From assembly GCF_000152845.1 (NCBI RefSeq), contig NZ_CH902584.1, positions 2,799,073 to 2,863,072 on the forward strand: 64,000 nt of DNA, in the 5' to 3' direction. The notes beneath the pieces are model-generated. The model was not told the origin of the DNA. It did not search any database and saw nothing but the letters and a program-made list of their open reading frames with translations. This DNA is from Roseovarius sp. 217. GTDB taxonomy: Bacteria; Pseudomonadota; Alphaproteobacteria; Rhodobacterales; Rhodobacteraceae. Shown here in pieces: positions 1 through 64,000 of the stretch. The position numbers and the translations under genes are program-made. The stretch's first letter is position 1, and each line of letters opens with the position of its first letter.

Positions 1-531
1 GGTGCGCGCCATTTCGACAAGGCCCAGAGGGCGCATCAGTTCGGCGAAAGCGTCGATCTTTTCGGGCGCGCCGGTGATTTCGAAGACAAAGCTGGTGAGC
101 GTGCTGTCGACCGCATTGGCGCGGAAGATGTCGGCCAAGCGCAGTGCCTCGACGCGTTTGTCGCCGCTGCCCTCGACCTTGAGCAGGGCCAATTCGCGCG
201 CGACGCTGGGGCCTTCGACGGTCAGGTCATTGACCTTGTGGACGGGCACGATGCGGCCAAGCTGCGCCTTGATCTGTTCGATCACCTGCGGCGTGCCGGT
301 GGTGACGATTGTAATGCGCGAGGTGTGGCCGGTGTGATCCACCTCGGCCACCGTCAGGCTGTCGATATTATACCCACGGCCCGAGAACAGGCCGATCACG
401 CGGGCCAGAACGCCGGGTTCGTTATCGACCAGCACCGCGAGCGTATGGGTTTCCTGCTGATCCGAAAACGTCGGACGCAGGTTATAGGCGGAATGTTTGG
501 ACGAGCCTTTTTTGATTTGCAGAGCGGACAT
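1..531 (-). CDS. ilvN: Acetolactate synthase small (regulatory) subunit, 3' end outside window
   Basis: This is the regulatory subunit of acetolactate synthase, which gives the catalytic subunit its sensitivity to valine in valine, leucine and isoleucine synthesis. The protein starts MSALQIKKGSSKHSAYNLRP and contains the ACT-domain stretch HTLAVLVDNEPGVLARVIGL at about residues 33-52, followed by FSGRGYNIDSLTV, which is characteristic of IlvH/IlvN. A second half with the ENGDK-like region follows. About 177 codons are visible and the family is usually somewhat longer, so only the last few residues are missing beyond base 1. It follows ilvI on the same strand after a 52-base gap, so the two are almost certainly co-transcribed. 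Confidence 0.93.
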   Translation of the reverse strand, partial: MSALQIKKGSSKHSAYNLRPTFSDQQETHTLAVLVDNEPGVLARVIGLFSGRGYNIDSLTVAEVDHTGHTSRITIVTTGTPQVIEQIKAQLGRIVPVHKVNDLTVEGPSVARELALLKVEGSGDKRVEALRLADIFRANAVDSTLTSFVFEITGAPEKIDAFAELMRPLGLVEMART

Positions 532-583
532 TATGCGGTTTCCTTGTTGATCGGGCGTGGTCGGTGGTGGGGCAGACCCCGCG

Positions 584-2338
584 TCACACCAGCACCGCGC
601 CGCCCTCTTTGATGGCGTCCTTCGTGCTGGCCTCGCCCAAGAGCATCTTGTTATGCGGCTCGCCCGACGGGATCATCGGGAAGCAGTTTTCGTGCTTTTC
701 GACGAGGCAGTCAAAGATCACCGGCCCGTCGTGGTTGAGCATTTCCATAATCGCGTCATCGAGATCGGCGGGCTCATGGCAGCGGATGCCCTTGGCCCCG
801 AAGGCCTCTGCCAGTTTCACGAAATCAGGCAGGGATTCCGACCAGCTTGACGAATAGCGCTCGCCGTGCAGCAATTGCTGCCATTGGCGCACCATGCCGA
901 GGCGTTCGTTGTTGAGGATAAACTGTTTGACGGGCAGGTGATATTGCATCGCCGTGCCCATTTCCTGCATGTTCATCAGCCATGACGCCTCGCCTGCGAC
1001 ATTGATCACGAGCGCCTCGGGGTGGGCGATCTGGACGCCGACGGAGGCTGGAAAACCGTAGCCCATGGTGCCAAGCCCACCGGAGGTCATCCAGCGGTTG
1101 GGATCGTTGAAGCCCAAGTATTGTGCCGCCCACATCTGATGCTGGCCCACTTCGGTGCAGATATAGCGGTCGTGATCCTTGGTCAGCGCCTCGAGCCGGG
1201 CGAGGGCGTATTGCGGTTTGATCACCTTGCCTTTTTGGATGAATTTGAGGCAGTCGACCTTTTGCCATTCGGTGATGCGGTCCCACCATTTGGCGATGGC
1301 CTCGCGGTTGAGCTTGCCACCGCGCGCCTTCCACACATCGAGCACGTCTGCCAGAACATTGGCGATATCGCCGACGATCGGGATATCGGCGCGGATCACC
1401 TTGTTGATCGACGAGGGGTCGATGTCGATATGCGCCTTGATGCTGTCCGGGCTGAAGGCATCGAGCCGCCCGGTGATTCGGTCGTCAAAGCGCGCGCCGA
1501 TGTTGATCATCAGGTCACAGCCATGCATCGCCATATTGGCCTCGTAGAGACCGTGCATGCCGAGCATGCCGAGCCAATGCGGACCATTGGCCGGATAGGC
1601 GCCCAGCCCCATCAGGGTCGATGTGGTGGGAATGCCGGTGGCCTCAACCAGTTCGCGCAGGAGGCGTGTGGCCTCTGGGCCCGAGTTGATGACGCCGCCG
1701 CCGGTGTAGAAGACCGGACGCTTGGCCTTTTCGAGGGCGGCCACCAGATCGGTGATGCCTTCGATATCGCCTTTGACCTGCGGTTGGTAATGCGAGACCC
1801 GCGCCTGTTTTGGCGGGGTGTAGGTGGCCGAGGCGAATTGCACATCCTTGGGGATGTCGACCAGAACCGGGCCGGGGCGGCCAGTGGTCGCGACATGAAA
1901 CGCCTGATGCAGCGTGTCGGCAAGGCGCGCGGTGTCGCTCACCAGCCAGTTGTGCTTGGTGCAGGGGCGGGTGATGCCGACGGTGTCGGCCTCTTGAAAG
2001 GCGTCATTGCCGATCATGAAGGTCGGCACCTGTCCGGTCAGAACCACAAGCGGAATGGAATCCATCAGCGCATCGGTGAGGCCCGTGACCGCGTTGGTGG
2101 CACCGGGGCCGGAGGTGACGAGCACCACGCCCGGTTTGCCGGTCGAGCGCGCATAGCCTTCGGCGGCATGCACGGCGGCCTGTTCGTGGCGCACGAGGAT
2201 GTGGCGAATATCATTCTGCTGAAAGATCTCGTCATAGATCGGTAGCACGGCACCGCCGGGATACCCGAATACGACATCCACGCCCTGATCCTTGAGGGCC
2301 TGGACCACCATTCTCGCTCCGGTCATCTGACGTGTCAT
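584..2338 (-). CDS. ilvI: Acetolactate synthase large (catalytic) subunit
   Basis: This ThDP-dependent enzyme condenses two pyruvates to acetolactate, or pyruvate with 2-ketobutyrate, as the first common step of branched-chain amino acid synthesis. The 584-residue product has the N-terminal ThDP-binding stretch VFGYPGGAVLPIYDE with its catalytic glutamate in LVRHEQAAVHAAEGYAR, a central FAD/domain region and a C-terminal ThDP-binding domain (GLGTMGYGFPASVG, then GEASWLMNMQE). The start at 2338 (MTRQMTGARMVV) is preferred over an upstream in-frame ATG because a GGAG ribosome-binding site precedes it and the upstream extension would run through the leader terminator hairpin. ilvN follows 52 bases downstream. 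An attenuator-like leader precedes it. Confidence 0.96.
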   Translation of the reverse strand: MTRQMTGARMVVQALKDQGVDVVFGYPGGAVLPIYDEIFQQNDIRHILVRHEQAAVHAAEGYARSTGKPGVVLVTSGPGATNAVTGLTDALMDSIPLVVLTGQVPTFMIGNDAFQEADTVGITRPCTKHNWLVSDTARLADTLHQAFHVATTGRPGPVLVDIPKDVQFASATYTPPKQARVSHYQPQVKGDIEGITDLVAALEKAKRPVFYTGGGVINSGPEATRLLRELVEATGIPTTSTLMGLGAYPANGPHWLGMLGMHGLYEANMAMHGCDLMINIGARFDDRITGRLDAFSPDSIKAHIDIDPSSINKVIRADIPIVGDIANVLADVLDVWKARGGKLNREAIAKWWDRITEWQKVDCLKFIQKGKVIKPQYALARLEALTKDHDRYICTEVGQHQMWAAQYLGFNDPNRWMTSGGLGTMGYGFPASVGVQIAHPEALVINVAGEASWLMNMQEMGTAMQYHLPVKQFILNNERLGMVRQWQQLLHGERYSSSWSESLPDFVKLAEAFGAKGIRCHEPADLDDAIMEMLNHDGPVIFDCLVEKHENCFPMIPSGEPHNKMLLGEASTKDAIKEGGAVLV

Positions 2339-2376
2339 GTTTTCGTGCTCCGTATCTGACGTCAATTCAAGTCGCA

Positions 2377-2405
2377 TAAAAAAGCCCCCGGTGGGAAACG
2401 GGGGC
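2377..2405 (-). terminator. Predicted attenuator terminator in the ilvI leader
   Basis: On the minus strand GCCCCC (2405-2400) and GGGGGC (2389-2384) form a perfect 6-bp GC stem with a 10-base loop, followed at once by a run of T (2383-2377). This intrinsic terminator lies only about 40 bases before the ilvI start, so it can act only as a leader attenuator, not as the end of another gene. The segment just upstream, CCCATGCGCC, can pair perfectly over 10 bp with GGCGCATGGG inside the short leader reading frame, and this overlaps the 5' arm of the terminator. The alternative folding is an inference from base pairing. Confidence 0.75.
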
Positions 2406-2430
2406 GCATGGGGGACCGATGAGGTTTCCG

Positions 2431-2478
2431 TTACCGGCCCATGCGCCATTTACCTACGATGTTTCCTAGTGTGGTCAC
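2431..2478 (-). CDS. Possible ilv leader peptide (15 residues)
   Basis: A GTG-started frame of 15 codons (VTTLGNIVGKWRMGR) precedes the leader terminator and is itself preceded by a GGAG motif nine bases upstream. It contains Leu, Ile and Val codons at positions 5, 7 and 8, which fits ribosome-stalling control by the pathway products. The count of regulatory codons is low for a classical leader peptide, and there is no experimental support, so this is tentative. It lies downstream of a plausible promoter and ends 26 bases before the terminator stem. Confidence 0.4.
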   Translation of the reverse strand: MTTLGNIVGKWRMGR

Positions 2479-2507
2479 GCGGGCGACTCCTATGCTGCGT
2501 GGCGGCG

Positions 2508-2536
2508 ACCTTAGGTCCGGGTGCAGAGAGCGTCAA
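2508..2536 (-). promoter_or_regulatory. Candidate sigma-70 promoter for ilvIN
   Basis: On the minus strand TTGACG (2536-2531) and TAAGGT (2513-2508) are separated by exactly 17 bases. Transcription would start near 2500 and give a leader of roughly 160 bases that contains the possible leader peptide and the attenuator hairpin. The remaining bases to 2750 show no further gene; they hold only the upstream region of this promoter and the 3' flank of the response-regulator gene. Confidence 0.5.
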
Positions 2537-2750
2537 GCCGATTTGGTGGATAAAATGTCGCAAACCGGGATGAAATCTTTGCATTTGTTGCGCGAAACTT
2601 GGTCTCGACGTTTGAATCGCGGAAATGACCGGTGTTGGCGGGGTGATTTGTGTGGGAATCGGCGTGGGCGTCCTGGCGTGGGGTCATGGAATTCATCTGG
2701 TTCCACATAGCTCGGGGTTTGGGGGTTGGCCGCCGATCTGCCAGCACGGA

Positions 2751-3398
2751 TCAGAGCCGGACGCCTGTGCCCTGCAAAACCCCATGTTCCAGCGCATAGC
2801 GGGTGAGCCCGGCGGTCGAGGCGATGCCGAGTTTGCGTTTGATGTTCTTGCGATGTGTCTCGACGGTGCGCACCGAGATATCGAGCGCCTGCGCCACGTC
2901 CTTGTTGGATTTGCCTTGGGCCAGTTGCAAGAGGATCGTCTGTTCGCGGTTGGTGAGTTGTTCGCGCTCGGGGTTCTCGTAGGGTTCGAGCGAGCCTTTG
3001 GCACCGGTGCAGAGATAGCGCTGGCCGGTCATCACCGCGTCGATGGCGCGCTTGATCTCGTCGGTGGGCACATCCTTGAGCACATAGCCCGCAGCACCGT
3101 GGCTGAGCGCCGAGGAGATGTATTCGGGGCTGTCATGCATGGTGAGGATCAGGATGCGGGTGTCGGGGCGCTTTTCGAGGATGATCTCGGCTGTGGTCAG
3201 CCCGCCCAGCCCAGGCATGTTGAGGTCAAGCAGGATCACATCGGGATCGAGCGCCTCGACCCGGTCAATGATCGCCTGTCCGTTGCACAGGCTGGCGAGG
3301 ATTTCGATGTCATCATAGCTCTCGAGGATGGACTGGATGCCTTCGGCGACCATCGGGTGGTCGTCCACGATCACGATCCGGATGGGTTTGGGGCTCAT
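2751..3398 (-). CDS. NarL/FixJ-type response regulator
   Basis: This 215-residue transcription factor has an N-terminal receiver domain with acidic residues D12-D13, the phosphoacceptor D58 (in VILLDLNMPG), T86 and K108 (GYVLKD). It ends with a LuxR-type helix-turn-helix at about residues 147-205 (LTNREQTILLQLAQGKSNKDVAQALDIS, split here only by function). It overlaps the histidine kinase gene by 4 bases (ATGA), so the pair is translationally coupled and presumably cognate. The target is not shown by sequence. The divergent TRAP transporter operon and the co-oriented SulP gene are the obvious candidates, because kinase/regulator pairs of this kind often control neighbouring uptake genes. Confidence 0.92.
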   Translation of the reverse strand: MSPKPIRIVIVDDHPMVAEGIQSILESYDDIEILASLCNGQAIIDRVEALDPDVILLDLNMPGLGGLTTAEIILEKRPDTRILILTMHDSPEYISSALSHGAAGYVLKDVPTDEIKRAIDAVMTGQRYLCTGAKGSLEPYENPEREQLTNREQTILLQLAQGKSNKDVAQALDISVRTVETHRKNIKRKLGIASTAGLTRYALEHGVLQGTGVRL

Positions 3399-4822
3399 GC
3401 GCGGGCCTTTTCCTTTGGGGTGGGGCGTTCTTGGGGCGGCAAAAGGTGGGTGAGGGGGACGGTTGCCTCAATGGCGGTGCCGGTCTTGGTTGAGATCACC
3501 GCTAAAGTGCCGTCCAGTTGTTCGACTCGTTCCTGCATGTTGCGCAGGCCCAGCCCGCCGCCGGGCGTGCCAGAGGGCTTGGCTTGATCAATGCCGCAAC
3601 CATTGTCGGCGATCCTCAGGGTGGCGCCGCGGGCATGGCCGCGCACATCAATGGTGACGCGGGTCGCGCCGGAATGGCGTTCAATGTTGGTAAAGGCCTC
3701 TTGCGCCACGCGGTAGAGAGCGATCTTGGCCTCGTCATCCAGTCGGTTGCGAAACACCACGGTGCTGAACTCGGTTGCGATGCCGGTGCGCTTGCCGAAA
3801 TCCTCGGCCAGCGTCTTGAGCGCGGGACCGAGGCCGAGGTCGTCCAGCACGGCGGGGCGCAGGTCGCGGCTGATGCGGCGGACCTCTTGAATGGCCCCCG
3901 AGAGGTGGGTGATGCCGCGTTCCAGCGTGTCGGCGGCGCGGGTGTCGCCCGCCGCCAGCCGCCGTTTGGCGGTGTCGAGGGCGTAGCGCACGCCGACGAG
4001 GATCTGGCTGATGCCGTCGTGCAATTCGCGTGCGACGCGGCCGCGCTCCTCTTCCTGTGCGTCAAACACGCGCTGGGTGAGTTTCTTGAGCTTGGCATCG
4101 GCGAGGCGGCGTTCGCGGATGTTGATGAAGAGGCCCGAGACGAAAACCAACAGCAGCGCTGCCAGCATTGCCGCGCCGATGTAAAAGAAGGTGCGCTCCA
4201 CCCGCGCCTCGACCTTTTCGCGCGAGGCGGTGACGGTGGCCACCACATCGTCGATGAACACGCCGGTGCCCACCGCCCATCGCCAGTCTTGCAGCCCAAT
4301 CACATAGGTGACCATCTGCGCGCGCTCGCCGGTCGAGGGTTTGGGCCATTCGTAGCTGTGATAGCCGCCGCCCGTGCGGGCGAGGCGGATCAATTCATCG
4401 GTGATGGGTTGGCCGCCCTCATCCTCCAGCCCGGTCCAGTTGCGACCGATGAGTTCGGTATGTCTTGGGCTGACAAGGTTGTTGCCGTCATAGTCGAACA
4501 CAAAGAAATAGCCGTCCTGCCCATAGAGCATGCCTGCGAGGATCTGGCTGACCTGTTCCATGGCGCGTTCGTCGTTGGGCGCCGCGCGCCCGTAGATGTT
4601 CACAAAGGCGGTGCGGGCGATGGAGAGGTAATTCTTGAGTTCCGCGCGCTTGGCCTCGATCAGCTGCGCCTCGAGCGTTTCGATCTCGCGTTCCGCAAGT
4701 TGGCGCGATTGCAGCGTGACCACGACCGATATCGCCAGTGCCGTGAGGATCAGCGGCAGGGTGGCGATCAGAAATAGCTTTTGGCCATAATTGAGCCGAA
4801 TGTGGGCGAAGAGGCGGTTCAT
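3395..4822 (-). CDS. Membrane sensor histidine kinase with periplasmic Cache domain
   Basis: The 475-residue protein has a first membrane segment at about residues 14-36, a periplasmic single-Cache-type sensor domain at about 40-205 (GYFFVFDYDGNNLVSP and DWRWAVGTGVFIDDV), a second membrane segment at 212-234, a HisKA_3 dimerisation domain with phosphoacceptor H268 (RELHDGISQ), and a C-terminal ATPase domain with an N-box (QEAFTNIERHSG) and G1-box (DNGCGID). Cache sensors usually bind small carboxylates or amino acids. The overlap with the response-regulator gene shows that they work together. The SulP gene lies 47 bases upstream on the same strand and is probably in the same operon. Confidence 0.92.
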   Translation of the reverse strand: MNRLFAHIRLNYGQKLFLIATLPLILTALAISVVVTLQSRQLAEREIETLEAQLIEAKRAELKNYLSIARTAFVNIYGRAAPNDERAMEQVSQILAGMLYGQDGYFFVFDYDGNNLVSPRHTELIGRNWTGLEDEGGQPITDELIRLARTGGGYHSYEWPKPSTGERAQMVTYVIGLQDWRWAVGTGVFIDDVVATVTASREKVEARVERTFFYIGAAMLAALLLVFVSGLFINIRERRLADAKLKKLTQRVFDAQEEERGRVARELHDGISQILVGVRYALDTAKRRLAAGDTRAADTLERGITHLSGAIQEVRRISRDLRPAVLDDLGLGPALKTLAEDFGKRTGIATEFSTVVFRNRLDDEAKIALYRVAQEAFTNIERHSGATRVTIDVRGHARGATLRIADNGCGIDQAKPSGTPGGGLGLRNMQERVEQLDGTLAVISTKTGTAIEATVPLTHLLPPQERPTPKEKARA

Positions 4823-4869
4823 GGATCAGCGATAGGGCGAAATGCGCGTCATATCCAGTCTTTCGCGCG

Positions 4870-6132
4870 TCAATGCTCGGGCGTGTGCCAGTCGGCGGGC
4901 GGCACATGGCGGCGGCGCAGGCGCAGCGCGAGGCCCAAGGCCACGCCAACCCCGATGGCGACGGTGAGGTCGGCCAGCACGGTCAGCACCAGCGTGAGCA
5001 GCAAAAGCATCCGGTCCGAAGGACGGTCCGCCATATAGCTGCGCCATTTGTGCGGTTCGGACATGTTCCATGCAATCAGGATCAGCAGGCCCGCAAGGGC
5101 GGGCATGGCGAAATAGCCCGCCAAGGGGGCCGCGAGCAGCATCACGAGCAGGATCACCACGGCATGAAGGAGGCCCGCGACCGGGGTCTGAGCGCCTGCA
5201 CGGACATTTGTGGCGGTACGGGCGATTGCGCCGGTGGCCGGTAGCCCGCCAAAGAGCGCGGAGCCGATATTGGCGACGCCATTGCCGATGACTTCGGCGT
5301 TGGGTTGCGATTTATCACCGATCATCCGGTCGGCCACCGCTGCCGACAAGAGCGATTCCACCCCCGCGAGAAAGGCGATGATGAGGGCAGAGGGCAGCAG
5401 GTCGATCATCCGATCAAGGTCGAGTGTGGGCAGGCTGGGCATGTTGGGCGTATTGGGCAGGGGGCCAAAGCGGGACAGGAGTGTGTCGACCGGCATTTGC
5501 CAGAGTGCCACGGCGGCTGAGGTCAGCCCCACCGCCACGATCAGCCCTGGATAACGCGGGGCCGCGCGGCGCAGACCGACGATCAGCACCATGGTCGCCA
5601 GCCCGATCACGAGCGCATGGGGGTTAAAGGTGTCGCGGGCATGCCAGAGCACCTCGATCTTTTCGAGAAATTCGGCTGGCAGGTTTTCGGTGGTGAGGCC
5701 GAGAAAGTCCTTGACCTGACTGGTGGCGATGATGATGGCGATGCCGATGGTAAAGCCGTTGATCACCGCCTCGGGGATATGGCGCACGAGGCTGCCTGCG
5801 CGCAATCGACCCGCGATCACAAGGATTACACCGGCCATCAGCGTTGCAAGGATGAGCCCGTCCTGCCCGTGCTCGGCGATGACGCTGTAGACCACGACGA
5901 TAAAGGCGCCGGTGGGTCCGCCGATCTGCACCCTGCTGCCGCCCAAGGCCGAGATCAGAAAGCCGCCGATGATGGCGGTGGTCAGTCCCGAGGCGGGGTC
6001 CGCACCCGAGGCAATCGCAATGGCGATGCTGAGCGGAAGCGCCACCATCGCCACGCTGATCCCGGCAATAAGATCGGCGCGAAACAGCGCGGCGGTGTAG
6101 CCCGACAGAGTGGAGAAAATTTTGGGTTTCAT
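4870..6132 (-). CDS. SulP-family anion transporter lacking a STAS domain
   Basis: This 420-residue inner-membrane protein belongs to the SulP family, whose members move sulfate, bicarbonate, carboxylates or related anions. The N-terminal signature is visible (DLIAGISVAMVALPLSIAIA), as is a stretch GGPTGAFIVVVYSVI typical of SulP permeases, and about a dozen hydrophobic segments follow. It ends right after the last membrane helix with a short basic tail (ALRLRRRHVPP), so the usual cytoplasmic STAS domain is absent. A second SulP gene at 33861 does carry STAS. Being between the sensor kinase and a TRAP operon, it may move a related anion. The substrate cannot be read from sequence. Confidence 0.9.
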   Translation of the reverse strand: MKPKIFSTLSGYTAALFRADLIAGISVAMVALPLSIAIAIASGADPASGLTTAIIGGFLISALGGSRVQIGGPTGAFIVVVYSVIAEHGQDGLILATLMAGVILVIAGRLRAGSLVRHIPEAVINGFTIGIAIIIATSQVKDFLGLTTENLPAEFLEKIEVLWHARDTFNPHALVIGLATMVLIVGLRRAAPRYPGLIVAVGLTSAAVALWQMPVDTLLSRFGPLPNTPNMPSLPTLDLDRMIDLLPSALIIAFLAGVESLLSAAVADRMIGDKSQPNAEVIGNGVANIGSALFGGLPATGAIARTATNVRAGAQTPVAGLLHAVVILLVMLLAAPLAGYFAMPALAGLLILIAWNMSEPHKWRSYMADRPSDRMLLLLTLVLTVLADLTVAIGVGVALGLALRLRRRHVPPADWHTPEH

Positions 6133-6193
6133 GCGCGAATCTCAACACCCGCACCGATCCTGTTTCAAGCACAAAGCGCGGACTGCGTGCACA

Positions 6194-6205
6194 ATTGCAT
6201 GCAAT
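6194..6205. promoter_or_regulatory. 12-bp perfect palindrome in the SulP/TRAP divergent promoter region
   Basis: ATTGCATGCAAT is a perfect palindrome in the 245-base region between two divergent transcription units. A second inverted repeat, AAATACC (6244-6250) and GGTATTT (6273-6279), lies about 40 bases further on. Both are candidate binding sites, for example for the neighbouring response regulator, but nothing links them to a specific protein. The region otherwise holds only the TRAP leader and the GGGGAGGA ribosome-binding site before 6378. Confidence 0.35.
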
Positions 6206-6377
6206 GACCCCCGGCGAGGGGGCAAATCATCACGAAAAGTTTGAAATACCCCCCGGCTTCTACGCAGTAGTCGGTATTTGCAGATGCACAACCCGTCGCT
6301 AAGGTCGGCCCACTACAGAGATCCGGGTGTCGCCAGAGAGGTGGCGGCACTGTCATAATAATGGGGAGGAAAACCAA

Positions 6378-7463
6378 ATGGATCGTCGCTCTTTTCTGAA
6401 GAATACCGCACTGGGTGGCGGGGCTGCTGTTGCGGCCTCGGCGCTGGCTGCACCGCTCTATGCGCAGGGTGTGCGCAATCTGACCATGGTCACCACATGG
6501 GGTCGGGGTCTGGCGGGGGTGTTTGACGCCGCACAGCGCGCCGCCGACAATATCAACGGCATGGCCGACGGCAGCATTGTGATCGACGTCAAGGGTGCCG
6601 GTGAATTGGTGGGTGCGTTCGAGGTGTTCGACGCGGTGACCGCCGGTCAGGCTGACATGTATCACGGGGCCGATTATTACTTTGTCGGTCAGCACCCGGC
6701 CTATGCGTTCTTTACCTCGGTGCCTTTCGGCATGACCGCGCAAGAGCTGGTGAATTGGTATTACCATGACGGTGGCGCTGGGTTCCATGACGAGCTTGGC
6801 CAGATCTTTGGTCTCAAATCCTTTCTTGCGGGCAACACGGGCGCGCAGGCGGGTGGCTGGTTCTCCAAGGAGATCGCAGGGCCGGAGGATTTCAACGGTC
6901 TCAAGTTCCGCATGCCCGGTCTTGGTGGCAAGGCGCTTGGCAAGTTGGGCGCATCGGTCCAGAACATTCCCGGCGCCGAAGTCTACCAGGCGTTGGCCTC
7001 GGGTGCGATTGACGGCACCGAGTGGATTGGCCCCTGGGCGGACGAAAAGGCCGGGTTCCAGGAAATCACCAAGTTCTACTACACCGCCGGTTTCCACGAG
7101 CCGGGTGCGGGCCTGTCGATCGGCATGAACCGCGAAGTGTTCGAGAGCCTGACGCCCGCGCAGCAAAAGATCGTCGAGATCGGCTGTGCCGAGACGCATC
7201 AGTGGAATCTGGCGCAGTTCCTGTCCAACAACTCGTCCGCGTTGCAGCGTTTGCAATCCAACGGTGTCAAAACGCTCGAATTCCCTGACAGCGTCTGGGA
7301 TGCCTTTGGTCAGGCCTCGGATGCCGTGCATCAGGAGAACATGAGCGACGAGATCTACAAGCGCGTCTATGACAGCTACATGGCGTCGATGAAATCGTCA
7401 TCGGCCTGGATCAACAAGTCGGACGGTGCCTATACCGCACAGCGCGACCGCGTTCTGGGCTGA
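6378..7463 (+). CDS. TRAP transporter substrate-binding protein, TakP-like
   Basis: This periplasmic binding protein (361 residues) delivers a carboxylate to the TRAP membrane subunits encoded next. It begins with a Tat signal peptide (MDRRSFLKN, hydrophobic stretch, cleavage near LYAQG). The body carries the DctP-family pattern DFNGLKFRMPGLGGK with the conserved arginine that contacts the substrate carboxylate, and GADYYFVGQHPAYAFFTSVPFG, which resembles TakP-type keto-acid binding proteins. The start at 6378 is chosen for the Tat motif and the GGGGAGGA ribosome-binding site; an upstream frame extension lacks both. A 10-bp stem-loop follows the gene, then the two permease genes. A 2-oxo acid is the likely ligand by family resemblance. 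Confidence 0.92.
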   Translation: MDRRSFLKNTALGGGAAVAASALAAPLYAQGVRNLTMVTTWGRGLAGVFDAAQRAADNINGMADGSIVIDVKGAGELVGAFEVFDAVTAGQADMYHGADYYFVGQHPAYAFFTSVPFGMTAQELVNWYYHDGGAGFHDELGQIFGLKSFLAGNTGAQAGGWFSKEIAGPEDFNGLKFRMPGLGGKALGKLGASVQNIPGAEVYQALASGAIDGTEWIGPWADEKAGFQEITKFYYTAGFHEPGAGLSIGMNREVFESLTPAQQKIVEIGCAETHQWNLAQFLSNNSSALQRLQSNGVKTLEFPDSVWDAFGQASDAVHQENMSDEIYKRVYDSYMASMKSSSAWINKSDGAYTAQRDRVLG

Positions 7464-7482
7464 TCCACGCGACACTGACAGC

Positions 7483-7509
7483 GACAGGCCCCGGTGCTCG
7501 GGGCCTGTC
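7483..7509 (+). terminator. Stem-loop between TRAP binding-protein and permease genes
   Basis: GACAGGCCCC (7483-7492) and GGGGCCTGTC (7500-7509) form a perfect 10-bp stem with a 7-base loop. No T-run follows, so it is more likely a partial terminator or an mRNA 3' protector than a full stop. It would let the binding protein be made in excess of the membrane subunits, as is usual for such transporters. Confidence 0.7.
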
Positions 7510-7563
7510 CGCATCGCATGATGGGCCGCGCGGACCCGCGTATCCGCGCATGAGGGGGACAAG

Positions 7564-8454
7564 ATGCTGGACGCAGTTCTCTGGATTTTCCAGAATATCG
7601 GCATGGCCTTTTACAATCTGGCCTATGCCATCAGCCATCCCGCAAGCTGGCTGGATTGGTCCAACAAGGAAGCGATCATGCGGGTCGTCTATTATGGCGG
7701 TTCGGTCGAGTTCTTCTTTGTTGTGTTCGTGACCTTTCTGGTGCTCACCGGGGTGGGCCTGTGGAAAAACGGCTTTATGTGGGGCTGTGTGCGCGGGCTG
7801 GAGGGGTTGGCCAATACGGTCGGACGCTTTGCCGCCTGGGCGGGGCTTATCATGGTGTTCCAGCAGATCATCATTGTGTTCATCCAGCGTATCTTTGCCC
7901 GTCCCGATCTGGTGATCGGCTTCGGTATCCCGCTGCAATTCGACGTCAGTTGGTATTCCGAAGAGCTCAAGCTCTATAACGCGCTGATTGTCACGCTCTG
8001 TGCCACCTATACGTTTGTTCAGGGCGGCCATGTGCGGGTGGACCTGATCTATGCGCCCGTCAGCCATTCCGCCAAGAAGGTGATCGACATGGCGGGCAGT
8101 CTCATTTTCATGATGCCGATGGCGGTGCTGACCTGGATGTATGGCTGGTTCTTCATGTGGCGGCATCTGATCGTGCCGAACCCTTCGGCCAGTGAGCCGC
8201 TGGACCGGCTGTTGATGAAATCCCGTGCCCTGCGCTGGAATGTGGAAACCATCGGGTTCAGCCCCAACGGGTTCAACGGTTATTTCCTGTTCAAGGTGTT
8301 GTTGGTGCTCTTTGCGGGCATGGTGTTCCTGCATGCGATGGCGTTTTTCTGGCGATCATATCTGGAATTCAAGGAAGGCCCCGACAGTCTGGGCAAATAC
8401 CTCGACCGCGACACGCTGGGCGAGGGTGAAGAAGCCTTTGAAGGCACACATTAA
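7564..8454 (+). CDS. TRAP transporter small permease (DctQ-type)
   Basis: This is the small integral membrane subunit (296 residues) that pairs with the large permease and the binding protein to drive sodium-coupled carboxylate uptake. Four to five hydrophobic segments are visible, including GSVEFFFVVFVTFLVLTGVG and AGSLIFMMPMAVLTWMYGW, plus the DctQ-type stretch FVQGGHVRVDLIY. It is longer than the common DctQ length of about 160-200 residues, mainly through an N-terminal extension and a loop before the last helix, which matches the enlarged large subunit encoded 14 bases downstream. A GAGGGGGAC ribosome-binding site precedes the start. Confidence 0.9.
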   Translation: MLDAVLWIFQNIGMAFYNLAYAISHPASWLDWSNKEAIMRVVYYGGSVEFFFVVFVTFLVLTGVGLWKNGFMWGCVRGLEGLANTVGRFAAWAGLIMVFQQIIIVFIQRIFARPDLVIGFGIPLQFDVSWYSEELKLYNALIVTLCATYTFVQGGHVRVDLIYAPVSHSAKKVIDMAGSLIFMMPMAVLTWMYGWFFMWRHLIVPNPSASEPLDRLLMKSRALRWNVETIGFSPNGFNGYFLFKVLLVLFAGMVFLHAMAFFWRSYLEFKEGPDSLGKYLDRDTLGEGEEAFEGTH

Positions 8455-8468
8455 AGGGGCAGGGACCA

Positions 8469-10826
8469 ATGTTATTCGGACTGGACGGGGTCGAGATCGG
8501 GCTGATCATCGTATTTCTGTGCCTCTTTGGAGGTATTCTATCGGGCTTTCCTGTGGCCTTTGCCATTGGCGGGGCGGGGATTTTGGCGTTTGGCATCATT
8601 GCCGGGCTCGACAGCGCGGGGCTGCTTATCCATCAGGCCATCGACACGTCGAGCGAGGCGTATAATGCCATCGTGGCCAGTGGTGTGCGGCCCGATGCGG
8701 TGTCAGTTTTCCGATATCCGGATTTGCCGCGCGCGGCGCAGCCGGTGTTTCCGCTGGGCTGGGAAGTGGCGCTGGATCGCAACGTGTCTTTCCTTGTGAA
8801 CCGGATCAACGAGCGCGTTCTGGCGGGGGCGTCCATCGAGACATTGTTGGCGGTTCTGATGTTCGTGATGATGGGGATCACGCTGGAACGCTCCAAGATC
8901 GCGAATGATCTCTTGACCACCATGGCGCGGGTCTTTGGCCCGCTGCCGGGCGGTCTTGCGGTGTCGGTCGTGGTGGTGGGCACCTTTCTTGCGGCCTCGA
9001 CCGGGATCGTGGGGGCGACCGTGGTGACGATGGGCCTGTTGAGCCTGCCCACGATGCTGCGCGCGGGCTATAGCCCGCAATTGGCGACGGGGGTCATCGC
9101 GGCGTCGGGCACCTTGGGGCAGATCATTCCGCCCTCGATTGTCATCGTGCTCTTGGGCACGCTGGCAGGCGATCTCTATTCGGTGGCACAGGAGAACCGG
9201 GCGCTGTCGGTGGGATGCACCGATGCGCTGACCTATCTGGGTGAGCCTGCGGTGGTGTCGGTGGGCACGCTCTTTCAGGCGGCGCTCTTGCCGGGGATAT
9301 TGCTGGCGGTGCTCTATGGGCTCTATGCCTTTGGCTATGCGCTGGTGAACCCATCCAAGGCACCGGCCGTTCAGGTCGCCGGTGGCACGCGCGGCGAGGT
9401 GATCACCCGTGGTGAGGGGTTCACATGGTTCCTCGGTGTGCCGGTGGCCGTGATTGCCGGGGTGATGCTGCTCTCGACGCTGGGTGTGGTTGGCAGTCAG
9501 GGCTTGATTGTCGACAGTTTCAGCGATCAGGGCGAGTCCGCGTCCTTGCGCACCAATGTGAGCCCCGACTGTCAGGCGGCGATGATCGAATTGCACGGTC
9601 AATCGAAATGGGATGCGGCGGTGGCAGAGCAACAGGGGATTGACGCCGCCGGTGGCGTGACCGCGAGCGTGCGCCTGACGCCCGAGGAAATCGCCGCGCT
9701 GCGCGTCCAGAAAGAGGCGGATGCCGCCCCTATCGGCACGGGCGTGGCGACATTGATGGTGATGTTCGCCCTCACCTTGGCGGTGGGCCGGGGCGTGGCG
9801 CCGTCGGCCAATCCGGCACCGCTCTTGATCGGGGCGTTCGGAATCCTGCTCGGACTTTTGGTGGATATCACCCTCATCCGACCGTCGACCTCAGCTGGGG
9901 TGACGGTGCTTTTGTTGCTCATCCCGCTGGCGATGGCCTGTTATGGCTGTGCCCATGGTGCGGTGCGGATGGCCAAGAACGAGCTCATCCGTGTGGTCTT
10001 TCCGCCGCTGGTGCTGATCGTGGCGGTGCTGGGGTCGATCCTGGGCGGGATCACCAACCCGACCCCGGCGGCGGCGCTGGGGGCAGGGGGGGCCATCATG
10101 CTCGCGGCCTATCGCAAGCTGCGTGATCAGGACCGGTCGCCCAAGATCATCATTCTGGCCACGCTGGCGGTGGTGCTGTCGATCCTGATCGGCATCAACT
10201 TTGACCTCCGGATCAATCAGGGCGGGGTCAGCTTTGAATCCTGGGTGGCGTTCTTCTTTGCCTATGCCGCCTATCTCTATGCGGTGTTCGGGCTCTTGTT
10301 CGCGTGCTGGGTGCTTTATACCGGTGGAGTGCTGAGCCCGGTGGTGCGCGAGACGGCCAAGGTCACGAGCATGGTCTTTACCATCCTGATCGGTTCGCAA
10401 CTCTTGAACCTCGTGGTGATCTCATTTGGGGGCGAGCATTACATTCAGGAATTCCTCAAGAGCTTTGACAATGAGCTTAAGGTCTTTCTGATCGTGATGC
10501 TGGTGCTCTTCATCCTTGGCTTCGTGCTCGATTTTCTCGAGATCATCTATATCGTGATCCCCATCGTGGGGCCGGTGATCTATGGCGGCACCTTTGATCC
10601 GAAATGGGTGACGATCATGATTGCGGTCAATTTGCAGACCTCCTTTCTGACGCCGCCCTTTGGTTTTGCGCTGTTTTATCTGCGCGGGGTGGCACCGAAG
10701 GAGGTCACGACGGGGCATATCTATCGCGGTGTGGTCCCCTTCGTGCTGATCCAAGTCGGGGCGCTTGGCCTTCTGTGGTTCTTTCCGACGATTGTCACGA
10801 TTGTGCCGGCGTTGATGGCGAACTGA
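8469..10826 (+). CDS. TRAP transporter large permease (DctM-type), enlarged
   Basis: This is the 785-residue channel-forming subunit of the TRAP system. The DctM family features are at both ends: FPVAFAIGGAGILAFGIIAG near residue 25, SGTLGQIIPPSIVIVLLGTL at about 215-235, and the C-terminal half with LQTSFLTPPFGFALFYLRG. Typical DctM proteins have about 430 residues. Here an extra block of roughly 300 residues separates the two halves. It contains a hydrophilic segment (about 350-430, with NVSPDCQAAMIELHGQ) and several additional hydrophobic helices. A hydrophilic insertion near residues 60-115 is also present. The frame is open throughout with no sign of a frameshift, so the enlargement looks genuine. 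Confidence 0.9.
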   Translation: MLFGLDGVEIGLIIVFLCLFGGILSGFPVAFAIGGAGILAFGIIAGLDSAGLLIHQAIDTSSEAYNAIVASGVRPDAVSVFRYPDLPRAAQPVFPLGWEVALDRNVSFLVNRINERVLAGASIETLLAVLMFVMMGITLERSKIANDLLTTMARVFGPLPGGLAVSVVVVGTFLAASTGIVGATVVTMGLLSLPTMLRAGYSPQLATGVIAASGTLGQIIPPSIVIVLLGTLAGDLYSVAQENRALSVGCTDALTYLGEPAVVSVGTLFQAALLPGILLAVLYGLYAFGYALVNPSKAPAVQVAGGTRGEVITRGEGFTWFLGVPVAVIAGVMLLSTLGVVGSQGLIVDSFSDQGESASLRTNVSPDCQAAMIELHGQSKWDAAVAEQQGIDAAGGVTASVRLTPEEIAALRVQKEADAAPIGTGVATLMVMFALTLAVGRGVAPSANPAPLLIGAFGILLGLLVDITLIRPSTSAGVTVLLLLIPLAMACYGCAHGAVRMAKNELIRVVFPPLVLIVAVLGSILGGITNPTPAAALGAGGAIMLAAYRKLRDQDRSPKIIILATLAVVLSILIGINFDLRINQGGVSFESWVAFFFAYAAYLYAVFGLLFACWVLYTGGVLSPVVRETAKVTSMVFTILIGSQLLNLVVISFGGEHYIQEFLKSFDNELKVFLIVMLVLFILGFVLDFLEIIYIVIPIVGPVIYGGTFDPKWVTIMIAVNLQTSFLTPPFGFALFYLRGVAPKEVTTGHIYRGVVPFVLIQVGALGLLWFFPTIVTIVPALMAN

Positions 10827-10860
10827 CGCCCAGACCGATGCGCGCCGGGCGCAGGTGGGT

Positions 10861-10898
10861 TTTGACAGGTGTGGCCGCGCAGGGTTGCACCTGTCAAA
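10861..10898 (+). terminator. Long stem-loop after the TRAP operon
   Basis: TTTGACAGGTG (10861-10871) and CACCTGTCAAA (10888-10898) form an 11-bp perfect stem around a 16-base loop, 35 bases after the large permease stop codon. There is no long T-run, so termination may be inefficient or factor-dependent. It sits between the TRAP operon and the tRNA-Ser gene and most probably ends the operon. Confidence 0.6.
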
Positions 10899-11008
10899 CC
10901 GGTCACGGTTGCCTGGGATGAGGGTTTTGGGGGCGGATGAAACTGATCCTCGAAACAGTCGAAATTTAGCCTTGTAACTCTCCCACATGGGCGGCTATAC
11001 GCGTCGGC

Positions 11009-11098
11009 GGAGCTGTGGCCGAGTGGTCGAAGGCGCTCCCCTGCTAAGGGAGTAGGCCCGGAAGGGTCTCGTGGGTTCGAATCCCATCGGCTCCGCCA
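11009..11098 (+). tRNA. tRNA-Ser (anticodon GCT)
   Basis: The 90-base sequence folds as a class II tRNA: acceptor stem GGAGCTG paired with CGGCTCC, an encoded CCA end, a long variable arm (CCCGGAAGGGTCTC), and anticodon GCT in the loop of CTCCC-CTGCTAA-GGGAG. The T-loop GGTTCGAATCC is canonical. It reads AGC/AGT serine codons. A recombinase remnant lies about 130 bases beyond its 3' end, which marks this tRNA as a likely past integration site. Confidence 0.97.
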
Positions 11099-11224
11099 CT
11101 AATTCCGCTTAAGGTATTGGTGTCCTTTGAAAAACACCCTCCAAAAACAGTCGCCCCCACATGTGTTCCCACGGTTGACGGCTGGCGCAATCGGGTCCCT
11201 CGCCGGGGCATGGCATGACTCGCG

Positions 11225-11504
11225 TCAGTCATCGGGTTTTCGTCCTGTGATCCGTTCCCGCCGACGTTCGCGGCTGATTTGGCGGTAGCTGCGCAGTGGT
11301 GTCATACCATCGGTGTGGCCAAGGTTTTGCGAACTGGTGACGATTTCGGCGACTGAAATTGCCGTCTTCGCCGCGTGGCGCGCCAGTATGTGCCGGAAGG
11401 CATGGGGGCCGTAGGTGGGCAGACCTGCTCGCGTGAAGGACTCGTTGACGACCTTGCGCAGGGGCTCGGTGGCTTGCCAAGGGCGGCGCGCGAAACGGGT
11501 CTTA
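11225..11504 (-). pseudogene. C-terminal remnant of a tyrosine recombinase (phage/island integrase)
   Basis: On the minus strand a frame without a start codon reads WQATEPLRKVVNE, then YGPHAFRHILARHAAK, then SQNLGHTDGMTPLRSY, and ends at a stop at 11225. The H-x-x-R-like motif (HAFRH), the LGH motif and the final tyrosine of the tyrosine recombinase active site are all present, but the N-terminal DNA-binding part and the first catalytic arginine are missing. Only about 90 codons remain. The fragment begins where the racemase gene upstream ends, and it lies beside the 3' end of tRNA-Ser. It is therefore a relic of an integrated element that has mostly been lost. The reading is direct; the identification rests on the motifs. 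Confidence 0.8.
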
Positions 11505-12164
11505 GCTTGATCGGGCGAGGCCAGTCACGACCGCCTTGGCAAGAAGGGCAGACGCGGCGACGCCGTCGATCAGGGGCAACTGCGTCCGTGCCGAGAGAGC
11601 ATCCTTGAGAGGCGCCATCCCCGCGCAGCCGAGCACGGCGCAGGTGGCGGCATCTTCGTGGCGGGCTCGTTCTATTTCGGCGGCGATGCGGTCGATGGTG
11701 TCCGGCGCGCCCGCGTCGATAGTCAACACCGGCAGGCCGCTTGCCCGCACCGAAGCGCAGGACGCTGCAAACCCCTGCTGGCGGATGTTGTCCTCAATCA
11801 CCGGGATCGAGACCGCCAGCGAGGTGACGACCGAGAACCTCAGCCCATGCAACTGTGCCATCACATAGCTGGATTGACCGATGCCCAAGACCGGGCATCC
11901 GGCGATCGCGCGCGCTTCGGTCAGGCCCGTGTCGTCGAAACAGGCGATCACGATGGCGTCGGCCCCCTGCGCCCGAGCGACGGGCAAGAGGGCCAAGAGA
12001 CCGGGCAGAGCGGCGTCGCCGTCTGCGCGGCCCTGAATGGCCGCCGGGCCGCTTGTGTTTGTCAGGCCAAAGATCTCGGCCTCTGGCAGCGCCTTGCGTG
12101 CGGCGGCGACGATGCCCGTCGTCATGCCGACGGTTGCGTTGGGATTGATATAGGCCAGTTTCAT
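11502..12164 (-). CDS. Asp/Glu/hydantoin racemase family protein
   Basis: This 220-residue enzyme belongs to the Asp/Glu racemase superfamily, close to hydantoin or allantoin racemases. It starts MKLAYINPNATVGMT, and both catalytic cysteines are present, C75 in VIACFDDTG and C180 in VLGCAGMAPL. The start at 12164 overlaps the permease stop codon by 4 bases (ATGA), showing translational coupling with the ABC importer, so it probably acts on the imported compound or a derivative. The last gene of the operon, it ends exactly where the recombinase remnant begins, so its original 3' end may have been altered. A paralogue with the same motifs lies at 38784 in the ureide cluster. Confidence 0.88.
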   Translation of the reverse strand: MKLAYINPNATVGMTTGIVAAARKALPEAEIFGLTNTSGPAAIQGRADGDAALPGLLALLPVARAQGADAIVIACFDDTGLTEARAIAGCPVLGIGQSSYVMAQLHGLRFSVVTSLAVSIPVIEDNIRQQGFAASCASVRASGLPVLTIDAGAPDTIDRIAAEIERARHEDAATCAVLGCAGMAPLKDALSARTQLPLIDGVAASALLAKAVVTGLARSS

Positions 12165-12997
12165 ATGCCTCTCCCCGCATCCGAGCCAAGCCGCGTGCGC
12201 CGCTTGTCCATGATCCATGCGCCGAGCAGGAAGACCGCGATAATCGCAAAGGAGAACAGCGTGGTGAGTGTGCCAAGCGCGTAGATCACCGGGGTGGTCA
12301 CGTTGGTTGTCATCCCGAAGATTTCCAGCGGCAGGGTATTGTAGCTGCCTGCGGTGAGCAGGGTGCGGGCGAATTCGTCATAGCTCAGGGTAAAGCCAAA
12401 GAGCGCCACCCCGATCAAAGAGGGCCCGATGATCGGCAATACCACGTAGCGAAGGGTTTGCCACGCGGTGGCCCCCTGATCGCGCGCGGCCTCTTCATAG
12501 CTTTTGTCGAACCGGTTGAAGACGGCGAACATGATGAGCAAGCCAAAGGGCAAGGTCCACGTCAGTTGCGCGCCGAACCCAGAGGTTGCCCAGTGAATCC
12601 GCAAGCCCAACTGGCTAAAGATCAACCCCACGCCGAGCGAGATCAGGATCGAGGGGATCACCAGCGCCGTGATGGCGGCGTAGAAGAGCAGGCCCGATCC
12701 GGCAAACCGCTTGCGAAAGGCCAGCCCCGCCATGATCGACACCACCACCGTGGTGATCATCACCATCAGTCCTAGAGCGAAACTGCGGCGGAACGCGCCC
12801 CAGATATCGCCCACGGCCTGTTCCTGAAACAGGTCACGGAACCAGTGCAGCGACAGACCGTTCATCGGAAAGGTCAGACCGCCCTGTGGGCCTTGGAAGC
12901 TGAGGATGCCGATGGTCAGGATCGGGCCGTAGAGAAACAGCACGAAGAGGCCGAAAAAGGCGGCCAGCACGTAGAAAGAGCGCGGTCGACGGCCCAT
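12161..12997 (-). CDS. ABC transporter permease, PotC-like
   Basis: This 278-residue inner-membrane protein is one of two permeases of a polyamine/opine-type ABC importer. It has six predicted membrane helices (for example FYVLAAFFGLFVLFLYGPIL) and the EAA loop EEAARDQGATAWQTLRYVVLP, which docks the ATPase. The start at 12997 (MGRRPRSFY) is chosen because AAGGAG lies seven bases upstream and because it avoids overlapping the previous gene; a start at 13024 is also open but lacks such a site. It directly follows the PotB-like permease and overlaps the racemase gene. Confidence 0.9.
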   Translation of the reverse strand: MGRRPRSFYVLAAFFGLFVLFLYGPILTIGILSFQGPQGGLTFPMNGLSLHWFRDLFQEQAVGDIWGAFRRSFALGLMVMITTVVVSIMAGLAFRKRFAGSGLLFYAAITALVIPSILISLGVGLIFSQLGLRIHWATSGFGAQLTWTLPFGLLIMFAVFNRFDKSYEEAARDQGATAWQTLRYVVLPIIGPSLIGVALFGFTLSYDEFARTLLTAGSYNTLPLEIFGMTTNVTTPVIYALGTLTTLFSFAIIAVFLLGAWIMDKRRTRLGSDAGRGI

Positions 12998-12998
12998 C

Positions 12999-13853
12999 TC
13001 AGAGCTCCTTGCGAATGTTGACAAAGCGCAGCAGGATCGCGATCACGATCAGCACGGTGCACAGCAACACAACGGCGGTTGCGGCGGCGGACGGGTATTG
13101 CAACAGGGCGATATCGTTGGAAATCAGCCGCCCCACATTGGCCCGCTGGCTACCCGACATGAAGCGCACCGTGATGAAATCGCCCATGACCAGCGTGACG
13201 ACAAAGATCGTGCCGATCATGATGCCGGGCTTGGTCAGGGGCAGGATCACATGCACCAGTGTCTGCACACCGCTTGCGCCGTTGTCACGCGCCGCCTCGA
13301 GCAGGGATTTGTCGATGCGCATCATGGTGTTGAAGATCGGAACCACCATGAAGAGCGTGTAGAGATGCACAAAGGCCAGGATCACCGAAAAATCGGAGTA
13401 CAAAAGCCACTCCAGCGGCGCGTCGATCACGCCCCAGGACAGGAGCGTCTGATTGGCAATCCCGTTGCGGCCAAGAAACGGAATCCATGAAATCATGCGG
13501 ATGATATTCGAGGTCCAGAAGGGGATCGTGCAGATCAGGAAGAGCGCGATTTGCATCGTCATGCTGCGCACATGAAAGGCCAGAAAATAGGCCACAGTAA
13601 ACCCGATGGTGAGCGTCAGCGCCCAAGTGATGAGGGCGTATTTCAGCGTCGCGCCGAACACCTGATAGGTCACGGCCGAGCCAAACAGGAATTCATAATT
13701 GTCGAACTGAAAGGCCGGGTAGATCGAGAACTCGGTCGCCCCCCAAAAGCTGACGATGACGATCATCACGATGGGGGCGATCAGGAACGCCAAAAGCACC
13801 GCAATCAGGGGCGCTGCCTGAAGCCAGCCCAAAAGATGGCGATTGGTCGTCAT
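12999..13853 (-). CDS. ABC transporter permease, PotB-like
   Basis: This 284-residue permease pairs with the PotC-like protein encoded downstream. About six hydrophobic segments are visible (LIAVLLAFLIAPIVMIVIVS at the N-terminus) and the EAA motif reads LEAARDNGASGVQTLVHVILP at about residues 185-205. The pair of permeases, the binding protein and the ATPase form the usual spermidine/putrescine-type set. A strong stem-loop lies between this gene and the binding-protein gene before it. The actual substrate is not known. Confidence 0.9.
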   Translation of the reverse strand: MTTNRHLLGWLQAAPLIAVLLAFLIAPIVMIVIVSFWGATEFSIYPAFQFDNYEFLFGSAVTYQVFGATLKYALITWALTLTIGFTVAYFLAFHVRSMTMQIALFLICTIPFWTSNIIRMISWIPFLGRNGIANQTLLSWGVIDAPLEWLLYSDFSVILAFVHLYTLFMVVPIFNTMMRIDKSLLEAARDNGASGVQTLVHVILPLTKPGIMIGTIFVVTLVMGDFITVRFMSGSQRANVGRLISNDIALLQYPSAAATAVVLLCTVLIVIAILLRFVNIRKEL

Positions 13854-13896
13854 GAGGCCTGCTCGTTTTGCTGGGGGTTGACCATGGGGATGCGCA

Positions 13897-13921
13897 GTCT
13901 GGGGGGTGTTTGCCCCCAGAC
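13897..13921 (-). terminator. Stem-loop between ABC binding-protein and permease genes
   Basis: GTCTGGGGG (13897-13905) and CCCCCAGAC (13913-13921) form a perfect 9-bp stem with a 7-base loop. In transcription order it follows the binding-protein gene and precedes the first permease gene, the same arrangement as in the TRAP operon at 7483. It probably lowers permease expression relative to the binding protein or protects the upstream mRNA. Confidence 0.65.
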
Positions 13922-13952
13922 GGGTGTCCCATCTCCGCGCGGCGGAAAGGCG

Positions 13953-15224
13953 TCATGCGGCGATGAACTCGTTCCACTTGCGGACCATATACTGGTTCTC
14001 GTCCATGACGGCGTTCCAGCAGGCGACTGCCCCCATGCGGTCATTGAACGACCCGCCGTCGCGCAAGTCGCCCGCCTGCGCCAGCGTATCGCCGGTGGGC
14101 GAGGTGATGACGTCGGTGGCGGGCTTGCCCTCGAACCAATAGCCCCATTCATTCTCGGACATGAAGGTCTTGGAGGTCTCGGGCACGGCTGAATAGTAGC
14201 CTTGGCGCATCAGATAGCCGCCGACCCAGCCCGAGAGATACCAGTTGATGTAGTCATAGGCCGCGTCCAGCTCCATGCCCGACAGCGACGAGGACAGGCC
14301 GATACCGCCGCCCCAACTGCGATAGCCTTCCTTGAGCGGTTGGTAGACGCACGGGATACCGCGTGACTTGACCGCCGTGATGGCGGGCGACCACATCGAC
14401 TGGATCACCACCTCGCCGCTCGCCATCAGGTTCACGCTCTCGTCAAAGCTCTTCCAGAAGGCGCGGAATTGGCCGTTCTTCTTGGCTTCGGTAAAGATCG
14501 CCATGGTCTTGTCGATCTCTTCGCGGGTCATGTTGCCTTTGTCGCCATACTGGACCTCTCCCATCGCCTCGCAGACCATGGCCATGTCCATGATGCCGAT
14601 GGACGAGATATCGAGGATCGAGGCCTTGCCCTTGAATTCCGGGTTCAGAAGCTCTGTCCAGCTTTCGATCGGGCGGCCGATCAGGTCGGGGCGGATGCCC
14701 AGGGTGTCGGCATTGTAGATGGTCGGGATCAGGGTCATCCAGCCGGTTTCCGCGCTGGCAAAGCTGGTGCTGCCGGGCCCGTCCACAAAGCCCACCGTAT
14801 GTGGGGCTGTGCCTTGGGCGATGGTCGAGTCGGGCGTCAGCTTGCCCGAGCGGAAGATGCCGACGATCTTGTCGTAATTGGCGATCCGTGCTGTATCCAT
14901 GGCCTGCAGGTTGCCGGTTGGCCAAACCTTCTTGCAGATCCAGTATTCGATATCGGCAATGTCAAAGCTGTCGGGCTGGGTGGCGGCGCGTTGGGTTACG
15001 CTGTCGCTGTCCAGTGCGGTCATCTCAAGCGTGAAGCCCAGGTCTTCCTTTACCTTGTTGGCGACGTCATTGAGGTTCGACACGCCGGTGCCGAACTGAC
15101 GCAGCACGATGTCTTTGGTATCTTGCGCCCAGAGCATCGGGGCGGGCAGGGCGGAGGCGGCGAGTGCCGCGCCCCCGGTCCTGAGCAGTGCGCGGCGGGT
15201 ATATCCGACCTTGGGTTTTGCCAT
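13953..15224 (-). CDS. ABC transporter substrate-binding protein, PotD-like, Tat-exported
   Basis: This 423-residue periplasmic protein captures the substrate for the importer encoded by its neighbours. It has a Tat-type signal (GYTRRALLRTGG, then a hydrophobic stretch, cleavage near LWAQD). The mature part shows the family 1 polyamine-binding fold pattern, with DSFDIADIEYWICKKVW and IPTIYNADTLGIRPDLIG. It is longer than classical PotD (about 350 residues). Related proteins in Roseobacter genomes are annotated for polyamines or opines, so the ligand is uncertain. It lies second in the operon, after the ATPase gene. Confidence 0.88.
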   Translation of the reverse strand: MAKPKVGYTRRALLRTGGAALAASALPAPMLWAQDTKDIVLRQFGTGVSNLNDVANKVKEDLGFTLEMTALDSDSVTQRAATQPDSFDIADIEYWICKKVWPTGNLQAMDTARIANYDKIVGIFRSGKLTPDSTIAQGTAPHTVGFVDGPGSTSFASAETGWMTLIPTIYNADTLGIRPDLIGRPIESWTELLNPEFKGKASILDISSIGIMDMAMVCEAMGEVQYGDKGNMTREEIDKTMAIFTEAKKNGQFRAFWKSFDESVNLMASGEVVIQSMWSPAITAVKSRGIPCVYQPLKEGYRSWGGGIGLSSSLSGMELDAAYDYINWYLSGWVGGYLMRQGYYSAVPETSKTFMSENEWGYWFEGKPATDVITSPTGDTLAQAGDLRDGGSFNDRMGAVACWNAVMDENQYMVRKWNEFIAA

Positions 15225-15274
15225 TGTTCTTGTCCTCTCTGTCCAGTGGATTGATGTGGTTGTGGTTCGACCTG

Positions 15275-16279
15275 TCAGGCTTCGAGGCGGTGCAACCGCC
15301 CTTCGTCCCAGCTGAGCTTGACCGCTTCGCCGGGTGATTTCGGGGATTGAAAGAATTGCGCTTCCGGCAAGAGGGCCAGCACCTCGTCGCCGCTCTCTGT
15401 GGCTGCGGTGACAGAGACCGAGGCCCCTTGGTATTCGACAGCGATCACCGTTGCGGGCATGCCGTCAGCCCCAAGCGATACTGCGTCGGCGCGTATCGTG
15501 ACCTTGCCGCCGGGCAGGGCGAGCACATTGTGCCCGCCGATGAACCGCGCCACGAACTCGGTGCGCGGCTGCGCCCATACCTCGCGCGGGGGGCCTGCTT
15601 GGGCGATCACCGCATCATGCATGACGACGATCTCGTCAGCCAGCGCCAGCGCCTCATCCTGACCATGGGTGACGTGGATAAAGGTGATACCCAGTTCACG
15701 CTGAAGTTTTTTCAACTCGGTGCGCATACGGATGCGCAGGAATGGGTCGAGTGCGGACAGCGGTTCATCCAGCAAGAGCACCTTGGGTTCCGTGATCAGC
15801 GCGCGCGCCAGCGCCACACGCTGCTGTTGGCCCCCCGAAAGCTGCGCAGGCAGGCGGTCGGCCAGATGTGTCATGTCGACCAGTTCCAGCAAGTCATTGG
15901 CGCGGGCGTGGCGCGTCCCCTTGTCCACGCCCTTCATGCGCAGGGAAAAGGCCACGTTGTCGCGCACCGAAAGATGCGGGAAGAGCGCGTAGTTCTGAAA
16001 CATCATAGCCGTTCCGCGCCGCGCGGGCGGCAATTGCGCTACGTCTTGTCCATCCAGCAGGATTGCGCCCTCGCTGACATCCTCATGGCCTGCGATCATC
16101 CGCAGGGTCGATGATTTGCCGCAACCGGACGGCCCCAAGAGGCAGACATAGCTGCCTTTGACAAAGACATGATTCAGATCGCGCACGGCCACCGTGTCGC
16201 CGTAGCGCTTGGTCAGGTGAACCAGTTCAAGATCGTATCCCGTGCGCATCAGGGCCCCCGTGCCATCCGTCGGGATCAC
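15275..16279 (-). CDS. ABC transporter ATP-binding protein, PotA-like
   Basis: This cytoplasmic ATPase powers the importer. Walker A (GPSGCGKSST), the Q-loop (MMFQNYALFPHLSV), the signature LSGGQQQRVALARAL, Walker B (VLLLDEPLSALDP) and the H-loop (THGQDEALALAD) are all visible, followed by a TOBE-like C-terminal domain to residue 334. A downstream methionine at 16249 (MRTGYDLELVHL) begins the conserved part and may be the true start. It is the first gene of a five-gene minus-strand operon (ATPase, binding protein, two permeases, racemase). The divergent GntR gene at 16503 and a palindrome in between suggest joint control. Confidence 0.92.
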   Translation of the reverse strand: MIPTDGTGALMRTGYDLELVHLTKRYGDTVAVRDLNHVFVKGSYVCLLGPSGCGKSSTLRMIAGHEDVSEGAILLDGQDVAQLPPARRGTAMMFQNYALFPHLSVRDNVAFSLRMKGVDKGTRHARANDLLELVDMTHLADRLPAQLSGGQQQRVALARALITEPKVLLLDEPLSALDPFLRIRMRTELKKLQRELGITFIHVTHGQDEALALADEIVVMHDAVIAQAGPPREVWAQPRTEFVARFIGGHNVLALPGGKVTIRADAVSLGADGMPATVIAVEYQGASVSVTAATESGDEVLALLPEAQFFQSPKSPGEAVKLSWDEGRLHRLEA

Positions 16280-16396
16280 CCTGTGCTGGCCAATCCGCGA
16301 AGGGGCAGCGTTTTTGCATGCGCCGGGGGGCGAAAACAGGAGTCGCCTGTTTTATTGGCCGACGCAGGCAGGCGCTGCGCAGAAAACAGAACAATG

Positions 16397-16406
16397 TTGT
16401 ATACAA
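16397..16406. promoter_or_regulatory. Candidate GntR (FCD) operator
   Basis: TTGTATACAA is a perfect 10-bp palindrome of the form bound by FCD-type GntR regulators (TNGT...ACNA). It lies between the divergent ABC operon and the gntR gene, where an autoregulating repressor would be expected to act. The site is inferred from its symmetry and position. Confidence 0.55.
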
Positions 16407-16502
16407 TGATGTCGGCAAGCGCAGACTGCTCGGTCACACTTGTCCCTTTCCATGCGAATCGGAAAAAGTGATAGTGCGAGGCGAACGGGTGGCGCGGAAA
16501 CC

Positions 16503-17189
16503 ATGAACAAGATTGAAACCAGAGCCTGGACCAGCGACACGGTCGTTGCAGACCTTGAGCGCGCCATCCATGAACATCGTTTGCCCCCCGGCACTAAGCT
16601 GGGAGAGGACGAATTGAGCGACGCCTATGGCATCAGCCGCACCATCGTGCGTGCGGCCCTGTTGGCCCTGTCTCACCGTCATCTGGTCGAGTTGAAGCGC
16701 AATCGCGGTGCCTTTGTCGCGCAACCGTCGGTGCGAGAGGCGCGCGAGGTGTTCGAGGCACGATCCCTGCTCGAACCCCGCACGGCACATTCCGCGGCCC
16801 TGCGCATGACTGATACGGACCTGACGCTCTTGCGGTCCAATATCCGCGACGAGCACGCCGCTCTGGACGCGGGCGAGAACGGTCGCGCTCTGCTCTTGTC
16901 CGGTCAGTTTCACGTCGAAATCGCGCGCATTGCGGATCAGAGCACGATAGAGGCCCTAATTTCGCAGTTGATCTCGCGGTCCTCGCTGATCATCGCGCTC
17001 TATTGGCGCCGCCGCGCTGCGCTCTGCGAAACACAGGCGCATCACGCGCTCCTTGATGCCTTTGCCAACCGCGACGCTGGCTTGGCCGAGCAACTGATGA
17101 AGAGCCACTTGCTTGATCTCGTGGCCTCGCTGGACCTGCGCACTGTCACCCAACCGCCTACTTGTTTGCGCGAGGCGTTGCAGCGATGA
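16503..17189 (+). CDS. GntR-family transcriptional regulator (FCD subfamily)
   Basis: This 228-residue regulator has an N-terminal winged helix (about residues 10-75: LPPGTKLGEDELSDAYGIS then RTIVRAALLALSHRHLVEL) and a C-terminal all-helical FCD ligand-binding domain (EVFEARSLLEPRTAHSAA to the end). The start at 16503 is the first methionine inside the conserved region. It is divergent from the ABC/racemase operon and most likely controls it, responding to the imported compound. It overlaps the following GNAT gene by 4 bases (ATGA). A similar FCD regulator guards the ureide cluster at 37971. Confidence 0.9.
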   Translation: MNKIETRAWTSDTVVADLERAIHEHRLPPGTKLGEDELSDAYGISRTIVRAALLALSHRHLVELKRNRGAFVAQPSVREAREVFEARSLLEPRTAHSAALRMTDTDLTLLRSNIRDEHAALDAGENGRALLLSGQFHVEIARIADQSTIEALISQLISRSSLIIALYWRRRAALCETQAHHALLDAFANRDAGLAEQLMKSHLLDLVASLDLRTVTQPPTCLREALQR

Positions 17190-18019
17190 CACGTTTGCTG
17201 TGCCGCACCGCAACCTTGCCTGAAGTCGAACGGATGCTGGACTGGGCGGCGGATGAAGGTTGGAATCCGGGGCGCGACGACGCAGCGGCGTTTTACGCCG
17301 CCGATCCCCAAGGGTTCTTTGTCGCCGAGGTGGAGCGGCAGCCGGTCGCCGCCATCTCTGTTGTGAACCATTCGGAAAGTTACGCCTTTCTGGGGCTTTA
17401 CCTGTGCCGCCCGGACTTTCGCGAGCAGGGGATCGGTTTTGCGCTCTGGCAGCATGCCATTACGCATGCGGGTGGACGGACCGTGGGCCTAGATGGTGTT
17501 TCTGCGCAAGAGGCCAATTACGCCAAGTCTGGCTTTGTGCTGGCGGATCGGACACGCCGTCTGACCGGTGTCATTGCGATCGACGCTCCGTCGTTGCCAT
17601 TGGCCACGCAAGAGGATTTTGCCACCCTTGCCCGGCTCGACAAGGCTGCGACTGGCGTGTCGCGGGAGCGGTTCCTGGGGGAATGGCTGCGCAATGGACC
17701 CACGCGCAAGACCGTCCTGCTGCGCGAGGGCGCGGATGTGACTGGCTTTGCCACGGCGCGGCTGTGCCGGGAGGGCGTCAAGATCGGCCCGATTGTGGCC
17801 CCCGATGCCGCCGCCGCTCTGCATCTCGCGCATCAGGCCGCCGCCACTCTGGCAGAGCCGCTGGCCATCATCGACGTCCCGGACAGATGTGCAGCCTTTG
17901 GCGCGTTGTTGCGGCAAACCGGATTTGTTGAAGGGTTCGCGACCGCCCGCATGTATCGTGGCGTTGGGCCTGACATCGGCGCCACGCTGCATGCCGTGGG
18001 GACGATGGAACTGGGCTAG
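17186..18019 (+). CDS. GNAT-family N-acetyltransferase with tandem domains
   Basis: The 277-residue protein starts with a GNAT fold: VERMLDWAADEGWNPG, then FREQGIGFALWQHAI as the acetyl-CoA-binding loop (an R-x-x-G-x-G/A pattern) at about residues 80-95, and YAKSGFVLADRTRRLTG. A second, shorter domain follows (about 145-277) like that in YitH-type acetyltransferases. The start overlaps the gntR stop codon, so the two are coupled. Its substrate is unknown. The context suggests an amine or amino acid related to the substrate of the neighbouring ABC/racemase operon. Confidence 0.85.
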   Translation: MTRLLCRTATLPEVERMLDWAADEGWNPGRDDAAAFYAADPQGFFVAEVERQPVAAISVVNHSESYAFLGLYLCRPDFREQGIGFALWQHAITHAGGRTVGLDGVSAQEANYAKSGFVLADRTRRLTGVIAIDAPSLPLATQEDFATLARLDKAATGVSRERFLGEWLRNGPTRKTVLLREGADVTGFATARLCREGVKIGPIVAPDAAAALHLAHQAAATLAEPLAIIDVPDRCAAFGALLRQTGFVEGFATARMYRGVGPDIGATLHAVGTMELG

Positions 18020-18049
18020 GTCACCCGCGAAGATCGGGGGATATCTCTG

Positions 18050-18195
18050 GAATGAACGAGGCCGCGCCGTCAACCACCACCGCCCACACACCAGTCTCGC
18101 TGGTCTGACGCCAGTGTAATATGCTAATCGGTCAAAACAGGACCAAACCTGAACAGAGCTAACCTAAATTAGCGGACTCAAAGGGGAGCAGGTCA
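18050..18195 (+). mobile_element. Remnant of an IS3-family element (transposase C-terminus and right end)
   Basis: A frame at about 18050-18119 reads VNHHRPHTSLAGLTPV, which matches the C-terminal end of IS3-family transposases, and then meets a stop. Beyond it, reading through in-frame stops, YANRSKQDQT continues the usual transposase tail. The stretch ends with GGGGAGCAGGTCA (18183-18195), whose reverse complement TGACCTGCTCCCC has the form of an IS3-family terminal repeat. No other part of the element is present. The remnant separates the GNAT gene from the hemin cluster. Confidence 0.7.
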
Positions 18196-18214
18196 GACCT
18201 GTCCCTGATGTCTG

Positions 18215-18994
18215 TCAGATCGTCGCCGACTGTGGCAAGACATAGGGCATATCGGGAGGGGGCACGCTGACCGCGAGGTCGCAGTCGTAGACTCGCGAGA
18301 GGGTGGTGCTGGTGATGACCTCATACGGAGATCCCTGTGCCACGATCCGTCCGTTCTGCATCATCACCACCTCATCCGCGAACATTGCTGTCAGGTTCAG
18401 GTCATGCATGACCGTGACCACGCCCCCGCCCTGATCCGCAAACTCTCGGGCGAGACGCATGACGGACAGCTGATGCCCGATGTCGAGGCTAGAGACCGGT
18501 TCATCGAGAAAGAGCCAGTTCGGCCCGTCTTGTCCGGTCGGTTCCCAGATCTGGGCCAGAACCCGCGCCAATTGCACGCGCTGTTGTTCGCCGCCTGAGA
18601 GGTCCTGATAGAACCGCTCTGCCATATGGGACAGGCCGACCCGGTCCAGGGCGCGGTGGGGCAGGTCTTTGCGGGTTGCCCAAGGTCCGGCGCGGTGGCC
18701 GACGTCTACCACCTCGCGCACGGTGAAGGGAAAGGCGAGGTGGGACGCCTGCGGCAAGACCCCCCGGCGCACAGCCAAGGCAGCGGCATTGCGCGGACTG
18801 ATCTCAAGATCGCCGAGCGTGAGAACGCCTTGGGTCTCGATTTCGCCAATGAGGGCGCGCAAAAGCGTGGTTTTGCCGGAGCCGTTGGGGCCAACGATGG
18901 CAGTCAGCACACCGGGAGAGGCGGAGAGGTTGATATCCCGAAGGATGGATCTCTGCCCGAGCGTCACCGATAGGGTTTGAGCCCGCAGTATCAT
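18215..18994 (-). CDS. hmuV: Hemin ABC transporter ATP-binding protein
   Basis: This 259-residue ATPase powers hemin transfer across the inner membrane together with HmuU and HmuT. It shows Walker A (GPNGSGKTTLLRAL), the signature DLSGGEQQRVQLARVLAQI, Walker B (NWLFLDEPVSSLD) and an H-loop (MHDLNLTAMFADEV). HmuV proteins resemble the FecE/BtuD group. The start at 18994 (MILRAQTLSV) is set by its 4-base ATGA overlap with hmuU; a longer upstream frame is only the antisense-free read-through of hmuU. It is the last gene of hmuSTUV. Confidence 0.94.
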   Translation of the reverse strand: MILRAQTLSVTLGQRSILRDINLSASPGVLTAIVGPNGSGKTTLLRALIGEIETQGVLTLGDLEISPRNAAALAVRRGVLPQASHLAFPFTVREVVDVGHRAGPWATRKDLPHRALDRVGLSHMAERFYQDLSGGEQQRVQLARVLAQIWEPTGQDGPNWLFLDEPVSSLDIGHQLSVMRLAREFADQGGGVVTVMHDLNLTAMFADEVVMMQNGRIVAQGSPYEVITSTTLSRVYDCDLAVSVPPPDMPYVLPQSATI

Positions 18995-20058
18995 AGATCT
19001 ACCAGCCCGCGCCGACGCAGCAAAATCCATAGAAAAACCGGCGCACCCAGAATAGCGGTGACGATCCCGATGGGTAATTCCGCGGGGGCAATGATCACGC
19101 GGCTGATGATGTCCGCGCCGAGCAACAGGCTTGCCCCCAGAAGGGCCGCGTTGATCAGGAGCGGGCCATGGTCGGGCCCGGTCGCCAGCCGCAGCAGATG
19201 CGGCACCACGATACCGATAAAGCCAATCCCGCCCGAGACGGCCACCGCACCGCCGGTTGCCGCCGCGACAGCGAGGATGGCCAGCGTCTTGACCCGTTGC
19301 ACGGGGATGCCCAGATGCAGCGCCGTCGCCTCTCCGAAGGCCAGACCATTGAGGCCGCGCCCCAGAAGGAGTGCCCCCATGAGGGCCGCAAGAATGATCG
19401 GGGTGGCAGTGGCCACCTTGGCCCATGTCGCCCCGGCTAGCGAGCCAAGCCCCCAGAATGTAAGGTCGCGCAATTGCTGATCGTCAGCGGCATAGACCAG
19501 AAGGCCCGATACCGCGCCCGACAAGGCCCCGAGTGCGATCCCGGCCAGCAGCATGGTTGCCACCGACGTGCGGCCGCCGCGCGTGGCGACGCCGTAGAGC
19601 AGAAGGACCGAGGCCCAGCCGCCGAAGAACGCCGCGATCGGTACAAGGAACAGTCCCAGACTGTCGCGCAAAGCGATGGGCAGCAGGCCGCCAAGAACAA
19701 TTGCCGTGACAGCCCCAAGACCGGCACCGGCGCTAACCCCTACGATGCCTGGATCGGCCAGCGGATTGCGAAAGAGCCCCTGCATCACCGCGCCCGAAAC
19801 CGCAAGTGCTGCGCCCACCAGCACGCCCAAGAGCACGCGGGGCAGGCGGACCTCCCAGAGGATTATGCTCTGGACGGGGCTATCCGCCAGCCCGGCACCG
19901 AATACCGACAAAAGAGAAACGCCTGACGCGCCTGTCTCAAGGCTTATGGCGCAGGTCAGAAGCAGACCGAGACCCAGCCAGAGATGGGCGCGCCGCGCCA
20001 GTGTTCGGCGGTCGCAGCGATTGCTGTGGGGCAGAGTGTCAGCTTGGGTCACGGTCAT
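18991..20058 (-). CDS. hmuU: Hemin ABC transporter permease (FecCD family)
   Basis: This 355-residue inner-membrane protein is the hemin channel. It has about ten hydrophobic segments and FecCD-family hallmarks: RLPRVLLGVLVGAALAVSGAV at about residues 70-90, FRNPLADPGIVGVSAGAGLG, and GFIGIVVPHLLRLATGPDH. It overlaps hmuT by 20 bases and hmuV by 4, showing tight coupling. Export would be unnecessary, as the protein inserts through its first helix (HLWLGLGLLLTCAIS). Confidence 0.93.
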   Translation of the reverse strand: MTVTQADTLPHSNRCDRRTLARRAHLWLGLGLLLTCAISLETGASGVSLLSVFGAGLADSPVQSIILWEVRLPRVLLGVLVGAALAVSGAVMQGLFRNPLADPGIVGVSAGAGLGAVTAIVLGGLLPIALRDSLGLFLVPIAAFFGGWASVLLLYGVATRGGRTSVATMLLAGIALGALSGAVSGLLVYAADDQQLRDLTFWGLGSLAGATWAKVATATPIILAALMGALLLGRGLNGLAFGEATALHLGIPVQRVKTLAILAVAAATGGAVAVSGGIGFIGIVVPHLLRLATGPDHGPLLINAALLGASLLLGADIISRVIIAPAELPIGIVTAILGAPVFLWILLRRRGLVDL

Positions 20059-20935
20059 CGTTCGCGGTCTCCGTGTGGCCGTAGAGGGCCGTGTTCAGGT
20101 CCAGCGCAGCCTTGGCCGTGCGCGGTCCGAATCCCAGCAGGTAGAGCCCGTTCATCCGCAGCACTGACTCGGCGGTGCCAGCAGGGGTGGTTCGGATCGC
20201 GGGCAGGGCAAAGAGCTGTTCGTCGAGGATGGCATGATCCCCGGTCCGGTCCATCATCAGGATCACGTCCGGCGCGGCCTCTGCCACGGCCTCATCCGTC
20301 ATCTGCTTATAGCCGTCGAAGCCTGTGACCGCGTTGATGCCGCCGGCCATTTCGATGATGGCTGCGGCCTGTGTGTCGCGCCCTGAGGCAAGGATGCGGC
20401 CGCCTTGCAGGCTGAGGATGAAGAGCACGCGCTTGCGCGCGGCCTCGGGCGTCTGTGCTGTCCGCGCCGTCGCCGTGTCGAGTGCGGCGCGCGTCTCTGT
20501 CGCCAAAGCCTCGGCGCGCTCGGGCACGCCCAATGCCGCGCCAACGGCGGAGATCTTGGCAAGGATCCCTGCCGCGTTTTGCGCCTCGGTGATGCTGACA
20601 AATGTCACACCGGACTGTCTGAGAACCTCGATGGTCTCGGGCGGGCCAGCCCCCTCGATGGCGAGGATGAGCGAGGGTGCGACCGAGAGCACACCCTCGG
20701 GGCTGAGCGCGCGAGCATAGCCCACATCGGGCAATTCCGTCACCTTGGGCGGAAAGGTCGAGGTGGTATCGCGCGCAACCAGCCGATGCTCTTGCCCCAA
20801 GGCATGCACGATTTCGGTCACTGATCCACCAATCGACAGCACTCGGTCGGTCTCCTGCGCCATGCTCGCAGAGGCCAGGGCAAAGAGCGCCACCTGTGCT
20901 ATGAGCACGCGGCGTGTCAGGGTGAATTTGATCAT
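20039..20935 (-). CDS. hmuT: Periplasmic hemin-binding protein
   Basis: This 298-residue class III binding protein carries hemin from the outer-membrane receptor to HmuUV. It has a Sec signal peptide (MIKFTLTRRVLIAQVALFAL, cleavage near SMAQE). The mature protein begins with the HmuT-type motif RVLSIGGSVTEIVHALGQ, followed by the two-lobe pattern with LPDVGYARALSPEGVLS. The start at 20935 overlaps the hmuS stop codon by 4 bases. Confidence 0.93.
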   Translation of the reverse strand: MIKFTLTRRVLIAQVALFALASASMAQETDRVLSIGGSVTEIVHALGQEHRLVARDTTSTFPPKVTELPDVGYARALSPEGVLSVAPSLILAIEGAGPPETIEVLRQSGVTFVSITEAQNAAGILAKISAVGAALGVPERAEALATETRAALDTATARTAQTPEAARKRVLFILSLQGGRILASGRDTQAAAIIEMAGGINAVTGFDGYKQMTDEAVAEAAPDVILMMDRTGDHAILDEQLFALPAIRTTPAGTAESVLRMNGLYLLGFGPRTAKAALDLNTALYGHTETANDDRDPS

Positions 20936-21996
20936 GTCAACGCCTCCGCGTTTGCCTCTTGCAGCCCCGGCAGGGCCTCGACCATCCGGGCAAAGGCGGC
21001 GCGGCTGTCGCGCCCCTCTTTGCCAAGCCCGAAGATCTGAAAGATTAGCGACCCCTGCGCGTCGAAGGCTTCGACCGAAATCGCTGCGCCGCGTTGCGTG
21101 GGTTTGTCCACGGCCCAGACTTCGGCCACATGATCCAGCCGCAGATGCAGGTTGAACCGCGCATCCATCACGTTCTGCCACGGACCCATGGGTTTGAGGG
21201 CCACAATGGGGCCGGAATGAATCTGGATGCAGCCGCGATTGCCGACAAAGATCATCACCTCGGTGCCCGTCTCTGCGAGTTGGGTCAGCAGGGTATTCAC
21301 CGCCTCGGTGGCAAGCGCGCGCACAAACGGCGCGCCCGCGATGCGGTAGGCCCCAAGCCGGTTCATCCGCAGCTTGGACGTCAGGCGCAGGAATTGGTGG
21401 GTGTCGGTCATCCGCCGCCATTCCTCTCGCAGCACCTCGATCTTGTCGGGATTGGATTTTGCGGCCTCGGGGGGCTTGCGCGGATCGACGGTCAAGGTCT
21501 CGGACTGGTCCGGAAGGGCCAGTGCCAAGCGCTGCGCCTCCCACGCGGCCAGAGATGAGCCGTCGCGCAGAAAAATCTTGTGCACCGCGTCGCCCGCGGC
21601 ATCGAACACTTGCAGGCTGCGGCGGGTGCCTGCGTCGGTCTCGGTCGCGACCATGAAGGCATGGCACCAATGGCTTGGGAACATCCGCAGGTCGATATCC
21701 TCGGCCAGCACCATCGCCGCATGTTGACCGCTGTGGTAATTGTCATAACGCCCCACTTTTTCATGCACACAGCTCTCATTGCGGGTGAGGGCCATCACCT
21801 CGCCCAGCTGTTGCGCGGCGGCCATGACCTGATCGGGATGGGCGGCGATAGCCGTCGCGCCACGCCCGATATGGGCGGCGTTCAACTGCGCCTCGCTGAT
21901 GCCAAGGCGGTCCGCCTGATCGCGGCTGCGCAGTTTGGGGTTTTCGGCCTGAAAGGCACGAATTGCGTCGGGGGAAAGGGGAGCGGAGTCTGTCAT
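20932..21996 (-). CDS. hmuS: Hemin-degrading factor / heme-utilisation protein HmuS
   Basis: This 354-residue cytoplasmic protein of the HemS/ChuS/HmuS family handles imported hemin, binding or degrading it to release iron. The duplicated HemS domains are visible: N-terminal about residues 10-165 (ALTRNESCVHEKVGRYDNY) and C-terminal about 195-345 (EVMIFVGNRGCIQIHSGPI). The start at 21996 (MTDSAPLSPDAIRAF) is preferred to an upstream in-frame ATG because it matches the family start. It is the first gene of hmuSTUV and is divergent from hmuR. Confidence 0.93.
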   Translation of the reverse strand: MTDSAPLSPDAIRAFQAENPKLRSRDQADRLGISEAQLNAAHIGRGATAIAAHPDQVMAAAQQLGEVMALTRNESCVHEKVGRYDNYHSGQHAAMVLAEDIDLRMFPSHWCHAFMVATETDAGTRRSLQVFDAAGDAVHKIFLRDGSSLAAWEAQRLALALPDQSETLTVDPRKPPEAAKSNPDKIEVLREEWRRMTDTHQFLRLTSKLRMNRLGAYRIAGAPFVRALATEAVNTLLTQLAETGTEVMIFVGNRGCIQIHSGPIVALKPMGPWQNVMDARFNLHLRLDHVAEVWAVDKPTQRGAAISVEAFDAQGSLIFQIFGLGKEGRDSRAAFARMVEALPGLQEANAEALT

Positions 21997-22091
21997 GCCT
22001 GCCTCGTGTGGTGTTGAAATGGGCTGGCTGCATCGCGCATGCGGCGCGGACGTGGCTCTCATTTGCGATCCAAGAAATCTGAATCACAATC

Positions 22092-22121
22092 TTGACTCTT
22101 TTACTCATAAAAGAATAAGGA
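22092..22121 (+). promoter_or_regulatory. Candidate iron-responsive promoter of hmuR
   Basis: TTGACT (22092-22097) followed 17-18 bases later by TAAGGA (22116-22121) could be a sigma-70 promoter for hmuR. Between them lies the inverted repeat TTTTA-CTCA-TAAAA (22099-22112). The AT-rich stretch is conspicuous against the GC-rich surroundings. In this family hemin genes are usually controlled by Irr, RirA or Fur, but no clean consensus site for any of these was found, so the regulator is open. Confidence 0.35.
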
Positions 22122-22240
22122 ACGCAAGACCGATCCGGAATAGATCGCTCAACCATTGAAACCAAATGAAAAAACCGTGCCAGCCTTTCGCAAGCACAAC
22201 GGTGTGACAGCCATTGTCAATGAAACGAAGGGGACACGTG

Positions 22241-24265
22241 ATGACATCGCACACGCGCTGCATTTTAATGACGACAACCTGCCTGTGCATGGGGCTTGGC
22301 CATGGCTCTGCCAGTCTGGCGCAAGAGACACCTGCTCAAGAGGGATTTCTTGGGACACTCACGCTGGGAGAGAGCAAACGGACGGTGCAAACCGAAACCG
22401 CGACTCCGTCGACTGTGATCGACGAAGACGAAATTCGTGACCGTCAGGCCGGGTCGGTCGCCGAATTGCTGGTGACGGTGCCGTCCGTGGCTCTGCTCAA
22501 CGGCGATACCGCGCAGGGATCAGGCATCTCCATCCGTGGCTTTGGCTCCAATGCAACGTTCGGCACGGACCAGAAGGTGTTGATCCAGGTCGATGGTGCC
22601 ACGCGCGGTTCCGAGGAACTTTACCGCATTGGAACCCAGCTCTTTACCGATCCTTTTCTCTTCAAGGAGGTCGAGGTGATCCGGGGCACAGTCGGGTCGT
22701 TCCAATATGGGTCCGGCGTGGTTGGCGGTGTGGTGCGGCTTGAAACCATCGACCCTGAGGATGTGACCGGGGGCGAGACCGGATTTGGCCTGCGTCAGAC
22801 GCTGGAATTCCAGACCAATGGCAATGGTGTGACCTCCTCGAGCATCGGGGCCTGGCAGCCCACCGAGGACTTTGGGGTGCTGTTCAATTACGTCAGCCGC
22901 AGGCTTGGCTTTCCCGAGGATGGCAATGGCGCTGTCATCAATCCGCTGCGGGAACGGATCGACGACCCGTCGTGGTTGGTTAAGGCAAAGTACCGCTTTG
23001 GCGAGGACAAGGCCCATTCCATCGAGGCCAGCTATCAGGATACCCAAAGCTCGCAATTCGACGTGCCGTATGACAGTTTTGGCAATCTCACGTTCTTTGG
23101 CAATGTTGACCGGGAAGTCGAGAGTCAGACCAGTATCCTCAAATACAATTTCAACCCGCTCAATGATCTGGTCGATCTGACACTGCAATATTCGCATGTC
23201 GATGAGGCGATCCTTCAGGATGCGGTCTCTTGTCCGGGTAGCCCGCCCGCCCCGATCACCATCTGCTCGGCGCTGCTGAATGCGGACCACGATTACGAGA
23301 CCACCACGCTTACTCTCAAGAACACGTCACTGTTTGATACGGGCGCGCTGCGCCATGATCTGACGGCGGGGATCGAGCATATCAACCGCACGCGCGTCGA
23401 TGCCTTTGCGGCACCGGGTGGTGAGGACAATCGCTGGGCACTCTTTGCGGTGGACGAGATCGACATTGGTCGCGCCTGGACCCTGACGCCCGCCATTCGG
23501 TATGAGACATCGAAGGTCGAGGGCGATACAGCCCCCAATGATGGTCGCTTTTCCGAGGATGCACTGATGGGGGGGCTGTCGGTGCGTTATGCGTTCAACA
23601 ACGGTTTGGCGGTCTTTGGCAGCGCCGCCTATACCGAGGTTTTGCCGATCATCGACGATCTGGAATTTCCAAGCCGCATGACCCAAAGCGAGAAGTCGCG
23701 CACCTATGAGGTCGGGTTTTCCTATGACCGTCGCGGGCTCTTGCGTGAGAATGACGCGCTTGCCCTCAAGGTCACCTATTTCGACAGTGAGCTTTGGGAT
23801 GTGAATTCTTTTGTCGACACCACCCCGGCGCAGAACCCGCTGGATGAGATTCAGACCCAAGGTCTCGAGTTCGAGGCGTCCTATGCGATGGAGAACGGGT
23901 TTTACGTCGATCTCAACGCCACCGTCGCGGAGGGCGAAGAAGTGGATGTCCTGGGCGGCGTGCGCGATTGGCGCAACCTTGCGGCCAACAACCTGCGCGC
24001 CTCTGTGGGTAAGGTGTTTGATGACACCTATGACCTGAGTTGGGAAGTTGTGAGTGCCGAGTCCATCACCGTCAACGGGGTGCGCGATGACGGCTATACG
24101 GTGCATAACCTGCGGGCCACGATCGCCCCCAAGCGGGGGGTCTGGGATGGCACCGAATTCCGGGTTGGGATCGAGAACCTGTTTGACGCGCAATTCACGC
24201 CAAATCTTGCGACACGACCCTCGCCGGGGCGCAATTTCAAGCTGACACTCGCCAAGACCTTTTGA
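22241..24265 (+). CDS. hmuR: TonB-dependent outer-membrane hemin receptor
   Basis: This 674-residue outer-membrane protein takes up hemin using TonB energy. It has a signal peptide (hydrophobic stretch to SASLAQE), a possible TonB box near GTLTLGE, an N-terminal plug domain (about residues 45-150: VAELLVTVPSVALLNGD, GISIRGFGSNATFG, QVDGATRGSEELY) and a beta-barrel ending in the aromatic F of LTLAKTF. The start at 22241 (MTSHTRCIL) is the best fit to a signal peptide; a start at 22214 is also open. It is divergent from hmuSTUV. Confidence 0.92.
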   Translation: MTSHTRCILMTTTCLCMGLGHGSASLAQETPAQEGFLGTLTLGESKRTVQTETATPSTVIDEDEIRDRQAGSVAELLVTVPSVALLNGDTAQGSGISIRGFGSNATFGTDQKVLIQVDGATRGSEELYRIGTQLFTDPFLFKEVEVIRGTVGSFQYGSGVVGGVVRLETIDPEDVTGGETGFGLRQTLEFQTNGNGVTSSSIGAWQPTEDFGVLFNYVSRRLGFPEDGNGAVINPLRERIDDPSWLVKAKYRFGEDKAHSIEASYQDTQSSQFDVPYDSFGNLTFFGNVDREVESQTSILKYNFNPLNDLVDLTLQYSHVDEAILQDAVSCPGSPPAPITICSALLNADHDYETTTLTLKNTSLFDTGALRHDLTAGIEHINRTRVDAFAAPGGEDNRWALFAVDEIDIGRAWTLTPAIRYETSKVEGDTAPNDGRFSEDALMGGLSVRYAFNNGLAVFGSAAYTEVLPIIDDLEFPSRMTQSEKSRTYEVGFSYDRRGLLRENDALALKVTYFDSELWDVNSFVDTTPAQNPLDEIQTQGLEFEASYAMENGFYVDLNATVAEGEEVDVLGGVRDWRNLAANNLRASVGKVFDDTYDLSWEVVSAESITVNGVRDDGYTVHNLRATIAPKRGVWDGTEFRVGIENLFDAQFTPNLATRPSPGRNFKLTLAKTF

Positions 24266-24454
24266 ACAAGACCCGTAGAAACTAACATTCCAAGGCGGCT
24301 CTCTGTGATCAGGGGGGCGCCTTGCGCTTTGTTGCGAGGACATCCCCGGATGCCGGGGTTTCCCATAGGCGCGGGCCTCGGGCGTCAGGAGCATCTTTGG
24401 CGTCGCGGGGTTATTGGTGTGCGCGGCACCGGGCACAGCAGATTATGTCACATC

Positions 24455-25075
24455 TCAATGGATCAGGGCATCTGCTCCGGCTGCCAAGGAGACGAGAATT
24501 GTCGCAGTCAGCAGGACCGAGAGGCCGCCAAGAAAGAGTCCGGCGCAGGTGACCAGCCCGTCGCGCTCGACGATGCCGACCCCCACGATGAAGAGCGACA
24601 CCGCCGGAAACCATCCGCTGAGCGGGACCGGCAGAAAGAGCGCAAAGGCGATGATGAAGAGGAGCGCGCCAAGGGGGCGCTCGTTCTGGCGTGAAAAAAG
24701 CCGCGTGTACCGTGGTTTCAGGATGCGTTCGAGCCTGCGGGTCACGGGTCTGAGGCGCAGAACAGCACGTCGCAGCATGGGGTGATCAAGCCTGAGACGC
24801 CCGAGCGGACCGGGGAGTTTCACATGCGGATAGCCGAGGACCATCTGGCCCGTGGTGACCAAAAGAGGCAAGGCGGTCAGAAGGGTGGTTCCGGGCGGCA
24901 GGGGCAAAAGGGTCACCAGCGAAAACACCACAATAGCCCATCCAAAAGAGGTCTCACCAAGGGCGGTCAGCAACGTGCCCAAGGTCAATGTCCCCGCGCG
25001 GTGCTGCGCACGCGAGTTTCGCAAGATCGGTAGGGACAAGGATGGTCGTTTTCGCTTGCCTTGACGTCCTGGCAT
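24455..25075 (-). CDS. ExoD family membrane protein
   Basis: This 206-residue membrane protein matches the ExoD family first linked to exopolysaccharide synthesis in rhizobia, though its molecular role is unknown. Characteristic stretches are TLGTLLTALGETSFGWAIVV at about residues 28-50, FSLVTLLPLPPGTT, and two C-terminal hydrophobic segments (GALLFIIAFALFLPVPLSGW and AAVSLFIVG-like). An unusually basic N-terminus (GRQGKRKRPS) precedes the first helix. No partner genes flank it: hmuR lies on the other strand and a LuxR-type regulator follows. Confidence 0.85.
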   Translation of the reverse strand: MPGRQGKRKRPSLSLPILRNSRAQHRAGTLTLGTLLTALGETSFGWAIVVFSLVTLLPLPPGTTLLTALPLLVTTGQMVLGYPHVKLPGPLGRLRLDHPMLRRAVLRLRPVTRRLERILKPRYTRLFSRQNERPLGALLFIIAFALFLPVPLSGWFPAVSLFIVGVGIVERDGLVTCAGLFLGGLSVLLTATILVSLAAGADALIH

Positions 25076-25310
25076 GATGCGCCTTTCAGAATCCTGTGAC
25101 GGATATCAGGTGTCGCGTGAGCAACTTCAATCGCGTATCTCTCTCTAACCGCGAAACATGACGAAGAAACATGGCAATAGAGCCAGCCCTCTGCGACCCT
25201 TTCGTCGCTATCTCCAAAGTCAGACCAAGATGATCCAGAAATCTCGCCACGGTCCCATGGGGCTGAGTTCAGACACCAAATGCCACACGGGTCGATCCAT
25301 CCTGATCGTC

Positions 25311-26114
25311 TCAGGCGAGTTCTGACAACGCGGCGATAAAGCTGGAGAACAGTTCTCCTTGTGAACTCACCCGCAGTTTGGCGTAGATGTTGCGGCGATG
25401 GATGCGCACGGTGCCCGGTGAAATGCCCAAGGCGCGGCCTGTGGCATCGGCGGAATGACCCTTGAGCACATATTCCACGACCTCCGCCTCGCGCGGGGTG
25501 AGGAGGTTGCGGCCCAAACTTTGAAAGGCATCCTCGATCAGTTGCGGCAGGCGAGGACCGTCGGTTTGGGGCCGCGCCGAGAATTGGGTGATCAGGCCGC
25601 TCCACTGTTTCTGGGCGATGGCTGCGACGAAGGGAAAGGCGGCTTCGAGATCGCGGAATTCGCGGGCGGAGAAGGCCTTGTGTTCGCGCATGGCGGAAAT
25701 CACCACGCTCACCCCGTCGCCGAGATCGACGATAAAGCCTATTTCTTCGGCAAGTCCGGTCTGGATGTAATAATTGCGAAAATATTCTGCCTGATAGAAC
25801 CGATCTGGCGCCAAATCGCGCAGCCGTGCGAGGCGGGGCGTCGTGGGGGCGGTGGCATTGAGGTAGAAGGGATCGAGCAGATAAGGCCCTTCTTGGTAGT
25901 CATCCACCATGACCTTGCGCTTGGCAGCGGGAAAATCATCATGCAGATCAATGGGTTTGTGGTCGCGGTAATAGGCAAAGATTACCGTGAACTCATAGGG
26001 TACAATGCTGCGCAGAGCGGTGGTGAGGGCCGAGGCAAAGCCGGACGTACCGAGCGCCGAGACCGCCCGCGCGCTGGTTTCGAACCAATCTGACATCTGC
26101 ATTTTCGTCGTCAT
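25311..26114 (-). CDS. LuxR-type transcriptional regulator with N-terminal sensor domain
   Basis: The 267-residue protein ends with a LuxR-family helix-turn-helix (LLTPREAEVVEYVLKGHSAD, then GRALGISPGTVRIHRRNIYAKL) at about residues 205-262. Its N-terminal 180 residues look like a GAF/PAS-like ligand domain (FDYRDHKPIDLHDDFP-type text, with EGPYLLDPFYLNA). The pattern of residues that define acyl-homoserine-lactone binding in TraR/LuxR is not clearly present, so a quorum-sensing role should not be assumed. It is divergent from the ABC importer at 26213 and probably controls it. Confidence 0.85.
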   Translation of the reverse strand: MTTKMQMSDWFETSARAVSALGTSGFASALTTALRSIVPYEFTVIFAYYRDHKPIDLHDDFPAAKRKVMVDDYQEGPYLLDPFYLNATAPTTPRLARLRDLAPDRFYQAEYFRNYYIQTGLAEEIGFIVDLGDGVSVVISAMREHKAFSAREFRDLEAAFPFVAAIAQKQWSGLITQFSARPQTDGPRLPQLIEDAFQSLGRNLLTPREAEVVEYVLKGHSADATGRALGISPGTVRIHRRNIYAKLRVSSQGELFSSFIAALSELA

Positions 26115-26212
26115 CTATGCTCTTTATGATATATACAACCGGCTGCGATTTTCTTACCGTTTTGAGAATGTATGGCATAGGTGTGGGTGTGCCGCAACAC
26201 GAGAGGACCGGC

Positions 26213-27385
26213 ATGCTGGATGCGAATGCCGAGACGGAGATCAGGATGGGCGTGAGCCGGGAACAGGGGACGCAAAGCATACAGGGCCATCCCTCGGACG
26301 AGGATTGCGTCGCCGAGTTCGTCGGGGCCACCAAGAGATTTGGCGCGATTTTGGCGGCGGACCGGATCAACCTGCGTATCCGGCGCGGCGAATTCCTGTC
26401 GTTCCTTGGCCCCTCTGGCTGTGGCAAGACCACGGCGCTGCGGATGCTCGCCGGGTTCGAAGCGCCGAGCGACGGCATGGTGCGGATCGACGGGCAGGAT
26501 GTCAGCCGCGTGCCCGCTTATGCACGCCCGGTGAACATGGTGTTTCAGCACTATGCGCTCTTTCCACATATGACCGTGGCGCAGAACATCGGCTATGGGT
26601 TGCGACAGGTACGGCCCAAGCTGGCGAAATCCGAGATTGCCGCGCGGGTGGAGGCTGCCTTGGCCAAGGTGCGGTTGGACGCGTTTGGCGCGCGGCGCAC
26701 ATGGGAACTGTCGGGCGGCCAACAGCAGCGGGTGGCCTTGGCGCGGGCGATCATCAACGAGCCCAAGCTCTTGTTGCTGGACGAGCCGATGGCGGCGCTC
26801 GATGCCAAGCTGCGCGGCGAAATGCAGCGCGAATTGCTCGATCTGCAGCGCAGCCTCGGCATCACCTTTGTGCTGGTCACCCATGATCAGGAAGAGGCGC
26901 TGTCGATGTCGGATCGCATCTGCATCATGGGGGCAGGGCGGATCGTGCAGGTGGGCACGCCGCAGGATCTCTATGATCGGCCGCGCAATCGCTATGTCGC
27001 GGATTTCGTGGGCAAGGCGAATATCCTGAATGGCGAGGTTCTGTCGCGGCAGGCAGGTCTGGCGCGGATCGCACTGGCGGAGGGCACAGAGGTGCTGGTG
27101 CCCGAAGCGGAGGCGGATACGCGCCGTCATGTCGATATCGCGGTGCGCCCAGAGGCGTTGCGCCTTGCCGTGCCGGGCGAGGATGCGATGCTGCGGGCGC
27201 GGATCACCCATCGCACCTTTTTGGGGGATCATACCGAATACCTGCTGCAGGCCGATGGCATCGGCGCGCTTCAGGTCAATGTTCCGCGACAGGCCGAAAG
27301 AGCCATGGGCGGGCAGGGGGTGGGCGATGAGGTCCATATCCTCTGGACGGCAGGCACGGGTCTGGTTCTGGCTGCCGAAGAGTGA
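26213..27385 (+). CDS. ABC transporter ATP-binding protein, PotA-like (second system)
   Basis: This 390-residue ATPase drives a second polyamine-type importer. Walker A (GPSGCGKTTALRML), Q-loop (MVFQHYALFPHMTV), signature LSGGQQQRVALARAI, Walker B (LLLLDEPMAALDA) and H-loop (THDQEEALSMSD) are present, with a C-terminal TOBE domain. The start at 26213 is supported by GAGAGG twelve to seven bases upstream; the frame stays open for 32 more codons upstream but these look unlike the family. It precedes the binding-protein gene, and the operon reads ATPase, binding protein, two permeases, SDR. Confidence 0.92.
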   Translation: MLDANAETEIRMGVSREQGTQSIQGHPSDEDCVAEFVGATKRFGAILAADRINLRIRRGEFLSFLGPSGCGKTTALRMLAGFEAPSDGMVRIDGQDVSRVPAYARPVNMVFQHYALFPHMTVAQNIGYGLRQVRPKLAKSEIAARVEAALAKVRLDAFGARRTWELSGGQQQRVALARAIINEPKLLLLDEPMAALDAKLRGEMQRELLDLQRSLGITFVLVTHDQEEALSMSDRICIMGAGRIVQVGTPQDLYDRPRNRYVADFVGKANILNGEVLSRQAGLARIALAEGTEVLVPEAEADTRRHVDIAVRPEALRLAVPGEDAMLRARITHRTFLGDHTEYLLQADGIGALQVNVPRQAERAMGGQGVGDEVHILWTAGTGLVLAAEE

Positions 27386-27426
27386 CGGATAACAACTGCA
27401 CCAAGTTCAACAAGGGAAACGAGACG

Positions 27427-28581
27427 ATGACTCAGGATAACACACCGATTTCGCGTAAGAAATTCATTGAGGAACTGCGCCGCTACGAAAAGGGTTCGAT
27501 CAGCCGACGTCAGTTTCTGGGCACCACTGGCCTTGGCACCGCGATGGCGGTTCTGGGGGGCGCGTTGCCGGGTCTCATGCCGGGGCGTGCCATCGCGCAG
27601 GATCTGGGTGACCGGGTGGTTCTGGCGACCTGGCCCAATTACCATGACGCGGCAAACTTTGACCTCTTCGCCACCGAGACCGGCGTTTTCTCTCAGGTCA
27701 ATGTGTTTGGCTCGAACGAGGAAATGCTGGCCAAGATTCAGGCGGGTGGTTCGGGCTGGGACGTGTTCGTTCCAACCAACTATGCGATTTCGACCTATGT
27801 CGAGGCCGGTCTGATCGAGCCTTTGGATCTCACGAAACTGCCCAATTTTGACGCCGCCGCGTTTGATGCCCGCTTTGCCGATGCGGGCACGATTGATGGC
27901 AAGGTCTATGCCGTGCCGAAAAACTGGGGCACCACGGGGATTGCGTCCAATACAGCAAAGACCGGCGGTGTGGTCGATAGCTGGAAGACCTTTTTCGACG
28001 GGGCAAAGGATCAGTTCGACGGGCGTGTCATGGTGCATGACTATCAGCTGACCACCATCGGCAATGCGCTGGCCTATTTCGGCTATAGCTTTAATTCTGT
28101 CGATCCGGCGGAACTGGCCGAGGCCGAAAAGCTGCTGATCGAGGTCAAGCCGCATCTCTTTGCGATTTCGTCGGATTATCAGCCCGCGATGCGCAATGGT
28201 GATGCCTGGCTCACGATGTGCTGGACGGGGGATGGCAAGCAGCTCAATACCGACCTGCCCGAAATCGCCTTTGCCCTTGGCAAAGAGGGCGGCGAAATCT
28301 GGTCGGATTACTATGCCATTCCGGTCGGCGCGCCACACCGCGAGGCGGCCTATGCGCTGATCAACTATCTGCTCGACCCTGAGGTCAACGCGCGTGAGGC
28401 GCTGGCGCACGGCTATCCGGTGGCGGATGCGCGCACCAATGCGCTCTTGCCTGAGGATTTGCTGAACGATCCGATCCTCTATCCGGCGGCGGAGGCGCTC
28501 AATGCACTGGAATTCGGTGCGGCGGTGACGCTGACCGATCCCAACCGCGCCGAATTGATGGCCCGTTTCAAATCGGCCTGA
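27427..28581 (+). CDS. ABC transporter substrate-binding protein, PotD/PotF-like
   Basis: This 384-residue periplasmic protein has a Tat-type signal (SISRRQFLGTTG, then a hydrophobic stretch, cleavage near AIAQD) after an unusually long N-terminal region of about 26 residues. The mature part shows PotD-family text: VVLATWPNYHDAANFDLF, GWDVFVPTNYAISTYVEAGL and KVYAVPKNWGTTGIA. Polyamine or a related cation is the likely ligand. It lies between the ATPase gene and the two permease genes. Confidence 0.9.
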   Translation: MTQDNTPISRKKFIEELRRYEKGSISRRQFLGTTGLGTAMAVLGGALPGLMPGRAIAQDLGDRVVLATWPNYHDAANFDLFATETGVFSQVNVFGSNEEMLAKIQAGGSGWDVFVPTNYAISTYVEAGLIEPLDLTKLPNFDAAAFDARFADAGTIDGKVYAVPKNWGTTGIASNTAKTGGVVDSWKTFFDGAKDQFDGRVMVHDYQLTTIGNALAYFGYSFNSVDPAELAEAEKLLIEVKPHLFAISSDYQPAMRNGDAWLTMCWTGDGKQLNTDLPEIAFALGKEGGEIWSDYYAIPVGAPHREAAYALINYLLDPEVNAREALAHGYPVADARTNALLPEDLLNDPILYPAAEALNALEFGAAVTLTDPNRAELMARFKSA

Positions 28582-28597
28582 GAGGAATTAGGGGGCG

Positions 28598-29455
28598 ATG
28601 GCCATGACACGGGAGAGGGCGCGCGCGCTGCTGTTGATGCCGGCGGGTATCTGGTATGGCGTGCTGCTGCTGTTTCCCTTGGCCGTCGTCCTCGTCTTTT
28701 CGTTTGGCGAGAGGAACCCGATTGGTGGCTATGCGCCGGGCTTTACGTTGGAGCAATATGCCAACCTGCCCGCGCGGTTTGCCGCCTTTCGCAACACGCT
28801 GACATTGGCGCCGCTGGGCACGCTGGCGGCGCTGATCATTGCCTATCCGCTGGCCTATTATCTGGCGTTGAAGGTGTCGGCGCGCTGGAAGACGACGCTG
28901 CTCATTCTGGTGATCGTTCCATTTTGGACCTCGATCCTGATCCGGTCCTATGCGTGGATTTACCTGCTCGGGGGCAATGGTATTCCGGCGCTGCTGGAGG
29001 CGGTGGGGCTGGGCGATATTCGCCTGATAAATACGCCCTTTGCGGTGCTGGTGGGGATTGTCTATGGCTATCTGCCGCTGATGGTCTTTCCAATTTACGT
29101 CGCATTGGAAAAGCTGGATCGCAGCCTGTTGGAGGCGGCGGCGGATCTGGGCACGCCGCCCTGGCGCAGTTTCCTGCAAATCACGCTGCCTTTGTCGATG
29201 CCGGGGGTTCTGACAGGCTCGATGCTGGTGTTCATCCTGCTCACCGGCGAATTCTTGATCCCCGCCATTCTGGGCGGCGGCAAGGTGTTCTTTGTCGGCA
29301 ATGCGCTGGTCGATCTCTTTTTGCAGTCGCGCAACTGGGCGTTTGGATCGGCAGTAGCTGTGGCGCTGATCGTGATCATGTTGATCGTTGTCGCGCTCTA
29401 TAGCCGGGCGGTCCGCCGTTTCGGGGCAGGCCGCGACGATGTCGGGCTGATGTGA
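28598..29455 (+). CDS. ABC transporter permease, PotB-like (second system)
   Basis: This 285-residue permease has about six hydrophobic segments and the EAA loop LLEAAADLGTPPWRSFLQITL at about residues 175-195. Its N-terminus is short and basic (MTRERARALLLMPAG) before the first helix. A second ATG two codons on is an alternative start. It is paired with the PotC-like permease that begins seven bases after its end. Confidence 0.9.
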   Translation: MAMTRERARALLLMPAGIWYGVLLLFPLAVVLVFSFGERNPIGGYAPGFTLEQYANLPARFAAFRNTLTLAPLGTLAALIIAYPLAYYLALKVSARWKTTLLILVIVPFWTSILIRSYAWIYLLGGNGIPALLEAVGLGDIRLINTPFAVLVGIVYGYLPLMVFPIYVALEKLDRSLLEAAADLGTPPWRSFLQITLPLSMPGVLTGSMLVFILLTGEFLIPAILGGGKVFFVGNALVDLFLQSRNWAFGSAVAVALIVIMLIVVALYSRAVRRFGAGRDDVGLM

Positions 29456-29462
29456 GGGTGCC

Positions 29463-30269
29463 ATGAGAGCCTATGCCATCGCCGTCTTTGTGTTTCTGTA
29501 CCTGCCCATCGGGATCATTGCGCTGTTTTCGTTTTCCGCCGGGCGGTCGGCGAGTTCGATGCAGGGGTTTTCGACCGAATGGTATGGCCGCGCGCTCAGC
29601 AATCCCTTTGTGATGGAGGCGCTCTGGACCTCGATCAAGGTGGCGTTTCTGTCGGCCGTTCTGGCGACGGTTGCGGGGACCATGGCGGCGCTGGCGCTCA
29701 CAGGTATGCGGGGGCGGTTGCGGGTGTTCTTCGACACGCTGGTGCAGGTTGCGGTGATGATCCCCGGCATCGTTATCGGGATTGCCACGCTTATCGCGCT
29801 GGTGACGGTGTTTGATCTGATAAATCCGTGGCTTGAGACTGTGATGGGCCGCAGGCTGTCGTTGGGCATGGGGTCGCTCATCGGGTTGCATGGCATGTTC
29901 ACCATGTCGCTGGTGGTCTTGCTGGTGCGCGGGCGGCTTGAGAGTTTCGATCGCGCGCAAATCGAGGCCTCTGGCGATTTGGGGGCCGGTCCGGTGGCGA
30001 CCTTTGTGCAGGTAACGCTGCCGCAGATCGCACCGGCGATTCTGGCGGGGTTTCTGCTGGCCTTCACCTTCAGCTTTGACGATTTCATCATGGCCTTCTT
30101 TGTCGCGGGGTCCGAGACGACCCTGCCGATCTATATCTTTTCGTCGATCCGCCGAGGCGTGACGCCTGAAATCAACGCAATTGGCACGATGGTGATGGTC
30201 GCATCGCTGACCATGCTGATTATCGCGCAGGTGCTGTTGCGGCCCGGTGCCGTGCGGGCCGGGCGCTGA
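29463..30269 (+). CDS. ABC transporter permease, PotC-like (second system)
   Basis: This 268-residue permease begins with the membrane segment AIAVFVFLYLPIGIIALFSF and has the EAA loop IEASGDLGAGPVATFVQVTLP near residues 165-185. It completes the importer. The gene ends 19 bases before the SDR start, so that enzyme is most likely in the same transcript. Its C-terminus (LRPGAVRAGR) shows no extra domain. Confidence 0.9.
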   Translation: MRAYAIAVFVFLYLPIGIIALFSFSAGRSASSMQGFSTEWYGRALSNPFVMEALWTSIKVAFLSAVLATVAGTMAALALTGMRGRLRVFFDTLVQVAVMIPGIVIGIATLIALVTVFDLINPWLETVMGRRLSLGMGSLIGLHGMFTMSLVVLLVRGRLESFDRAQIEASGDLGAGPVATFVQVTLPQIAPAILAGFLLAFTFSFDDFIMAFFVAGSETTLPIYIFSSIRRGVTPEINAIGTMVMVASLTMLIIAQVLLRPGAVRAGR

Positions 30270-30288
30270 TCGGATGCAGGAGACAGGC

Positions 30289-31044
30289 ATGCTCAAGGAT
30301 CGTATCGCGCTGGTGACGGCGGCAGGGTCGGGAATTGGCCGGGCCGGGGCTATTGCGATGGCCCGCGAAGGGGCGGTGGTCATTGTCACCGATCTGGATG
30401 GCGAATTGGCGCAGGAGACCTTGGCGCAGATCGAGGCGGCAGGTGGTCGGGGGGCAGCCTTTGCGCTTGATGTGGCAGAGGATGCGGACTGCACCGCGAT
30501 GGTCGCGCAGGTGGTGGCGGATTGGGGGCGGATCGACATCCTGCACAGTCATGCGGGCATCCAGATTCCCGGACGGGCCGAAGATGTGACACCCGCACAG
30601 ATGGACGCCGCCTGGAAGCTGAATGTGCGGGCGCATTTCGTGTTGGCGCGGGCGGTCATTGCGCCGATGCGCGCGCAGGGCGGCGGATCGGTGATCGTGA
30701 CTGCGTCAAACTCGGGCTGCCAGTATGATCGGGGCATGGTGTCCTATGCCACGACCAAACATGCCGCCGTGGCGATGGTCAAACAGATGGCGGTGGATTA
30801 CGCGGCTGAAAATATCCGCTTCAACGCGCTTTGCCCCGGCTTTGTCGACACGCCTTTCAACGCCGGGTTTGAGACACAGATGGGGGGGCGCGAGGCGCTC
30901 GAATCCTATGTGGCAGGTTCAATTCCGATGGGGCGATGGGCGAATGTCGAAGAAATCGCGCATGGGATCGTTTATCTGGCCTCGGCCCGGTCAAGCTTTG
31001 TGACCGGACTGGCGCTTGTGATCGACGGCGGCGAGATGCTTTAG
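30289..31044 (+). CDS. Short-chain dehydrogenase/reductase (SDR)
   Basis: This 251-residue NAD(P)-dependent oxidoreductase has the cofactor motif TAAGSGIGRAGA at residues 9-20, the DVAEDAD region after strand beta-3, an HSHAGI variant of the NNAG motif, and the catalytic YATTK (Y about 155, K about 159) with a serine at about 142. The NNAG position here reads SHAG, which is unusual. The start at 30289 follows GCAGGAGA. It closes the ABC operon and may act on the imported compound, perhaps as an amino-alcohol or hydroxy acid dehydrogenase; the substrate is unknown. Confidence 0.87.
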   Translation: MLKDRIALVTAAGSGIGRAGAIAMAREGAVVIVTDLDGELAQETLAQIEAAGGRGAAFALDVAEDADCTAMVAQVVADWGRIDILHSHAGIQIPGRAEDVTPAQMDAAWKLNVRAHFVLARAVIAPMRAQGGGSVIVTASNSGCQYDRGMVSYATTKHAAVAMVKQMAVDYAAENIRFNALCPGFVDTPFNAGFETQMGGREALESYVAGSIPMGRWANVEEIAHGIVYLASARSSFVTGLALVIDGGEML

Positions 31045-31133
31045 GCGGCAGTTTGCTGGGACCGTGTTAAAAGTCGTCGCCGATCCCCGAACCTCTGATT
31101 TCCAATGTCAGATATTCAAGCTATTTCAGAGAT

Positions 31134-33653
31134 ATGGATATCGTTCTTGTCACCACAATCATTGCGTCGCTGTTTTTGGTGATTGCCGCTGCTGATCCTT
31201 TAGCCGCGCGTCTCCGGCTGCCCTATACCGTGATTTTGGCCTGTCTGGGCATGATGATCGGCGTTGCGTCGATCTTTTTCCTGCGCACCGAGTTGACCGA
31301 TGCGCTCAATCCGGTGGCCGAAGCGATTCTGGGCCTGCCGATCCGCTCAAATGTTTTTCTCTATGTGTTCCTGCCGACGCTGCTGTTTCAGGTGACGCTG
31401 GGGGTCAATCCGAGGCGGATGATGGATGATTGGGTGCCTATTCTGGTGCTGGCGGTCGTCGCGGTTGTGGTGGCGACGCTGGCGGTCGGCTATGCGCTGG
31501 CATGGGCGAGTGCGCTGCCGCTGGTAGTCTGTTTGCTGATCGGCGCGATTGTCAGCACGACGGACCCTTCGGCTGTGGTGGGTATATTCCGCTCGATTTC
31601 GGCACCGCGACGATTGGCGCGCATCATCGAGGGCGAGAGCCTGTTGAACGATGCGGCCGCGATTGCGCTGTTTGGTCTTTTTATGGGGTTTGTCATGCTG
31701 GGCGTGCCGGACCCCAGCTTTCAGGATGCCCTCTCGCAATTTCCGGTGCTGATTGCTGGCGGCGCGCTGGCAGGCTGGGTGGCTGCACGCATTGCGGTGC
31801 GGATCATGGCACTGATGGCGCGGTATGAGTTGGCGGTGATTTCGGTCTCTGTGGCGCTGCCCTATCTGGCCTATATCGGCGCGGAACAGAGCATCGGGGC
31901 CTCGGGGGTTATCGCGGTCGTGGCAGCGGGGCTGACGCTCAATCTGACGGGTCCGGCGCGCCTGCCGCCTGCGGTCTGGGGCAACCTGCGCGAGGTATGG
32001 GACCTCTTGGCGCATTGGGCCGGGGCGCTCATCTTTATTCTCGCGGCGCTGCTGATCCCCCGGCTGCTCGAAGAGGTGCGGGCGGGAGATTTCATTCTGA
32101 TCGCCGTGGTGATTGCGGCGGCGGTGGCTGCGCGCGCGGTGATACTCTTTGGGCTGATGCCGATCCTGAGCAAGTTCAAGCTGTCGCCGGTGGTCGAGCG
32201 ACCGTATCGCGTCGCCATTCTTTGGGGCGGGCTGCGGGGGGCGGTTACGCTGGCACTCGCGCTGGCAGTCACCGAGAGTTTCCGGGTGCCCCCCGAAGTC
32301 AAGCGGCTCGTGGGTATTCTCGCAACCGGCTTCACTCTCTTTACGCTGCTTGTGCAGGGGACGACGTTGCGCTGGGTGATTGGACGGCTCGGGCTGGATC
32401 GGCTGTCGCCGCTCGATCAGGCGCTCAGCAATCAGGTGATCGCGGTGGCCTTGCAAACTGTGCGGGAAGACGTGGCGCGGACGGCCGAGAATTACGAGTT
32501 GACGCGTGAGACGGTGCGGTCCGAGGCCAAGCGTTTTGCTGCGCGACTGGACGGTGCCGTACAAACCGCTGAGGCGGACCGTGCAATTCAGGACCGCGAC
32601 CGGATCACACTGGGGTTGATCGCGCTGGCAGGGGCAGAGCGAGACACAATTCTTGCGCGGTTCCGAGAACAGGCGATTTCGGCCCGCCTATCGGAACAGA
32701 TCCTGACCGAAGCCGATCGGTTGATCGAGGCGGCACGGTCTGGTGGGCGGACTGGCTATCAGCGGGCCGCCCGGCGCAGCCTGCGCTATGGCCGAAGCTT
32801 TCGGGCGGCGGTGATCCTGAACAACCGGTTGCGGATTTCAAGGCCTTTGGCGCTGATGACCGCGGATCGGTTCGAGGTGCTCTTGTCTCAACGCCTGATC
32901 CTGCGCGATCTGAGCGGGTTCATCGACGGGCGTATTCGGCGCATTCACGGCAAGCGGGTGGCGGACCTCTTGCACGAGTTGCTCGGGCGACGGCAAGAGG
33001 CTGTGGAAACTGCGCTGGAGGGGTTGCGGCTCCAGTATCCCGGTTATGCTGAGGAATTGGAGCGGCGGTTCATCCGACGCACTGCGCTACGTCTGGAGGA
33101 GCGGGAATACGGAATGCTGCGCGAAGACGGGTTGATCGGCGCGGAATTGCATGTGGCGCTGATGCAGGACATCGCGGCGCGCAGATTGAGTGAAGAACAA
33201 CGGCCCAAGCTGGACGTGGCAGTGCAGAAAGCGGAACTTGTCCGGCAATTTCCGCTCTTTGCGGATCTGGACGAGCGCAGCCTGCGACAGCTGACGCGCG
33301 CCTTGCGCACGCGGTATGTCAATGAGGGGGATGTGATCCTACGCAAGGATTCGCCCGCGCGCAGCGTGTTTTTCATTGCGTCGGGCGCGGTGGAATTGGC
33401 GGTTGCCGGTCAGACATGGCGCTTGGGTCGCGGCGAGATGTTTGGACAGATGGCGATTCTGATGCAGAAACCGCGCCGCACCGGGGCAACGGCGATTTCC
33501 TCGTCAACCCTGTTGGTGCTGGACGAGGCGCGTTTCCGACGGTTGCTCAAGCGCAGTGCGGGCTTGCAGGAGGCAGTGCGTCAAAGTGCCAAGGCGCGTG
33601 GTGTGAAGACCGAGTCCTTCATCATTCCAGAGTTGATCGCCACACAAGACTAA
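31134..33653 (+). CDS. CPA1-type Na+/H+ antiporter with C-terminal cyclic-nucleotide-binding domain
   Basis: This 839-residue protein combines an N-terminal cation/proton antiporter domain (about residues 1-430, about a dozen hydrophobic helices, with GESLLNDAAAIALFGL and WGGLRGAVTLALALAV typical of NhaP/NHE) with a long charged helical region (about 440-690) and a C-terminal cyclic-nucleotide-binding domain (about 700-820: FPLFADLDERSLRQL, GDVILRKDSPARSVFFI, GRGEMFGQMAILMQKPRR). The whole resembles eukaryotic sperm-type NHE and some bacterial homologues. The ligand-contacting stretch GEMFGQMAILMQKPRR fits the phosphate-binding cassette. It stands alone, and its role in pH or sodium homeostasis is inferred. 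Confidence 0.92.
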   Translation: MDIVLVTTIIASLFLVIAAADPLAARLRLPYTVILACLGMMIGVASIFFLRTELTDALNPVAEAILGLPIRSNVFLYVFLPTLLFQVTLGVNPRRMMDDWVPILVLAVVAVVVATLAVGYALAWASALPLVVCLLIGAIVSTTDPSAVVGIFRSISAPRRLARIIEGESLLNDAAAIALFGLFMGFVMLGVPDPSFQDALSQFPVLIAGGALAGWVAARIAVRIMALMARYELAVISVSVALPYLAYIGAEQSIGASGVIAVVAAGLTLNLTGPARLPPAVWGNLREVWDLLAHWAGALIFILAALLIPRLLEEVRAGDFILIAVVIAAAVAARAVILFGLMPILSKFKLSPVVERPYRVAILWGGLRGAVTLALALAVTESFRVPPEVKRLVGILATGFTLFTLLVQGTTLRWVIGRLGLDRLSPLDQALSNQVIAVALQTVREDVARTAENYELTRETVRSEAKRFAARLDGAVQTAEADRAIQDRDRITLGLIALAGAERDTILARFREQAISARLSEQILTEADRLIEAARSGGRTGYQRAARRSLRYGRSFRAAVILNNRLRISRPLALMTADRFEVLLSQRLILRDLSGFIDGRIRRIHGKRVADLLHELLGRRQEAVETALEGLRLQYPGYAEELERRFIRRTALRLEEREYGMLREDGLIGAELHVALMQDIAARRLSEEQRPKLDVAVQKAELVRQFPLFADLDERSLRQLTRALRTRYVNEGDVILRKDSPARSVFFIASGAVELAVAGQTWRLGRGEMFGQMAILMQKPRRTGATAISSSTLLVLDEARFRRLLKRSAGLQEAVRQSAKARGVKTESFIIPELIATQD

Positions 33654-33743
33654 GAGGATGGCAGGCCGGGTTCTGTTGCATTGCGGCGAAAATGGCTTGG
33701 CATCCGGGAGCAAGGTCGTTAAACGCCGCTTGTAATCGCATGG

Positions 33744-33765
33744 ACCCCGGGTGCAAGCCCCGGGT
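33744..33765 (+). terminator. Stem-loop after the antiporter gene
   Basis: ACCCCGGG (33744-33751) and CCCCGGGT (33758-33765) form a perfect 8-bp stem with a 6-base loop about 90 bases after the antiporter stop codon. No T-run follows. It may end the antiporter transcript or only delay it. The surrounding 207-base gap to the SulP gene shows no coding frame. Confidence 0.5.
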
Positions 33766-33860
33766 GGCTCTTCCGGCCGCCTATCCGCCGGATCATTGAA
33801 ACCTATCAAAATGCACAATCGGGCCGGGTTTCGGGTGGCCGAATCAGGGACGGATTTCAC

Positions 33861-35351
33861 ATGATTTCAATAGATGCCTATCGGGCACAATGGTTTGGCA
33901 ATATCCGGGGTGATTTGCTGTCGGGTCTGGTGGTGGCGCTGGCGCTGATCCCCGAGGCGATTGCCTTTTCGATCATTGCAGGCGTGGACCCCAAGGTGGG
34001 GCTCTATGCGTCCTTTTCGATTGCCGTGATCACCGCGATCACCGGCGGGCGGCCCGGTATGATTTCCGCCGCCACGGCGGCGACGGCGGTGCTGATGGTG
34101 ACGCTGGTGCGCGATCACGGGCTGGAATACCTGCTGGCGGCGACGGTGCTGGCGGGGCTCCTTCAGATCGGGATGGGGGTGCTGCGGCTGGGGTTTGTGA
34201 TGCGCTATGTGTCGAAATCGGTGATGACCGGGTTCGTCAATGCGCTCGCCATTCTGATTTTCATGGCGCAATTGCCGGAGCTTGATCCGCGTTCGGTGAC
34301 GTGGATCACCTATGTTCTGGTCGCGGCGGGGCTGGCGATCATCTACCTTTTCCCGCTTGTGACCAAGGCGGTGCCCTCGCCCCTGGTGACGATTCTTGTG
34401 CTGAGCGCTGTCACTCTGACGCTTGGCCTCGATGTGCGCACGGTGGGGGATATGGGCGCGCTGCCCGATACGCTGCCGGTGTTTTTGATCCCGGACATTC
34501 CGCTGACCTTTGAGACCTTGATGATCATCCTGCCCTATTCGGTGGCGGTGGCGGTCGTGGGCCTGCTGGAAAGCCTGATGACACAGAACATCGTCGACGA
34601 TCTGACCGATACCAAATCCAATCGCTCTCAGGAAATGATTGGGCAAGGGTTGGCCAATAGCGCCACTGGCTTTATCGGCGGGATGGCGGGCTGTGCGATG
34701 ATCGGTCAGTCGATCATCAACGTCAAATCCGGCGGGCGCGGGCGGCTTTCGAGCTTTGTGGCGGGGCTCTTTCTGCTCGTCCTCGTGGTGGGGCTTGGCG
34801 ATCTGGTTAGTCTCATACCGATGCCCGCCTTGGTGGCGATCATGATCATGGTGTCGGTGGGCACGTTTTCCTGGTCGTCGATCAAGAACCTGCGCGAGCA
34901 TCCGCGCTCGTCCTCGGTCGTGATGATCGCGACGGTGGTCACGGTGGTCTATACCCATAATCTCGCCATCGGGGTGCTGGTGGGCGTGCTTTTGTCGGGC
35001 ATCTTCTTTGCCGCCAAGATCGCGCAGCTTTTCCGGGTCACCTCTGAAACTTCCAAGGATGGGCGCGAACGCATTTACCGGGTCGAGGGGCAGCTGTTCT
35101 ATGGCTCGGTGGAGGATTTCATGAGGGCCTTTGATTTCCGAGAGGCATTGGAGCGGGTCGTAATCGACGTGAGTGCGGCGCATATCTGGGATATTTCGTC
35201 GGTTCAGGCGCTCGATATGGCGGTGCTGAAATTCCGTCGGGATGGGGCAGAGGTGGAAATCCGGGGCATGAATGCGGCCTCTGAGACACTCGTGGACAGG
35301 CTGGCCGAGCATAACAAGCCGGGGGCCATCGACAAGTTGATGGCGCATTGA
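33861..35351 (+). CDS. SulP-family anion transporter with STAS domain
   Basis: This 496-residue permease has the SulP N-terminal text [40 protein letters not shown] and [24 protein letters not shown], about a dozen helices to residue 385, and a C-terminal STAS domain (about 390-490: [38 protein letters not shown]). SulP proteins move sulfate, bicarbonate or carboxylates. The universal stress protein gene begins 15 bases later. SulP and Usp genes are often paired in marine bacteria, which suggests that the stress protein modulates or senses the transporter. Confidence 0.92.
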
Positions 35352-35365
35352 GGGAGGAGAGAGAC

Positions 35366-36220
35366 ATGACAGACAAGATCATCGCCTTGGTGGATGGCTC
35401 GATATATTCGGCCTCGGTCTGCGAACACGCAGCGTGGATTGCGCAGCGCACCGGCGCGCCGGTGGAGTTGTTGCATGTGTTGGGGCGGCGCGAAGGGGTA
35501 GAGACCTCTGATCTCTCAGGCTCGATCCGGCTGGGTGCGCGCACGGCGCTATTGGAAGAACTGGCAGCCTTGGATGCACAGCGCGCCAAGCTGGTGGCGC
35601 ATCGGGGTCGCGCCATTCTGGAGGATGCGCGCGCCCTGCTGGAGGCAGCGGGGGTGCGTGAGATCACGACGCGGCTGCGCCATGGAGATATCGTCGAGAC
35701 GGTCGCCGAGGTCGAACATGAGGCGCGCGTGATCCTGATCGGCAAGCGCGGCGAGGCGGCGGATTTTGCCAAGGGGCATCTGGGATCGAATCTTGAGCGG
35801 ATCGTGCGCGCCTGTCACAAGCCGGTGGTCGTGGCGGCCCGCGCGTTTCGGCCGATTGATAGGGTCTTATTGGCCTATGATGGCGGCACCTCTGCGATGA
35901 AGGAGGTGGATCACATCGCGCGCAGCCCGCTCTTTGCCGGGCTCAAGTTGCATGTGGTCACGGTGGGCACGGCCACGCCCGAGGTGAAGAAGGGGCTCGA
36001 GGATGCGTGCGCTTTGCTTGCGGCGGCGGGGATTGTGGCGGAGACCGAGGTGATCGCAGGACAGCCCGAGACCGCGCTTGGCAAGTTGGTGGAGGCCGCC
36101 GGTTTCGACATGGTGGTGATGGGTGCCTATGGGCACAGCCGCATTCGCAGCCTGATCATCGGCTCCACAACGACCGAGATGGTGCGCTCGTGCAAGGTTC
36201 CGGTTGTGTTGCTGCGCTAG
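35366..36220 (+). CDS. Universal stress protein with two Usp domains
   Basis: This 284-residue cytoplasmic protein has two tandem UspA domains (about residues 1-145 and 150-284). The second carries the ATP-binding motif G-x2-G-x9-G-S (GAYGHSRIRSLIIGS), while the first has a ten-residue spacer (GKRGEAADFAKGHLGS), so only the second is a standard nucleotide site. A clear GGAGGAGA ribosome-binding site sets the start at 35366. The gene follows the SulP gene at 15 bases and is likely in the same operon. It ends 65 bases before a convergent gene. Confidence 0.92.
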   Translation: MTDKIIALVDGSIYSASVCEHAAWIAQRTGAPVELLHVLGRREGVETSDLSGSIRLGARTALLEELAALDAQRAKLVAHRGRAILEDARALLEAAGVREITTRLRHGDIVETVAEVEHEARVILIGKRGEAADFAKGHLGSNLERIVRACHKPVVVAARAFRPIDRVLLAYDGGTSAMKEVDHIARSPLFAGLKLHVVTVGTATPEVKKGLEDACALLAAAGIVAETEVIAGQPETALGKLVEAAGFDMVVMGAYGHSRIRSLIIGSTTTEMVRSCKVPVVLLR

Positions 36221-36285
36221 GCTGTTTTGGCTTTGAGTCGGCAAAGCGCCACGCAAGGTCAAGACCGCCCTCGGGGATGCCCGCC

Positions 36286-36891
36286 TCAGCGTCCCAAGAT
36301 CTCGAAATGCGCCTCGGTCGGCATGCAGGCGGCACCGTTGATTGGCAGGATGTCCTGCGGGCAGGCCGACATCGCCACCACACAGTCCATCACCGCGCGC
36401 AGCACGACATGATCGCCCGGTTTGCTGAGCGGTGTGCCCCAAGAGGTGTGCCCCTCGGGGTCGACGGGAATATTCATCCAGAGGTTCAGCGGGCTGGGGG
36501 TCTCGGGGCTGCAAAGTCCCAGTTGGCGCAGGGCGGCGTGCAGGTTGTCGGTGCAGTTGTCGTGATAGTCGGTGCAGCCCAGAAGGCCGTAGCGATAGTC
36601 ATCGCAGGCGGCAATCAACGTATCGTGCCGGCCCGGTGAGCTGTCCTCTTCGAACATCAGGATCGGGCGGCGGCGGTTGGTCACAAGCGCATCGCCGGCC
36701 GTGGGAAAGATGCGGCCCAAGGTGGGGCGGATATGCTCCATCGACATGAATTCGCCCATATCATCGGCGCTGAAGGCCCAGGTATCCACCACCTGCGCAC
36801 CATGGGTGTTGACGATGCGAATGGCCTCTCCCGCATTCAGACGCGTGGCCTTGCCGCGACGCGCAGGGATCATGTGGAGGGTGGGGGACAT
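36286..36891 (-). CDS. DUF1989 family (urea carboxylase-associated) protein
   Basis: The 201-residue protein matches the DUF1989 family: ARRGKATRLNAGEAIRIVNT at the N-terminus, VVDTWAFSADDMGEFMSMEH, and NLWMNIPVDPEGHTSWG. Members often lie next to urea carboxylase or other urea and guanidine genes, and their biochemical function was long unknown. Cysteines in DYHDNCTDN and the nearby C form conserved positions. It lies about 2 kb before the ureide cluster, whose pathway ends with urea, so a shared role is possible but not shown. Confidence 0.88.
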   Translation of the reverse strand: MSPTLHMIPARRGKATRLNAGEAIRIVNTHGAQVVDTWAFSADDMGEFMSMEHIRPTLGRIFPTAGDALVTNRRRPILMFEEDSSPGRHDTLIAACDDYRYGLLGCTDYHDNCTDNLHAALRQLGLCSPETPSPLNLWMNIPVDPEGHTSWGTPLSKPGDHVVLRAVMDCVVAMSACPQDILPINGAACMPTEAHFEILGR

Positions 36892-37018
36892 GGGTGGGCC
36901 TTTCCTGTCAGTTTGATGCGCAGGCTAGCAGGTTCCCACACAGAGCCAAGGCTGATTTACAGAGCTGCGATCAAACCCTCTTGCGCGCGCGGAACCGCTT
37001 GGGTATGACGCGCAACAC

Positions 37019-37094
<76 letters not shown>

Positions 37095-37531
37095 TCCCAA
37101 CCTCTTGATCTTGCTAATGTATTGAATGTAATTGCTTACATGGCTTCAACTGGTGTGTTGAGGCGGTACATCAGAGCTGTGCGGTCACTTGATCCTGTCA
37201 AGGTCAATGACGGCAATAGGCTTTGGTTCAGCTTTGCTTTGGACATCTGAGATCGCGTGACGGGTAATTGAGGATGTCATTGGAATCGCGCGGTTTCAGT
37301 GCGGATTACGATCGCCGTGAGTTATCCGAGGTTCTCTTTCCAAGATGTGTCGCGCAAGGAGTGAGCGCTTGAGATACATATCGGACCAGTAGAGCGGGTG
37401 TTTGAACCGCTCGAACAGGCCTCTTGCGGGAGACATGAGCCAAGCGGCACATGCGGGATGAGCGATCATGTCTTCACTCGGGACCGTTTCGGTTTATCTC
37501 TGCTGAAGGATCTCAGGAGGACAGGCATTTC
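37095..37531. other. Lower-GC intergenic stretch after tRNA-Val with no convincing gene
   Basis: This 437-base gap is visibly richer in A and T than the adjacent genes. A 62-codon plus-strand frame overlaps the tRNA 3' end (37062-37250), has no ribosome-binding site and resembles no family I know, so I do not call it. The stretch may be the remains of an element that integrated at the tRNA. The last bases hold the CTCAGGAGG ribosome-binding site of the following gene. Confidence 0.6.
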
Positions 37532-37771
37532 ATGACCAAACCGATCATCGCGCAAAAGGCTCCGTATCCCGTAGAGGTTGAAGATGGGAAAACCTATTTC
37601 TGGTGTGCATGTGGCCAGAGCAGCAAGCAGCCGTTCTGTGACGGTAGCCACAAGGACACAGGCATCGCGCCTGTCAAATATGTGGCTACCACGAGTAAAC
37701 GTGTGTTCTTCTGTGGGTGCAAGCACAGTGACACAGCACCTCTGTGTGATGGATCGCACGGCAAGCTCTGA
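37532..37771 (+). CDS. Tandem CDGSH iron-sulfur domain protein
   Basis: This 79-residue protein carries two CDGSH iron-sulfur motifs: CACGQSSKQPFCDGSH at about residues 25-40 and CGCKHSDTAPLCDGSH at about 60-75. Each pattern, C-x-C, a serine and then C-x3-H, binds a 2Fe-2S cluster. Small tandem forms are common in bacteria and their function in electron transfer or redox sensing is not settled. AGGAGG lies 11 bases before the ATG, which fixes the start. It sits alone in lower-GC DNA next to tRNA-Val. Confidence 0.92.
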   Translation: MTKPIIAQKAPYPVEVEDGKTYFWCACGQSSKQPFCDGSHKDTGIAPVKYVATTSKRVFFCGCKHSDTAPLCDGSHGKL

Positions 37772-37970
37772 GGCAATGGCCGGCTCTTTTGGAAGACGGT
37801 AAGCGGGAGATCACTGACCTTGGCTGTGCTTGTCCCGAGGAAGGTAGCGGACGCTGTAATTCGTTCTTGATTGCAGCAGGCGGAGGGGGGCTCTGCCGGT
37901 GACACTAGTCGGTGCATGCGCTTCTCCTTGCCCAAAGGTCCATCGCTTGGCCAGACGTCAGGCCTTTGCC

Positions 37971-38669
37971 TCAGCGCCCGGTACGGGAGGATGGAAAGAT
38001 CATCGAGAGTGGCCCGACCTTTGGGGCTTCGTCGCCGAATTCGATTTCGCCTTCGATATGGCGCAGGTGGTAATCGACCATCTCTTGTGCTGTGACCGCG
38101 TCACGGTCGGCGACGCTCTGGACGATCCTTACATGTTCATCGTCCGAGCAGAGACTTGCGGATTTAGAGCCATAAAGCCCGATGATGAGCGACGTGCGCA
38201 TGGTCAGTTCCGCTAGGTAATGTTCCAAGACGGAATTTCGCCCGATCCGGGCCAGCAACATGTGAAAGTCGCGTGAGGCGCGAATCGCCTTCGAGCGGTC
38301 ATTCTGCTGCCGGATCTCATCCTCAGTCGCGAGATGCGCGCGCAGATTGGCAATATCGGCCTCGTCGGCGCGGCGCACCACATTGCGGATGATCGTGACC
38401 TCGATAGCGCGCCGCGCCTGAAACAGGTCGCGTGCCTCGTCCTCAGAAGGGGTGGATACAAACGCCCCTCGGTTGGGGATCAGATCGACTACGTGATAGG
38501 CCGCAAGAATTGCAAGTGCCCGGCGTACATGTGCGCGATTACAGGAAAAAAGGTCGCTCAGCGCCTGTTCTCCCAGTTTCGTTCCAGCCCGAAGCCGCTG
38601 ATCCGAGATGGCATCCAGCACATGTTCGACCAGCACATTTTCCGGGGTGTCTGACATACGGCGCTCCAT
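37971..38669 (-). CDS. GntR-family transcriptional regulator (FCD subfamily)
   Basis: This 232-residue regulator has an N-terminal winged helix (LRAGTKLGEQALSDLFSCN, then RAHVRRALAILAAYHVVDL) and a C-terminal FCD domain. It is divergent from the racemase gene of the ureide cluster, and a 14-bp palindrome lies between the two. By position it most likely represses the ureide genes, with allantoin or a breakdown product as inducer. It is a paralogue of the regulator at 16503; both guard a racemase-containing operon. Confidence 0.9.
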   Translation of the reverse strand: MERRMSDTPENVLVEHVLDAISDQRLRAGTKLGEQALSDLFSCNRAHVRRALAILAAYHVVDLIPNRGAFVSTPSEDEARDLFQARRAIEVTIIRNVVRRADEADIANLRAHLATEDEIRQQNDRSKAIRASRDFHMLLARIGRNSVLEHYLAELTMRTSLIIGLYGSKSASLCSDDEHVRIVQSVADRDAVTAQEMVDYHLRHIEGEIEFGDEAPKVGPLSMIFPSSRTGR

Positions 38670-38733
38670 TCCTTGATTACGGGAAAACTTACATTTTCAG
38701 ACAACAAAATCGACCGGAAAAATTGTTTGTTTT

Positions 38734-38747
38734 AATTGTTAACAATT
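38734..38747. promoter_or_regulatory. Candidate operator of the ureide cluster
   Basis: AATTGTTAACAATT is a perfect 14-bp palindrome in the AT-rich 114-base gap between the divergent gntR and racemase genes. Its TTGT...ACAA core resembles the FCD-type operator proposed at 16397. It is the best candidate for the binding site of the adjacent regulator. A half-site-like AATTGTTTG lies at 38721. Confidence 0.6.
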
Positions 38748-38783
38748 TATGTTAATCAAGTTTTAATTCAAGTGGAGGAGCCT

Positions 38784-39482
38784 ATGAAAATTTTTGTCAT
38801 CAACCCGAATTCGACCACGAGCATGACGGACAAGATTGCGGCCTCCGCGCGGGCCGTCACAGCTGCCGGTGTCGTGATCGAGGCGCGCTCGGGCGTAGGC
38901 GCCCCTGCCAGCATCGAAGGCCATTACGACGAGGCGATGGCCGTGCCGCGCCTGCTCGATCAGGTCCGTCAAGCCGAGGCGCAGCATGCCGACGCGATTG
39001 TCGTGGCCTGTTTCGACGACCCTGGCATCGGGGCCTGCCGCGAAATTGCCAGCGGGCCCGTGATTGGCATCTGCGAGGCGGCGGTCAAGGCCGCGAGCAT
39101 GGTCGCCACCTCCTTCAGCGTGGTCACGACCCTGCCGCGCTCGATCCCGATCATCGAAGACCTGGTGCGACGCTACGGTTTGGATCACCAATGCCGCCGC
39201 GTGCGGTCGGCGGCGATCCCGGTGCTGGCCCTGGAAGAACCCGGATCGAACGCGCGCCAACTGGTGCGCGCCGAAATCCTCAAGGCGATCGAGGAGGATC
39301 GTTGCGAGGCCGTGGTTCTTGGTTGTGCCGGCATGGCGGACCTTGCCGCATGGCTGACAGAAGAAACTGGAATCCCCGTGATCGACGGTGTCACCGTCGC
39401 CACAAAATTCGCCGAGGCCTTGGTAGGGGCCGGCATCAAGACCAGCAAGATCGGCGCCTACGCGCCACCAAACCCGAAATAA
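38784..39482 (+). CDS. Asp/Glu/hydantoin (allantoin) racemase family protein
   Basis: This 232-residue protein starts MKIFVINPNSTTSMT and has both catalytic cysteines, C76 in VVACFDDPG and C181 in VVLGCAGMADL. In this genomic context it is most likely an allantoin racemase of the HpxA type, which interconverts the two forms of allantoin so that a stereospecific allantoinase can use both. GTGGAGGAG sets the start at 38784. It is first in the operon and is followed after 21 bases by an NCS1 permease gene. Confidence 0.88.
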   Translation: MKIFVINPNSTTSMTDKIAASARAVTAAGVVIEARSGVGAPASIEGHYDEAMAVPRLLDQVRQAEAQHADAIVVACFDDPGIGACREIASGPVIGICEAAVKAASMVATSFSVVTTLPRSIPIIEDLVRRYGLDHQCRRVRSAAIPVLALEEPGSNARQLVRAEILKAIEEDRCEAVVLGCAGMADLAAWLTEETGIPVIDGVTVATKFAEALVGAGIKTSKIGAYAPPNPK

Positions 39483-39503
39483 TGCATCTCAGGGAGGAGA
39501 GAC

Positions 39504-40880
39504 ATGACAATTTCAGATACAAACCGGGGTGTTTTGCAGCATGACGGGCACATGCCCGAGGTGATCGAACATAAAGGCATTGGCGAGGAATCGCTGGCCC
39601 CGCAGAAAACGCGGATCATGGACCCTTGGTCCTATCTCTTTGCCTGGCTTGGCGGCTGCGTTTCCATCGGCACCTTTACCATCGGCTCTGGCCTCGTGGG
39701 CACGCTCAATCTGGTGCAGGTGTTTCTGGCCATCGCCATCGGCTGCACCGTGATCGGCCTTGCGCTGATGATCAACGGGGCGCCGGGGCATAAATATGGC
39801 ATCCCGATGATGGTGCAGGTGCGATCCGCCTTCGGCTTTTCCGGCTCACGCATCCCGGCACTGGTGCGCTCGGTCCCGGCGCTCGTCTGGTTCGGGTTTC
39901 AGAGCTGGATCGGTGCGGGCGCGCTCAATCTGGTGAGCGAGACGCTGTTTGGCTATTCCAATATCGTTGTGTTCTTTGTCGGGTTTCAGGCGCTGCAAAT
40001 CATGCTCTCGGTTCTGGGCTTTCACGGCATCAAATGGCTCGAGAATATCGGCTCCGTCTTCATAATCGGCGCACTGATTTACATGTTCACCTCTGTCATC
40101 GGCAAATATGGCGATGAAATCAGCACCAATCTGATCAATGTCGAAGGCACATGGGGCGCGCCGTTCTGGGGGGCGACCATGCTCTTTCTCGGCATTTACG
40201 CCACGATGATGCTCAACGTCTCGGACTACAGCCGAGAATTGCGGCAGGATGTCGGGCGGGTGCGCCAAGTGGTGATCTATGCCAACTCGATCCTGCCCGC
40301 GACACTCTTCATGGGGTTGATCGGCCTCATGGTTTCGAGTGCAACAGGCGAGGTTGACCCCATCCGCGTCTTTTCGAACGCGGTCGACAACAAGCTGCTG
40401 CTCGTCGTCACGCTGCTTTTCATCGCCTTTGCGCAGGTCACGACCAATATTCTCAACAACGTCGTGCCGCCCGCCTATGCGCTGATGGATGTGTTCAAAC
40501 TCAGCTACAAGACCTCTGCCGTTGTGGTTGGGCTGCTGGCTTTTGGCACCTTTCCTTGGGAATTGGTCAAGAATGAATCCGCCGCCGGTCTCAATCTCTT
40601 CATCCAGACCTACAGCGCCTTCTTGGGGCCGATCTTTGCGATCCTCGTGGTGGATTACTATGTCCTGCGCCGCCAGACGCTTGATCTTGAGAAACTCTAT
40701 GATGAGAGCGGTGATTATGCGGGCTACAACCCCGCCGCCCTCATCGCCATGGCGGTGGGTGTGGTCGCGGCGCTGACCTTCTCGGGCGTCTCTTGGTATG
40801 CCAGCCTGATCCCGGCGGGTGTCACCTATTACCTGCTGATGCGGCACCTGCCCGCCGCGCGCCGGTTTCTCGACCGCTGA
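39504..40880 (+). CDS. NCS1-family permease (purine/allantoin/hydantoin-type)
   Basis: This 458-residue inner-membrane protein is a cation-coupled NCS1 transporter. It has about twelve helices and family text such as SYLFAWLGGCVSIGTFTIGS, RSAFGFSGSRIPALVRSVP and WFGFQSWIGAGALN. The conserved PALVW-like stretch and the C-terminal NxDxY-like ILVVDYYVLRRQ are present. It follows the racemase gene and precedes the allantoinase gene, so allantoin or a hydantoin is the likely substrate. A second NCS1 gene closes the cluster at 43517, and the two are only distantly alike. Confidence 0.9.
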   Translation: MTISDTNRGVLQHDGHMPEVIEHKGIGEESLAPQKTRIMDPWSYLFAWLGGCVSIGTFTIGSGLVGTLNLVQVFLAIAIGCTVIGLALMINGAPGHKYGIPMMVQVRSAFGFSGSRIPALVRSVPALVWFGFQSWIGAGALNLVSETLFGYSNIVVFFVGFQALQIMLSVLGFHGIKWLENIGSVFIIGALIYMFTSVIGKYGDEISTNLINVEGTWGAPFWGATMLFLGIYATMMLNVSDYSRELRQDVGRVRQVVIYANSILPATLFMGLIGLMVSSATGEVDPIRVFSNAVDNKLLLVVTLLFIAFAQVTTNILNNVVPPAYALMDVFKLSYKTSAVVVGLLAFGTFPWELVKNESAAGLNLFIQTYSAFLGPIFAILVVDYYVLRRQTLDLEKLYDESGDYAGYNPAALIAMAVGVVAALTFSGVSWYASLIPAGVTYYLLMRHLPAARRFLDR

Positions 40881-40897
40881 GGCGCTTCAGACAGGGG

Positions 40898-40918
40898 CAG
40901 GGGGCCAATCGCCCCCTG
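40898..40918 (+). terminator. Stem-loop between NCS1 permease and allantoinase genes
   Basis: CAGGGGGC (40898-40905) and GCCCCCTG (40911-40918) form a perfect 8-bp GC-rich stem with a 5-base loop. Only a modest T content follows. It may split the operon or reduce expression of the downstream enzymes relative to the permease. Confidence 0.55.
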
Positions 40919-40961
40919 TCCTTGCGTTTCTTTCCAAACCACGATCTCCGGAGTTGATGAC

Positions 40962-42116
40962 ATGATCCGCTATCCCCGAGATTTGCGCGGCTACGGCCCC
41001 CAAACGCCCGATCCGAAATGGCCCGGCGGGGCGCGCATCGCGGTGCAATTCGTGCTCAACTATGAGGAGGGCGGCGAGAACTGTCTCTTGCACGGCGATG
41101 CCGCGTCAGAGGCGTTTCTGTCGGATATTCCGGGGGCCACGCCTTGGCCTGGACAACGTCATTGGAACATGGAGTCGGTCTATGACTACGGGGCGCGCGC
41201 CGGGTTTTGGCGGCTGCACCGTCTGTTCACCGGGATGGCGATACCGCTGACGATTTACGGCGTCGCCTCAGCCCTCGCGCGCAGCCCCGAACAGGTGGCC
41301 GCCATGCAAGAGGCAGGCTGGGAAATCGCCAGCCATGGCCTGAAATGGGTCGAGCACAAGGACATGCCCGAGTTCGAGGAACGCGCCGCCATCGCCGAGG
41401 CGGTGCGCCTGCATACCGAGGTCACGGGCACCCGCCCGCGCGGCTGGTATACGGGGCGGTGCAGCGCCAATACCGTGCGCCTTGTCGCCGAAGAAGGCGG
41501 CTTTGATTACATTTCCGACTGCTACGACGATGACCTGCCGCATTGGCGGGAATTCGGCTCGCGTGATCAGTTGATGATCCCGTACACGCTCGAATGTAAC
41601 GACATGCGTTTTGCCGCCTCGCCGGGTTGGGTGACGGGCACAGATTTTGAGACCTACCTCACCAATACCTTCGACACGCTCTATGCTGAAGGGCAGGCGG
41701 GCGCGCCCAAGATGATGACCGTGGGCTTGCATTGCCGCCTCATCGGCCGACCTGGCAAGATCGCGGGCCTGCGCCGATTTGTCGACCATGTGCAGCGCCA
41801 CGCGGGCGTCTGGTGCCCGCGCCGGATCGACATTGCCGAGCATTGGGCGGCCACCCATCCGCATACCCGCCGGGAACGACCCAGCCAGATGGAGCGCGGG
41901 CGATTTGTCGAGCTGTTCGGCCCGCTGCTGCCCGCGCCATGGATCGCGGATCGTGCATGGCAGATAGAGTTTGGCCCGGCACATGACAGCGCAGTGGGGC
42001 TGCTGAGCGCCTTTGTCCGGGTGTTGCGACAGGCGACGCCGGCAGAGCGCGGCGAGCTGACCTGCGCCGCGTTTGAGGCGCAAACCCTGCCCCGGTTGCA
42101 GGCACTTTTGCCATGA
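40962..42116 (+). CDS. puuE: PuuE-type allantoinase (polysaccharide-deacetylase fold) with a short OHCU-like tail
   Basis: This 384-residue enzyme belongs to the metal-independent allantoinase family PuuE, which opens allantoin to allantoate. Its first 300 residues match: MIRYPRDLRGYGPQTPDPKW, VLNYEEGGENCLLHGDAASE, EIASHGLKWVEHKDM and GWYTGRCSANTVRLV. The C-terminal 75 residues (about 305-384) read MERGRFVELFGPLLPAPWIA and resemble the start of OHCU decarboxylases. The region ends before the catalytic HPDLAG-type motif of that family, so the second domain is incomplete and presumably inactive. The stop overlaps the next gene by 4 bases. Confidence 0.88.
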   Translation: MIRYPRDLRGYGPQTPDPKWPGGARIAVQFVLNYEEGGENCLLHGDAASEAFLSDIPGATPWPGQRHWNMESVYDYGARAGFWRLHRLFTGMAIPLTIYGVASALARSPEQVAAMQEAGWEIASHGLKWVEHKDMPEFEERAAIAEAVRLHTEVTGTRPRGWYTGRCSANTVRLVAEEGGFDYISDCYDDDLPHWREFGSRDQLMIPYTLECNDMRFAASPGWVTGTDFETYLTNTFDTLYAEGQAGAPKMMTVGLHCRLIGRPGKIAGLRRFVDHVQRHAGVWCPRRIDIAEHWAATHPHTRRERPSQMERGRFVELFGPLLPAPWIADRAWQIEFGPAHDSAVGLLSAFVRVLRQATPAERGELTCAAFEAQTLPRLQALLP

Positions 42117-42610
42117 CCGCCGCGTGCCTCATGGCCCAACCGCTGACCGCCGCCGCCTTTGCCCCTTACGGCGATGTGCTCGAGGTGGCGGGCACGCCTG
42201 ACCGGATGATCAACGCGGGGCTATGCGGGCGGTTTCACGACCGTGCGCGGCTTGAATTTGTCGACGGCCGCGCCGGGATCAGTCTTTTCGATGCCGAGGC
42301 CCGGCATCTGCCCTATGCGCTCGACCTGATGGAGCGGCACCCGTTGGGCTCTCAGGCGTTTATCCCGCTCGACGGTGTGCCGATGCTGATCTGCGTGGCG
42401 GCGGATGACGGTGGGCGACCTAGCGAAGTGCGTGCTTTTCTCAGCCAGCCGGGGCAGGGGATCAACCTTCTGCGCAGCGTCTGGCACGGCGTTCTGGCCC
42501 CCATCGGGTGTGCGGGGCGCTATGCCGTGATCGACCGGATCGGGCCCGGCGACAATCTTGAAGAAGTCCGCTTCGACCAGCCTCTGACCATAGAAGGACC
42601 GCGCCCATGA
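42113..42610 (+). CDS. allA: Ureidoglycolate lyase
   Basis: This 165-residue cupin-fold enzyme splits ureidoglycolate into glyoxylate and urea, the last step of the ureide pathway. Matching stretches are FAPYGDVLEVAGTPDRMINAG, ALDLMERHPLGSQAFIPLDG and HGVLAPIGCAGRYAVIDRIG. The length fits the AllA family. The start overlaps the allantoinase stop codon (ATGA) and the end overlaps the next gene in the same way. Confidence 0.92.
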   Translation: MTAACLMAQPLTAAAFAPYGDVLEVAGTPDRMINAGLCGRFHDRARLEFVDGRAGISLFDAEARHLPYALDLMERHPLGSQAFIPLDGVPMLICVAADDGGRPSEVRAFLSQPGQGINLLRSVWHGVLAPIGCAGRYAVIDRIGPGDNLEEVRFDQPLTIEGPRP

Positions 42611-43425
42611 CCAAGCGCCGCTATTATGCCCCCGAGGGCGGCCTGCCGCCGCAGACCCAGCTTTTGACTGGCCGCGCCGTCTTTACCGAGGCCTATGCCG
42701 TGATCCCGCGTGGCACCATGAGCGATATCGTGACCAGCTATCTGCCCTTCTGGGACAAGGCGCGGTTCTGGGTGCTGGCGCGACCGCTTTCCGGCTTTGC
42801 CGAAACCTTCTCGCAATATATCGCCGAGGTGCAGCCGGGCGGCGGCTCGGATTACCCCGAGACCGAAGCGGGTGTCGAAGCCACACTTTTCATTGTCGAA
42901 GGCGCGCTGCGGCTGACATTGGACGGGCAGGCGTATGAGATGACCGAGGGCGGCTTTGCCTATATCCCGCCGGGCATCGCCTGGACGCTGCGCAATACCT
43001 CCGACAGGCCCGTCAAATTCCACTGGATTCGCAAGGCTTATCAAGCGGTTTCCGGTCTCGATCATCCCCCGGTGATGGTCGTGAACGAAAACGACATCGC
43101 CCCGGTGCCGATGCCCGACACCGATGGGGGATGGGCCACGACACGGTTCATGGACCCGGCCGACCTGCGCCACGATATGCATGTCACTGTCGTGACCTTT
43201 CAGCCCGGCGCGGTGATTCCCTTTGCCGAGACGCATGTGATGGAACACGGGCTGTATGTTCTGGAGGGCAAGGCGGTCTACCGGCTCAATCAGGATTGGG
43301 TTGAAGTCGAGGCCGGCGATTTCATGTGGCTGCGCGCCTTCTGCCCGCAGGCCTGTTATGCGGGCGGTCCGGGACCGTTCCGCTATCTCCTCTACAAGGA
43401 TGTGAACCGGCATATGGCGTTGTGA
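42607..43425 (+). CDS. allE: (S)-ureidoglycine aminohydrolase (bicupin)
   Basis: This 272-residue protein matches the ureidoglycine aminohydrolase family (YlbA/UGHY), a manganese-dependent double-cupin enzyme that releases ammonia from ureidoglycine to give S-ureidoglycolate. Family text includes YYAPEGGLPPQTQLLTGRAV at the N-terminus, AYIPPGIAWTLRNTSDRPVKFHWIRK-type text in the first cupin and ETHVMEHGLYVLEGKAVYRL in the second cupin, which binds the metal. The start overlaps allA by 4 bases, and the product would be consumed by AllA, which argues for a real pathway order. Confidence 0.9.
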   Translation: MTKRRYYAPEGGLPPQTQLLTGRAVFTEAYAVIPRGTMSDIVTSYLPFWDKARFWVLARPLSGFAETFSQYIAEVQPGGGSDYPETEAGVEATLFIVEGALRLTLDGQAYEMTEGGFAYIPPGIAWTLRNTSDRPVKFHWIRKAYQAVSGLDHPPVMVVNENDIAPVPMPDTDGGWATTRFMDPADLRHDMHVTVVTFQPGAVIPFAETHVMEHGLYVLEGKAVYRLNQDWVEVEAGDFMWLRAFCPQACYAGGPGPFRYLLYKDVNRHMAL

Positions 43426-43427
43426 TG

Positions 43428-43474
43428 CGGGGGCGCTGCCCCCGGACCCCCGAAGTATTTCGGGCCAGATGAAA
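43428..43474. repeat. Intergenic GGGGGC-type hairpin repeat
   Basis: CGGGGGC (43428-43434) and GCCCCCG (43438-43444) form a 7-bp stem with a 3-base loop, followed by ACCCCCGAAGTATTTCGGGC and then CAGATGAAA. I recognise this string as a short intergenic repeat that occurs in many copies in genomes of Rhodobacteraceae. It lies between the ureidoglycine aminohydrolase and the second NCS1 gene. Its function is unknown, and it may act as a terminator-like mRNA element. Confidence 0.7.
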
Positions 43475-43516
43475 CATCAGAGAAAATCCAGAACTCGATC
43501 GGTCAGGGAGGAAAAA

Positions 43517-44959
43517 ATGACAACAATCGAACAAGGGCATGTGCCCACAGGCAATACGATGGACCCGGAGGGCAACACCCTCAATCCAGTCGGCGCGAAT
43601 GAGAAAACATGGGGATGGTTCGCCATCTTTAACGTTTGGGCCAATGACGTGCAGTCGCTCTTTGGCTATTCGCTCGTGGCCTCGCTCTTCATCTCTTACG
43701 GGGTCAGTGGCTGGACCGCCTTTGCCGCCCTCATCGCGGCGGGGCTCTTTACCATGTGGATGGTCAATCTCTCTGGGGCCGCTGGCGAGAGATACGGCAT
43801 CCCCTACCCGGTGCTGGCCCGCGCCAGCCTTGGCACCAGCGGTGCCAAACTGCCCGCGATCCTGCGTGCGACCGTGGCGGTGTTCTGGTACGGCGTGCAG
43901 GTCTATTTCGCCTCGACAGCGGTGGCCCTTCTGATCCGTTCGATCACCGGCGCCAGCGGCGGCGCGGAAATCTTGGGCCTCACCGGCATCGACTGGCTGT
44001 CGTTCTTCATCGTCTGGGCCTTTCATATCGTGATCTTCTGGCGCGGCATGAACTGGGTCGAGACCTTTCTCAACATCGCCGGACCGTTTGTCTATCTCGT
44101 GATGATCGGTCTTGTTATCGTGCTCTGGCAACGCTCTGACGGACAGCTTTTGTCCGCCGCAGGCACGATCTTTGCCAATCCCGACGCGACCTTTGCCAGC
44201 GAATTCAACGGCTTTGTCGCCATCGTCGGCACCATGGTGGCCTATTTCGCCGCCGTGATGATCAACTTCAGCGACTTTTCCCGCTATGCCAAGGACAAGC
44301 CGACCATGCTTTTGGGCAACCTCACCGGCTTGCCTTTCAACATGATCCTTTTCTCGGCCTTGGCGCTTTTGACCACGGCGGGGGCGGCGGTGGTCTTTGG
44401 CGAGGAAATCACCAACCCGAGTGAGATTGTCGAGCGTACCGACTCGGTACTGTTGGGCATCATCGCCGCAATCACCTTCTTTGCTGCGACTGTTGGCATC
44501 AACCTTGTCGCCAATTTCATCCCGGCGGTGAACGGCATCGCCAACCTTGCGCCCGGCAAGATCAGCTTTCGTCAGGCTGGGCTGATTACTTCGTTTTTCG
44601 CCCTCATCATCGGCGGACTCTGGACCAGTTTCATCAGCGAATTTGGGATCAGCGGTTTCGTCAACACGCTTGGCGCCACGCTGGCCCCGATTTTTGGCAT
44701 CATGATCGTGGATTACTATGTCCACCGCAAAGGCCATCTCGACCTTGACGACCTCTACGACATGCAGGGCGGGCGCTATCATTACCAGAATGGCTGGAAC
44801 CGCACGGCAGTCACGGCCTTTGGTCTGGCCGCTGTGTTTTCGGTGTCAACGGTTTGGGTTCCCTGGTTCGGGTTTCTGTCCGGTTACAACTGGATCATTG
44901 GCGCGGTCCTAGGTGGGATGCTCTATGTGTTCTTGAAAAAAGGGTCGGTCAACGTCTGA
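43517..44959 (+). CDS. NCS1-family permease (second copy in the ureide cluster)
   Basis: This 480-residue NCS1 transporter begins MTTIEQGHVPTGNTMDPEGN and has about twelve helices, with ASLFISYGVSGWTAFAALIA, GIPYPVLARASLGTSGAKLP, WYGVQVYFASTAVALLI and DFSRYAKDKPT. The last is the conserved substrate-gating stretch of uracil/allantoin NCS1 permeases. The start at 43517 follows GGGAGGAAAA at close spacing. It is longer than the first NCS1 protein, and the two may import different ureides or nucleobases. A terminator-like stem follows. Confidence 0.9.
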   Translation: MTTIEQGHVPTGNTMDPEGNTLNPVGANEKTWGWFAIFNVWANDVQSLFGYSLVASLFISYGVSGWTAFAALIAAGLFTMWMVNLSGAAGERYGIPYPVLARASLGTSGAKLPAILRATVAVFWYGVQVYFASTAVALLIRSITGASGGAEILGLTGIDWLSFFIVWAFHIVIFWRGMNWVETFLNIAGPFVYLVMIGLVIVLWQRSDGQLLSAAGTIFANPDATFASEFNGFVAIVGTMVAYFAAVMINFSDFSRYAKDKPTMLLGNLTGLPFNMILFSALALLTTAGAAVVFGEEITNPSEIVERTDSVLLGIIAAITFFAATVGINLVANFIPAVNGIANLAPGKISFRQAGLITSFFALIIGGLWTSFISEFGISGFVNTLGATLAPIFGIMIVDYYVHRKGHLDLDDLYDMQGGRYHYQNGWNRTAVTAFGLAAVFSVSTVWVPWFGFLSGYNWIIGAVLGGMLYVFLKKGSVNV

Positions 44960-44975
44960 CTGAATGTGACCTTTG

Positions 44976-45007
44976 GACCGGCAGGCGGGATGACACCTCT
45001 GCCGGTC
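44976..45007 (+). terminator. Stem-loop at the end of the ureide cluster
   Basis: GACCGGCAG (44976-44984) and CTGCCGGTC (44999-45007) form a perfect 9-bp stem around a 14-base loop, 17 bases after the permease stop codon. The following TTCG is not a proper T-run, but position and perfect pairing make it the likely transcript end. Confidence 0.65.
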
Positions 45008-45501
45008 TTCGAGTCTGATGCGTGTTCTATTGGCGCTCTATGATTGGAGGGGACTGGGTCGCCGGTCATTCAATCTCACATAGCACAGGGCGGGCGCGAC
45101 CGACGTGGCGGGCTTTCATGCAAAATGAGGCCAAACGGTCATCAAATCTGGATGGTCTGTCGATGGCGAGGGCGATACCATGTCTGCCTACACCATCGAC
45201 CTTGCGAACCCGCAAATCGAACAAGCCGATTTCGTGAATGGCTTGCTGATCGCGCCTTGGGTCATCACAGGTACTGGATATGCCTCAGGTTAAATGCAGA
45301 ATTCTTTGGTCGCCTGGGTGACGGCATTCGTGCGGGCGACACCGAGGCGGCCAAAGCCGTGCGCGATCCGGGGCGATGCTGTGACAGTCTCGCGGGACTT
45401 TCTCCTCAAGGCCGGCGCTCGGGTCGAGATTTCGGGAAGACTGAACCACGTGCTTGACCCTAAGGACCTCTGGCAATGTGTCAACGCGATTTGGGGTGTA
45501 A
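45008..45501. other. Decayed or unidentified region before tRNA-Met
   Basis: No complete recognisable gene is found in these 494 bases. A 37-codon plus-strand frame at 45180-45293 begins MSAYTIDLANPQIEQADFV after a GAGG motif, and a separate frame from about 45385 reads DAVTVSRDFLLKAGARVEIS. Both have plausible protein-like composition but are broken from each other by frame changes. They may be the two ends of one decayed gene. I could not assign them to a family. Confidence 0.4.
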
Positions 45502-45578
45502 TGGTAGCGGAGGAGGGACTCGAACCCCCGACACGCGGATTATGATTCCGCTGCTCTAACCAACTGAGCTACTCCGCC
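45502..45578 (-). tRNA. tRNA-Met (anticodon CAT, elongator type)
   Basis: On the minus strand the 77-base gene has an acceptor stem GGCGGAG/CTCCGCT with an encoded ACCA end, a D-arm AGCTCAGTTGGTTAGAGC, an anticodon stem GCGGA/TCCGC with loop ATCATAA, and a T-arm GGGGGTTCGAGTCCC. The fully paired first acceptor base fits an elongator methionine tRNA rather than an initiator. A lysidine-modified isoleucine tRNA would also carry CAT but has a different acceptor stem. Confidence 0.93.
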
Positions 45579-45682
45579 AGACCGTGGCGGTAGGTATGAC
45601 AGCAAGTGGCGTGCGTCAAGGGCGAAAATGCCAGTTATGACTGGTCTTGTGGTGCCGCGTGCTTTGTCCCATGATCCGGGGC

Positions 45683-47110
45683 ATGATGGGCCCTGACAAC
45701 GCAATTCTTGATGAGATTGGCCGGATCATCGGGTCCGACTATGTCGTGACCGGAGGGGATGCCGCGCCATGGTCGCAGGATTGGTCAGGGTTGATCCGCT
45801 GGCAGCCTTTGGCCGTTGTGCGGCCTGCAACAACGAGCGAAGTGGCTGCGATTGTTCGACTGGCCAATGTGCGGCGATTGCCAATCATACCGGTTTCGGG
45901 AAACACCAATCTGGTCAAGGGAACCATGGCGGAAGGGGCGCTGATGCTGTCGCTCGACCGGATGTCTGCCATCCGCGAAATTCGGGCCGAAGCGCGGGTG
46001 GCAATCGTTGAGGCGGGGGTGATCCTGTCCCGTCTGCACGAGGCGGCGGCGGTTCAGGACCTGATCTTTCCGCTCAGTTTCGGGGCGCGCGGTTCGGCTA
46101 TGGTGGGGGGCGTGCTCTCGACCAACGCGGGGGGCTCGAATGTCCTGCGCTATGGCAACACGCGCGATCTGTGTCTGGGGCTGGAGGTTGTGACGCCGAC
46201 CGGAGACGTGATGAATTTGATGAGTGCACTGCACAAGAACAACTCCGGTTATGATCTTCGCCATCTGATGATCGGGGCCGAAGGCACGCTCGGGATCATC
46301 ACGGCGGCGGCGCTCAAGCTTTTTCCGCGACCAAGGGTCTATGCCACGGCGATGGTGGCTGTGCCGTCGGTTGGGGCGGCCCTAAGCCTGCTGAACCGAT
46401 TGCAGGATGAGACAGGTGGCGCAGTGGAGGCCTTTGAATACATGCCGCGCACATTCATGGCGGCGTTGTTGCAGCGGTTTCCCGAGATGCGCCCCCCGTT
46501 TGAAAAATCCCATGATGTCAATATCTTGGTCGAGCTCGGAGCGCGGGCGCCGCGCGATGTGACGCCGGATGAGGCGGGCGAGGTGCCGCTCTGTGCTCAT
46601 CTGGAGGCGGTTCTGGCGGGGTTATACGAGGAGGGGCTGATTCTCGATGCGACTGTCGCCCGGAGCGAGGCGCAGCGGGCTGAGATTTGGGCGCGGCGCG
46701 AGGCCTCGGCGCAGATCCTGCGGGTGCGCAAGCCGGTGGTTGAGAATGACATCGCGGTGGCGACAGACCAGATGGAAGAGCTGATCGCGCGCATTCAAAG
46801 CGTGAGCCAAGCGATTGATCCAGAAATAGAAAACACCGGCGTCGCGCATCTCGGGGATGGCAATCTGCACTATGTCGGCTGGCCCTCGCGGGATGATCCG
46901 GTGCTCTGTCGGGCGGTGCAAGAGGCGGTGGAGCGCGAAGTGATCGCGCTTGGCGGCAGTTTTTCGGCGGAACATGGCATCGGCTTGTCGAAACTGCCCG
47001 CAATGGCGGCGCACAAGGACGCAGCCGCCCTCGCAATGATGCGCGCGATCAAGGCGGCTTTGGACCCGAATGGGATCATGAACCCTGGAAAACTAATCCC
47101 GGGTCAATAG
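45683..47110 (+). CDS. FAD-linked 2-hydroxy acid oxidase/dehydrogenase (GlcD / D-lactate / D-2-HG type)
   Basis: This 475-residue flavoprotein oxidises a D-2-hydroxy acid such as glycolate, D-lactate or D-2-hydroxyglutarate. The N-terminal FAD-binding domain shows PVSGNTNLVKGTMAEGALML and FGARGSAMVGGVLSTNAGGS; the C-terminal domain carries GVAHLGDGNLHY and HGIGLSKLPAM, ending DPNGIMNPGKL, as in this family. The exact start is uncertain: ATGs at 45671, 45683 and 45686 are all possible and none has a strong ribosome-binding site. It stands alone and converges on hemC, which starts from the other side with a 1-base gap. Confidence 0.88.
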   Translation: MMGPDNAILDEIGRIIGSDYVVTGGDAAPWSQDWSGLIRWQPLAVVRPATTSEVAAIVRLANVRRLPIIPVSGNTNLVKGTMAEGALMLSLDRMSAIREIRAEARVAIVEAGVILSRLHEAAAVQDLIFPLSFGARGSAMVGGVLSTNAGGSNVLRYGNTRDLCLGLEVVTPTGDVMNLMSALHKNNSGYDLRHLMIGAEGTLGIITAAALKLFPRPRVYATAMVAVPSVGAALSLLNRLQDETGGAVEAFEYMPRTFMAALLQRFPEMRPPFEKSHDVNILVELGARAPRDVTPDEAGEVPLCAHLEAVLAGLYEEGLILDATVARSEAQRAEIWARREASAQILRVRKPVVENDIAVATDQMEELIARIQSVSQAIDPEIENTGVAHLGDGNLHYVGWPSRDDPVLCRAVQEAVEREVIALGGSFSAEHGIGLSKLPAMAAHKDAAALAMMRAIKAALDPNGIMNPGKLIPGQ

Positions 47111-47111
47111 G

Positions 47112-48059
47112 TTAGCTGCGCCAATCAAAGAATCCCGGACCTGCCTGTGCGAGCAGTTTGGCGGCCATGGCGCGACCAAGGTCGGCGCCGTCTTCGATCG
47201 GAGCGGATTGATCGTCCGTCAGGCTCTCGCTACCGTCTGGGCGCAGAATTTCGCCACGCAGACGCAGCGTATTGCCGTTGAGTTCGGCCAGACCGGCAAT
47301 CGGCGTCTCGCAGGAGCCATCGAGGGCGGCGAGAAAAGCGCGTTCAGAAACAAGGCGTTGTCCAGTTTCCTTATGGTGAATTGCGGCCAGCATTTCGGCG
47401 GCACGGGTGTCATCGGCGCGGCGTTCGATGCCGATGGCACCCTGGGCCACGGCGGGCAGCATCACCTCGGGGTCAATGGCGCCGGTGGCCACCTCGGATC
47501 GGCCAAGACGGTTGAGCCCGGCCATCGCGAGGAAGGTGCAGGTTGCCACTCCGTCAGCCAATTTCTTTAATCTTGTCTGGACGTTACCGCGAAATTCGAC
47601 CACTTGGAGATGCGGGTACGCGACCAGCACTTGCGCCTTGCGCCGCAAGGAGGAGGTGCCGACAAGGGCCCCGGCGGGCAGGTCGGCGAGTGACCCGACC
47701 AAGGGCGAGACGAAGGCGTCACGCACGTCTTCGCGTGGCAGGTAGGTGTCGAGGAGCAGACCCTCGGGTTGCAGGACGGGCATGTCCTTCATCGAGTGGA
47801 CGGCAATGTCGATTTCGCCGGTCAGGAGCGCCTGTTCGATCTCTCGGGTAAACAGACCCTTGCCACCGATTTCCTTGAGCGGACGGTCAATGATCTGATC
47901 GCCGGTTGTCTTTATGACAACGATTTCAAAGACTTCTTCGGGCAAGTCAAAGGCCGCGCCCAGACGTGCGCGCGTCTCAAAGGCCTGGGCCAGTGCCAAG
48001 GGTGATCCGCGGGTGCCGATCTTGAGCGGGTGGGACGGGGTGGGTAAATTGCGTGTCAT
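47112..48059 (-). CDS. hemC: Hydroxymethylbilane synthase (porphobilinogen deaminase)
   Basis: This 315-residue enzyme polymerises four porphobilinogens to hydroxymethylbilane in tetrapyrrole synthesis. Family text includes KIGTRGSPLALAQA at the N-terminus, HSMKDMP in the active site, and the cofactor-attachment loop DGSCETPIAG, whose cysteine carries the dipyrromethane cofactor. The gene is divergent from hemE, with a 94-base gap containing both promoters. It converges on the FAD oxidase gene. Confidence 0.96.
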   Translation of the reverse strand: MTRNLPTPSHPLKIGTRGSPLALAQAFETRARLGAAFDLPEEVFEIVVIKTTGDQIIDRPLKEIGGKGLFTREIEQALLTGEIDIAVHSMKDMPVLQPEGLLLDTYLPREDVRDAFVSPLVGSLADLPAGALVGTSSLRRKAQVLVAYPHLQVVEFRGNVQTRLKKLADGVATCTFLAMAGLNRLGRSEVATGAIDPEVMLPAVAQGAIGIERRADDTRAAEMLAAIHHKETGQRLVSERAFLAALDGSCETPIAGLAELNGNTLRLRGEILRPDGSESLTDDQSAPIEDGADLGRAMAAKLLAQAGPGFFDWRS

Positions 48060-48153
48060 ACCGCAGGTTTAGACGTGACAAAGCGACGTGGCAAGCGCCT
48101 GACGCTTGACATCTTGGGGTGTCAAGGCGACCACAGTCAAAACGGAGGACATG

Positions 48154-49188
48154 ATGCCCGCGCAAAAGACTATTCTGAGAGCCCTTGCTGGGGAAACCCT
48201 GCCCACACCGCCGATCTGGATGATGCGGCAGGCGGGGCGCTATTTGCCGGAGTATCGGGCGACACGAGAGCAGGCAGGGGATTTCCTTTCTTTGTGTTAT
48301 AACAGTGACTTGGCGACCGAAGTTACATTGCAACCGATCCGCAGATACGGGTTTGACGCGGCGATTCTCTTTGCCGATATTCTGCTTTTGCCGCAGGCGC
48401 TTGGGGCGGATTTGTGGTTTGTGACGGGGGAAGGGCCGCGGCTCTCGACAATTACGGACCGGGCGGGGCTGGAAAAACTGAAACCCGTGGATGAAATTCA
48501 CGAGGTCTTAAATCCCGTATATCAGACCGTGCGCAACCTTGCTGGGGCCTTGCCCAAGGACACAACGCTGATTGGATTCGCGGGTGCGCCCTGGACGGTG
48601 GCGACCTATATGATCGCCGGGCGCGGCACCCCGGATCAGGGGCCGGCGCATGCGCTCAAGGCTGAAAACAAAGAGGTTTTCGAAGGGATCATCGACCGGC
48701 TGACGGCGGGAACGATCGAGTATCTCTCGGCGCAGATCGAGGCCGGGGCGGAGGTGATCAAGCTCTTTGACAGCTGGGCCGGATCGCTGAAAGGTGACGA
48801 TTTCGAAAACTACGCGGTCGCCCCGGCCAAGCGTATCATTTCCGAGTTGAAGGCGCGGCATCCGGGCATTCCGATCATCGCCTTTCCCCGAGAAGCGGGG
48901 GATAACTACATGGGATTTCACGCAAAAACCGGAGCGGATTGTGTGGCGGTGGATGATTCCGTCAGTGCCGCCTGGGCGGCGGAGAACGTGCAAAAGGATG
49001 GCTGCGTTCAAGGGAATCTCAAGTCTTCCCATATGGTTACGGGTGGCGATGCGCTGGTGCGCGAGACCCGCGCGATTGTCGATGCGTTCCGCAAGGGGCC
49101 GCATATTTTCAACCTTGGTCACGGGATCACGCCCGATGCGGACCCGGACAATGTGCAGGTGATGATCGACACGGTTCGGGGGAGCTGA
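48154..49188 (+). CDS. hemE: Uroporphyrinogen decarboxylase
   Basis: This 344-residue enzyme removes four carboxyl groups from uroporphyrinogen III, forming coproporphyrinogen III. The hallmark [11 protein letters not shown] and the second signature [14 protein letters not shown] are present. Of the two adjacent ATGs at 48151 and 48154, the second has better spacing from GGAGG. Its divergence from hemC makes a shared tetrapyrrole control region at 48060-48153 probable. The 260 bases that follow, up to dddP, show no gene. Confidence 0.96.
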
Positions 49189-49451
49189 GGGTACAGGATG
49201 TACGTTTTGTACGCGGGTTTTGTACGCAAGATGGCGACGCGACGGGCCGCGCCGCATTCGTACCGCGCGGCAACCTGATCTTAACCTTTGGCGGGCAGTC
49301 TGGGCGCATGTCAGGCTGAAAGGATCGAGCCATGCGAGGGGGATTGAACGCCGTCACACGTCCAAGCGCCAAAAGCGACCGAAGGCGATGTCGCGGCTGA
49401 GCGCGCCAAGCCGGAGGGCCGGTCACAGTCTGGGCATCGGAGGACTTGCCG

Positions 49452-50795
49452 ATGAACAGACATTACCGCGACACCCGCAAGATCGACCCGAGCCGGGGCA
49501 TGATGCTGGGCGATGGCACGCCCAATGATGCCGACCGGGTGGAAATCGGGCCCACGCACCTGGCCTATGGGGAATGGGCGGCGGCGGGGTTGGAATTGCC
49601 GGACCTGCCGACGATGCGGCAGTTTCGCTGGGAGCGGCTAACGGCAGCGATTGTGGCGCGGGATTATGGCGGGCTCTTGATGTTTGATCCGCTCAATATC
49701 CGCTATGCGACCGACAGCACCAATATGCAGCTGTGGAACACGCATAACCCGTTTCGGGCCGTGCTGCTCTGTGCCGACGGCTATATGGTGATCTGGGACT
49801 ACAAGAACTCGCCGTTTCTGTCGCGGTTCAATCCGCTGGTGCGCGAGGCGCGGTCGGGGGCGGATCTGTTCTATTTCGACCGGGGCGACAAAGTGGATGT
49901 GGCCGCCGATGTCTTTGCTCGCGACGTGGCGGCGCTCTTGGCGGAGCATAGCCCCGGCAATCGGCGGCTGGCGGTGGACAAGGTGATGCTGCACGGGCTG
50001 CGCGCGCTGGAGGCGCAGGGGCTGGAGATCATGGAGGGCGAGGAGGTCACGGAAAAGACCCGCGCCATCAAAGGACCGGATGAGATCCGCGCCATGCGCT
50101 GTGCCAGCCATGCCTGCGAGGCGGCGGTGGCGGAGATGGAACGGTTTGCGCGGACTGCTGTGCCCGGTGGCGGGGTCAGCGAGGATGACATCTGGGCGGT
50201 GCTGCATGCCGAGAATATCCGGCGCGGTGGTGAATGGATCGAAACCCGGTTGCTGAGCAGCGGGCCACGCACGAACCCGTGGTTTCAGGAATGCGGACCG
50301 CGGATCGTGCAAAATAACGAGATCGTGGCCTTTGATACCGATTTGATCGGCAGCTATGGGATTTGCGTCGATATCAGCCGCACCTGGTGGATTGGTGACG
50401 CGCGCCCGCGCCCCGATATGGTCGCCGCGATGCAGCATGCTCAGGAGCATATTCAGGCGAATATGGCGATGCTGCGCCCCGGTGTGACGATCCCTGAGTT
50501 GATCGCGGGCTGTCACCGGCTGGAGGAGAAATATCAGGCGCAGAAATACGGCTGCATGATGCATGGCGTGGGGCTGTGTGATGAGTGGCCGCTGGTGGCC
50601 TATGCGGACAAGGCCGTGGCGGGCGCGTTCGACTATGCGCTGGAGCCGGGTATGGTGCTCTGTGTCGAGGCGCTGGTGAGTGAGGTCGGCAATGATTTCT
50701 CGATCAAGCTGGAGGATCAGGTTCTCATCACCGAGGATGGCTATGAGAACCTGACGCGCTATCCGCTCGATGCGGCGTTGATGGGGGCCGCTTAG
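49452..50795 (+). CDS. dddP: DMSP lyase DddP (M24 peptidase fold)
   Basis: This 447-residue metalloenzyme cleaves dimethylsulfoniopropionate to dimethyl sulfide and acrylate. It starts MNRHYRDTRKIDPSRG, typical of roseobacterial DddP. Residues that bind the two metals in the known DddP structure fall at the same numbers here: D295, D297, D307, H371, E406 and E421; the catalytic D377 is present in HGVGLCDEW. These were counted from the chosen start at 49452, which follows GGAGGAC. True M24 peptidases differ in this region. The gene is monocistronic, and its end overlaps a convergent small gene by 4 bases. Confidence 0.95.
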   Translation: MNRHYRDTRKIDPSRGMMLGDGTPNDADRVEIGPTHLAYGEWAAAGLELPDLPTMRQFRWERLTAAIVARDYGGLLMFDPLNIRYATDSTNMQLWNTHNPFRAVLLCADGYMVIWDYKNSPFLSRFNPLVREARSGADLFYFDRGDKVDVAADVFARDVAALLAEHSPGNRRLAVDKVMLHGLRALEAQGLEIMEGEEVTEKTRAIKGPDEIRAMRCASHACEAAVAEMERFARTAVPGGGVSEDDIWAVLHAENIRRGGEWIETRLLSSGPRTNPWFQECGPRIVQNNEIVAFDTDLIGSYGICVDISRTWWIGDARPRPDMVAAMQHAQEHIQANMAMLRPGVTIPELIAGCHRLEEKYQAQKYGCMMHGVGLCDEWPLVAYADKAVAGAFDYALEPGMVLCVEALVSEVGNDFSIKLEDQVLITEDGYENLTRYPLDAALMGAA

Positions 50796-51007
50796 CGGGG
50801 CTGTTCCCCGCCTGCCCAATGAGAGCGCATGACATTGCCGTGCCAGTCCTCGGATACCGGGGGCTGGGTATGGGCCGTTGGCGCCTGTGGTGCGGGGGCC
50901 AGTGCCGCAATGACCAAGGCCGCAAGCAGGATGACGGCGATGGGGGCGGCTGACGGGGCCTTGGGGCTGCGCGCAGGCGCGTAGGTGGGGCAAAGGTCTT
51001 GGGACAT
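50792..51007 (-). CDS. Small single-span membrane protein of unknown function
   Basis: The 71-residue product begins MSQDLCPTYAPARSPKAP, has one hydrophobic segment (IAVILLAALVIAALAPAP at about residues 25-42) and a proline-rich tail ending HWAGGEQPR. AGGAT precedes the ATG at 51007, and a longer upstream frame lacks a better site. It overlaps the 3' end of dddP by 4 bases on the opposite strand. I recognise no family. It may be a real small gene or a fortuitous frame. Confidence 0.5.
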   Translation of the reverse strand: MSQDLCPTYAPARSPKAPSAAPIAVILLAALVIAALAPAPQAPTAHTQPPVSEDWHGNVMRSHWAGGEQPR

Positions 51008-51090
51008 GATCCGATCCTTTCTGTCCGGGATGACTGGACCCAAGATAGGCGGAGCATAACAATTCATAAAACGAATTTATGATGGGTTAT

Positions 51091-51861
51091 TCATGACGTT
51101 TCTTGATGGGTTTGGGCCAGCGCGATGCTCAGACCTGCTGGCAGGGCATCGAGGGTCGGATCGTAAAGATAGGCGCGATTGCGCCCGTCGTGCTTGGCGC
51201 GATAGAGGGCGCGGTCGGCCTGTTGCAATGCGGTGTCGAGTGTGCCGCCGGGGGGCAGAAGCGCCACGCCAAAGCTGGCGGTAAGGGTCAGGCTCCGTGT
51301 GCCCAGAAACACCGGGCTTTGCCGGGTGCGGTGGGCGAGGCGGCGGGCGGCGGCGTGACCATCGGCAAGGCTCGTGTTCTGCATCACGATCACGAATTCT
51401 TCGCCGCCGAGGCGCGCGACAAGGTCGATGGCGCGGCAATTGCCGGTGAGGATCGCCGCGAATTGGCGCAGAGCGAGATCGCCCGCGGCATGGCCGTGGC
51501 GGTCATTGAAGCCCTTGAAATGGTCGATATCGGCGAGGATCACGGCGCTGGGGCGGTCGGGACAGGCGGGCGCGGTGGCAAAGAGGCTGCTGCGGCTGCG
51601 CACGCCGGTGAGCGGGTCATGGTGCAGCGCATGTTCCAGCTGCGTGGCGCGGTGGTGGGCGGCCTGCAGGCGTTGGCCGATCGCATAGGCAAGCGGGGCC
51701 GCGAGCATGAGCGCCATGAGCGCGCCGGGCATGAGCGTGCGTGCCGCGAGATCGGGCGGCAGGACAAGGCCGCGCAAGAGCGCGCCGCCCGCCAGTACCG
51801 TCAGGCAGATCAGCGCCACGAAGCGCCGCACGTCGCCCAGAGTTTCAATCTGCCAATTCAT
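51091..51861 (-). CDS. GGDEF-domain diguanylate cyclase, membrane-bound
   Basis: This 256-residue protein has two N-terminal hydrophobic segments (FVALICLTVLAGGALLRGLV and LMPGALMALMLAAPLAYAIG) and a C-terminal GGDEF domain (about residues 75-240): DPLTGVRSRSSLF, ADIDHFKGFNDRHGHAAGD, and the active-site GGEEF. The GGEEF variant is catalytically competent in known cyclases, so cyclic di-GMP synthesis is expected. An allosteric I-site (RxxD five residues before GGEEF) reads DLVARLGGEEF here and is not clearly intact. Confidence 0.9.
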   Translation of the reverse strand: MNWQIETLGDVRRFVALICLTVLAGGALLRGLVLPPDLAARTLMPGALMALMLAAPLAYAIGQRLQAAHHRATQLEHALHHDPLTGVRSRSSLFATAPACPDRPSAVILADIDHFKGFNDRHGHAAGDLALRQFAAILTGNCRAIDLVARLGGEEFVIVMQNTSLADGHAAARRLAHRTRQSPVFLGTRSLTLTASFGVALLPPGGTLDTALQQADRALYRAKHDGRNRAYLYDPTLDALPAGLSIALAQTHQETS

Positions 51862-52065
51862 CTGCCACTCTCCCGTAATCCCTGTCTCAGGATCGCGCGG
51901 AGCGGTTAAGGAGTGGTGGGTTTTGGCTGGGGTAAAGCCCAGAGAATAGGCAGGGTTTTAGGCAAATGCGTGAATAGCTCACCTTCGCGTGACAGCGGAC
52001 CGGTCAGGGTGGCGATGCCTGCCGCATCTGCCTAGGGTTGAGGGTGACAGAAGAAAGGAGGCGAC

Positions 52066-53283
52066 ATGCCCACCGAACGCCTGACATTCGCTGGCCATGG
52101 CGGCCATGATCTAGTGGCGCGGCTCGATCTGCCGGAGGGGCCGCATCTGGCGACGGCGCTCTTTGCGCATTGTTTCACCTGTTCCAAGGATATTCCCGCC
52201 GCGCGGCGGATCGCGGCGCGGCTGGCGGGGGCGGGGATCGCGGTGCTGCGGTTCGATTTCACCGGGCTCGGGCATTCGGGGGGCGAGTTCGAGAACACCT
52301 CGTTCAGGTCGAATGTCGAGGATCTGGAGCGCGCGGCGGCGGCGCTCGCGGCACGCGGCATGGCGCCGGGGGTGCTGATCGGGCATAGTCTGGGCGGGGC
52401 CGCCGTCCTAGCGGCGGCTGGGAAGATCAGGAGTGCGCGGGCGGTGGTGACCATCGGCGCGCCGTTTGACCCCGGACATGTGACGCAAAATTTCGGCGCA
52501 GCGCTGGAGCGGATCGAGGCGGAGGGCGTGGCCGACGTCCGGCTTGGGGGTCGGGATATCCGGATCGGGCGCGGTTTTGTCGAGGATGTGCGGGCCGAGG
52601 TGCTTGGCCCCAAGATCGCGGCGTTGCACAAGGCGCTATTGGTACTGCATGCGCCGCGCGACGAGACCGTTGGGATCGAGAATGCCGCCGAGATATTCAA
52701 GGCGGCGAAACATCCCAAGAGTTTCGTCACGTTGGATGAGGCGGATCATCTGATCACCCGTGCAGAGGATGCCGACTATGCAGCGGGGGTCATTGCCGCC
52801 TGGGCCTTGCGGTATCTGGATATGCGCGTGCCCGCGCCGCCGCCCGGCGCACCGGAAGGCGTGGTGCGGGTCAGCGAGGCAGAGAGCGACGGGTTTTTGC
52901 AGGACATCAATTCCGGCCCGACGCATCATGCCTATGCCGATGAGCCGATTGCCTATGGGGGCACGGATCGCGGCATGTCGCCGTATGGGTTTCTGGCGGC
53001 GGGGTTGGGGGCCTGCACCTCGATGACGATCCGGATGTATGCGCGGCGCAAAGGCTGGATTCTGGATCATGTGAGTGTCGATGTGTGTCACGACAAGGTG
53101 CATGCGCAGGATGCCGATGCCCGTGCCGATGCCAAGGTGGACAAGTTCACGCGGGTCATTCGGCTGGAGGGGGATCTCAGCGAGGATCAGCGTGCGAAAT
53201 TGCTGGAGATCGCGGATAGATGCCCGGTGCATCGGACGCTGGAGCGGTCGTCGCAGGTGGAAACGCGGCTGGAGGACGCGTAA
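52066..53283 (+). CDS. Bifunctional alpha/beta hydrolase - OsmC family protein
   Basis: This 405-residue protein is a fusion. The N-terminal 255 residues form an alpha/beta hydrolase with the nucleophile S108 in IGHSLGG and the late histidine in DEADHLI. The C-terminal 150 residues form an OsmC-type peroxidase-like domain with two cysteines, in LGACTSMTIRMYARR and DRCPVHRTL, which is the arrangement used for organic hydroperoxide reduction. AAAGGAGG sets the start at 52066. The fusion is known in other proteobacteria, but its physiological substrate is not established. The adjacent singlet-oxygen locus suggests a role in lipid peroxide metabolism. Confidence 0.92.
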   Translation: MPTERLTFAGHGGHDLVARLDLPEGPHLATALFAHCFTCSKDIPAARRIAARLAGAGIAVLRFDFTGLGHSGGEFENTSFRSNVEDLERAAAALAARGMAPGVLIGHSLGGAAVLAAAGKIRSARAVVTIGAPFDPGHVTQNFGAALERIEAEGVADVRLGGRDIRIGRGFVEDVRAEVLGPKIAALHKALLVLHAPRDETVGIENAAEIFKAAKHPKSFVTLDEADHLITRAEDADYAAGVIAAWALRYLDMRVPAPPPGAPEGVVRVSEAESDGFLQDINSGPTHHAYADEPIAYGGTDRGMSPYGFLAAGLGACTSMTIRMYARRKGWILDHVSVDVCHDKVHAQDADARADAKVDKFTRVIRLEGDLSEDQRAKLLEIADRCPVHRTLERSSQVETRLEDA

Positions 53284-53356
53284 GGGGCTTGGCCGGTTTT
53301 GCCTCTGCCGCCGGTGGCTGGAGGTCCACAGGCGGCAGAGGTGCTGAGCCTCTGGC

Positions 53357-54013
53357 TCAAATCCGCAGGAACGGTTGTGCGAGGCGGGGAATGAGCGCAC
53401 GAAAGCGCAAGGGCGCGTCGGTTGCGGCAAGACAGATACAATCGGCACCGATATCCGCGACGGGCGTGTGATCGAGATCCTCATTGGCAATCTCGATGTC
53501 GCCGGGGCCGAAATAATCCACCGAGTCGGAAAACGCCCCTTGCAGCACCAGCGTGAGTTCGGTGCCGCGATGGCCGTGGTCAGGCACAGCCGCGCCAGCG
53601 GGAATAAAGAGCAGACGTGCCGTGGCAGCGCGAGAGGTGGGCAGGATCGCCTGTTTCACACCCATGCCGACGGGCCGCCAGCGCACGGCGTCGAGATCGC
53701 CGCCGATGTAGTCGCGCAGCGGTGCCGGAAAGAGGCCGGGCGCGGGGCGCACGGGCGATGTCACCGTCTGCGGCGGGGCCCTGCGTATCCGCGCCATGGT
53801 TGCGGCGAGACTGTCCTGAGCCAAGGCCGCCGTTTCGGAGGTCTCGATCAGCGCGCCACCGAGACTGTCAAAACTGCCGAGCCGTGCGCGGCACTCGTCA
53901 CACATGGAGATATGCGTGGCGACCGTCAGGTTGAACGCCTCTGGCAGGCTGCCGGCAGAATAGGCCATCAAAAGGGCGTCGCTGAGGTGGTGGGTGATCT
54001 GTTTTCTGGTCAT
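53357..54013 (-). CDS. chrR: Zinc-binding anti-sigma factor ChrR
   Basis: This 218-residue protein binds and inactivates RpoE until singlet oxygen appears. It has the N-terminal zinc anti-sigma domain with H34-x3-C38-x2-C41 (ATHISMCDEC) and an earlier histidine near the start, and a C-terminal cupin domain with the metal-binding HGHRGTE and later histidines. The start at 54013 (MTRKQITHHLSDALL) matches the R. sphaeroides ChrR start better than a GTG three codons upstream. It follows rpoE at 10 bases and is co-transcribed with it. Confidence 0.94.
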   Translation of the reverse strand: MTRKQITHHLSDALLMAYSAGSLPEAFNLTVATHISMCDECRARLGSFDSLGGALIETSETAALAQDSLAATMARIRRAPPQTVTSPVRPAPGLFPAPLRDYIGGDLDAVRWRPVGMGVKQAILPTSRAATARLLFIPAGAAVPDHGHRGTELTLVLQGAFSDSVDYFGPGDIEIANEDLDHTPVADIGADCICLAATDAPLRFRALIPRLAQPFLRI

Positions 54014-54023
54014 GGTATACACT

Positions 54024-54599
54024 TTACTTCATTGTGTGGCGCAAGCGGTCGAGCGCCAGTCTGATGCGGGATTTGATCGTGCCGAGAGGCAGGCCGGTTT
54101 GTGCTGCAATCTCGGAATGGCTGAGATCGCTGAAATAAGCCTTTTCGATCAACTCGCGTTGTTTCTGGGGAAGCGCTGCAATCGCCTCGCTCAATTGGTC
54201 GCTTTCTTGTTGCAGGGCGAGCGTATCGGCCTGATCTGGTTCCGGGTCCTGTCCCCAAGGCAGATCCTCGGGTTCGGGGCGTTTTTGTTTGCGCAGCGCG
54301 TCGATTTTGCGGTTGCGCGCGATGGTAAAGATCCATGTCGCCGCAGAGGCGCGGGATGGATCAAAGAGATGTGCCTTTTGCCAGAGCGTAGCCATCACCT
54401 CTTGGGTGCATTCTTCGGCCAGCGTGGCATCGGCGCCCGAGCGCATCAGGAACGCCTTGACCCTTGGGGCGAAATGCCCAAAGAGCCGGGCAAAGGCGGC
54501 CTCGTCCTGCGTCTCGCGGATGGCCGCGATGCAAGCCACCCAATCCGTGTTTTCCCGCTCACGTATCGTTGTCACCTTGGCCGGTCCTGCCCGTTTCAT
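54024..54599 (-). CDS. rpoE: ECF sigma factor RpoE (ECF11, singlet-oxygen response)
   Basis: This 191-residue sigma factor directs RNA polymerase to genes of the singlet-oxygen response. Region 2 spans about residues 30-100 (FARLFGHFAPRVKAFLMRSG, ATWIFTIARNRKIDAL) and region 4 about 130-190 (LPQKQRELIEKAYFSDLSHS, then TGLPLGTIKSRIRLAL). A much longer frame upstream on this strand is only antisense to the divergent operon and is not part of the gene; the start MKRAGPAKVTTI at 54599 fits the family. An ECF11-type promoter lies upstream, consistent with autoregulation. Confidence 0.95.
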   Translation of the reverse strand: MKRAGPAKVTTIRERENTDWVACIAAIRETQDEAAFARLFGHFAPRVKAFLMRSGADATLAEECTQEVMATLWQKAHLFDPSRASAATWIFTIARNRKIDALRKQKRPEPEDLPWGQDPEPDQADTLALQQESDQLSEAIAALPQKQRELIEKAYFSDLSHSEIAAQTGLPLGTIKSRIRLALDRLRHTMK

Positions 54600-54686
54600 T
54601 GTTGTCGCGGACCTCTTAACACGGGTGACAAGCACCGGCGAGGGGTCAGGGTCACGCAGGAGGATGGCTTCGTTTAACATGACAGA

Positions 54687-54714
54687 TTTACGATGAAAAC
54701 GCGGGGTTGGATCA
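54687..54714 (-). promoter_or_regulatory. ECF11/RpoE-type promoter of rpoE-chrR
   Basis: On the minus strand TGATCC (54714-54709) and CGTAAA (54692-54687) are separated by 16 bases, a close match to the known RpoE promoter pattern of R. sphaeroides (TGATCC then a CGTA-type -10). It lies about 90 bases before the rpoE start. This indicates that RpoE controls its own gene. Confidence 0.8.
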
Positions 54715-54757
54715 CATCTCGTCATAAATAAACCGCGATTTGTTTCCAGACTGATTG

Positions 54758-54785
54758 TAATCCGTTCGCGGTGTCGGTGCGTATT
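54758..54785 (+). promoter_or_regulatory. ECF11/RpoE-type promoter of the divergent operon
   Basis: TAATCC (54758-54763) and CGTATT (54780-54785) are also separated by exactly 16 bases, the same spacing as in the rpoE promoter, 37 bases before the flavoprotein start. One base differs from the TGATCC consensus. It probably makes the five downstream genes RpoE-dependent, as their counterparts are in R. sphaeroides. Confidence 0.7.
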
Positions 54786-54821
54786 GCAAGCACGAGCACG
54801 AATTAGCAGGTTGAACGCTTC

Positions 54822-56120
54822 ATGCCATTTGAGACAGGCGCCGCGGTGCGCAAGAAAATTGCCGTGATCGGCGCAGGTATCACGGGCATGGGGGCCGCAG
54901 ACCGTCTTGCGGATGGGCATCATGTGGTGGTCTTCGAGGCCGAGCCGCGATTGGGTGGGCATGCGCGCACCATCATGGCGGGCAAGCGCGGGGATCAGCC
55001 GGTCGATACCGGCTTTATCGTGTTCAACTATGCGACCTATCCCAACCTCAACGCGCTCTTTGAGCGGCTGGATGTGCCGGTTGCGCCAAGTACCATGAGT
55101 TTTGGGGCGTCGTTCCGCGGCGGGGCCTTGGAATATGGTTTGCAAGGGGCGGGGGCGTTCTTTGCCCAGCGACGCAATGTGATGAACCCGGCGCATTGGA
55201 TGATGTTGCGCGATATTTTCCGGTTCAATGAGGGGGCGTTGGAGGCTTGCAAGGAGCCGGGGCTGACCATGGCGGGGCTTATCACCAAGATGCAGTTGGG
55301 CTGCTCTTTCCGCGACTATTACCTCACGCCGTTTTCGGGGGCGATCTGGTCGATGCCGGTGGAGCGGGTGCTGGAGTTTCCGGCGCAGGCGCTGGTGACG
55401 TTTTTCAAGCAGCATGGATTGCTGGGCTATAGCGAGCAGCATCAGTGGTATACGGTTGTGGGCGGGTCGGTCGCCTATGTCAGCCTGCTGGAGCGGTCCT
55501 TGCGCTCGAAGGGGGCCGAAATCCGGTTGGGTGCGCCAATCGCAGGTATCCGGCGCCTCGCAGAGGGTGTGGAGGTGCGGGCCGAGGGCGGCGACTGGGA
55601 GCAGTTTGACGAGGTGGTAATTGCGGCGCATAGCGACGACGCGCTGCGATTGCTCGCTGATGCGGATGAGAGCGAGCGCGGCAGCGTGGGGGCGATTGCC
55701 TATCAGCCCAACGACATCATCCTGCATGCGGACACCAGTGTGATGCCGCGGCGTCGGGCGGTCTGGTCGTCGTGGAATTACACCGAGGCAAGGGTCAAGC
55801 GGGCGGGGCAGATTGATTTGACCTATTGGATGAACAGCCTGCAACCGATCCCCGAGGACGATCCGCATTTCGTCACGCTCAACACCACGCGGCCCATTCG
55901 GGACGAGTTGATCTATGATCAGGTGACGCTGCGCCATCCGGTCTATGATCTGGGGGCGGTGGCGGCACAAGCCCGCGTGCGGGCGATGAACGGGCGGCGC
56001 AACACATGGTTTTGCGGGGCATGGATGCGGAATGGGTTTCACGAGGACGGGTTGGCAAGTGGCCTTGAGGTGGCCGAAGCGATTTATGCGCGCGCCGCCT
56101 CGGCTGTGGCGGCGGAATGA
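54822..56120 (+). CDS. FAD-dependent oxidoreductase (amine-oxidase fold) of the RpoE operon
   Basis: This 432-residue protein has an N-terminal Rossmann motif GAGITGMGAADRLADG followed by the glutamate of VVVFEAE and RLGGHA, as in FAD-dependent amine oxidase and desaturase-like proteins. Its counterpart in R. sphaeroides is the first gene of the RpoE-dependent RSP_1091-1087 operon, and I recall that this protein takes part in furan fatty acid formation (UfaD). That link should be confirmed. The stop codon overlaps the next start by 4 bases. Confidence 0.88.
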   Translation: MPFETGAAVRKKIAVIGAGITGMGAADRLADGHHVVVFEAEPRLGGHARTIMAGKRGDQPVDTGFIVFNYATYPNLNALFERLDVPVAPSTMSFGASFRGGALEYGLQGAGAFFAQRRNVMNPAHWMMLRDIFRFNEGALEACKEPGLTMAGLITKMQLGCSFRDYYLTPFSGAIWSMPVERVLEFPAQALVTFFKQHGLLGYSEQHQWYTVVGGSVAYVSLLERSLRSKGAEIRLGAPIAGIRRLAEGVEVRAEGGDWEQFDEVVIAAHSDDALRLLADADESERGSVGAIAYQPNDIILHADTSVMPRRRAVWSSWNYTEARVKRAGQIDLTYWMNSLQPIPEDDPHFVTLNTTRPIRDELIYDQVTLRHPVYDLGAVAAQARVRAMNGRRNTWFCGAWMRNGFHEDGLASGLEVAEAIYARAASAVAAE

Positions 56121-56872
56121 GGCGGATCGACCATATCGCGGGTCATACCTGGCATGGGCGCAAGGGCGGGATCGAGAATGCCTTTCGCTATGGGATCGAC
56201 TATGTGCTGCTGGATGCCGAGACCGAGGCTGCGGCACCGCGTCTGTTCGGGCGCAATCGGCGGGGGGTGGCCTCGGTCTGGGATGCAGATCACGGTGGGG
56301 TTCCGGGGCAGGGGCGTGGCGCGGCGTGGGTGCGGGAGGTGTTGGCCGAGCGGCAGATCCCACCGCCTGCGCGGATCGAGCTGCTGGGACAGCCGCGTAT
56401 TCTGGGACATGTGTTCAACCCGGTGAGTTTCTGGATTTGTCGCGATGCCGCCGGTCAGGTGCCGGTGATCATCGCCGAGGTCAGCAATACCTATGGGGAT
56501 CGCCATTCCTATCTGTGTCACCGCGATGACATGGGGCCGATCACGGCGCAGGACCGGTTGCAGGCAAAAAAGGTCTTTCATGTCTCGCCGTTCCTGCGGA
56601 TCGAGGGCGGGTATGAATTCCGGTTTGATCTGCGCGAGGATCGCATCGGCATCTGGATTGATTTTACCGGCGCCCATGGCGGGGTGATCGCCACGCTGGT
56701 GGGTCAGCGTCGGAGGTTGACCAATTGGGGGCTTCTGCGCGCCATGCTGCGGCGGCCATTTGGGTCGCGGCGGGTGCTGGGCCTGATCCATTGGCAGGCG
56801 TTCAAGCTGTGGTGGAAGGGTGCGTCGTTTCAGAGCCGCCCGGTGCCGCCCGCCGATGAGGTGAGCCGGTGA
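56117..56872 (+). CDS. DUF1365 family protein of the RpoE operon
   Basis: This 251-residue protein matches DUF1365: HTWHGRKGGIENAFRYGIDYV at the N-terminus, LLGQPRILGHVFNPVSFWI and VIIAEVSNTYGDRHSYL. Such genes regularly follow the flavoprotein in RpoE-type operons. In R. sphaeroides the counterpart has been connected with the singlet-oxygen response, possibly with ChrR turnover, which I recall rather than can show. It overlaps genes on both sides by 4 bases. Confidence 0.88.
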   Translation: MRRIDHIAGHTWHGRKGGIENAFRYGIDYVLLDAETEAAAPRLFGRNRRGVASVWDADHGGVPGQGRGAAWVREVLAERQIPPPARIELLGQPRILGHVFNPVSFWICRDAAGQVPVIIAEVSNTYGDRHSYLCHRDDMGPITAQDRLQAKKVFHVSPFLRIEGGYEFRFDLREDRIGIWIDFTGAHGGVIATLVGQRRRLTNWGLLRAMLRRPFGSRRVLGLIHWQAFKLWWKGASFQSRPVPPADEVSR

Positions 56873-58110
56873 GTGCGGTTTTGGCCGGGACCGTGGCGCA
56901 GGCTGCGCCGCGTCTGCCGGGCTATGCGCTCTTTGGGGCAATGCTCGCGGCGGCGGGGTTGCCGCTCTATATTCACGCGCCGAAGTTCTATGTGGACGAA
57001 TATGGCGTGTCACTGGGCGCGCTGGGGGCGGTGCTCTTTGCGCTGCGGCTGATTGATGTGGTGCAAGACCCGGCACTCGGGCGGTTGTCGGAGCGGTTGC
57101 GCGCGCATCGTGCGATGAGCGTCTGGGTCGCGGTTGCGGTGATGGCGGCGGCGATGCTGGGGCTGTTCGCGGTGGTGCCGCCTGTTGCCCCGCTCTGGTG
57201 GTTTGCGGCGATGCTGGTGCTGGTGTTTTCGGCCTTCAGCTATCTCACCATCTGTTTTTACGCGCAGGGCGTGGCCACGGCGGCGCGGCTGCCGGGACAG
57301 GGGCATTTGCGGCTGGCGCGGTGGCGGGAAACCGGCGCGCTCTTGGGGATTTGTGCGGCGGCGGTGGCGCCGGTGGTTTTGGGTGGCTTTGGCGGTTTTG
57401 CCCTTGGCTTTGCGATTTTGTCGGGACTGGCGGGGTTGGCCATGGTTGGACAATGGCAGGATTGCGGAGGCGTGCCGGGTACAGGCTTTGGCCCGGTGCT
57501 GCGCGATGCCGTGGCGCGGCGGTTGCTGATGGTGGCGATGGTCAATGCAGCCCCCGTGGCGGTGAGTTCGACGCTGTTCTTGTTCTTTGTCGAGAGCCGG
57601 TTGCAAGCGCCGGGGTGGGAAGGGCCGTTTCTCTTGCTGTTTTTCCTGGCGGCGGCGGCGGCGGCCCCGGTCTGGGGCGCCTTGGCTGAGCGGTTTGGGG
57701 CCAAGCGGATGCTCTTGGGAGGCATGGTCCTGTCGATTGCCGCCTTTGCCGGGGCGGTAACGCTCGGGGCGGGTGATCTCTGGGCCTTTGGCGTGATCTG
57801 CGTGGCCTCCGGGGCGGCGATGGGGGCGGATATGACGCTTTTACCCGCTCTTTTTGCGCGGCGAATGGCGCAGGTTTCGCCGGGGGCGGCGGAGGGGTTT
57901 GGTCTCTGGTCGTTTGTGTCGAAATTCACGCTGGCGCTGGCGGCTGTGGCGCTCTTGCCGCTGCTGGAAGCGGGCGGGTTCGAGGCGGGGCAGGCCAATC
58001 CGGGTGAGGCGCTGATGCTGCTTAGCCTGCTCTATGGAGCGGTGCCCTGTGTGTTGAAACTTTTGGCCATTGCGCTCTTGGCCCGAACACCGATTGAGGA
58101 AGGGAGCTGA
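56869..58110 (+). CDS. MFS-type transporter of the RpoE operon
   Basis: This 413-residue integral membrane protein has about twelve hydrophobic helices and starts at a GTG that overlaps the previous stop codon (GTGA). Family text includes YALFGAMLAAAGLPLYIHAP and ALRLIDVVQDPALGRLSERL, which resembles the sodium-sugar/MFS_2 group of symporters. The substrate is unknown. It is the third of five genes and is conserved in position in related genomes. Confidence 0.87.
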   Translation: MSAVLAGTVAQAAPRLPGYALFGAMLAAAGLPLYIHAPKFYVDEYGVSLGALGAVLFALRLIDVVQDPALGRLSERLRAHRAMSVWVAVAVMAAAMLGLFAVVPPVAPLWWFAAMLVLVFSAFSYLTICFYAQGVATAARLPGQGHLRLARWRETGALLGICAAAVAPVVLGGFGGFALGFAILSGLAGLAMVGQWQDCGGVPGTGFGPVLRDAVARRLLMVAMVNAAPVAVSSTLFLFFVESRLQAPGWEGPFLLLFFLAAAAAAPVWGALAERFGAKRMLLGGMVLSIAAFAGAVTLGAGDLWAFGVICVASGAAMGADMTLLPALFARRMAQVSPGAAEGFGLWSFVSKFTLALAAVALLPLLEAGGFEAGQANPGEALMLLSLLYGAVPCVLKLLAIALLARTPIEEGS

Positions 58111-58114
58111 TCCG

Positions 58115-58675
58115 ATGGAGGTTTTGGGATGGATAGGGCTGGGGGCGGCGGTGATGCTGGCGCTGGTGCTGCTCAAGGAGCGGCTCGCGGGGTTCGGCGC
58201 GCAGGTTCCGGAGGATTACGCGGGGCAGGGGCCGCAGTTTGATCTGCGCGAGCATCTGCGCGGTGCGATCAAATGCGAGGGCGTGATCTATGGTCCGCTC
58301 GGGCGGGTCGCGTCGCGGTTCACGGGGGATTTCGAGGCAAGCTGGCAGGGCAATCGCGGTGTGATGCGCGAGCATTTCGATTATGACAGCGGTAATTCTC
58401 AGGACCGTGAGTGGCGTCTGGAGCTTGGTAATGACGGAAGCATCCTGGCAGAGGCCGACGATTTGGTCGGCACCGGTGCCGGGCGGCAACTGGGGGCGGC
58501 GGCGCGGCTCTGTTACCGCATCCGCCTGCCCAAGGAGGCGGGCGGTCATGTGCTGAGCGTGACCGACTGGATGTACTTGGCCCCCAATGGTGTGGTGGTC
58601 AATCGCAGTCAGTTCCGCAAGTTCGGGATCAAGGTGGCGGAACTGGTGGCGGTGATGCGCCGGGTGGAGGCATGA
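58115..58675 (+). CDS. DUF3833 family protein of the RpoE operon
   Basis: This 186-residue protein matches DUF3833, with one N-terminal hydrophobic segment (EVLGWIGLGAAVMLALVLL) that probably anchors it or acts as a signal, followed by DLREHLRGAIKCEGVIYGPL and SRFTGDFEASWQGNRGVMRE. Its biochemical function is unknown. AAGGGAG lies before the ATG at 58115, five bases after the MFS stop codon. It overlaps the SDR gene by 4 bases. Confidence 0.85.
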   Translation: MEVLGWIGLGAAVMLALVLLKERLAGFGAQVPEDYAGQGPQFDLREHLRGAIKCEGVIYGPLGRVASRFTGDFEASWQGNRGVMREHFDYDSGNSQDREWRLELGNDGSILAEADDLVGTGAGRQLGAAARLCYRIRLPKEAGGHVLSVTDWMYLAPNGVVVNRSQFRKFGIKVAELVAVMRRVEA

Positions 58676-59406
58676 TGGACTGGCGCGGCAAACGCTATTG
58701 GCTGGTGGGGGCCAGCGAGGGTCTGGGGGCCGCGCTGGCGCAGAAGATCAGCGCGGCGGGGGCCGAGGTGATCGTGTCGGCGCGGAATGCCGAGCGGCTT
58801 GATGAGGTTGTGGCGGGCCTGCCGGGGCGGGCCAGTGCGGTGCCGGTCGATGTGCGCGACGATGCCAGCGTGGCCGAAGCGGCGCGCGCGGTGGGACAAA
58901 TTGACGGGTTGGTGTGGCTGGCGGGTGTCTATTGGCCGATGCCCGCGACCGAGTGGAAGTCCGAGGACGCGGTCGCCATGGCGGATGTGAATTTCACCGG
59001 CGCGGTGCGGGTCATTGGCGCGGTCTTGCCCGATATGGTGGCGCGGGACGCGGGACATGTGGTGTTGACCGGATCGCTCTCTGGCTTTCGTGGATTGCCG
59101 GGGGCGATTGGCTATGCGGCGTCCAAGGCGGCGACCATGTCCTTGGCCGAATCGATGCGGGCCGATCTGTGGCGCAGCGGCGTGCGGGTGCAACTGGCCA
59201 ATCCCGGTTTCATCAAGACACGGCTGACGGACAAGAACCAGTTTCGCATGCCCTTTATCATGACGCCCGAGGCCGCGGCGCAAGAGATGTTCGAATTGAT
59301 GTGCGACGCGGCGGCCTTTCAGCGGCATTTCCCGCGACTTTTCAGCTATGTCTTTCGTTTGTCACGGTTTTTACCGGATTGGGCCTATTACCGGCTGTTT
59401 GCGTGA
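58672..59406 (+). CDS. Short-chain dehydrogenase/reductase of the RpoE operon
   Basis: This 244-residue SDR has the cofactor motif GASEGLGAALAQ near residue 13, the catalytic YAASK at about residues 145-149 with an upstream serine in TGSLSG, and a C-terminal tail without extra domains. It is the last gene of the five-gene operon. The substrate is unknown; the operon context suggests a lipid-derived compound. Confidence 0.88.
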   Translation: MMDWRGKRYWLVGASEGLGAALAQKISAAGAEVIVSARNAERLDEVVAGLPGRASAVPVDVRDDASVAEAARAVGQIDGLVWLAGVYWPMPATEWKSEDAVAMADVNFTGAVRVIGAVLPDMVARDAGHVVLTGSLSGFRGLPGAIGYAASKAATMSLAESMRADLWRSGVRVQLANPGFIKTRLTDKNQFRMPFIMTPEAAAQEMFELMCDAAAFQRHFPRLFSYVFRLSRFLPDWAYYRLFA

Positions 59407-59474
59407 GATCAAGGACGGGTGGCTGCGCGCCCGTCATTCCTGTGCTAAGATACGCGTAACAGGAGGGCGGTCCG

Positions 59475-59801
59475 ATGCTGGACATCACGGTACATAAAAT
59501 CGCGCAGGTGGTTATTATGGCGCGCGAGCTTGGTCGGGCGGAGGGCGAATTGCGCGCCTTCATCGAGCGGTTGAGTGAGGATGAACAGGCCAGTCTGGTC
59601 GCCGTGATGTGGATCGGCCGGGGCAGTTTCGAGGTTGAGGAACTGGAAGAGGCGAAACGGACGGCAGAGGAAGAGGCAACGACGCCCTGTGCGGATTACC
59701 TCCTGGGCACGCCGCATCTGTCGGATCATCTGGAAAACGGTCTGGAGGCGTTGGGTCTGTCGGCGTCCGATGATGAGGATGAATTGATCCGGGGCGGCTG
59801 A
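59475..59801 (+). CDS. DUF3775 family protein
   Basis: This 108-residue acidic protein matches DUF3775: ITVHKIAQVVIMARELGRAE, LSEDEQASLVAVMWIGRGSF and the acidic tail ending DDEDELIRGG. It stands 69 bases after the RpoE operon, with GGAGGGCGG before the start. Its function is unknown. It is a common conserved gene of alphaproteobacteria. Confidence 0.85.
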   Translation: MLDITVHKIAQVVIMARELGRAEGELRAFIERLSEDEQASLVAVMWIGRGSFEVEELEEAKRTAEEEATTPCADYLLGTPHLSDHLENGLEALGLSASDDEDELIRGG

Positions 59802-59886
59802 GGGTTTCGACGTGGGGTCGGATTGATCCTGCCCGCGCTTGGCCCTATAGGCGGGGGACACGCGATGGAAACCCGAGGAGATGCCC

Positions 59887-60714
59887 ATGTCGAATGCTGC
59901 CCTGGAAACCGCAATCGAGGCCGCCTGGGAGGCGCGCGATACGATCACGCCCGCCACCGGAGGCGAGACCCGCGAGGCGATTGAGGAGACGCTCAATGCG
60001 CTCGATAGCGGTGCGTTACGGGTGGCCGAACGGCAGGCGGATGGTCAGTGGCATGTGAACCAATGGGCCAAGAAGGCAGTGCTCTTGGGGTTCCGGATCA
60101 AGGATATGGAAATCCATGCCGGCGGGCCGCAGGGCGCTGGCTGGTGGGACAAGGTGGACAGCAAGTTCAAGGGCTGGGGCGATGCCGAGTGGCGCGACGC
60201 CGGGTTTCGGGCCGTGCCGAACTGTGTCGTGCGCAAATCGGCCTATATCGCGCCGGGCGTGGTTTTGATGCCGTCCTTTGTCAATCTGGGCGCCTATGTG
60301 GACAGCGGCACCATGGTCGATACCTGGGCCACGGTGGGCTCTTGTGCGCAGATCGGTAAGAATGTGCATCTCTCGGGCGGTGTCGGCATTGGCGGCGTGC
60401 TGGAGCCGATGCAGGCGGGGCCGACGATCATCGAGGACAATTGTTTCATCGGCGCGCGCTCTGAGGTGGTTGAGGGCTGTATCGTGCGCGAAGGATCGGT
60501 TCTGGGGATGGGGGTTTTCATCGGGAAATCCACCAAGATCGTGGATCGCGAGACCGGGGCCGTGATGTATGGCGAAGTGCCGCCCTATTCGGTGGTGGTG
60601 GCAGGAAGCATGCCGTCGAAGAACGGGATCAACCTATACTGTGCGGTGATCGTCAAGCGGGTGGACGCGCAGACGCGCTCCAAAACCGGGATCAACGAGT
60701 TGCTCAGGGATTGA
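59887..60714 (+). CDS. dapD: Tetrahydrodipicolinate N-succinyltransferase
   Basis: This 275-residue enzyme of lysine and peptidoglycan precursor synthesis succinylates tetrahydrodipicolinate. Its left-handed beta-helix shows hexapeptide repeats in residues 100-235 ([56 protein letters not shown]), with the N-terminal helical domain [13 protein letters not shown]. The start at 59887 is favoured over an ATG two codons earlier because GAGGAG then has proper spacing. Confidence 0.95.
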
Positions 60715-60766
60715 TCTAGAGCAGTCCTAGAACTGGCCTTTTCTTGTGGCGAGGGAGTGGCAGAAT

Positions 60767-60839
60767 GAGCCGCGCGGTCGCTGGGCCGGGGACTAGCGAT
60801 ACAACGGCCATGGCTGCCACTTTATGCCAGCAAAGTCCG
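60767..60839. repeat. Divergent copy of the GAGCCGCGCGGT intergenic repeat
   Basis: This copy begins GAGCCGCGCGGT and ends TTTATGCCAGCAAAGTCCG, matching the start and end of the copies at 62336 and 63911, although the middle part differs. It lies in the 315-base gap between dapD and rpmJ, which otherwise holds no gene. The weak internal match means that this is the least certain of the three. Confidence 0.5.
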
Positions 60840-60979
60840 TATGACCTTTCAGAGGTCGGCTTCCTCTCAAAATCGCTAGGCCGCGGGACGGCCCAGCGAT
60901 CGCGCGGCGCCCTTCGGGCTTGATTCCGCGCGGGGGCGGGTTTTATTCTTGGTTCAGATGACCATCCCCCAAAGAAAAA

Positions 60980-60998
60980 CCCCGCCGGTTGGGCGGGG
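60980..60998 (-). terminator. Terminator of rpmJ
   Basis: CCCCGCC (60980-60986) and GGCGGGG (60992-60998) form a 7-bp GC stem with a 5-base loop. On the minus strand the stem is followed by TTTTT (60979-60975), giving a clean intrinsic terminator 32 bases after the rpmJ stop codon. The plus strand has TTTT too, so it may work in both directions. Confidence 0.85.
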
Positions 60999-61029
60999 TT
61001 TTGATCTCTCAGCCAAGGCTGATCGCGGC

Positions 61030-61155
61030 TCAGCCCTGACGGGCTTTGAAGCGCGGCTGGGTCTTGTTGATGACGTAGACGCGGCCTTTGCGGCGCACGA
61101 CACGGCAATCCCGATGCCGGTTCTTGAGCGAGCGGAGCGAATTACGAACCTTCAT
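61030..61155 (-). CDS. rpmJ: Ribosomal protein bL36
   Basis: This 41-residue protein of the large ribosomal subunit starts [20 protein letters not shown] and continues [21 protein letters not shown], which is the long variant of L36 that lacks the four zinc ligands. GGAGACGACC precedes the ATG at 61155. A clear terminator follows. It is monocistronic, as usual for this variant. Confidence 0.96.
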
Positions 61156-61234
61156 GGTCGTCTCCTCGGTTGTCGCGGCGCGGGCCAGCGCCTGGGGTTG
61201 CGGGCGTCCCGGCAAGTGCGGGACAGTGAATTCA

Positions 61235-61309
61235 TGGTGGGCGATACAAGGTTCGAACTTGTGACCCCTTCGATGTCAACGAAGTGCTCTACCACTGAGC
61301 TAATCGCCC
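61235..61309 (-). tRNA. tRNA-Val (anticodon GAC)
   Basis: On the minus strand the 75-base gene has an acceptor stem GGGCGAT/ATCGCCC with an encoded ACCA end, a D-arm AGCTCAGTGGTAGAGC, an anticodon stem CTTCG/CGAAG with loop TTGACAT giving GAC, and a T-arm CAAGTTCGAACCTTG. It is the second valine tRNA of the window. It lies 80 bases upstream of rpmJ on the same strand. Confidence 0.96.
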
Positions 61310-61453
61310 ATGAATGCCAGCCGATCGCCTGCCCCAAAAAGAGGGGCGCGGAAATCCGCGCCGGTTCGCTGGTCTATAAAAGGAGTCGGAGAGGGGATCA
61401 AGGGCTTTTAGAAGCTCAATTTCAGTCTATTATCGTGAGAGAAAGGAACGCGC

Positions 61454-62317
61454 ATGCCCAAGGTCGCCTATCACCTCACGCATCCCGAACGGCGGACCAC
61501 GGCTGTGGTGTTCGCCTCGCCGCACAGCGGGCGGGATTACCCGTGGACGTTTTTGCGGCGGACCACGCTCAACGAGCATTCGGTGCGGTCCTCGGAGGAT
61601 GCTTTTGTCGATCAACTGTTCGAGGCGGCACCGCTCTATGGCGCGCCGCTGCTCAAAGCGGGCGCGCCGCGGGCCTATGTCGATCTCAACCGAAGCTGCG
61701 ATGAGTTGGACCCGGCGCTGATCGACGGTGTGTCGCGGCAGGGGCACAATCCGCGCGTGGCCTCGGGCCTTGGGGTCATCCCGCGCGTGGTGGCGAATGG
61801 GCAGGCGATCTATTCCGGCAAGCTGAGCATGGCCGAGGCCGAGCATCGGATCGAGAGCTATTGGAAGCCGTATCACGCCGCGCTTCAGGGGCAGTTGGAT
61901 CAGGCGTATCTGATGTTTGGGCAGGCCATTCTGATTGATTGTCATTCGATGCCGCATGAGGCGATGGATGCGGTGGCGCGGCGCGGTGTGCGGCGGCCCG
62001 AGATCGTTCTGGGGGATCGGTTCGGAGCGGCGGCGGATGGGGCGGTGATGGACCGGATCGAGTCGGCATTTGCCGATGCCGGGCTGGTGGTCACGCGCAA
62101 CACACCCTTTGCCGGGGCCTATATGACGCAAGCCTATGGTCGGCCTGCGCGCGGATGTCATGCGGTGCAGGTGGAGATTGATCGCGCGCTCTATATGAAC
62201 GAGCGGTTGATCCGCCCGAATGGAAATTTCGAGGCGTTCCGCAGCCTGCTCTCGGGCGTGATTCGCGACATCGCCGAGATCGGGCGCGCCGAGGCGCTTC
62301 CTTTGGCGGCGGAGTAG
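61454..62317 (+). CDS. N-formylglutamate amidohydrolase
   Basis: This 287-residue hydrolase matches the N-formylglutamate amidohydrolase family, which releases formate from N-formylglutamate in histidine breakdown or acts on related N-formyl amino acids. Family text is VVFASPHSGRDYPWTFL, SSEDAFVDQLFEAAPLYGAP, RAYVDLNRSCDELDP and ILIDCHSMPHEA, with the zinc-binding histidines in HSG and CHSMPH. No other histidine-degradation gene lies near, so its physiological substrate is open. Confidence 0.9.
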   Translation: MPKVAYHLTHPERRTTAVVFASPHSGRDYPWTFLRRTTLNEHSVRSSEDAFVDQLFEAAPLYGAPLLKAGAPRAYVDLNRSCDELDPALIDGVSRQGHNPRVASGLGVIPRVVANGQAIYSGKLSMAEAEHRIESYWKPYHAALQGQLDQAYLMFGQAILIDCHSMPHEAMDAVARRGVRRPEIVLGDRFGAAADGAVMDRIESAFADAGLVVTRNTPFAGAYMTQAYGRPARGCHAVQVEIDRALYMNERLIRPNGNFEAFRSLLSGVIRDIAEIGRAEALPLAAE

Positions 62318-62335
62318 GGGGCAGGTTGTATAGCT

Positions 62336-62418
62336 GAGCCGCGCGGTGCCCGACCGCCGGGTGGGCGCAGCAACAGTATTTATTGGCAATTTATGCCTGC
62401 CAAGTCTTCCGCGTTTTT
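62336..62418. repeat. GAGCCGCGCGGT intergenic repeat, copy 2
   Basis: The copy runs from GAGCCGCGCGGTGCCCGACC to CAATTTATGCCTGCCAAGTC and CTTCCGCGTTTTT. It matches the copy at 63911 at nearly every position outside a short central spacer. The two flank the dinB gene. The inner part can form small hairpins (CCCG-ACCGC-CGGG). I know no name for this repeat family. Confidence 0.75.
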
Positions 62419-62440
62419 AGTACGTTGAGCCGTTGCAAAT

Positions 62441-62536
62441 GCGCCCGCCCGTCACGCCGGAGGCGTGCGGAATAAAAGTGGCGCACCTACGGTGCGACGG
62501 GGCGGTCGGGCGCAGCGCGGCGGTGCCTGCGGCACC
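62441..62536. repeat. Multi-hairpin intergenic structure upstream-adjacent to dinB 3' end
   Basis: Three perfect stems occur in series: CACGCC-gga-GGCGTG (62453-62467), CGCACC-tac-GGTGCG (62482-62496) and GGTGCC-tgc-GGCACC (62522-62536). An outer pairing of GCGCCCG (62441) with CGGGCGC (62507-62513) would enclose the first two. It lies in a 282-base gap with no gene. The triloop stems look like clustered extragenic palindromes. Confidence 0.7.
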
Positions 62537-62599
62537 TTGACTCCGCGCTTTGGTGATTGGGGCATAGTTCAAAACATAATCGAGCCTCTCACGCCCTTC

Positions 62600-63853
62600 C
62601 TACCGCAAGGCCCGCCCTTTGACGATCGCATCGGGGCCGAATTTGGCACGAATGGCGTCTCGGGCGCGTTCTGCGCCTGCGCGCTGAACGGCTTGCGGGT
62701 CCAGCAAGTCGCCGGACCGATCTGCGCCGGTCTCTGGCCCGAGGTCCGAGAGGCCCACGCCGATCAACCGGTAGGCGGTCCCCGGTGGCACCTGATCCAG
62801 GAGCGCGCGGGCGGTGCGGTAGAGTGTGTCGGCAAGTTGCGTGGCGTCGCGCAGGGCGTGGCGACGGGTCAGCAGCCGGTGATCGGCGCGCTTGAGTTTG
62901 AGCGTGACGACGCGGCCTGCGAGGCTGCGGGCCTTGGCGCGGTCGGCCACCTTTTCCGCGAGGCGCCAGATATGGCCGTCGAGCAGGTCAATGTCGCGGG
63001 TGTCCTCAAAAAATGTGGTCTCGTTCGAGATGGATTTGACCGGCGCATTGGCCGAGACGCGGCGGCGGTCCTGTCCGCGCGCCAGATGCCAGAGCCGGTC
63101 GCCCATGGAGCCGAAGCGCGCGTTCAGGTCACGACGGTCCCAGCGCAGCAGATCGGCAAAGCTGCGGATGCCTGCGTCATTCAGTGCCGTGAGGGTGGAC
63201 TGGCCCACGCCCCAGATCAGGCTAACGGGGCGGTCGCGCAGGAAATCGGCAGTCTCGCCTGCGCCGATCACCGCAAAGCCATGGGGTTTGTCGAGGTCCG
63301 AGGCGATCTTGGCGAGAAACTTGTTATGGCTGAGGCCGATGGAGCCGGTGAGCCCCAACTCGTCGCGCATGCGTTTGATGAGGCGGGCCAGCATCACAGC
63401 CGGGGGCGCGCCATGCAGGCGCGCGGTGCCGGTCAGATCGAGAAACGCCTCATCGAGCGAGAGCGGTTCCACGGCGGGGGTGAGATCGAGCATCATGGCG
63501 CGGATGGCGCGCGACGCCTCGGCATAGACCTGCATGCGGGGTTTGATCACCACCGCCTCGGGGCAGAGCTTGAGCGCCTGAAACATCGGCATGGCGGAGC
63601 GCACACCCTTGATGCGGGCGATATAGCAGGCGGTGGACACCACGCCGCGCCGCCCGCCGCCGATGATCAGTGGCTTGTCGGCAAGCTCTGGGTTGTCGCG
63701 TTTTTCGACAGAGGCGTAGAAGGCGTCGCAATCCATATGGGCGATGGAGAGGTCGAAAAGTTCTGGGTGGGCCACGATACGCGGACTGCCGCAGGCGGGG
63801 CAGCGCCGGGCAGTGTCGAATCGGGTGAGGCAATCGCGGCAGAGGCTGGGCAT
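62600..63853 (-). CDS. dinB: DNA polymerase IV (DinB) with N-terminal zinc finger
   Basis: This 417-residue Y-family polymerase carries out translesion synthesis. The catalytic core shows HMDCDAFYASVEKRDNPEL, SLDEAFLDLTG with its acidic pair, and GVGQSTLTALNDAGI in the thumb. An extra N-terminal stretch has C5-x2-C8 and C18-x2-C21 (LCRDC, CPACG), which form a zinc-ribbon-like finger not present in E. coli DinB. A beta-clamp-binding motif at the C-terminus was not recognised. The gene is flanked by copies of the same repeat. Confidence 0.92.
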   Translation of the reverse strand: MPSLCRDCLTRFDTARRCPACGSPRIVAHPELFDLSIAHMDCDAFYASVEKRDNPELADKPLIIGGGRRGVVSTACYIARIKGVRSAMPMFQALKLCPEAVVIKPRMQVYAEASRAIRAMMLDLTPAVEPLSLDEAFLDLTGTARLHGAPPAVMLARLIKRMRDELGLTGSIGLSHNKFLAKIASDLDKPHGFAVIGAGETADFLRDRPVSLIWGVGQSTLTALNDAGIRSFADLLRWDRRDLNARFGSMGDRLWHLARGQDRRRVSANAPVKSISNETTFFEDTRDIDLLDGHIWRLAEKVADRAKARSLAGRVVTLKLKRADHRLLTRRHALRDATQLADTLYRTARALLDQVPPGTAYRLIGVGLSDLGPETGADRSGDLLDPQAVQRAGAERARDAIRAKFGPDAIVKGRALR

Positions 63854-63910
63854 GATGGGGGAGTGTAGGGCGCGGGTATGGGGGCGCGCAAGTTGGGGCT
63901 GATGGGGAGG

Positions 63911-63991
63911 AGCCGCGCGGTGCCCGTCCGCCGGGTGGGCGCTACTACAGTTGTAGTGGGCAATTTATGCCAGCCAAGCCTTCCGCGTTTT
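63911..63991. repeat. GAGCCGCGCGGT intergenic repeat, copy 3
   Basis: The copy reads GAGCCGCGCGGTGCCCGTCC, then a short variable spacer with CTACTACAGTTGTAGT, then CAATTTATGCCAGCCAAGCC and TTCCGCGTTTTC, in the same orientation as the copy at 62336. The spacer contains its own inverted repeat (CTACaaa-like, CTAC and GTAG). It continues to the window edge, so the full extent may be longer. Confidence 0.7.
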
Positions 63992-64000
63992 CAATGAGGT

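Follow-up and report, generated by a model that had tools for sequence, protein, structure and literature searches.

The rpoE-chrR locus described here very probably works as a positive loop of the R. sphaeroides type with unequal promoters, in which the promoter of ufaD would be the weaker of the two and would set the gain. We favor this reading because of the orthology of the proteins, the identical gene order in L344 (of the 390 genomes compared, the locus whose ChrR comes nearest to that of R. sphaeroides), the perfect sites before phrA and rpoHII, the Photo_RC genes, and the asymmetry between the −35 hexamers of rpoE and ufaD. Judged by sequence, the locus is an ortholog of R. sphaeroides rpoE-chrR/RSP1091-1087, and its core was already known. 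The new part is the asymmetry, a statistical and evolutionary pattern from which we infer the effect on promoter strength and its purpose. It is a strong trend among the relatives, although not a universal one. No account of a −35 difference between individual targets was found among the papers listed by literature searches, although part of it may be contained in the comparison of regulons by Dufour 2008, which PMC6852236 cites.

Gene content of the locus

The locus lies at positions 53357-59406 of the window (the whole 64,000-nucleotide stretch analyzed), and the gene coordinates given below agree exactly with the ends in the open reading frame list. It consists of chrR and rpoE, divergent from a compact operon of ufaD, ufaO (DUF1365), an MFS transporter gene, a DUF3833 gene and an SDR gene. 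All seven genes were assigned to families using Pfam and NCBIfam. The chrR gene (53357-54022, minus strand; GTG start at 54022, alternative ATG at 54013) encodes a zinc anti-sigma factor that scores 209.6 bits against TIGR02451 (cut-off 124.5) and also matches Cupin_7. Its best solved relative is PDB 2z2s (E 2.4e-78, aligned over residues 9-210), to whose sequence it is 63% identical. In this alignment the HH, H-x3-C-x2-C, H-x-H, E and H positions are retained, which are presumably the zinc ligands of both ChrR domains. The rpoE gene (54024-54599, minus strand; ATG at 54599, by inspection) encodes an ECF11-type sigma factor with Sigma70_r2 and Sigma70_r4_2 domains, and its best solved relative is 2q1z_A (E 8.3e-81). 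We take the 2z2s ChrR and 2q1z RpoE entries to be the R. sphaeroides proteins. An adjacent ChrR-type anti-sigma gene, the zinc-ligand positions, and TGATCC-N16-CGTA before rpoE identify the pair by sequence as an ECF11 RpoE-ChrR system. The first-pass annotation was right in calling the RpoE-ChrR locus complete.

The five plus-strand genes are joined by stop-start overlaps or a four-base gap. The first, ufaD (54822-56120; PF01593, FAD amine-oxidase type), encodes an ortholog of the FAD-dependent acyl desaturase RSP1091. Its stop is overlapped by the start of ufaO (56117-56872; PF07103, E 8.8e-68), a DUF1365 gene orthologous to that of the O2-dependent furan-forming enzyme RSP1090. These are followed by genes for an MFS_2 transporter (56869-58110; PF13347, E 3e-53), a DUF3833 protein with a predicted N-terminal helix and calycin-like beta-barrel (58115-58675; PF12915, E 1.9e-49) and, as the final gene of the operon, a short-chain dehydrogenase (SDR; 58672-59406; PF00106, E 7.3e-42). 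On either side of the locus are an alpha/beta-hydrolase fused to an OsmC domain (52066-53283), convergent with chrR, and, 3′ of the SDR gene, a DUF3775 gene (59475-59801) that many relatives also have close to this operon. Organic hydroperoxides are frequent substrates of OsmC proteins.

A match to UfaO was present in 106 of the 121 genomes in the window's order, and a ChrR match at E ≤1e-30 in 311 of 390 genomes. A Roseovarius metagenome-assembled genome (L220) shows 84-92% identity across the seven proteins, and Roseovarius genomes are also the nearest named ones among the 80 fetched. The window's gene order, whether or not DUF3775 follows, is the commonest (44 of 101 loci). Variants in these 101 loci, one of them incomplete, include ufaM within the operon, absence of an MFS or DUF3833 match, and a divergent ufaD/ufaO pair. 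The genome itself contains two Photo_RC matches (photosynthetic reaction-centre genes), and this organism probably does face singlet oxygen stress. With this locus, a light-stress switch that has been studied in detail elsewhere is extended to a Roseovarius-like, reaction-centre-bearing bacterium.

Comparison with known systems

In R. sphaeroides the RSP_1091-1087 operon is divergent from rpoE-chrR, and both operons carry an RpoE promoter, according to PMC3818230. The proposed R. sphaeroides-like gene order agrees with that account and with the seven genes in identical order in L344. Three papers (PMC3818230, PMC7380195, PMC6852236) describe an arrangement like the present one: rpoE-chrR divergent from a five-gene operon, both preceded by an RpoE site, with ufaM (RSP2144) located elsewhere and rpoHII under RpoE. 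However, the ufaD −35 hexamer of the window is TAATCC, whereas L344 and L345, the loci nearest to R. sphaeroides among those fetched, have TGATCC on both sides. If R. sphaeroides likewise has two perfect boxes, the standard model would have hidden the asymmetry.

The rpoE2-chrR system of Shewanella oneidensis resembles the present one in its TGATCC-N16-CGTA sites and in a regulon with photolyase, cfa and glutathione peroxidase targets, but its neighbor is the lon-domain gene SO_1987 with the site TGATCA, and not ufaD (PMC4336711). For Rhodopseudomonas palustris, PMC7380195 states that RPA2569-2571, homologs of UfaM, UfaO and UfaD, suffice for furan fatty acid formation in R. sphaeroides. By these locus tags ufaM adjoins ufaO in R. 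palustris, whereas in the present genome it follows phrA.

Promoter-like sites of the locus

A motif scan placed a TGATCC-N16-CGTAAA site before rpoE (54687-54714, minus strand) and a TAATCC-N16-CGTATT site before ufaD (54758-54785, plus strand). The divergent ECF11-type sites proposed earlier, each with a 16-base spacer, are thus present. With a "perfect" site defined as TGATCC and CGTA at 16-base spacing, the rpoE site is perfect and the ufaD site is off consensus in its −35 hexamer, so that the description of the promoters as twins holds for the spacers but not for the −35 boxes. Nor is the equal spacing a finding in itself, since one sigma factor demands such spacing at both promoters. The upstream motif of R. 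sphaeroides Pos19 is TGATCC-N15-GCGTA (PMC5036791), equivalent to N16 spacing, and the same motif precedes the targets of Shewanella RpoE2, for two of which the start sites have been mapped (PMC4336711). The same spacing does not mean the same strength.

The pattern TGATCC-N16-CGTAW had 10 matches in the 4.77 Mb genome, compared to one for the reversed control, and the looser TRATCC-N16-CGTADW, which covers both window sites, had seven compared to one. Reading the target genes from the flanking frames, we found five of the 10 matches upstream of rpoE, phrA, a 120-residue frame and the genes for a glutathione peroxidase and FolE2. Another four fall within frames, and the remaining one (L004) could be paired with no target. 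By the presence of a site, glutathione peroxidase (L003), the 120-residue frame (L006) and GTP cyclohydrolase FolE2 (L007) are candidate extra RpoE targets; the 120-residue frame had no Pfam or NCBIfam match. A TGATCC-N16-CGTAGC site also lies upstream of rpoHII in this genome. To gauge chance expectation, the 78 intergenic regions were dinucleotide-shuffled to give 3900 sequences. Among plus-strand sites with an exact CGTA, the best one had 0, 1 and 2 mismatches in the −35 hexamer in 0.03, 0.4 and 2.8% of the shuffles, respectively.

Asymmetry between the rpoE and ufaD sites

We scored 101 loci (100 relatives and the window), of which 78, including the window, have the two genes back-to-back. 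The 23 loci set aside comprise 11 in which ufaD and ufaO point away from one another, five with ufaD elsewhere, five with rpoE absent from the stretch (one of these has incomplete sequence, so that missing genes there are uninformative), and two with a longer rpoE-ufaD gap. In the back-to-back loci the rpoE site was perfect in 75/78 and the ufaD site in 24/78, counts from a best-site scan in which ties may choose the wrong site (e.g., L065) and which include L159, a partial sequence with neither site. An exact −10 with at most two −35 mismatches was found for rpoE in 77 and for ufaD in 71 of the 78. A second, named, partly overlapping set gave similar values (perfect rpoE sites in 72/75, perfect ufaD sites in 28/75; five of its 80 loci were dropped and 75 scored). 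When both sets were joined and repeats removed, the rpoE site was nearer to consensus in 89 of 142 distinct pairs and the ufaD site in four, with 49 ties. The commonest ufaD −35 hexamers were TGATCC (51), TCATCC (28), TGATCT (14), TAATCC (13) and GCATCC (7) among 127 sites, since these letter counts omit sites with −10 mismatches (15 for ufaD and three for rpoE). On a tree of 76 loci, at least eight switches between perfect and imperfect states were required for ufaD and at least two for rpoE, and the ufaD hexamer itself changed at least 21 times. Five further loci with both genes had perfect ufaD sites in three (L344, L345 and L349) and perfect rpoE sites in four, the rpoE site of L349 not being found.

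A third promoter served as a paired control. A site before rpoHII was found in all 30 genomes examined (own genome included; 98 genomes have a match), and it was perfect in 24/30. In the 28 genomes with all three sites scored, the perfect sites numbered 28 for rpoE, 24 for rpoHII and six for ufaD. A perfect rpoHII site accompanied an imperfect ufaD site in 18/28 and the reverse occurred in 0/28 (p 8e-6, kinship ignored). The phrA promoter was so variable that rpoHII was used in its place: a perfect site was present within 300 bases of phrA in only 8/30, and none with at most two mismatches in 15/30.

Two other candidate causes of the ufaD site state were rejected. The gap between the two −35 hexamers was alike for perfect and imperfect ufaD sites, with medians of 22 and 23 in 70 loci (p 0.51) and of 24 for both classes in 66 loci (p 0.67), counting gaps of −5 to 150. 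The presence of ufaM within the operon went with a perfect ufaD site in 10/14, compared to 14/62 without it, but this comparison comprises just two independent pairs on the tree.

Loci in which ufaD has moved

All five genomes of genus g22 have ufaO next to rpoE and ufaD at a distance, 140-155 kb off in four genomes and on a separate contig in the remaining one. The relocated ufaD has a perfect site in 5/5. These genomes nest in a supported 26-row clade that contains the window and whose back-to-back ufaD sites are perfect in 0/21. Of the five ufaO genes that stayed beside rpoE, three have a perfect site, one has TAATCC, and for one no site was found. A dependence of the ufaD site on position may thus exist, as suggested by one relocation event. 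The loci with ufaD outside the operon and its own perfect RpoE-like site are L121, L123, L124, L125 and L127 (g22) and L352-L356.

The 11 loci with a divergent ufaD/ufaO pair (L143, L144, L149-L153 and L155-L158) have perfect sites before both genes. Here rpoE is elsewhere, and its site is perfect in seven, has one mismatch in two and was not found in two. Their clade is nested within a group of loci whose ufaD sites are mostly perfect.

Proposed mechanism and alternative explanations

In the scheme that we propose, ChrR would keep RpoE inactive until singlet oxygen causes the breakdown of ChrR, and the freed RpoE would transcribe its own operon, the ufaD-ufaO operon and the distant phrA-ufaM and rpoHII. 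UfaM, UfaD and UfaO would then make furan fatty acids. As the ChrR turnover that singlet oxygen drives requires UfaD and UfaO in its turn (PMC3818230 and PMC6852236), the positive loop would be closed. This loop was demonstrated by others in R. sphaeroides; for the present organism we infer it from orthology and the sites. The rpoE gene retains a perfect −35, while that of ufaD is off consensus wherever the window's clade was sampled, its −10 and spacing being mostly kept. The ufaD promoter would accordingly be the weaker of the two, setting the gain of the loop. The 24 back-to-back loci with perfect ufaD sites and the irregular rpoE sites among the 11 ufaD/ufaO-divergent loci count against unequal promoters as a rule. 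Because it recurs and is easily tested at low cost, the asymmetry offers a way to study what sets the gain of a loop governed by an ECF sigma factor.

The ufaD −35 might instead have drifted without function under relaxed constraint, for example if a second, RpoE-independent promoter suffices, and we regard this as a credible possibility, though one we lean against. Thirteen different ufaD hexamers do occur. However, the inner ATC is kept in 125 of the 127 ufaD sites with an exact −10 from the 142 pairs, sites in which CGTA is fixed by construction. The 71/78 regions whose ufaD site has an exact −10 and no more than two mismatches in the −35 compare with about 3.3% of the shuffles, and in 70 of these 71 the CGTA ends 27-72 bases ahead of the approximate start codon. 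Nor was a sigma70-type promoter found in the region, by a scan that suits alphaproteobacteria poorly. Reading of the off-consensus ufaD site chiefly by another sigma factor is highly improbable, as most loci preserve two features of RpoE promoters, CGTA and the 16-base spacer.

Competition of the back-to-back promoters for shared upstream DNA, the weaker ufaD box giving priority to rpoE, appears improbable. It would fit the median −35 to −35 gap of 22-24 bases and the perfect sites of the relocated ufaD, nested where all 21 back-to-back sites are imperfect. Yet gap length does not predict the state of the site, loci with ufaM in the operon hold perfect sites at gaps of 4-5 bases, and in the single informative relocation the site of the ufaO that stayed by rpoE is perfect in three of five. 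As for the unequal-promoter loop, an extended version of it, which we consider doubtful, would be that selection holds ufaD off consensus as a gain control needed only beside rpoE and that DUF3833 carries a furan or oxidised acyl chain. On this view, the ufaD site became perfect once ufaD had moved away in one genus.

Furan fatty acid genes and predicted structures

RSP1089, RSP1088 and RSP1087 of R. sphaeroides presumably correspond to the MFS, DUF3833 and SDR genes. PMC7380195 reports that a methylated furan fatty acid is the product of UfaM (RSP2144), UfaD (RSP1091) and UfaO (RSP1090) in R. sphaeroides. In the same paper, deletions of RSP1089, 1088 and 1087 left the fatty acid profile unchanged and the furan fatty acid in place. 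DUF1365, DUF3833 and the SDR had all been called poorly defined; this stands for the latter two but not for DUF1365, which that paper already identifies as UfaO, needed together with UfaD. The MFS gene also belongs to those whose roles remain undefined. Homologs of all three pathway proteins occur in the genome, with the UfaD and UfaO types in the window and a UfaM-type CMAS protein (L022), whose gene follows phrA, elsewhere. The phrA start is 51 bases past the first base of its perfect site. Production of furan fatty acids by this organism would therefore be expected by analogy, carried over by orthology. Two kinds of UfaM-like methyltransferase are seen among relatives, one mostly adjacent to phrA (59-75% identity to that of this genome) and one within the operon (39-47%), and both kinds co-occur in several genomes (for example L129, L131-L142 and L145-L147).

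The predicted DUF3833 structure (mean pLDDT 91.8) has an N-terminal helix followed by a ten-stranded antiparallel barrel. Foldseek matched it to 16 chains (E 2.3e-5 to 9.2e-4), and the fold matches included phycobiliprotein lyase, nitrobindins, FABP-type proteins and designed barrels. The model aligned with nitrobindin 3wje_A at VIA Z 14.6 (rmsd 2.7, 135 aligned), with BFA1 at Z 15.4 and with a designed transmembrane barrel at Z 15.3. Because BFA1 and the designed barrel fit equally well, the match is to a barrel and not to one family. The prediction for DUF3833 is a calycin-like barrel anchored in the membrane. No histidine is found in the invariant columns of 42 DUF3833 sequences, which makes haem less likely as its ligand. 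None of the three literature hits for DUF3833 deals with its function, as judged from titles and the openings of abstracts. For UfaO, the structure was also predicted with confidence, but its fold could not be assigned: nothing was matched at E ≤0.001, and the best VIA alignment (Z 7.1, rmsd 4.1, 132 aligned) is too weak. The UfaO model shows a weak barrel-like likeness to nitrobindin and to the OlmO/OssO spirocyclases (Z about 7).
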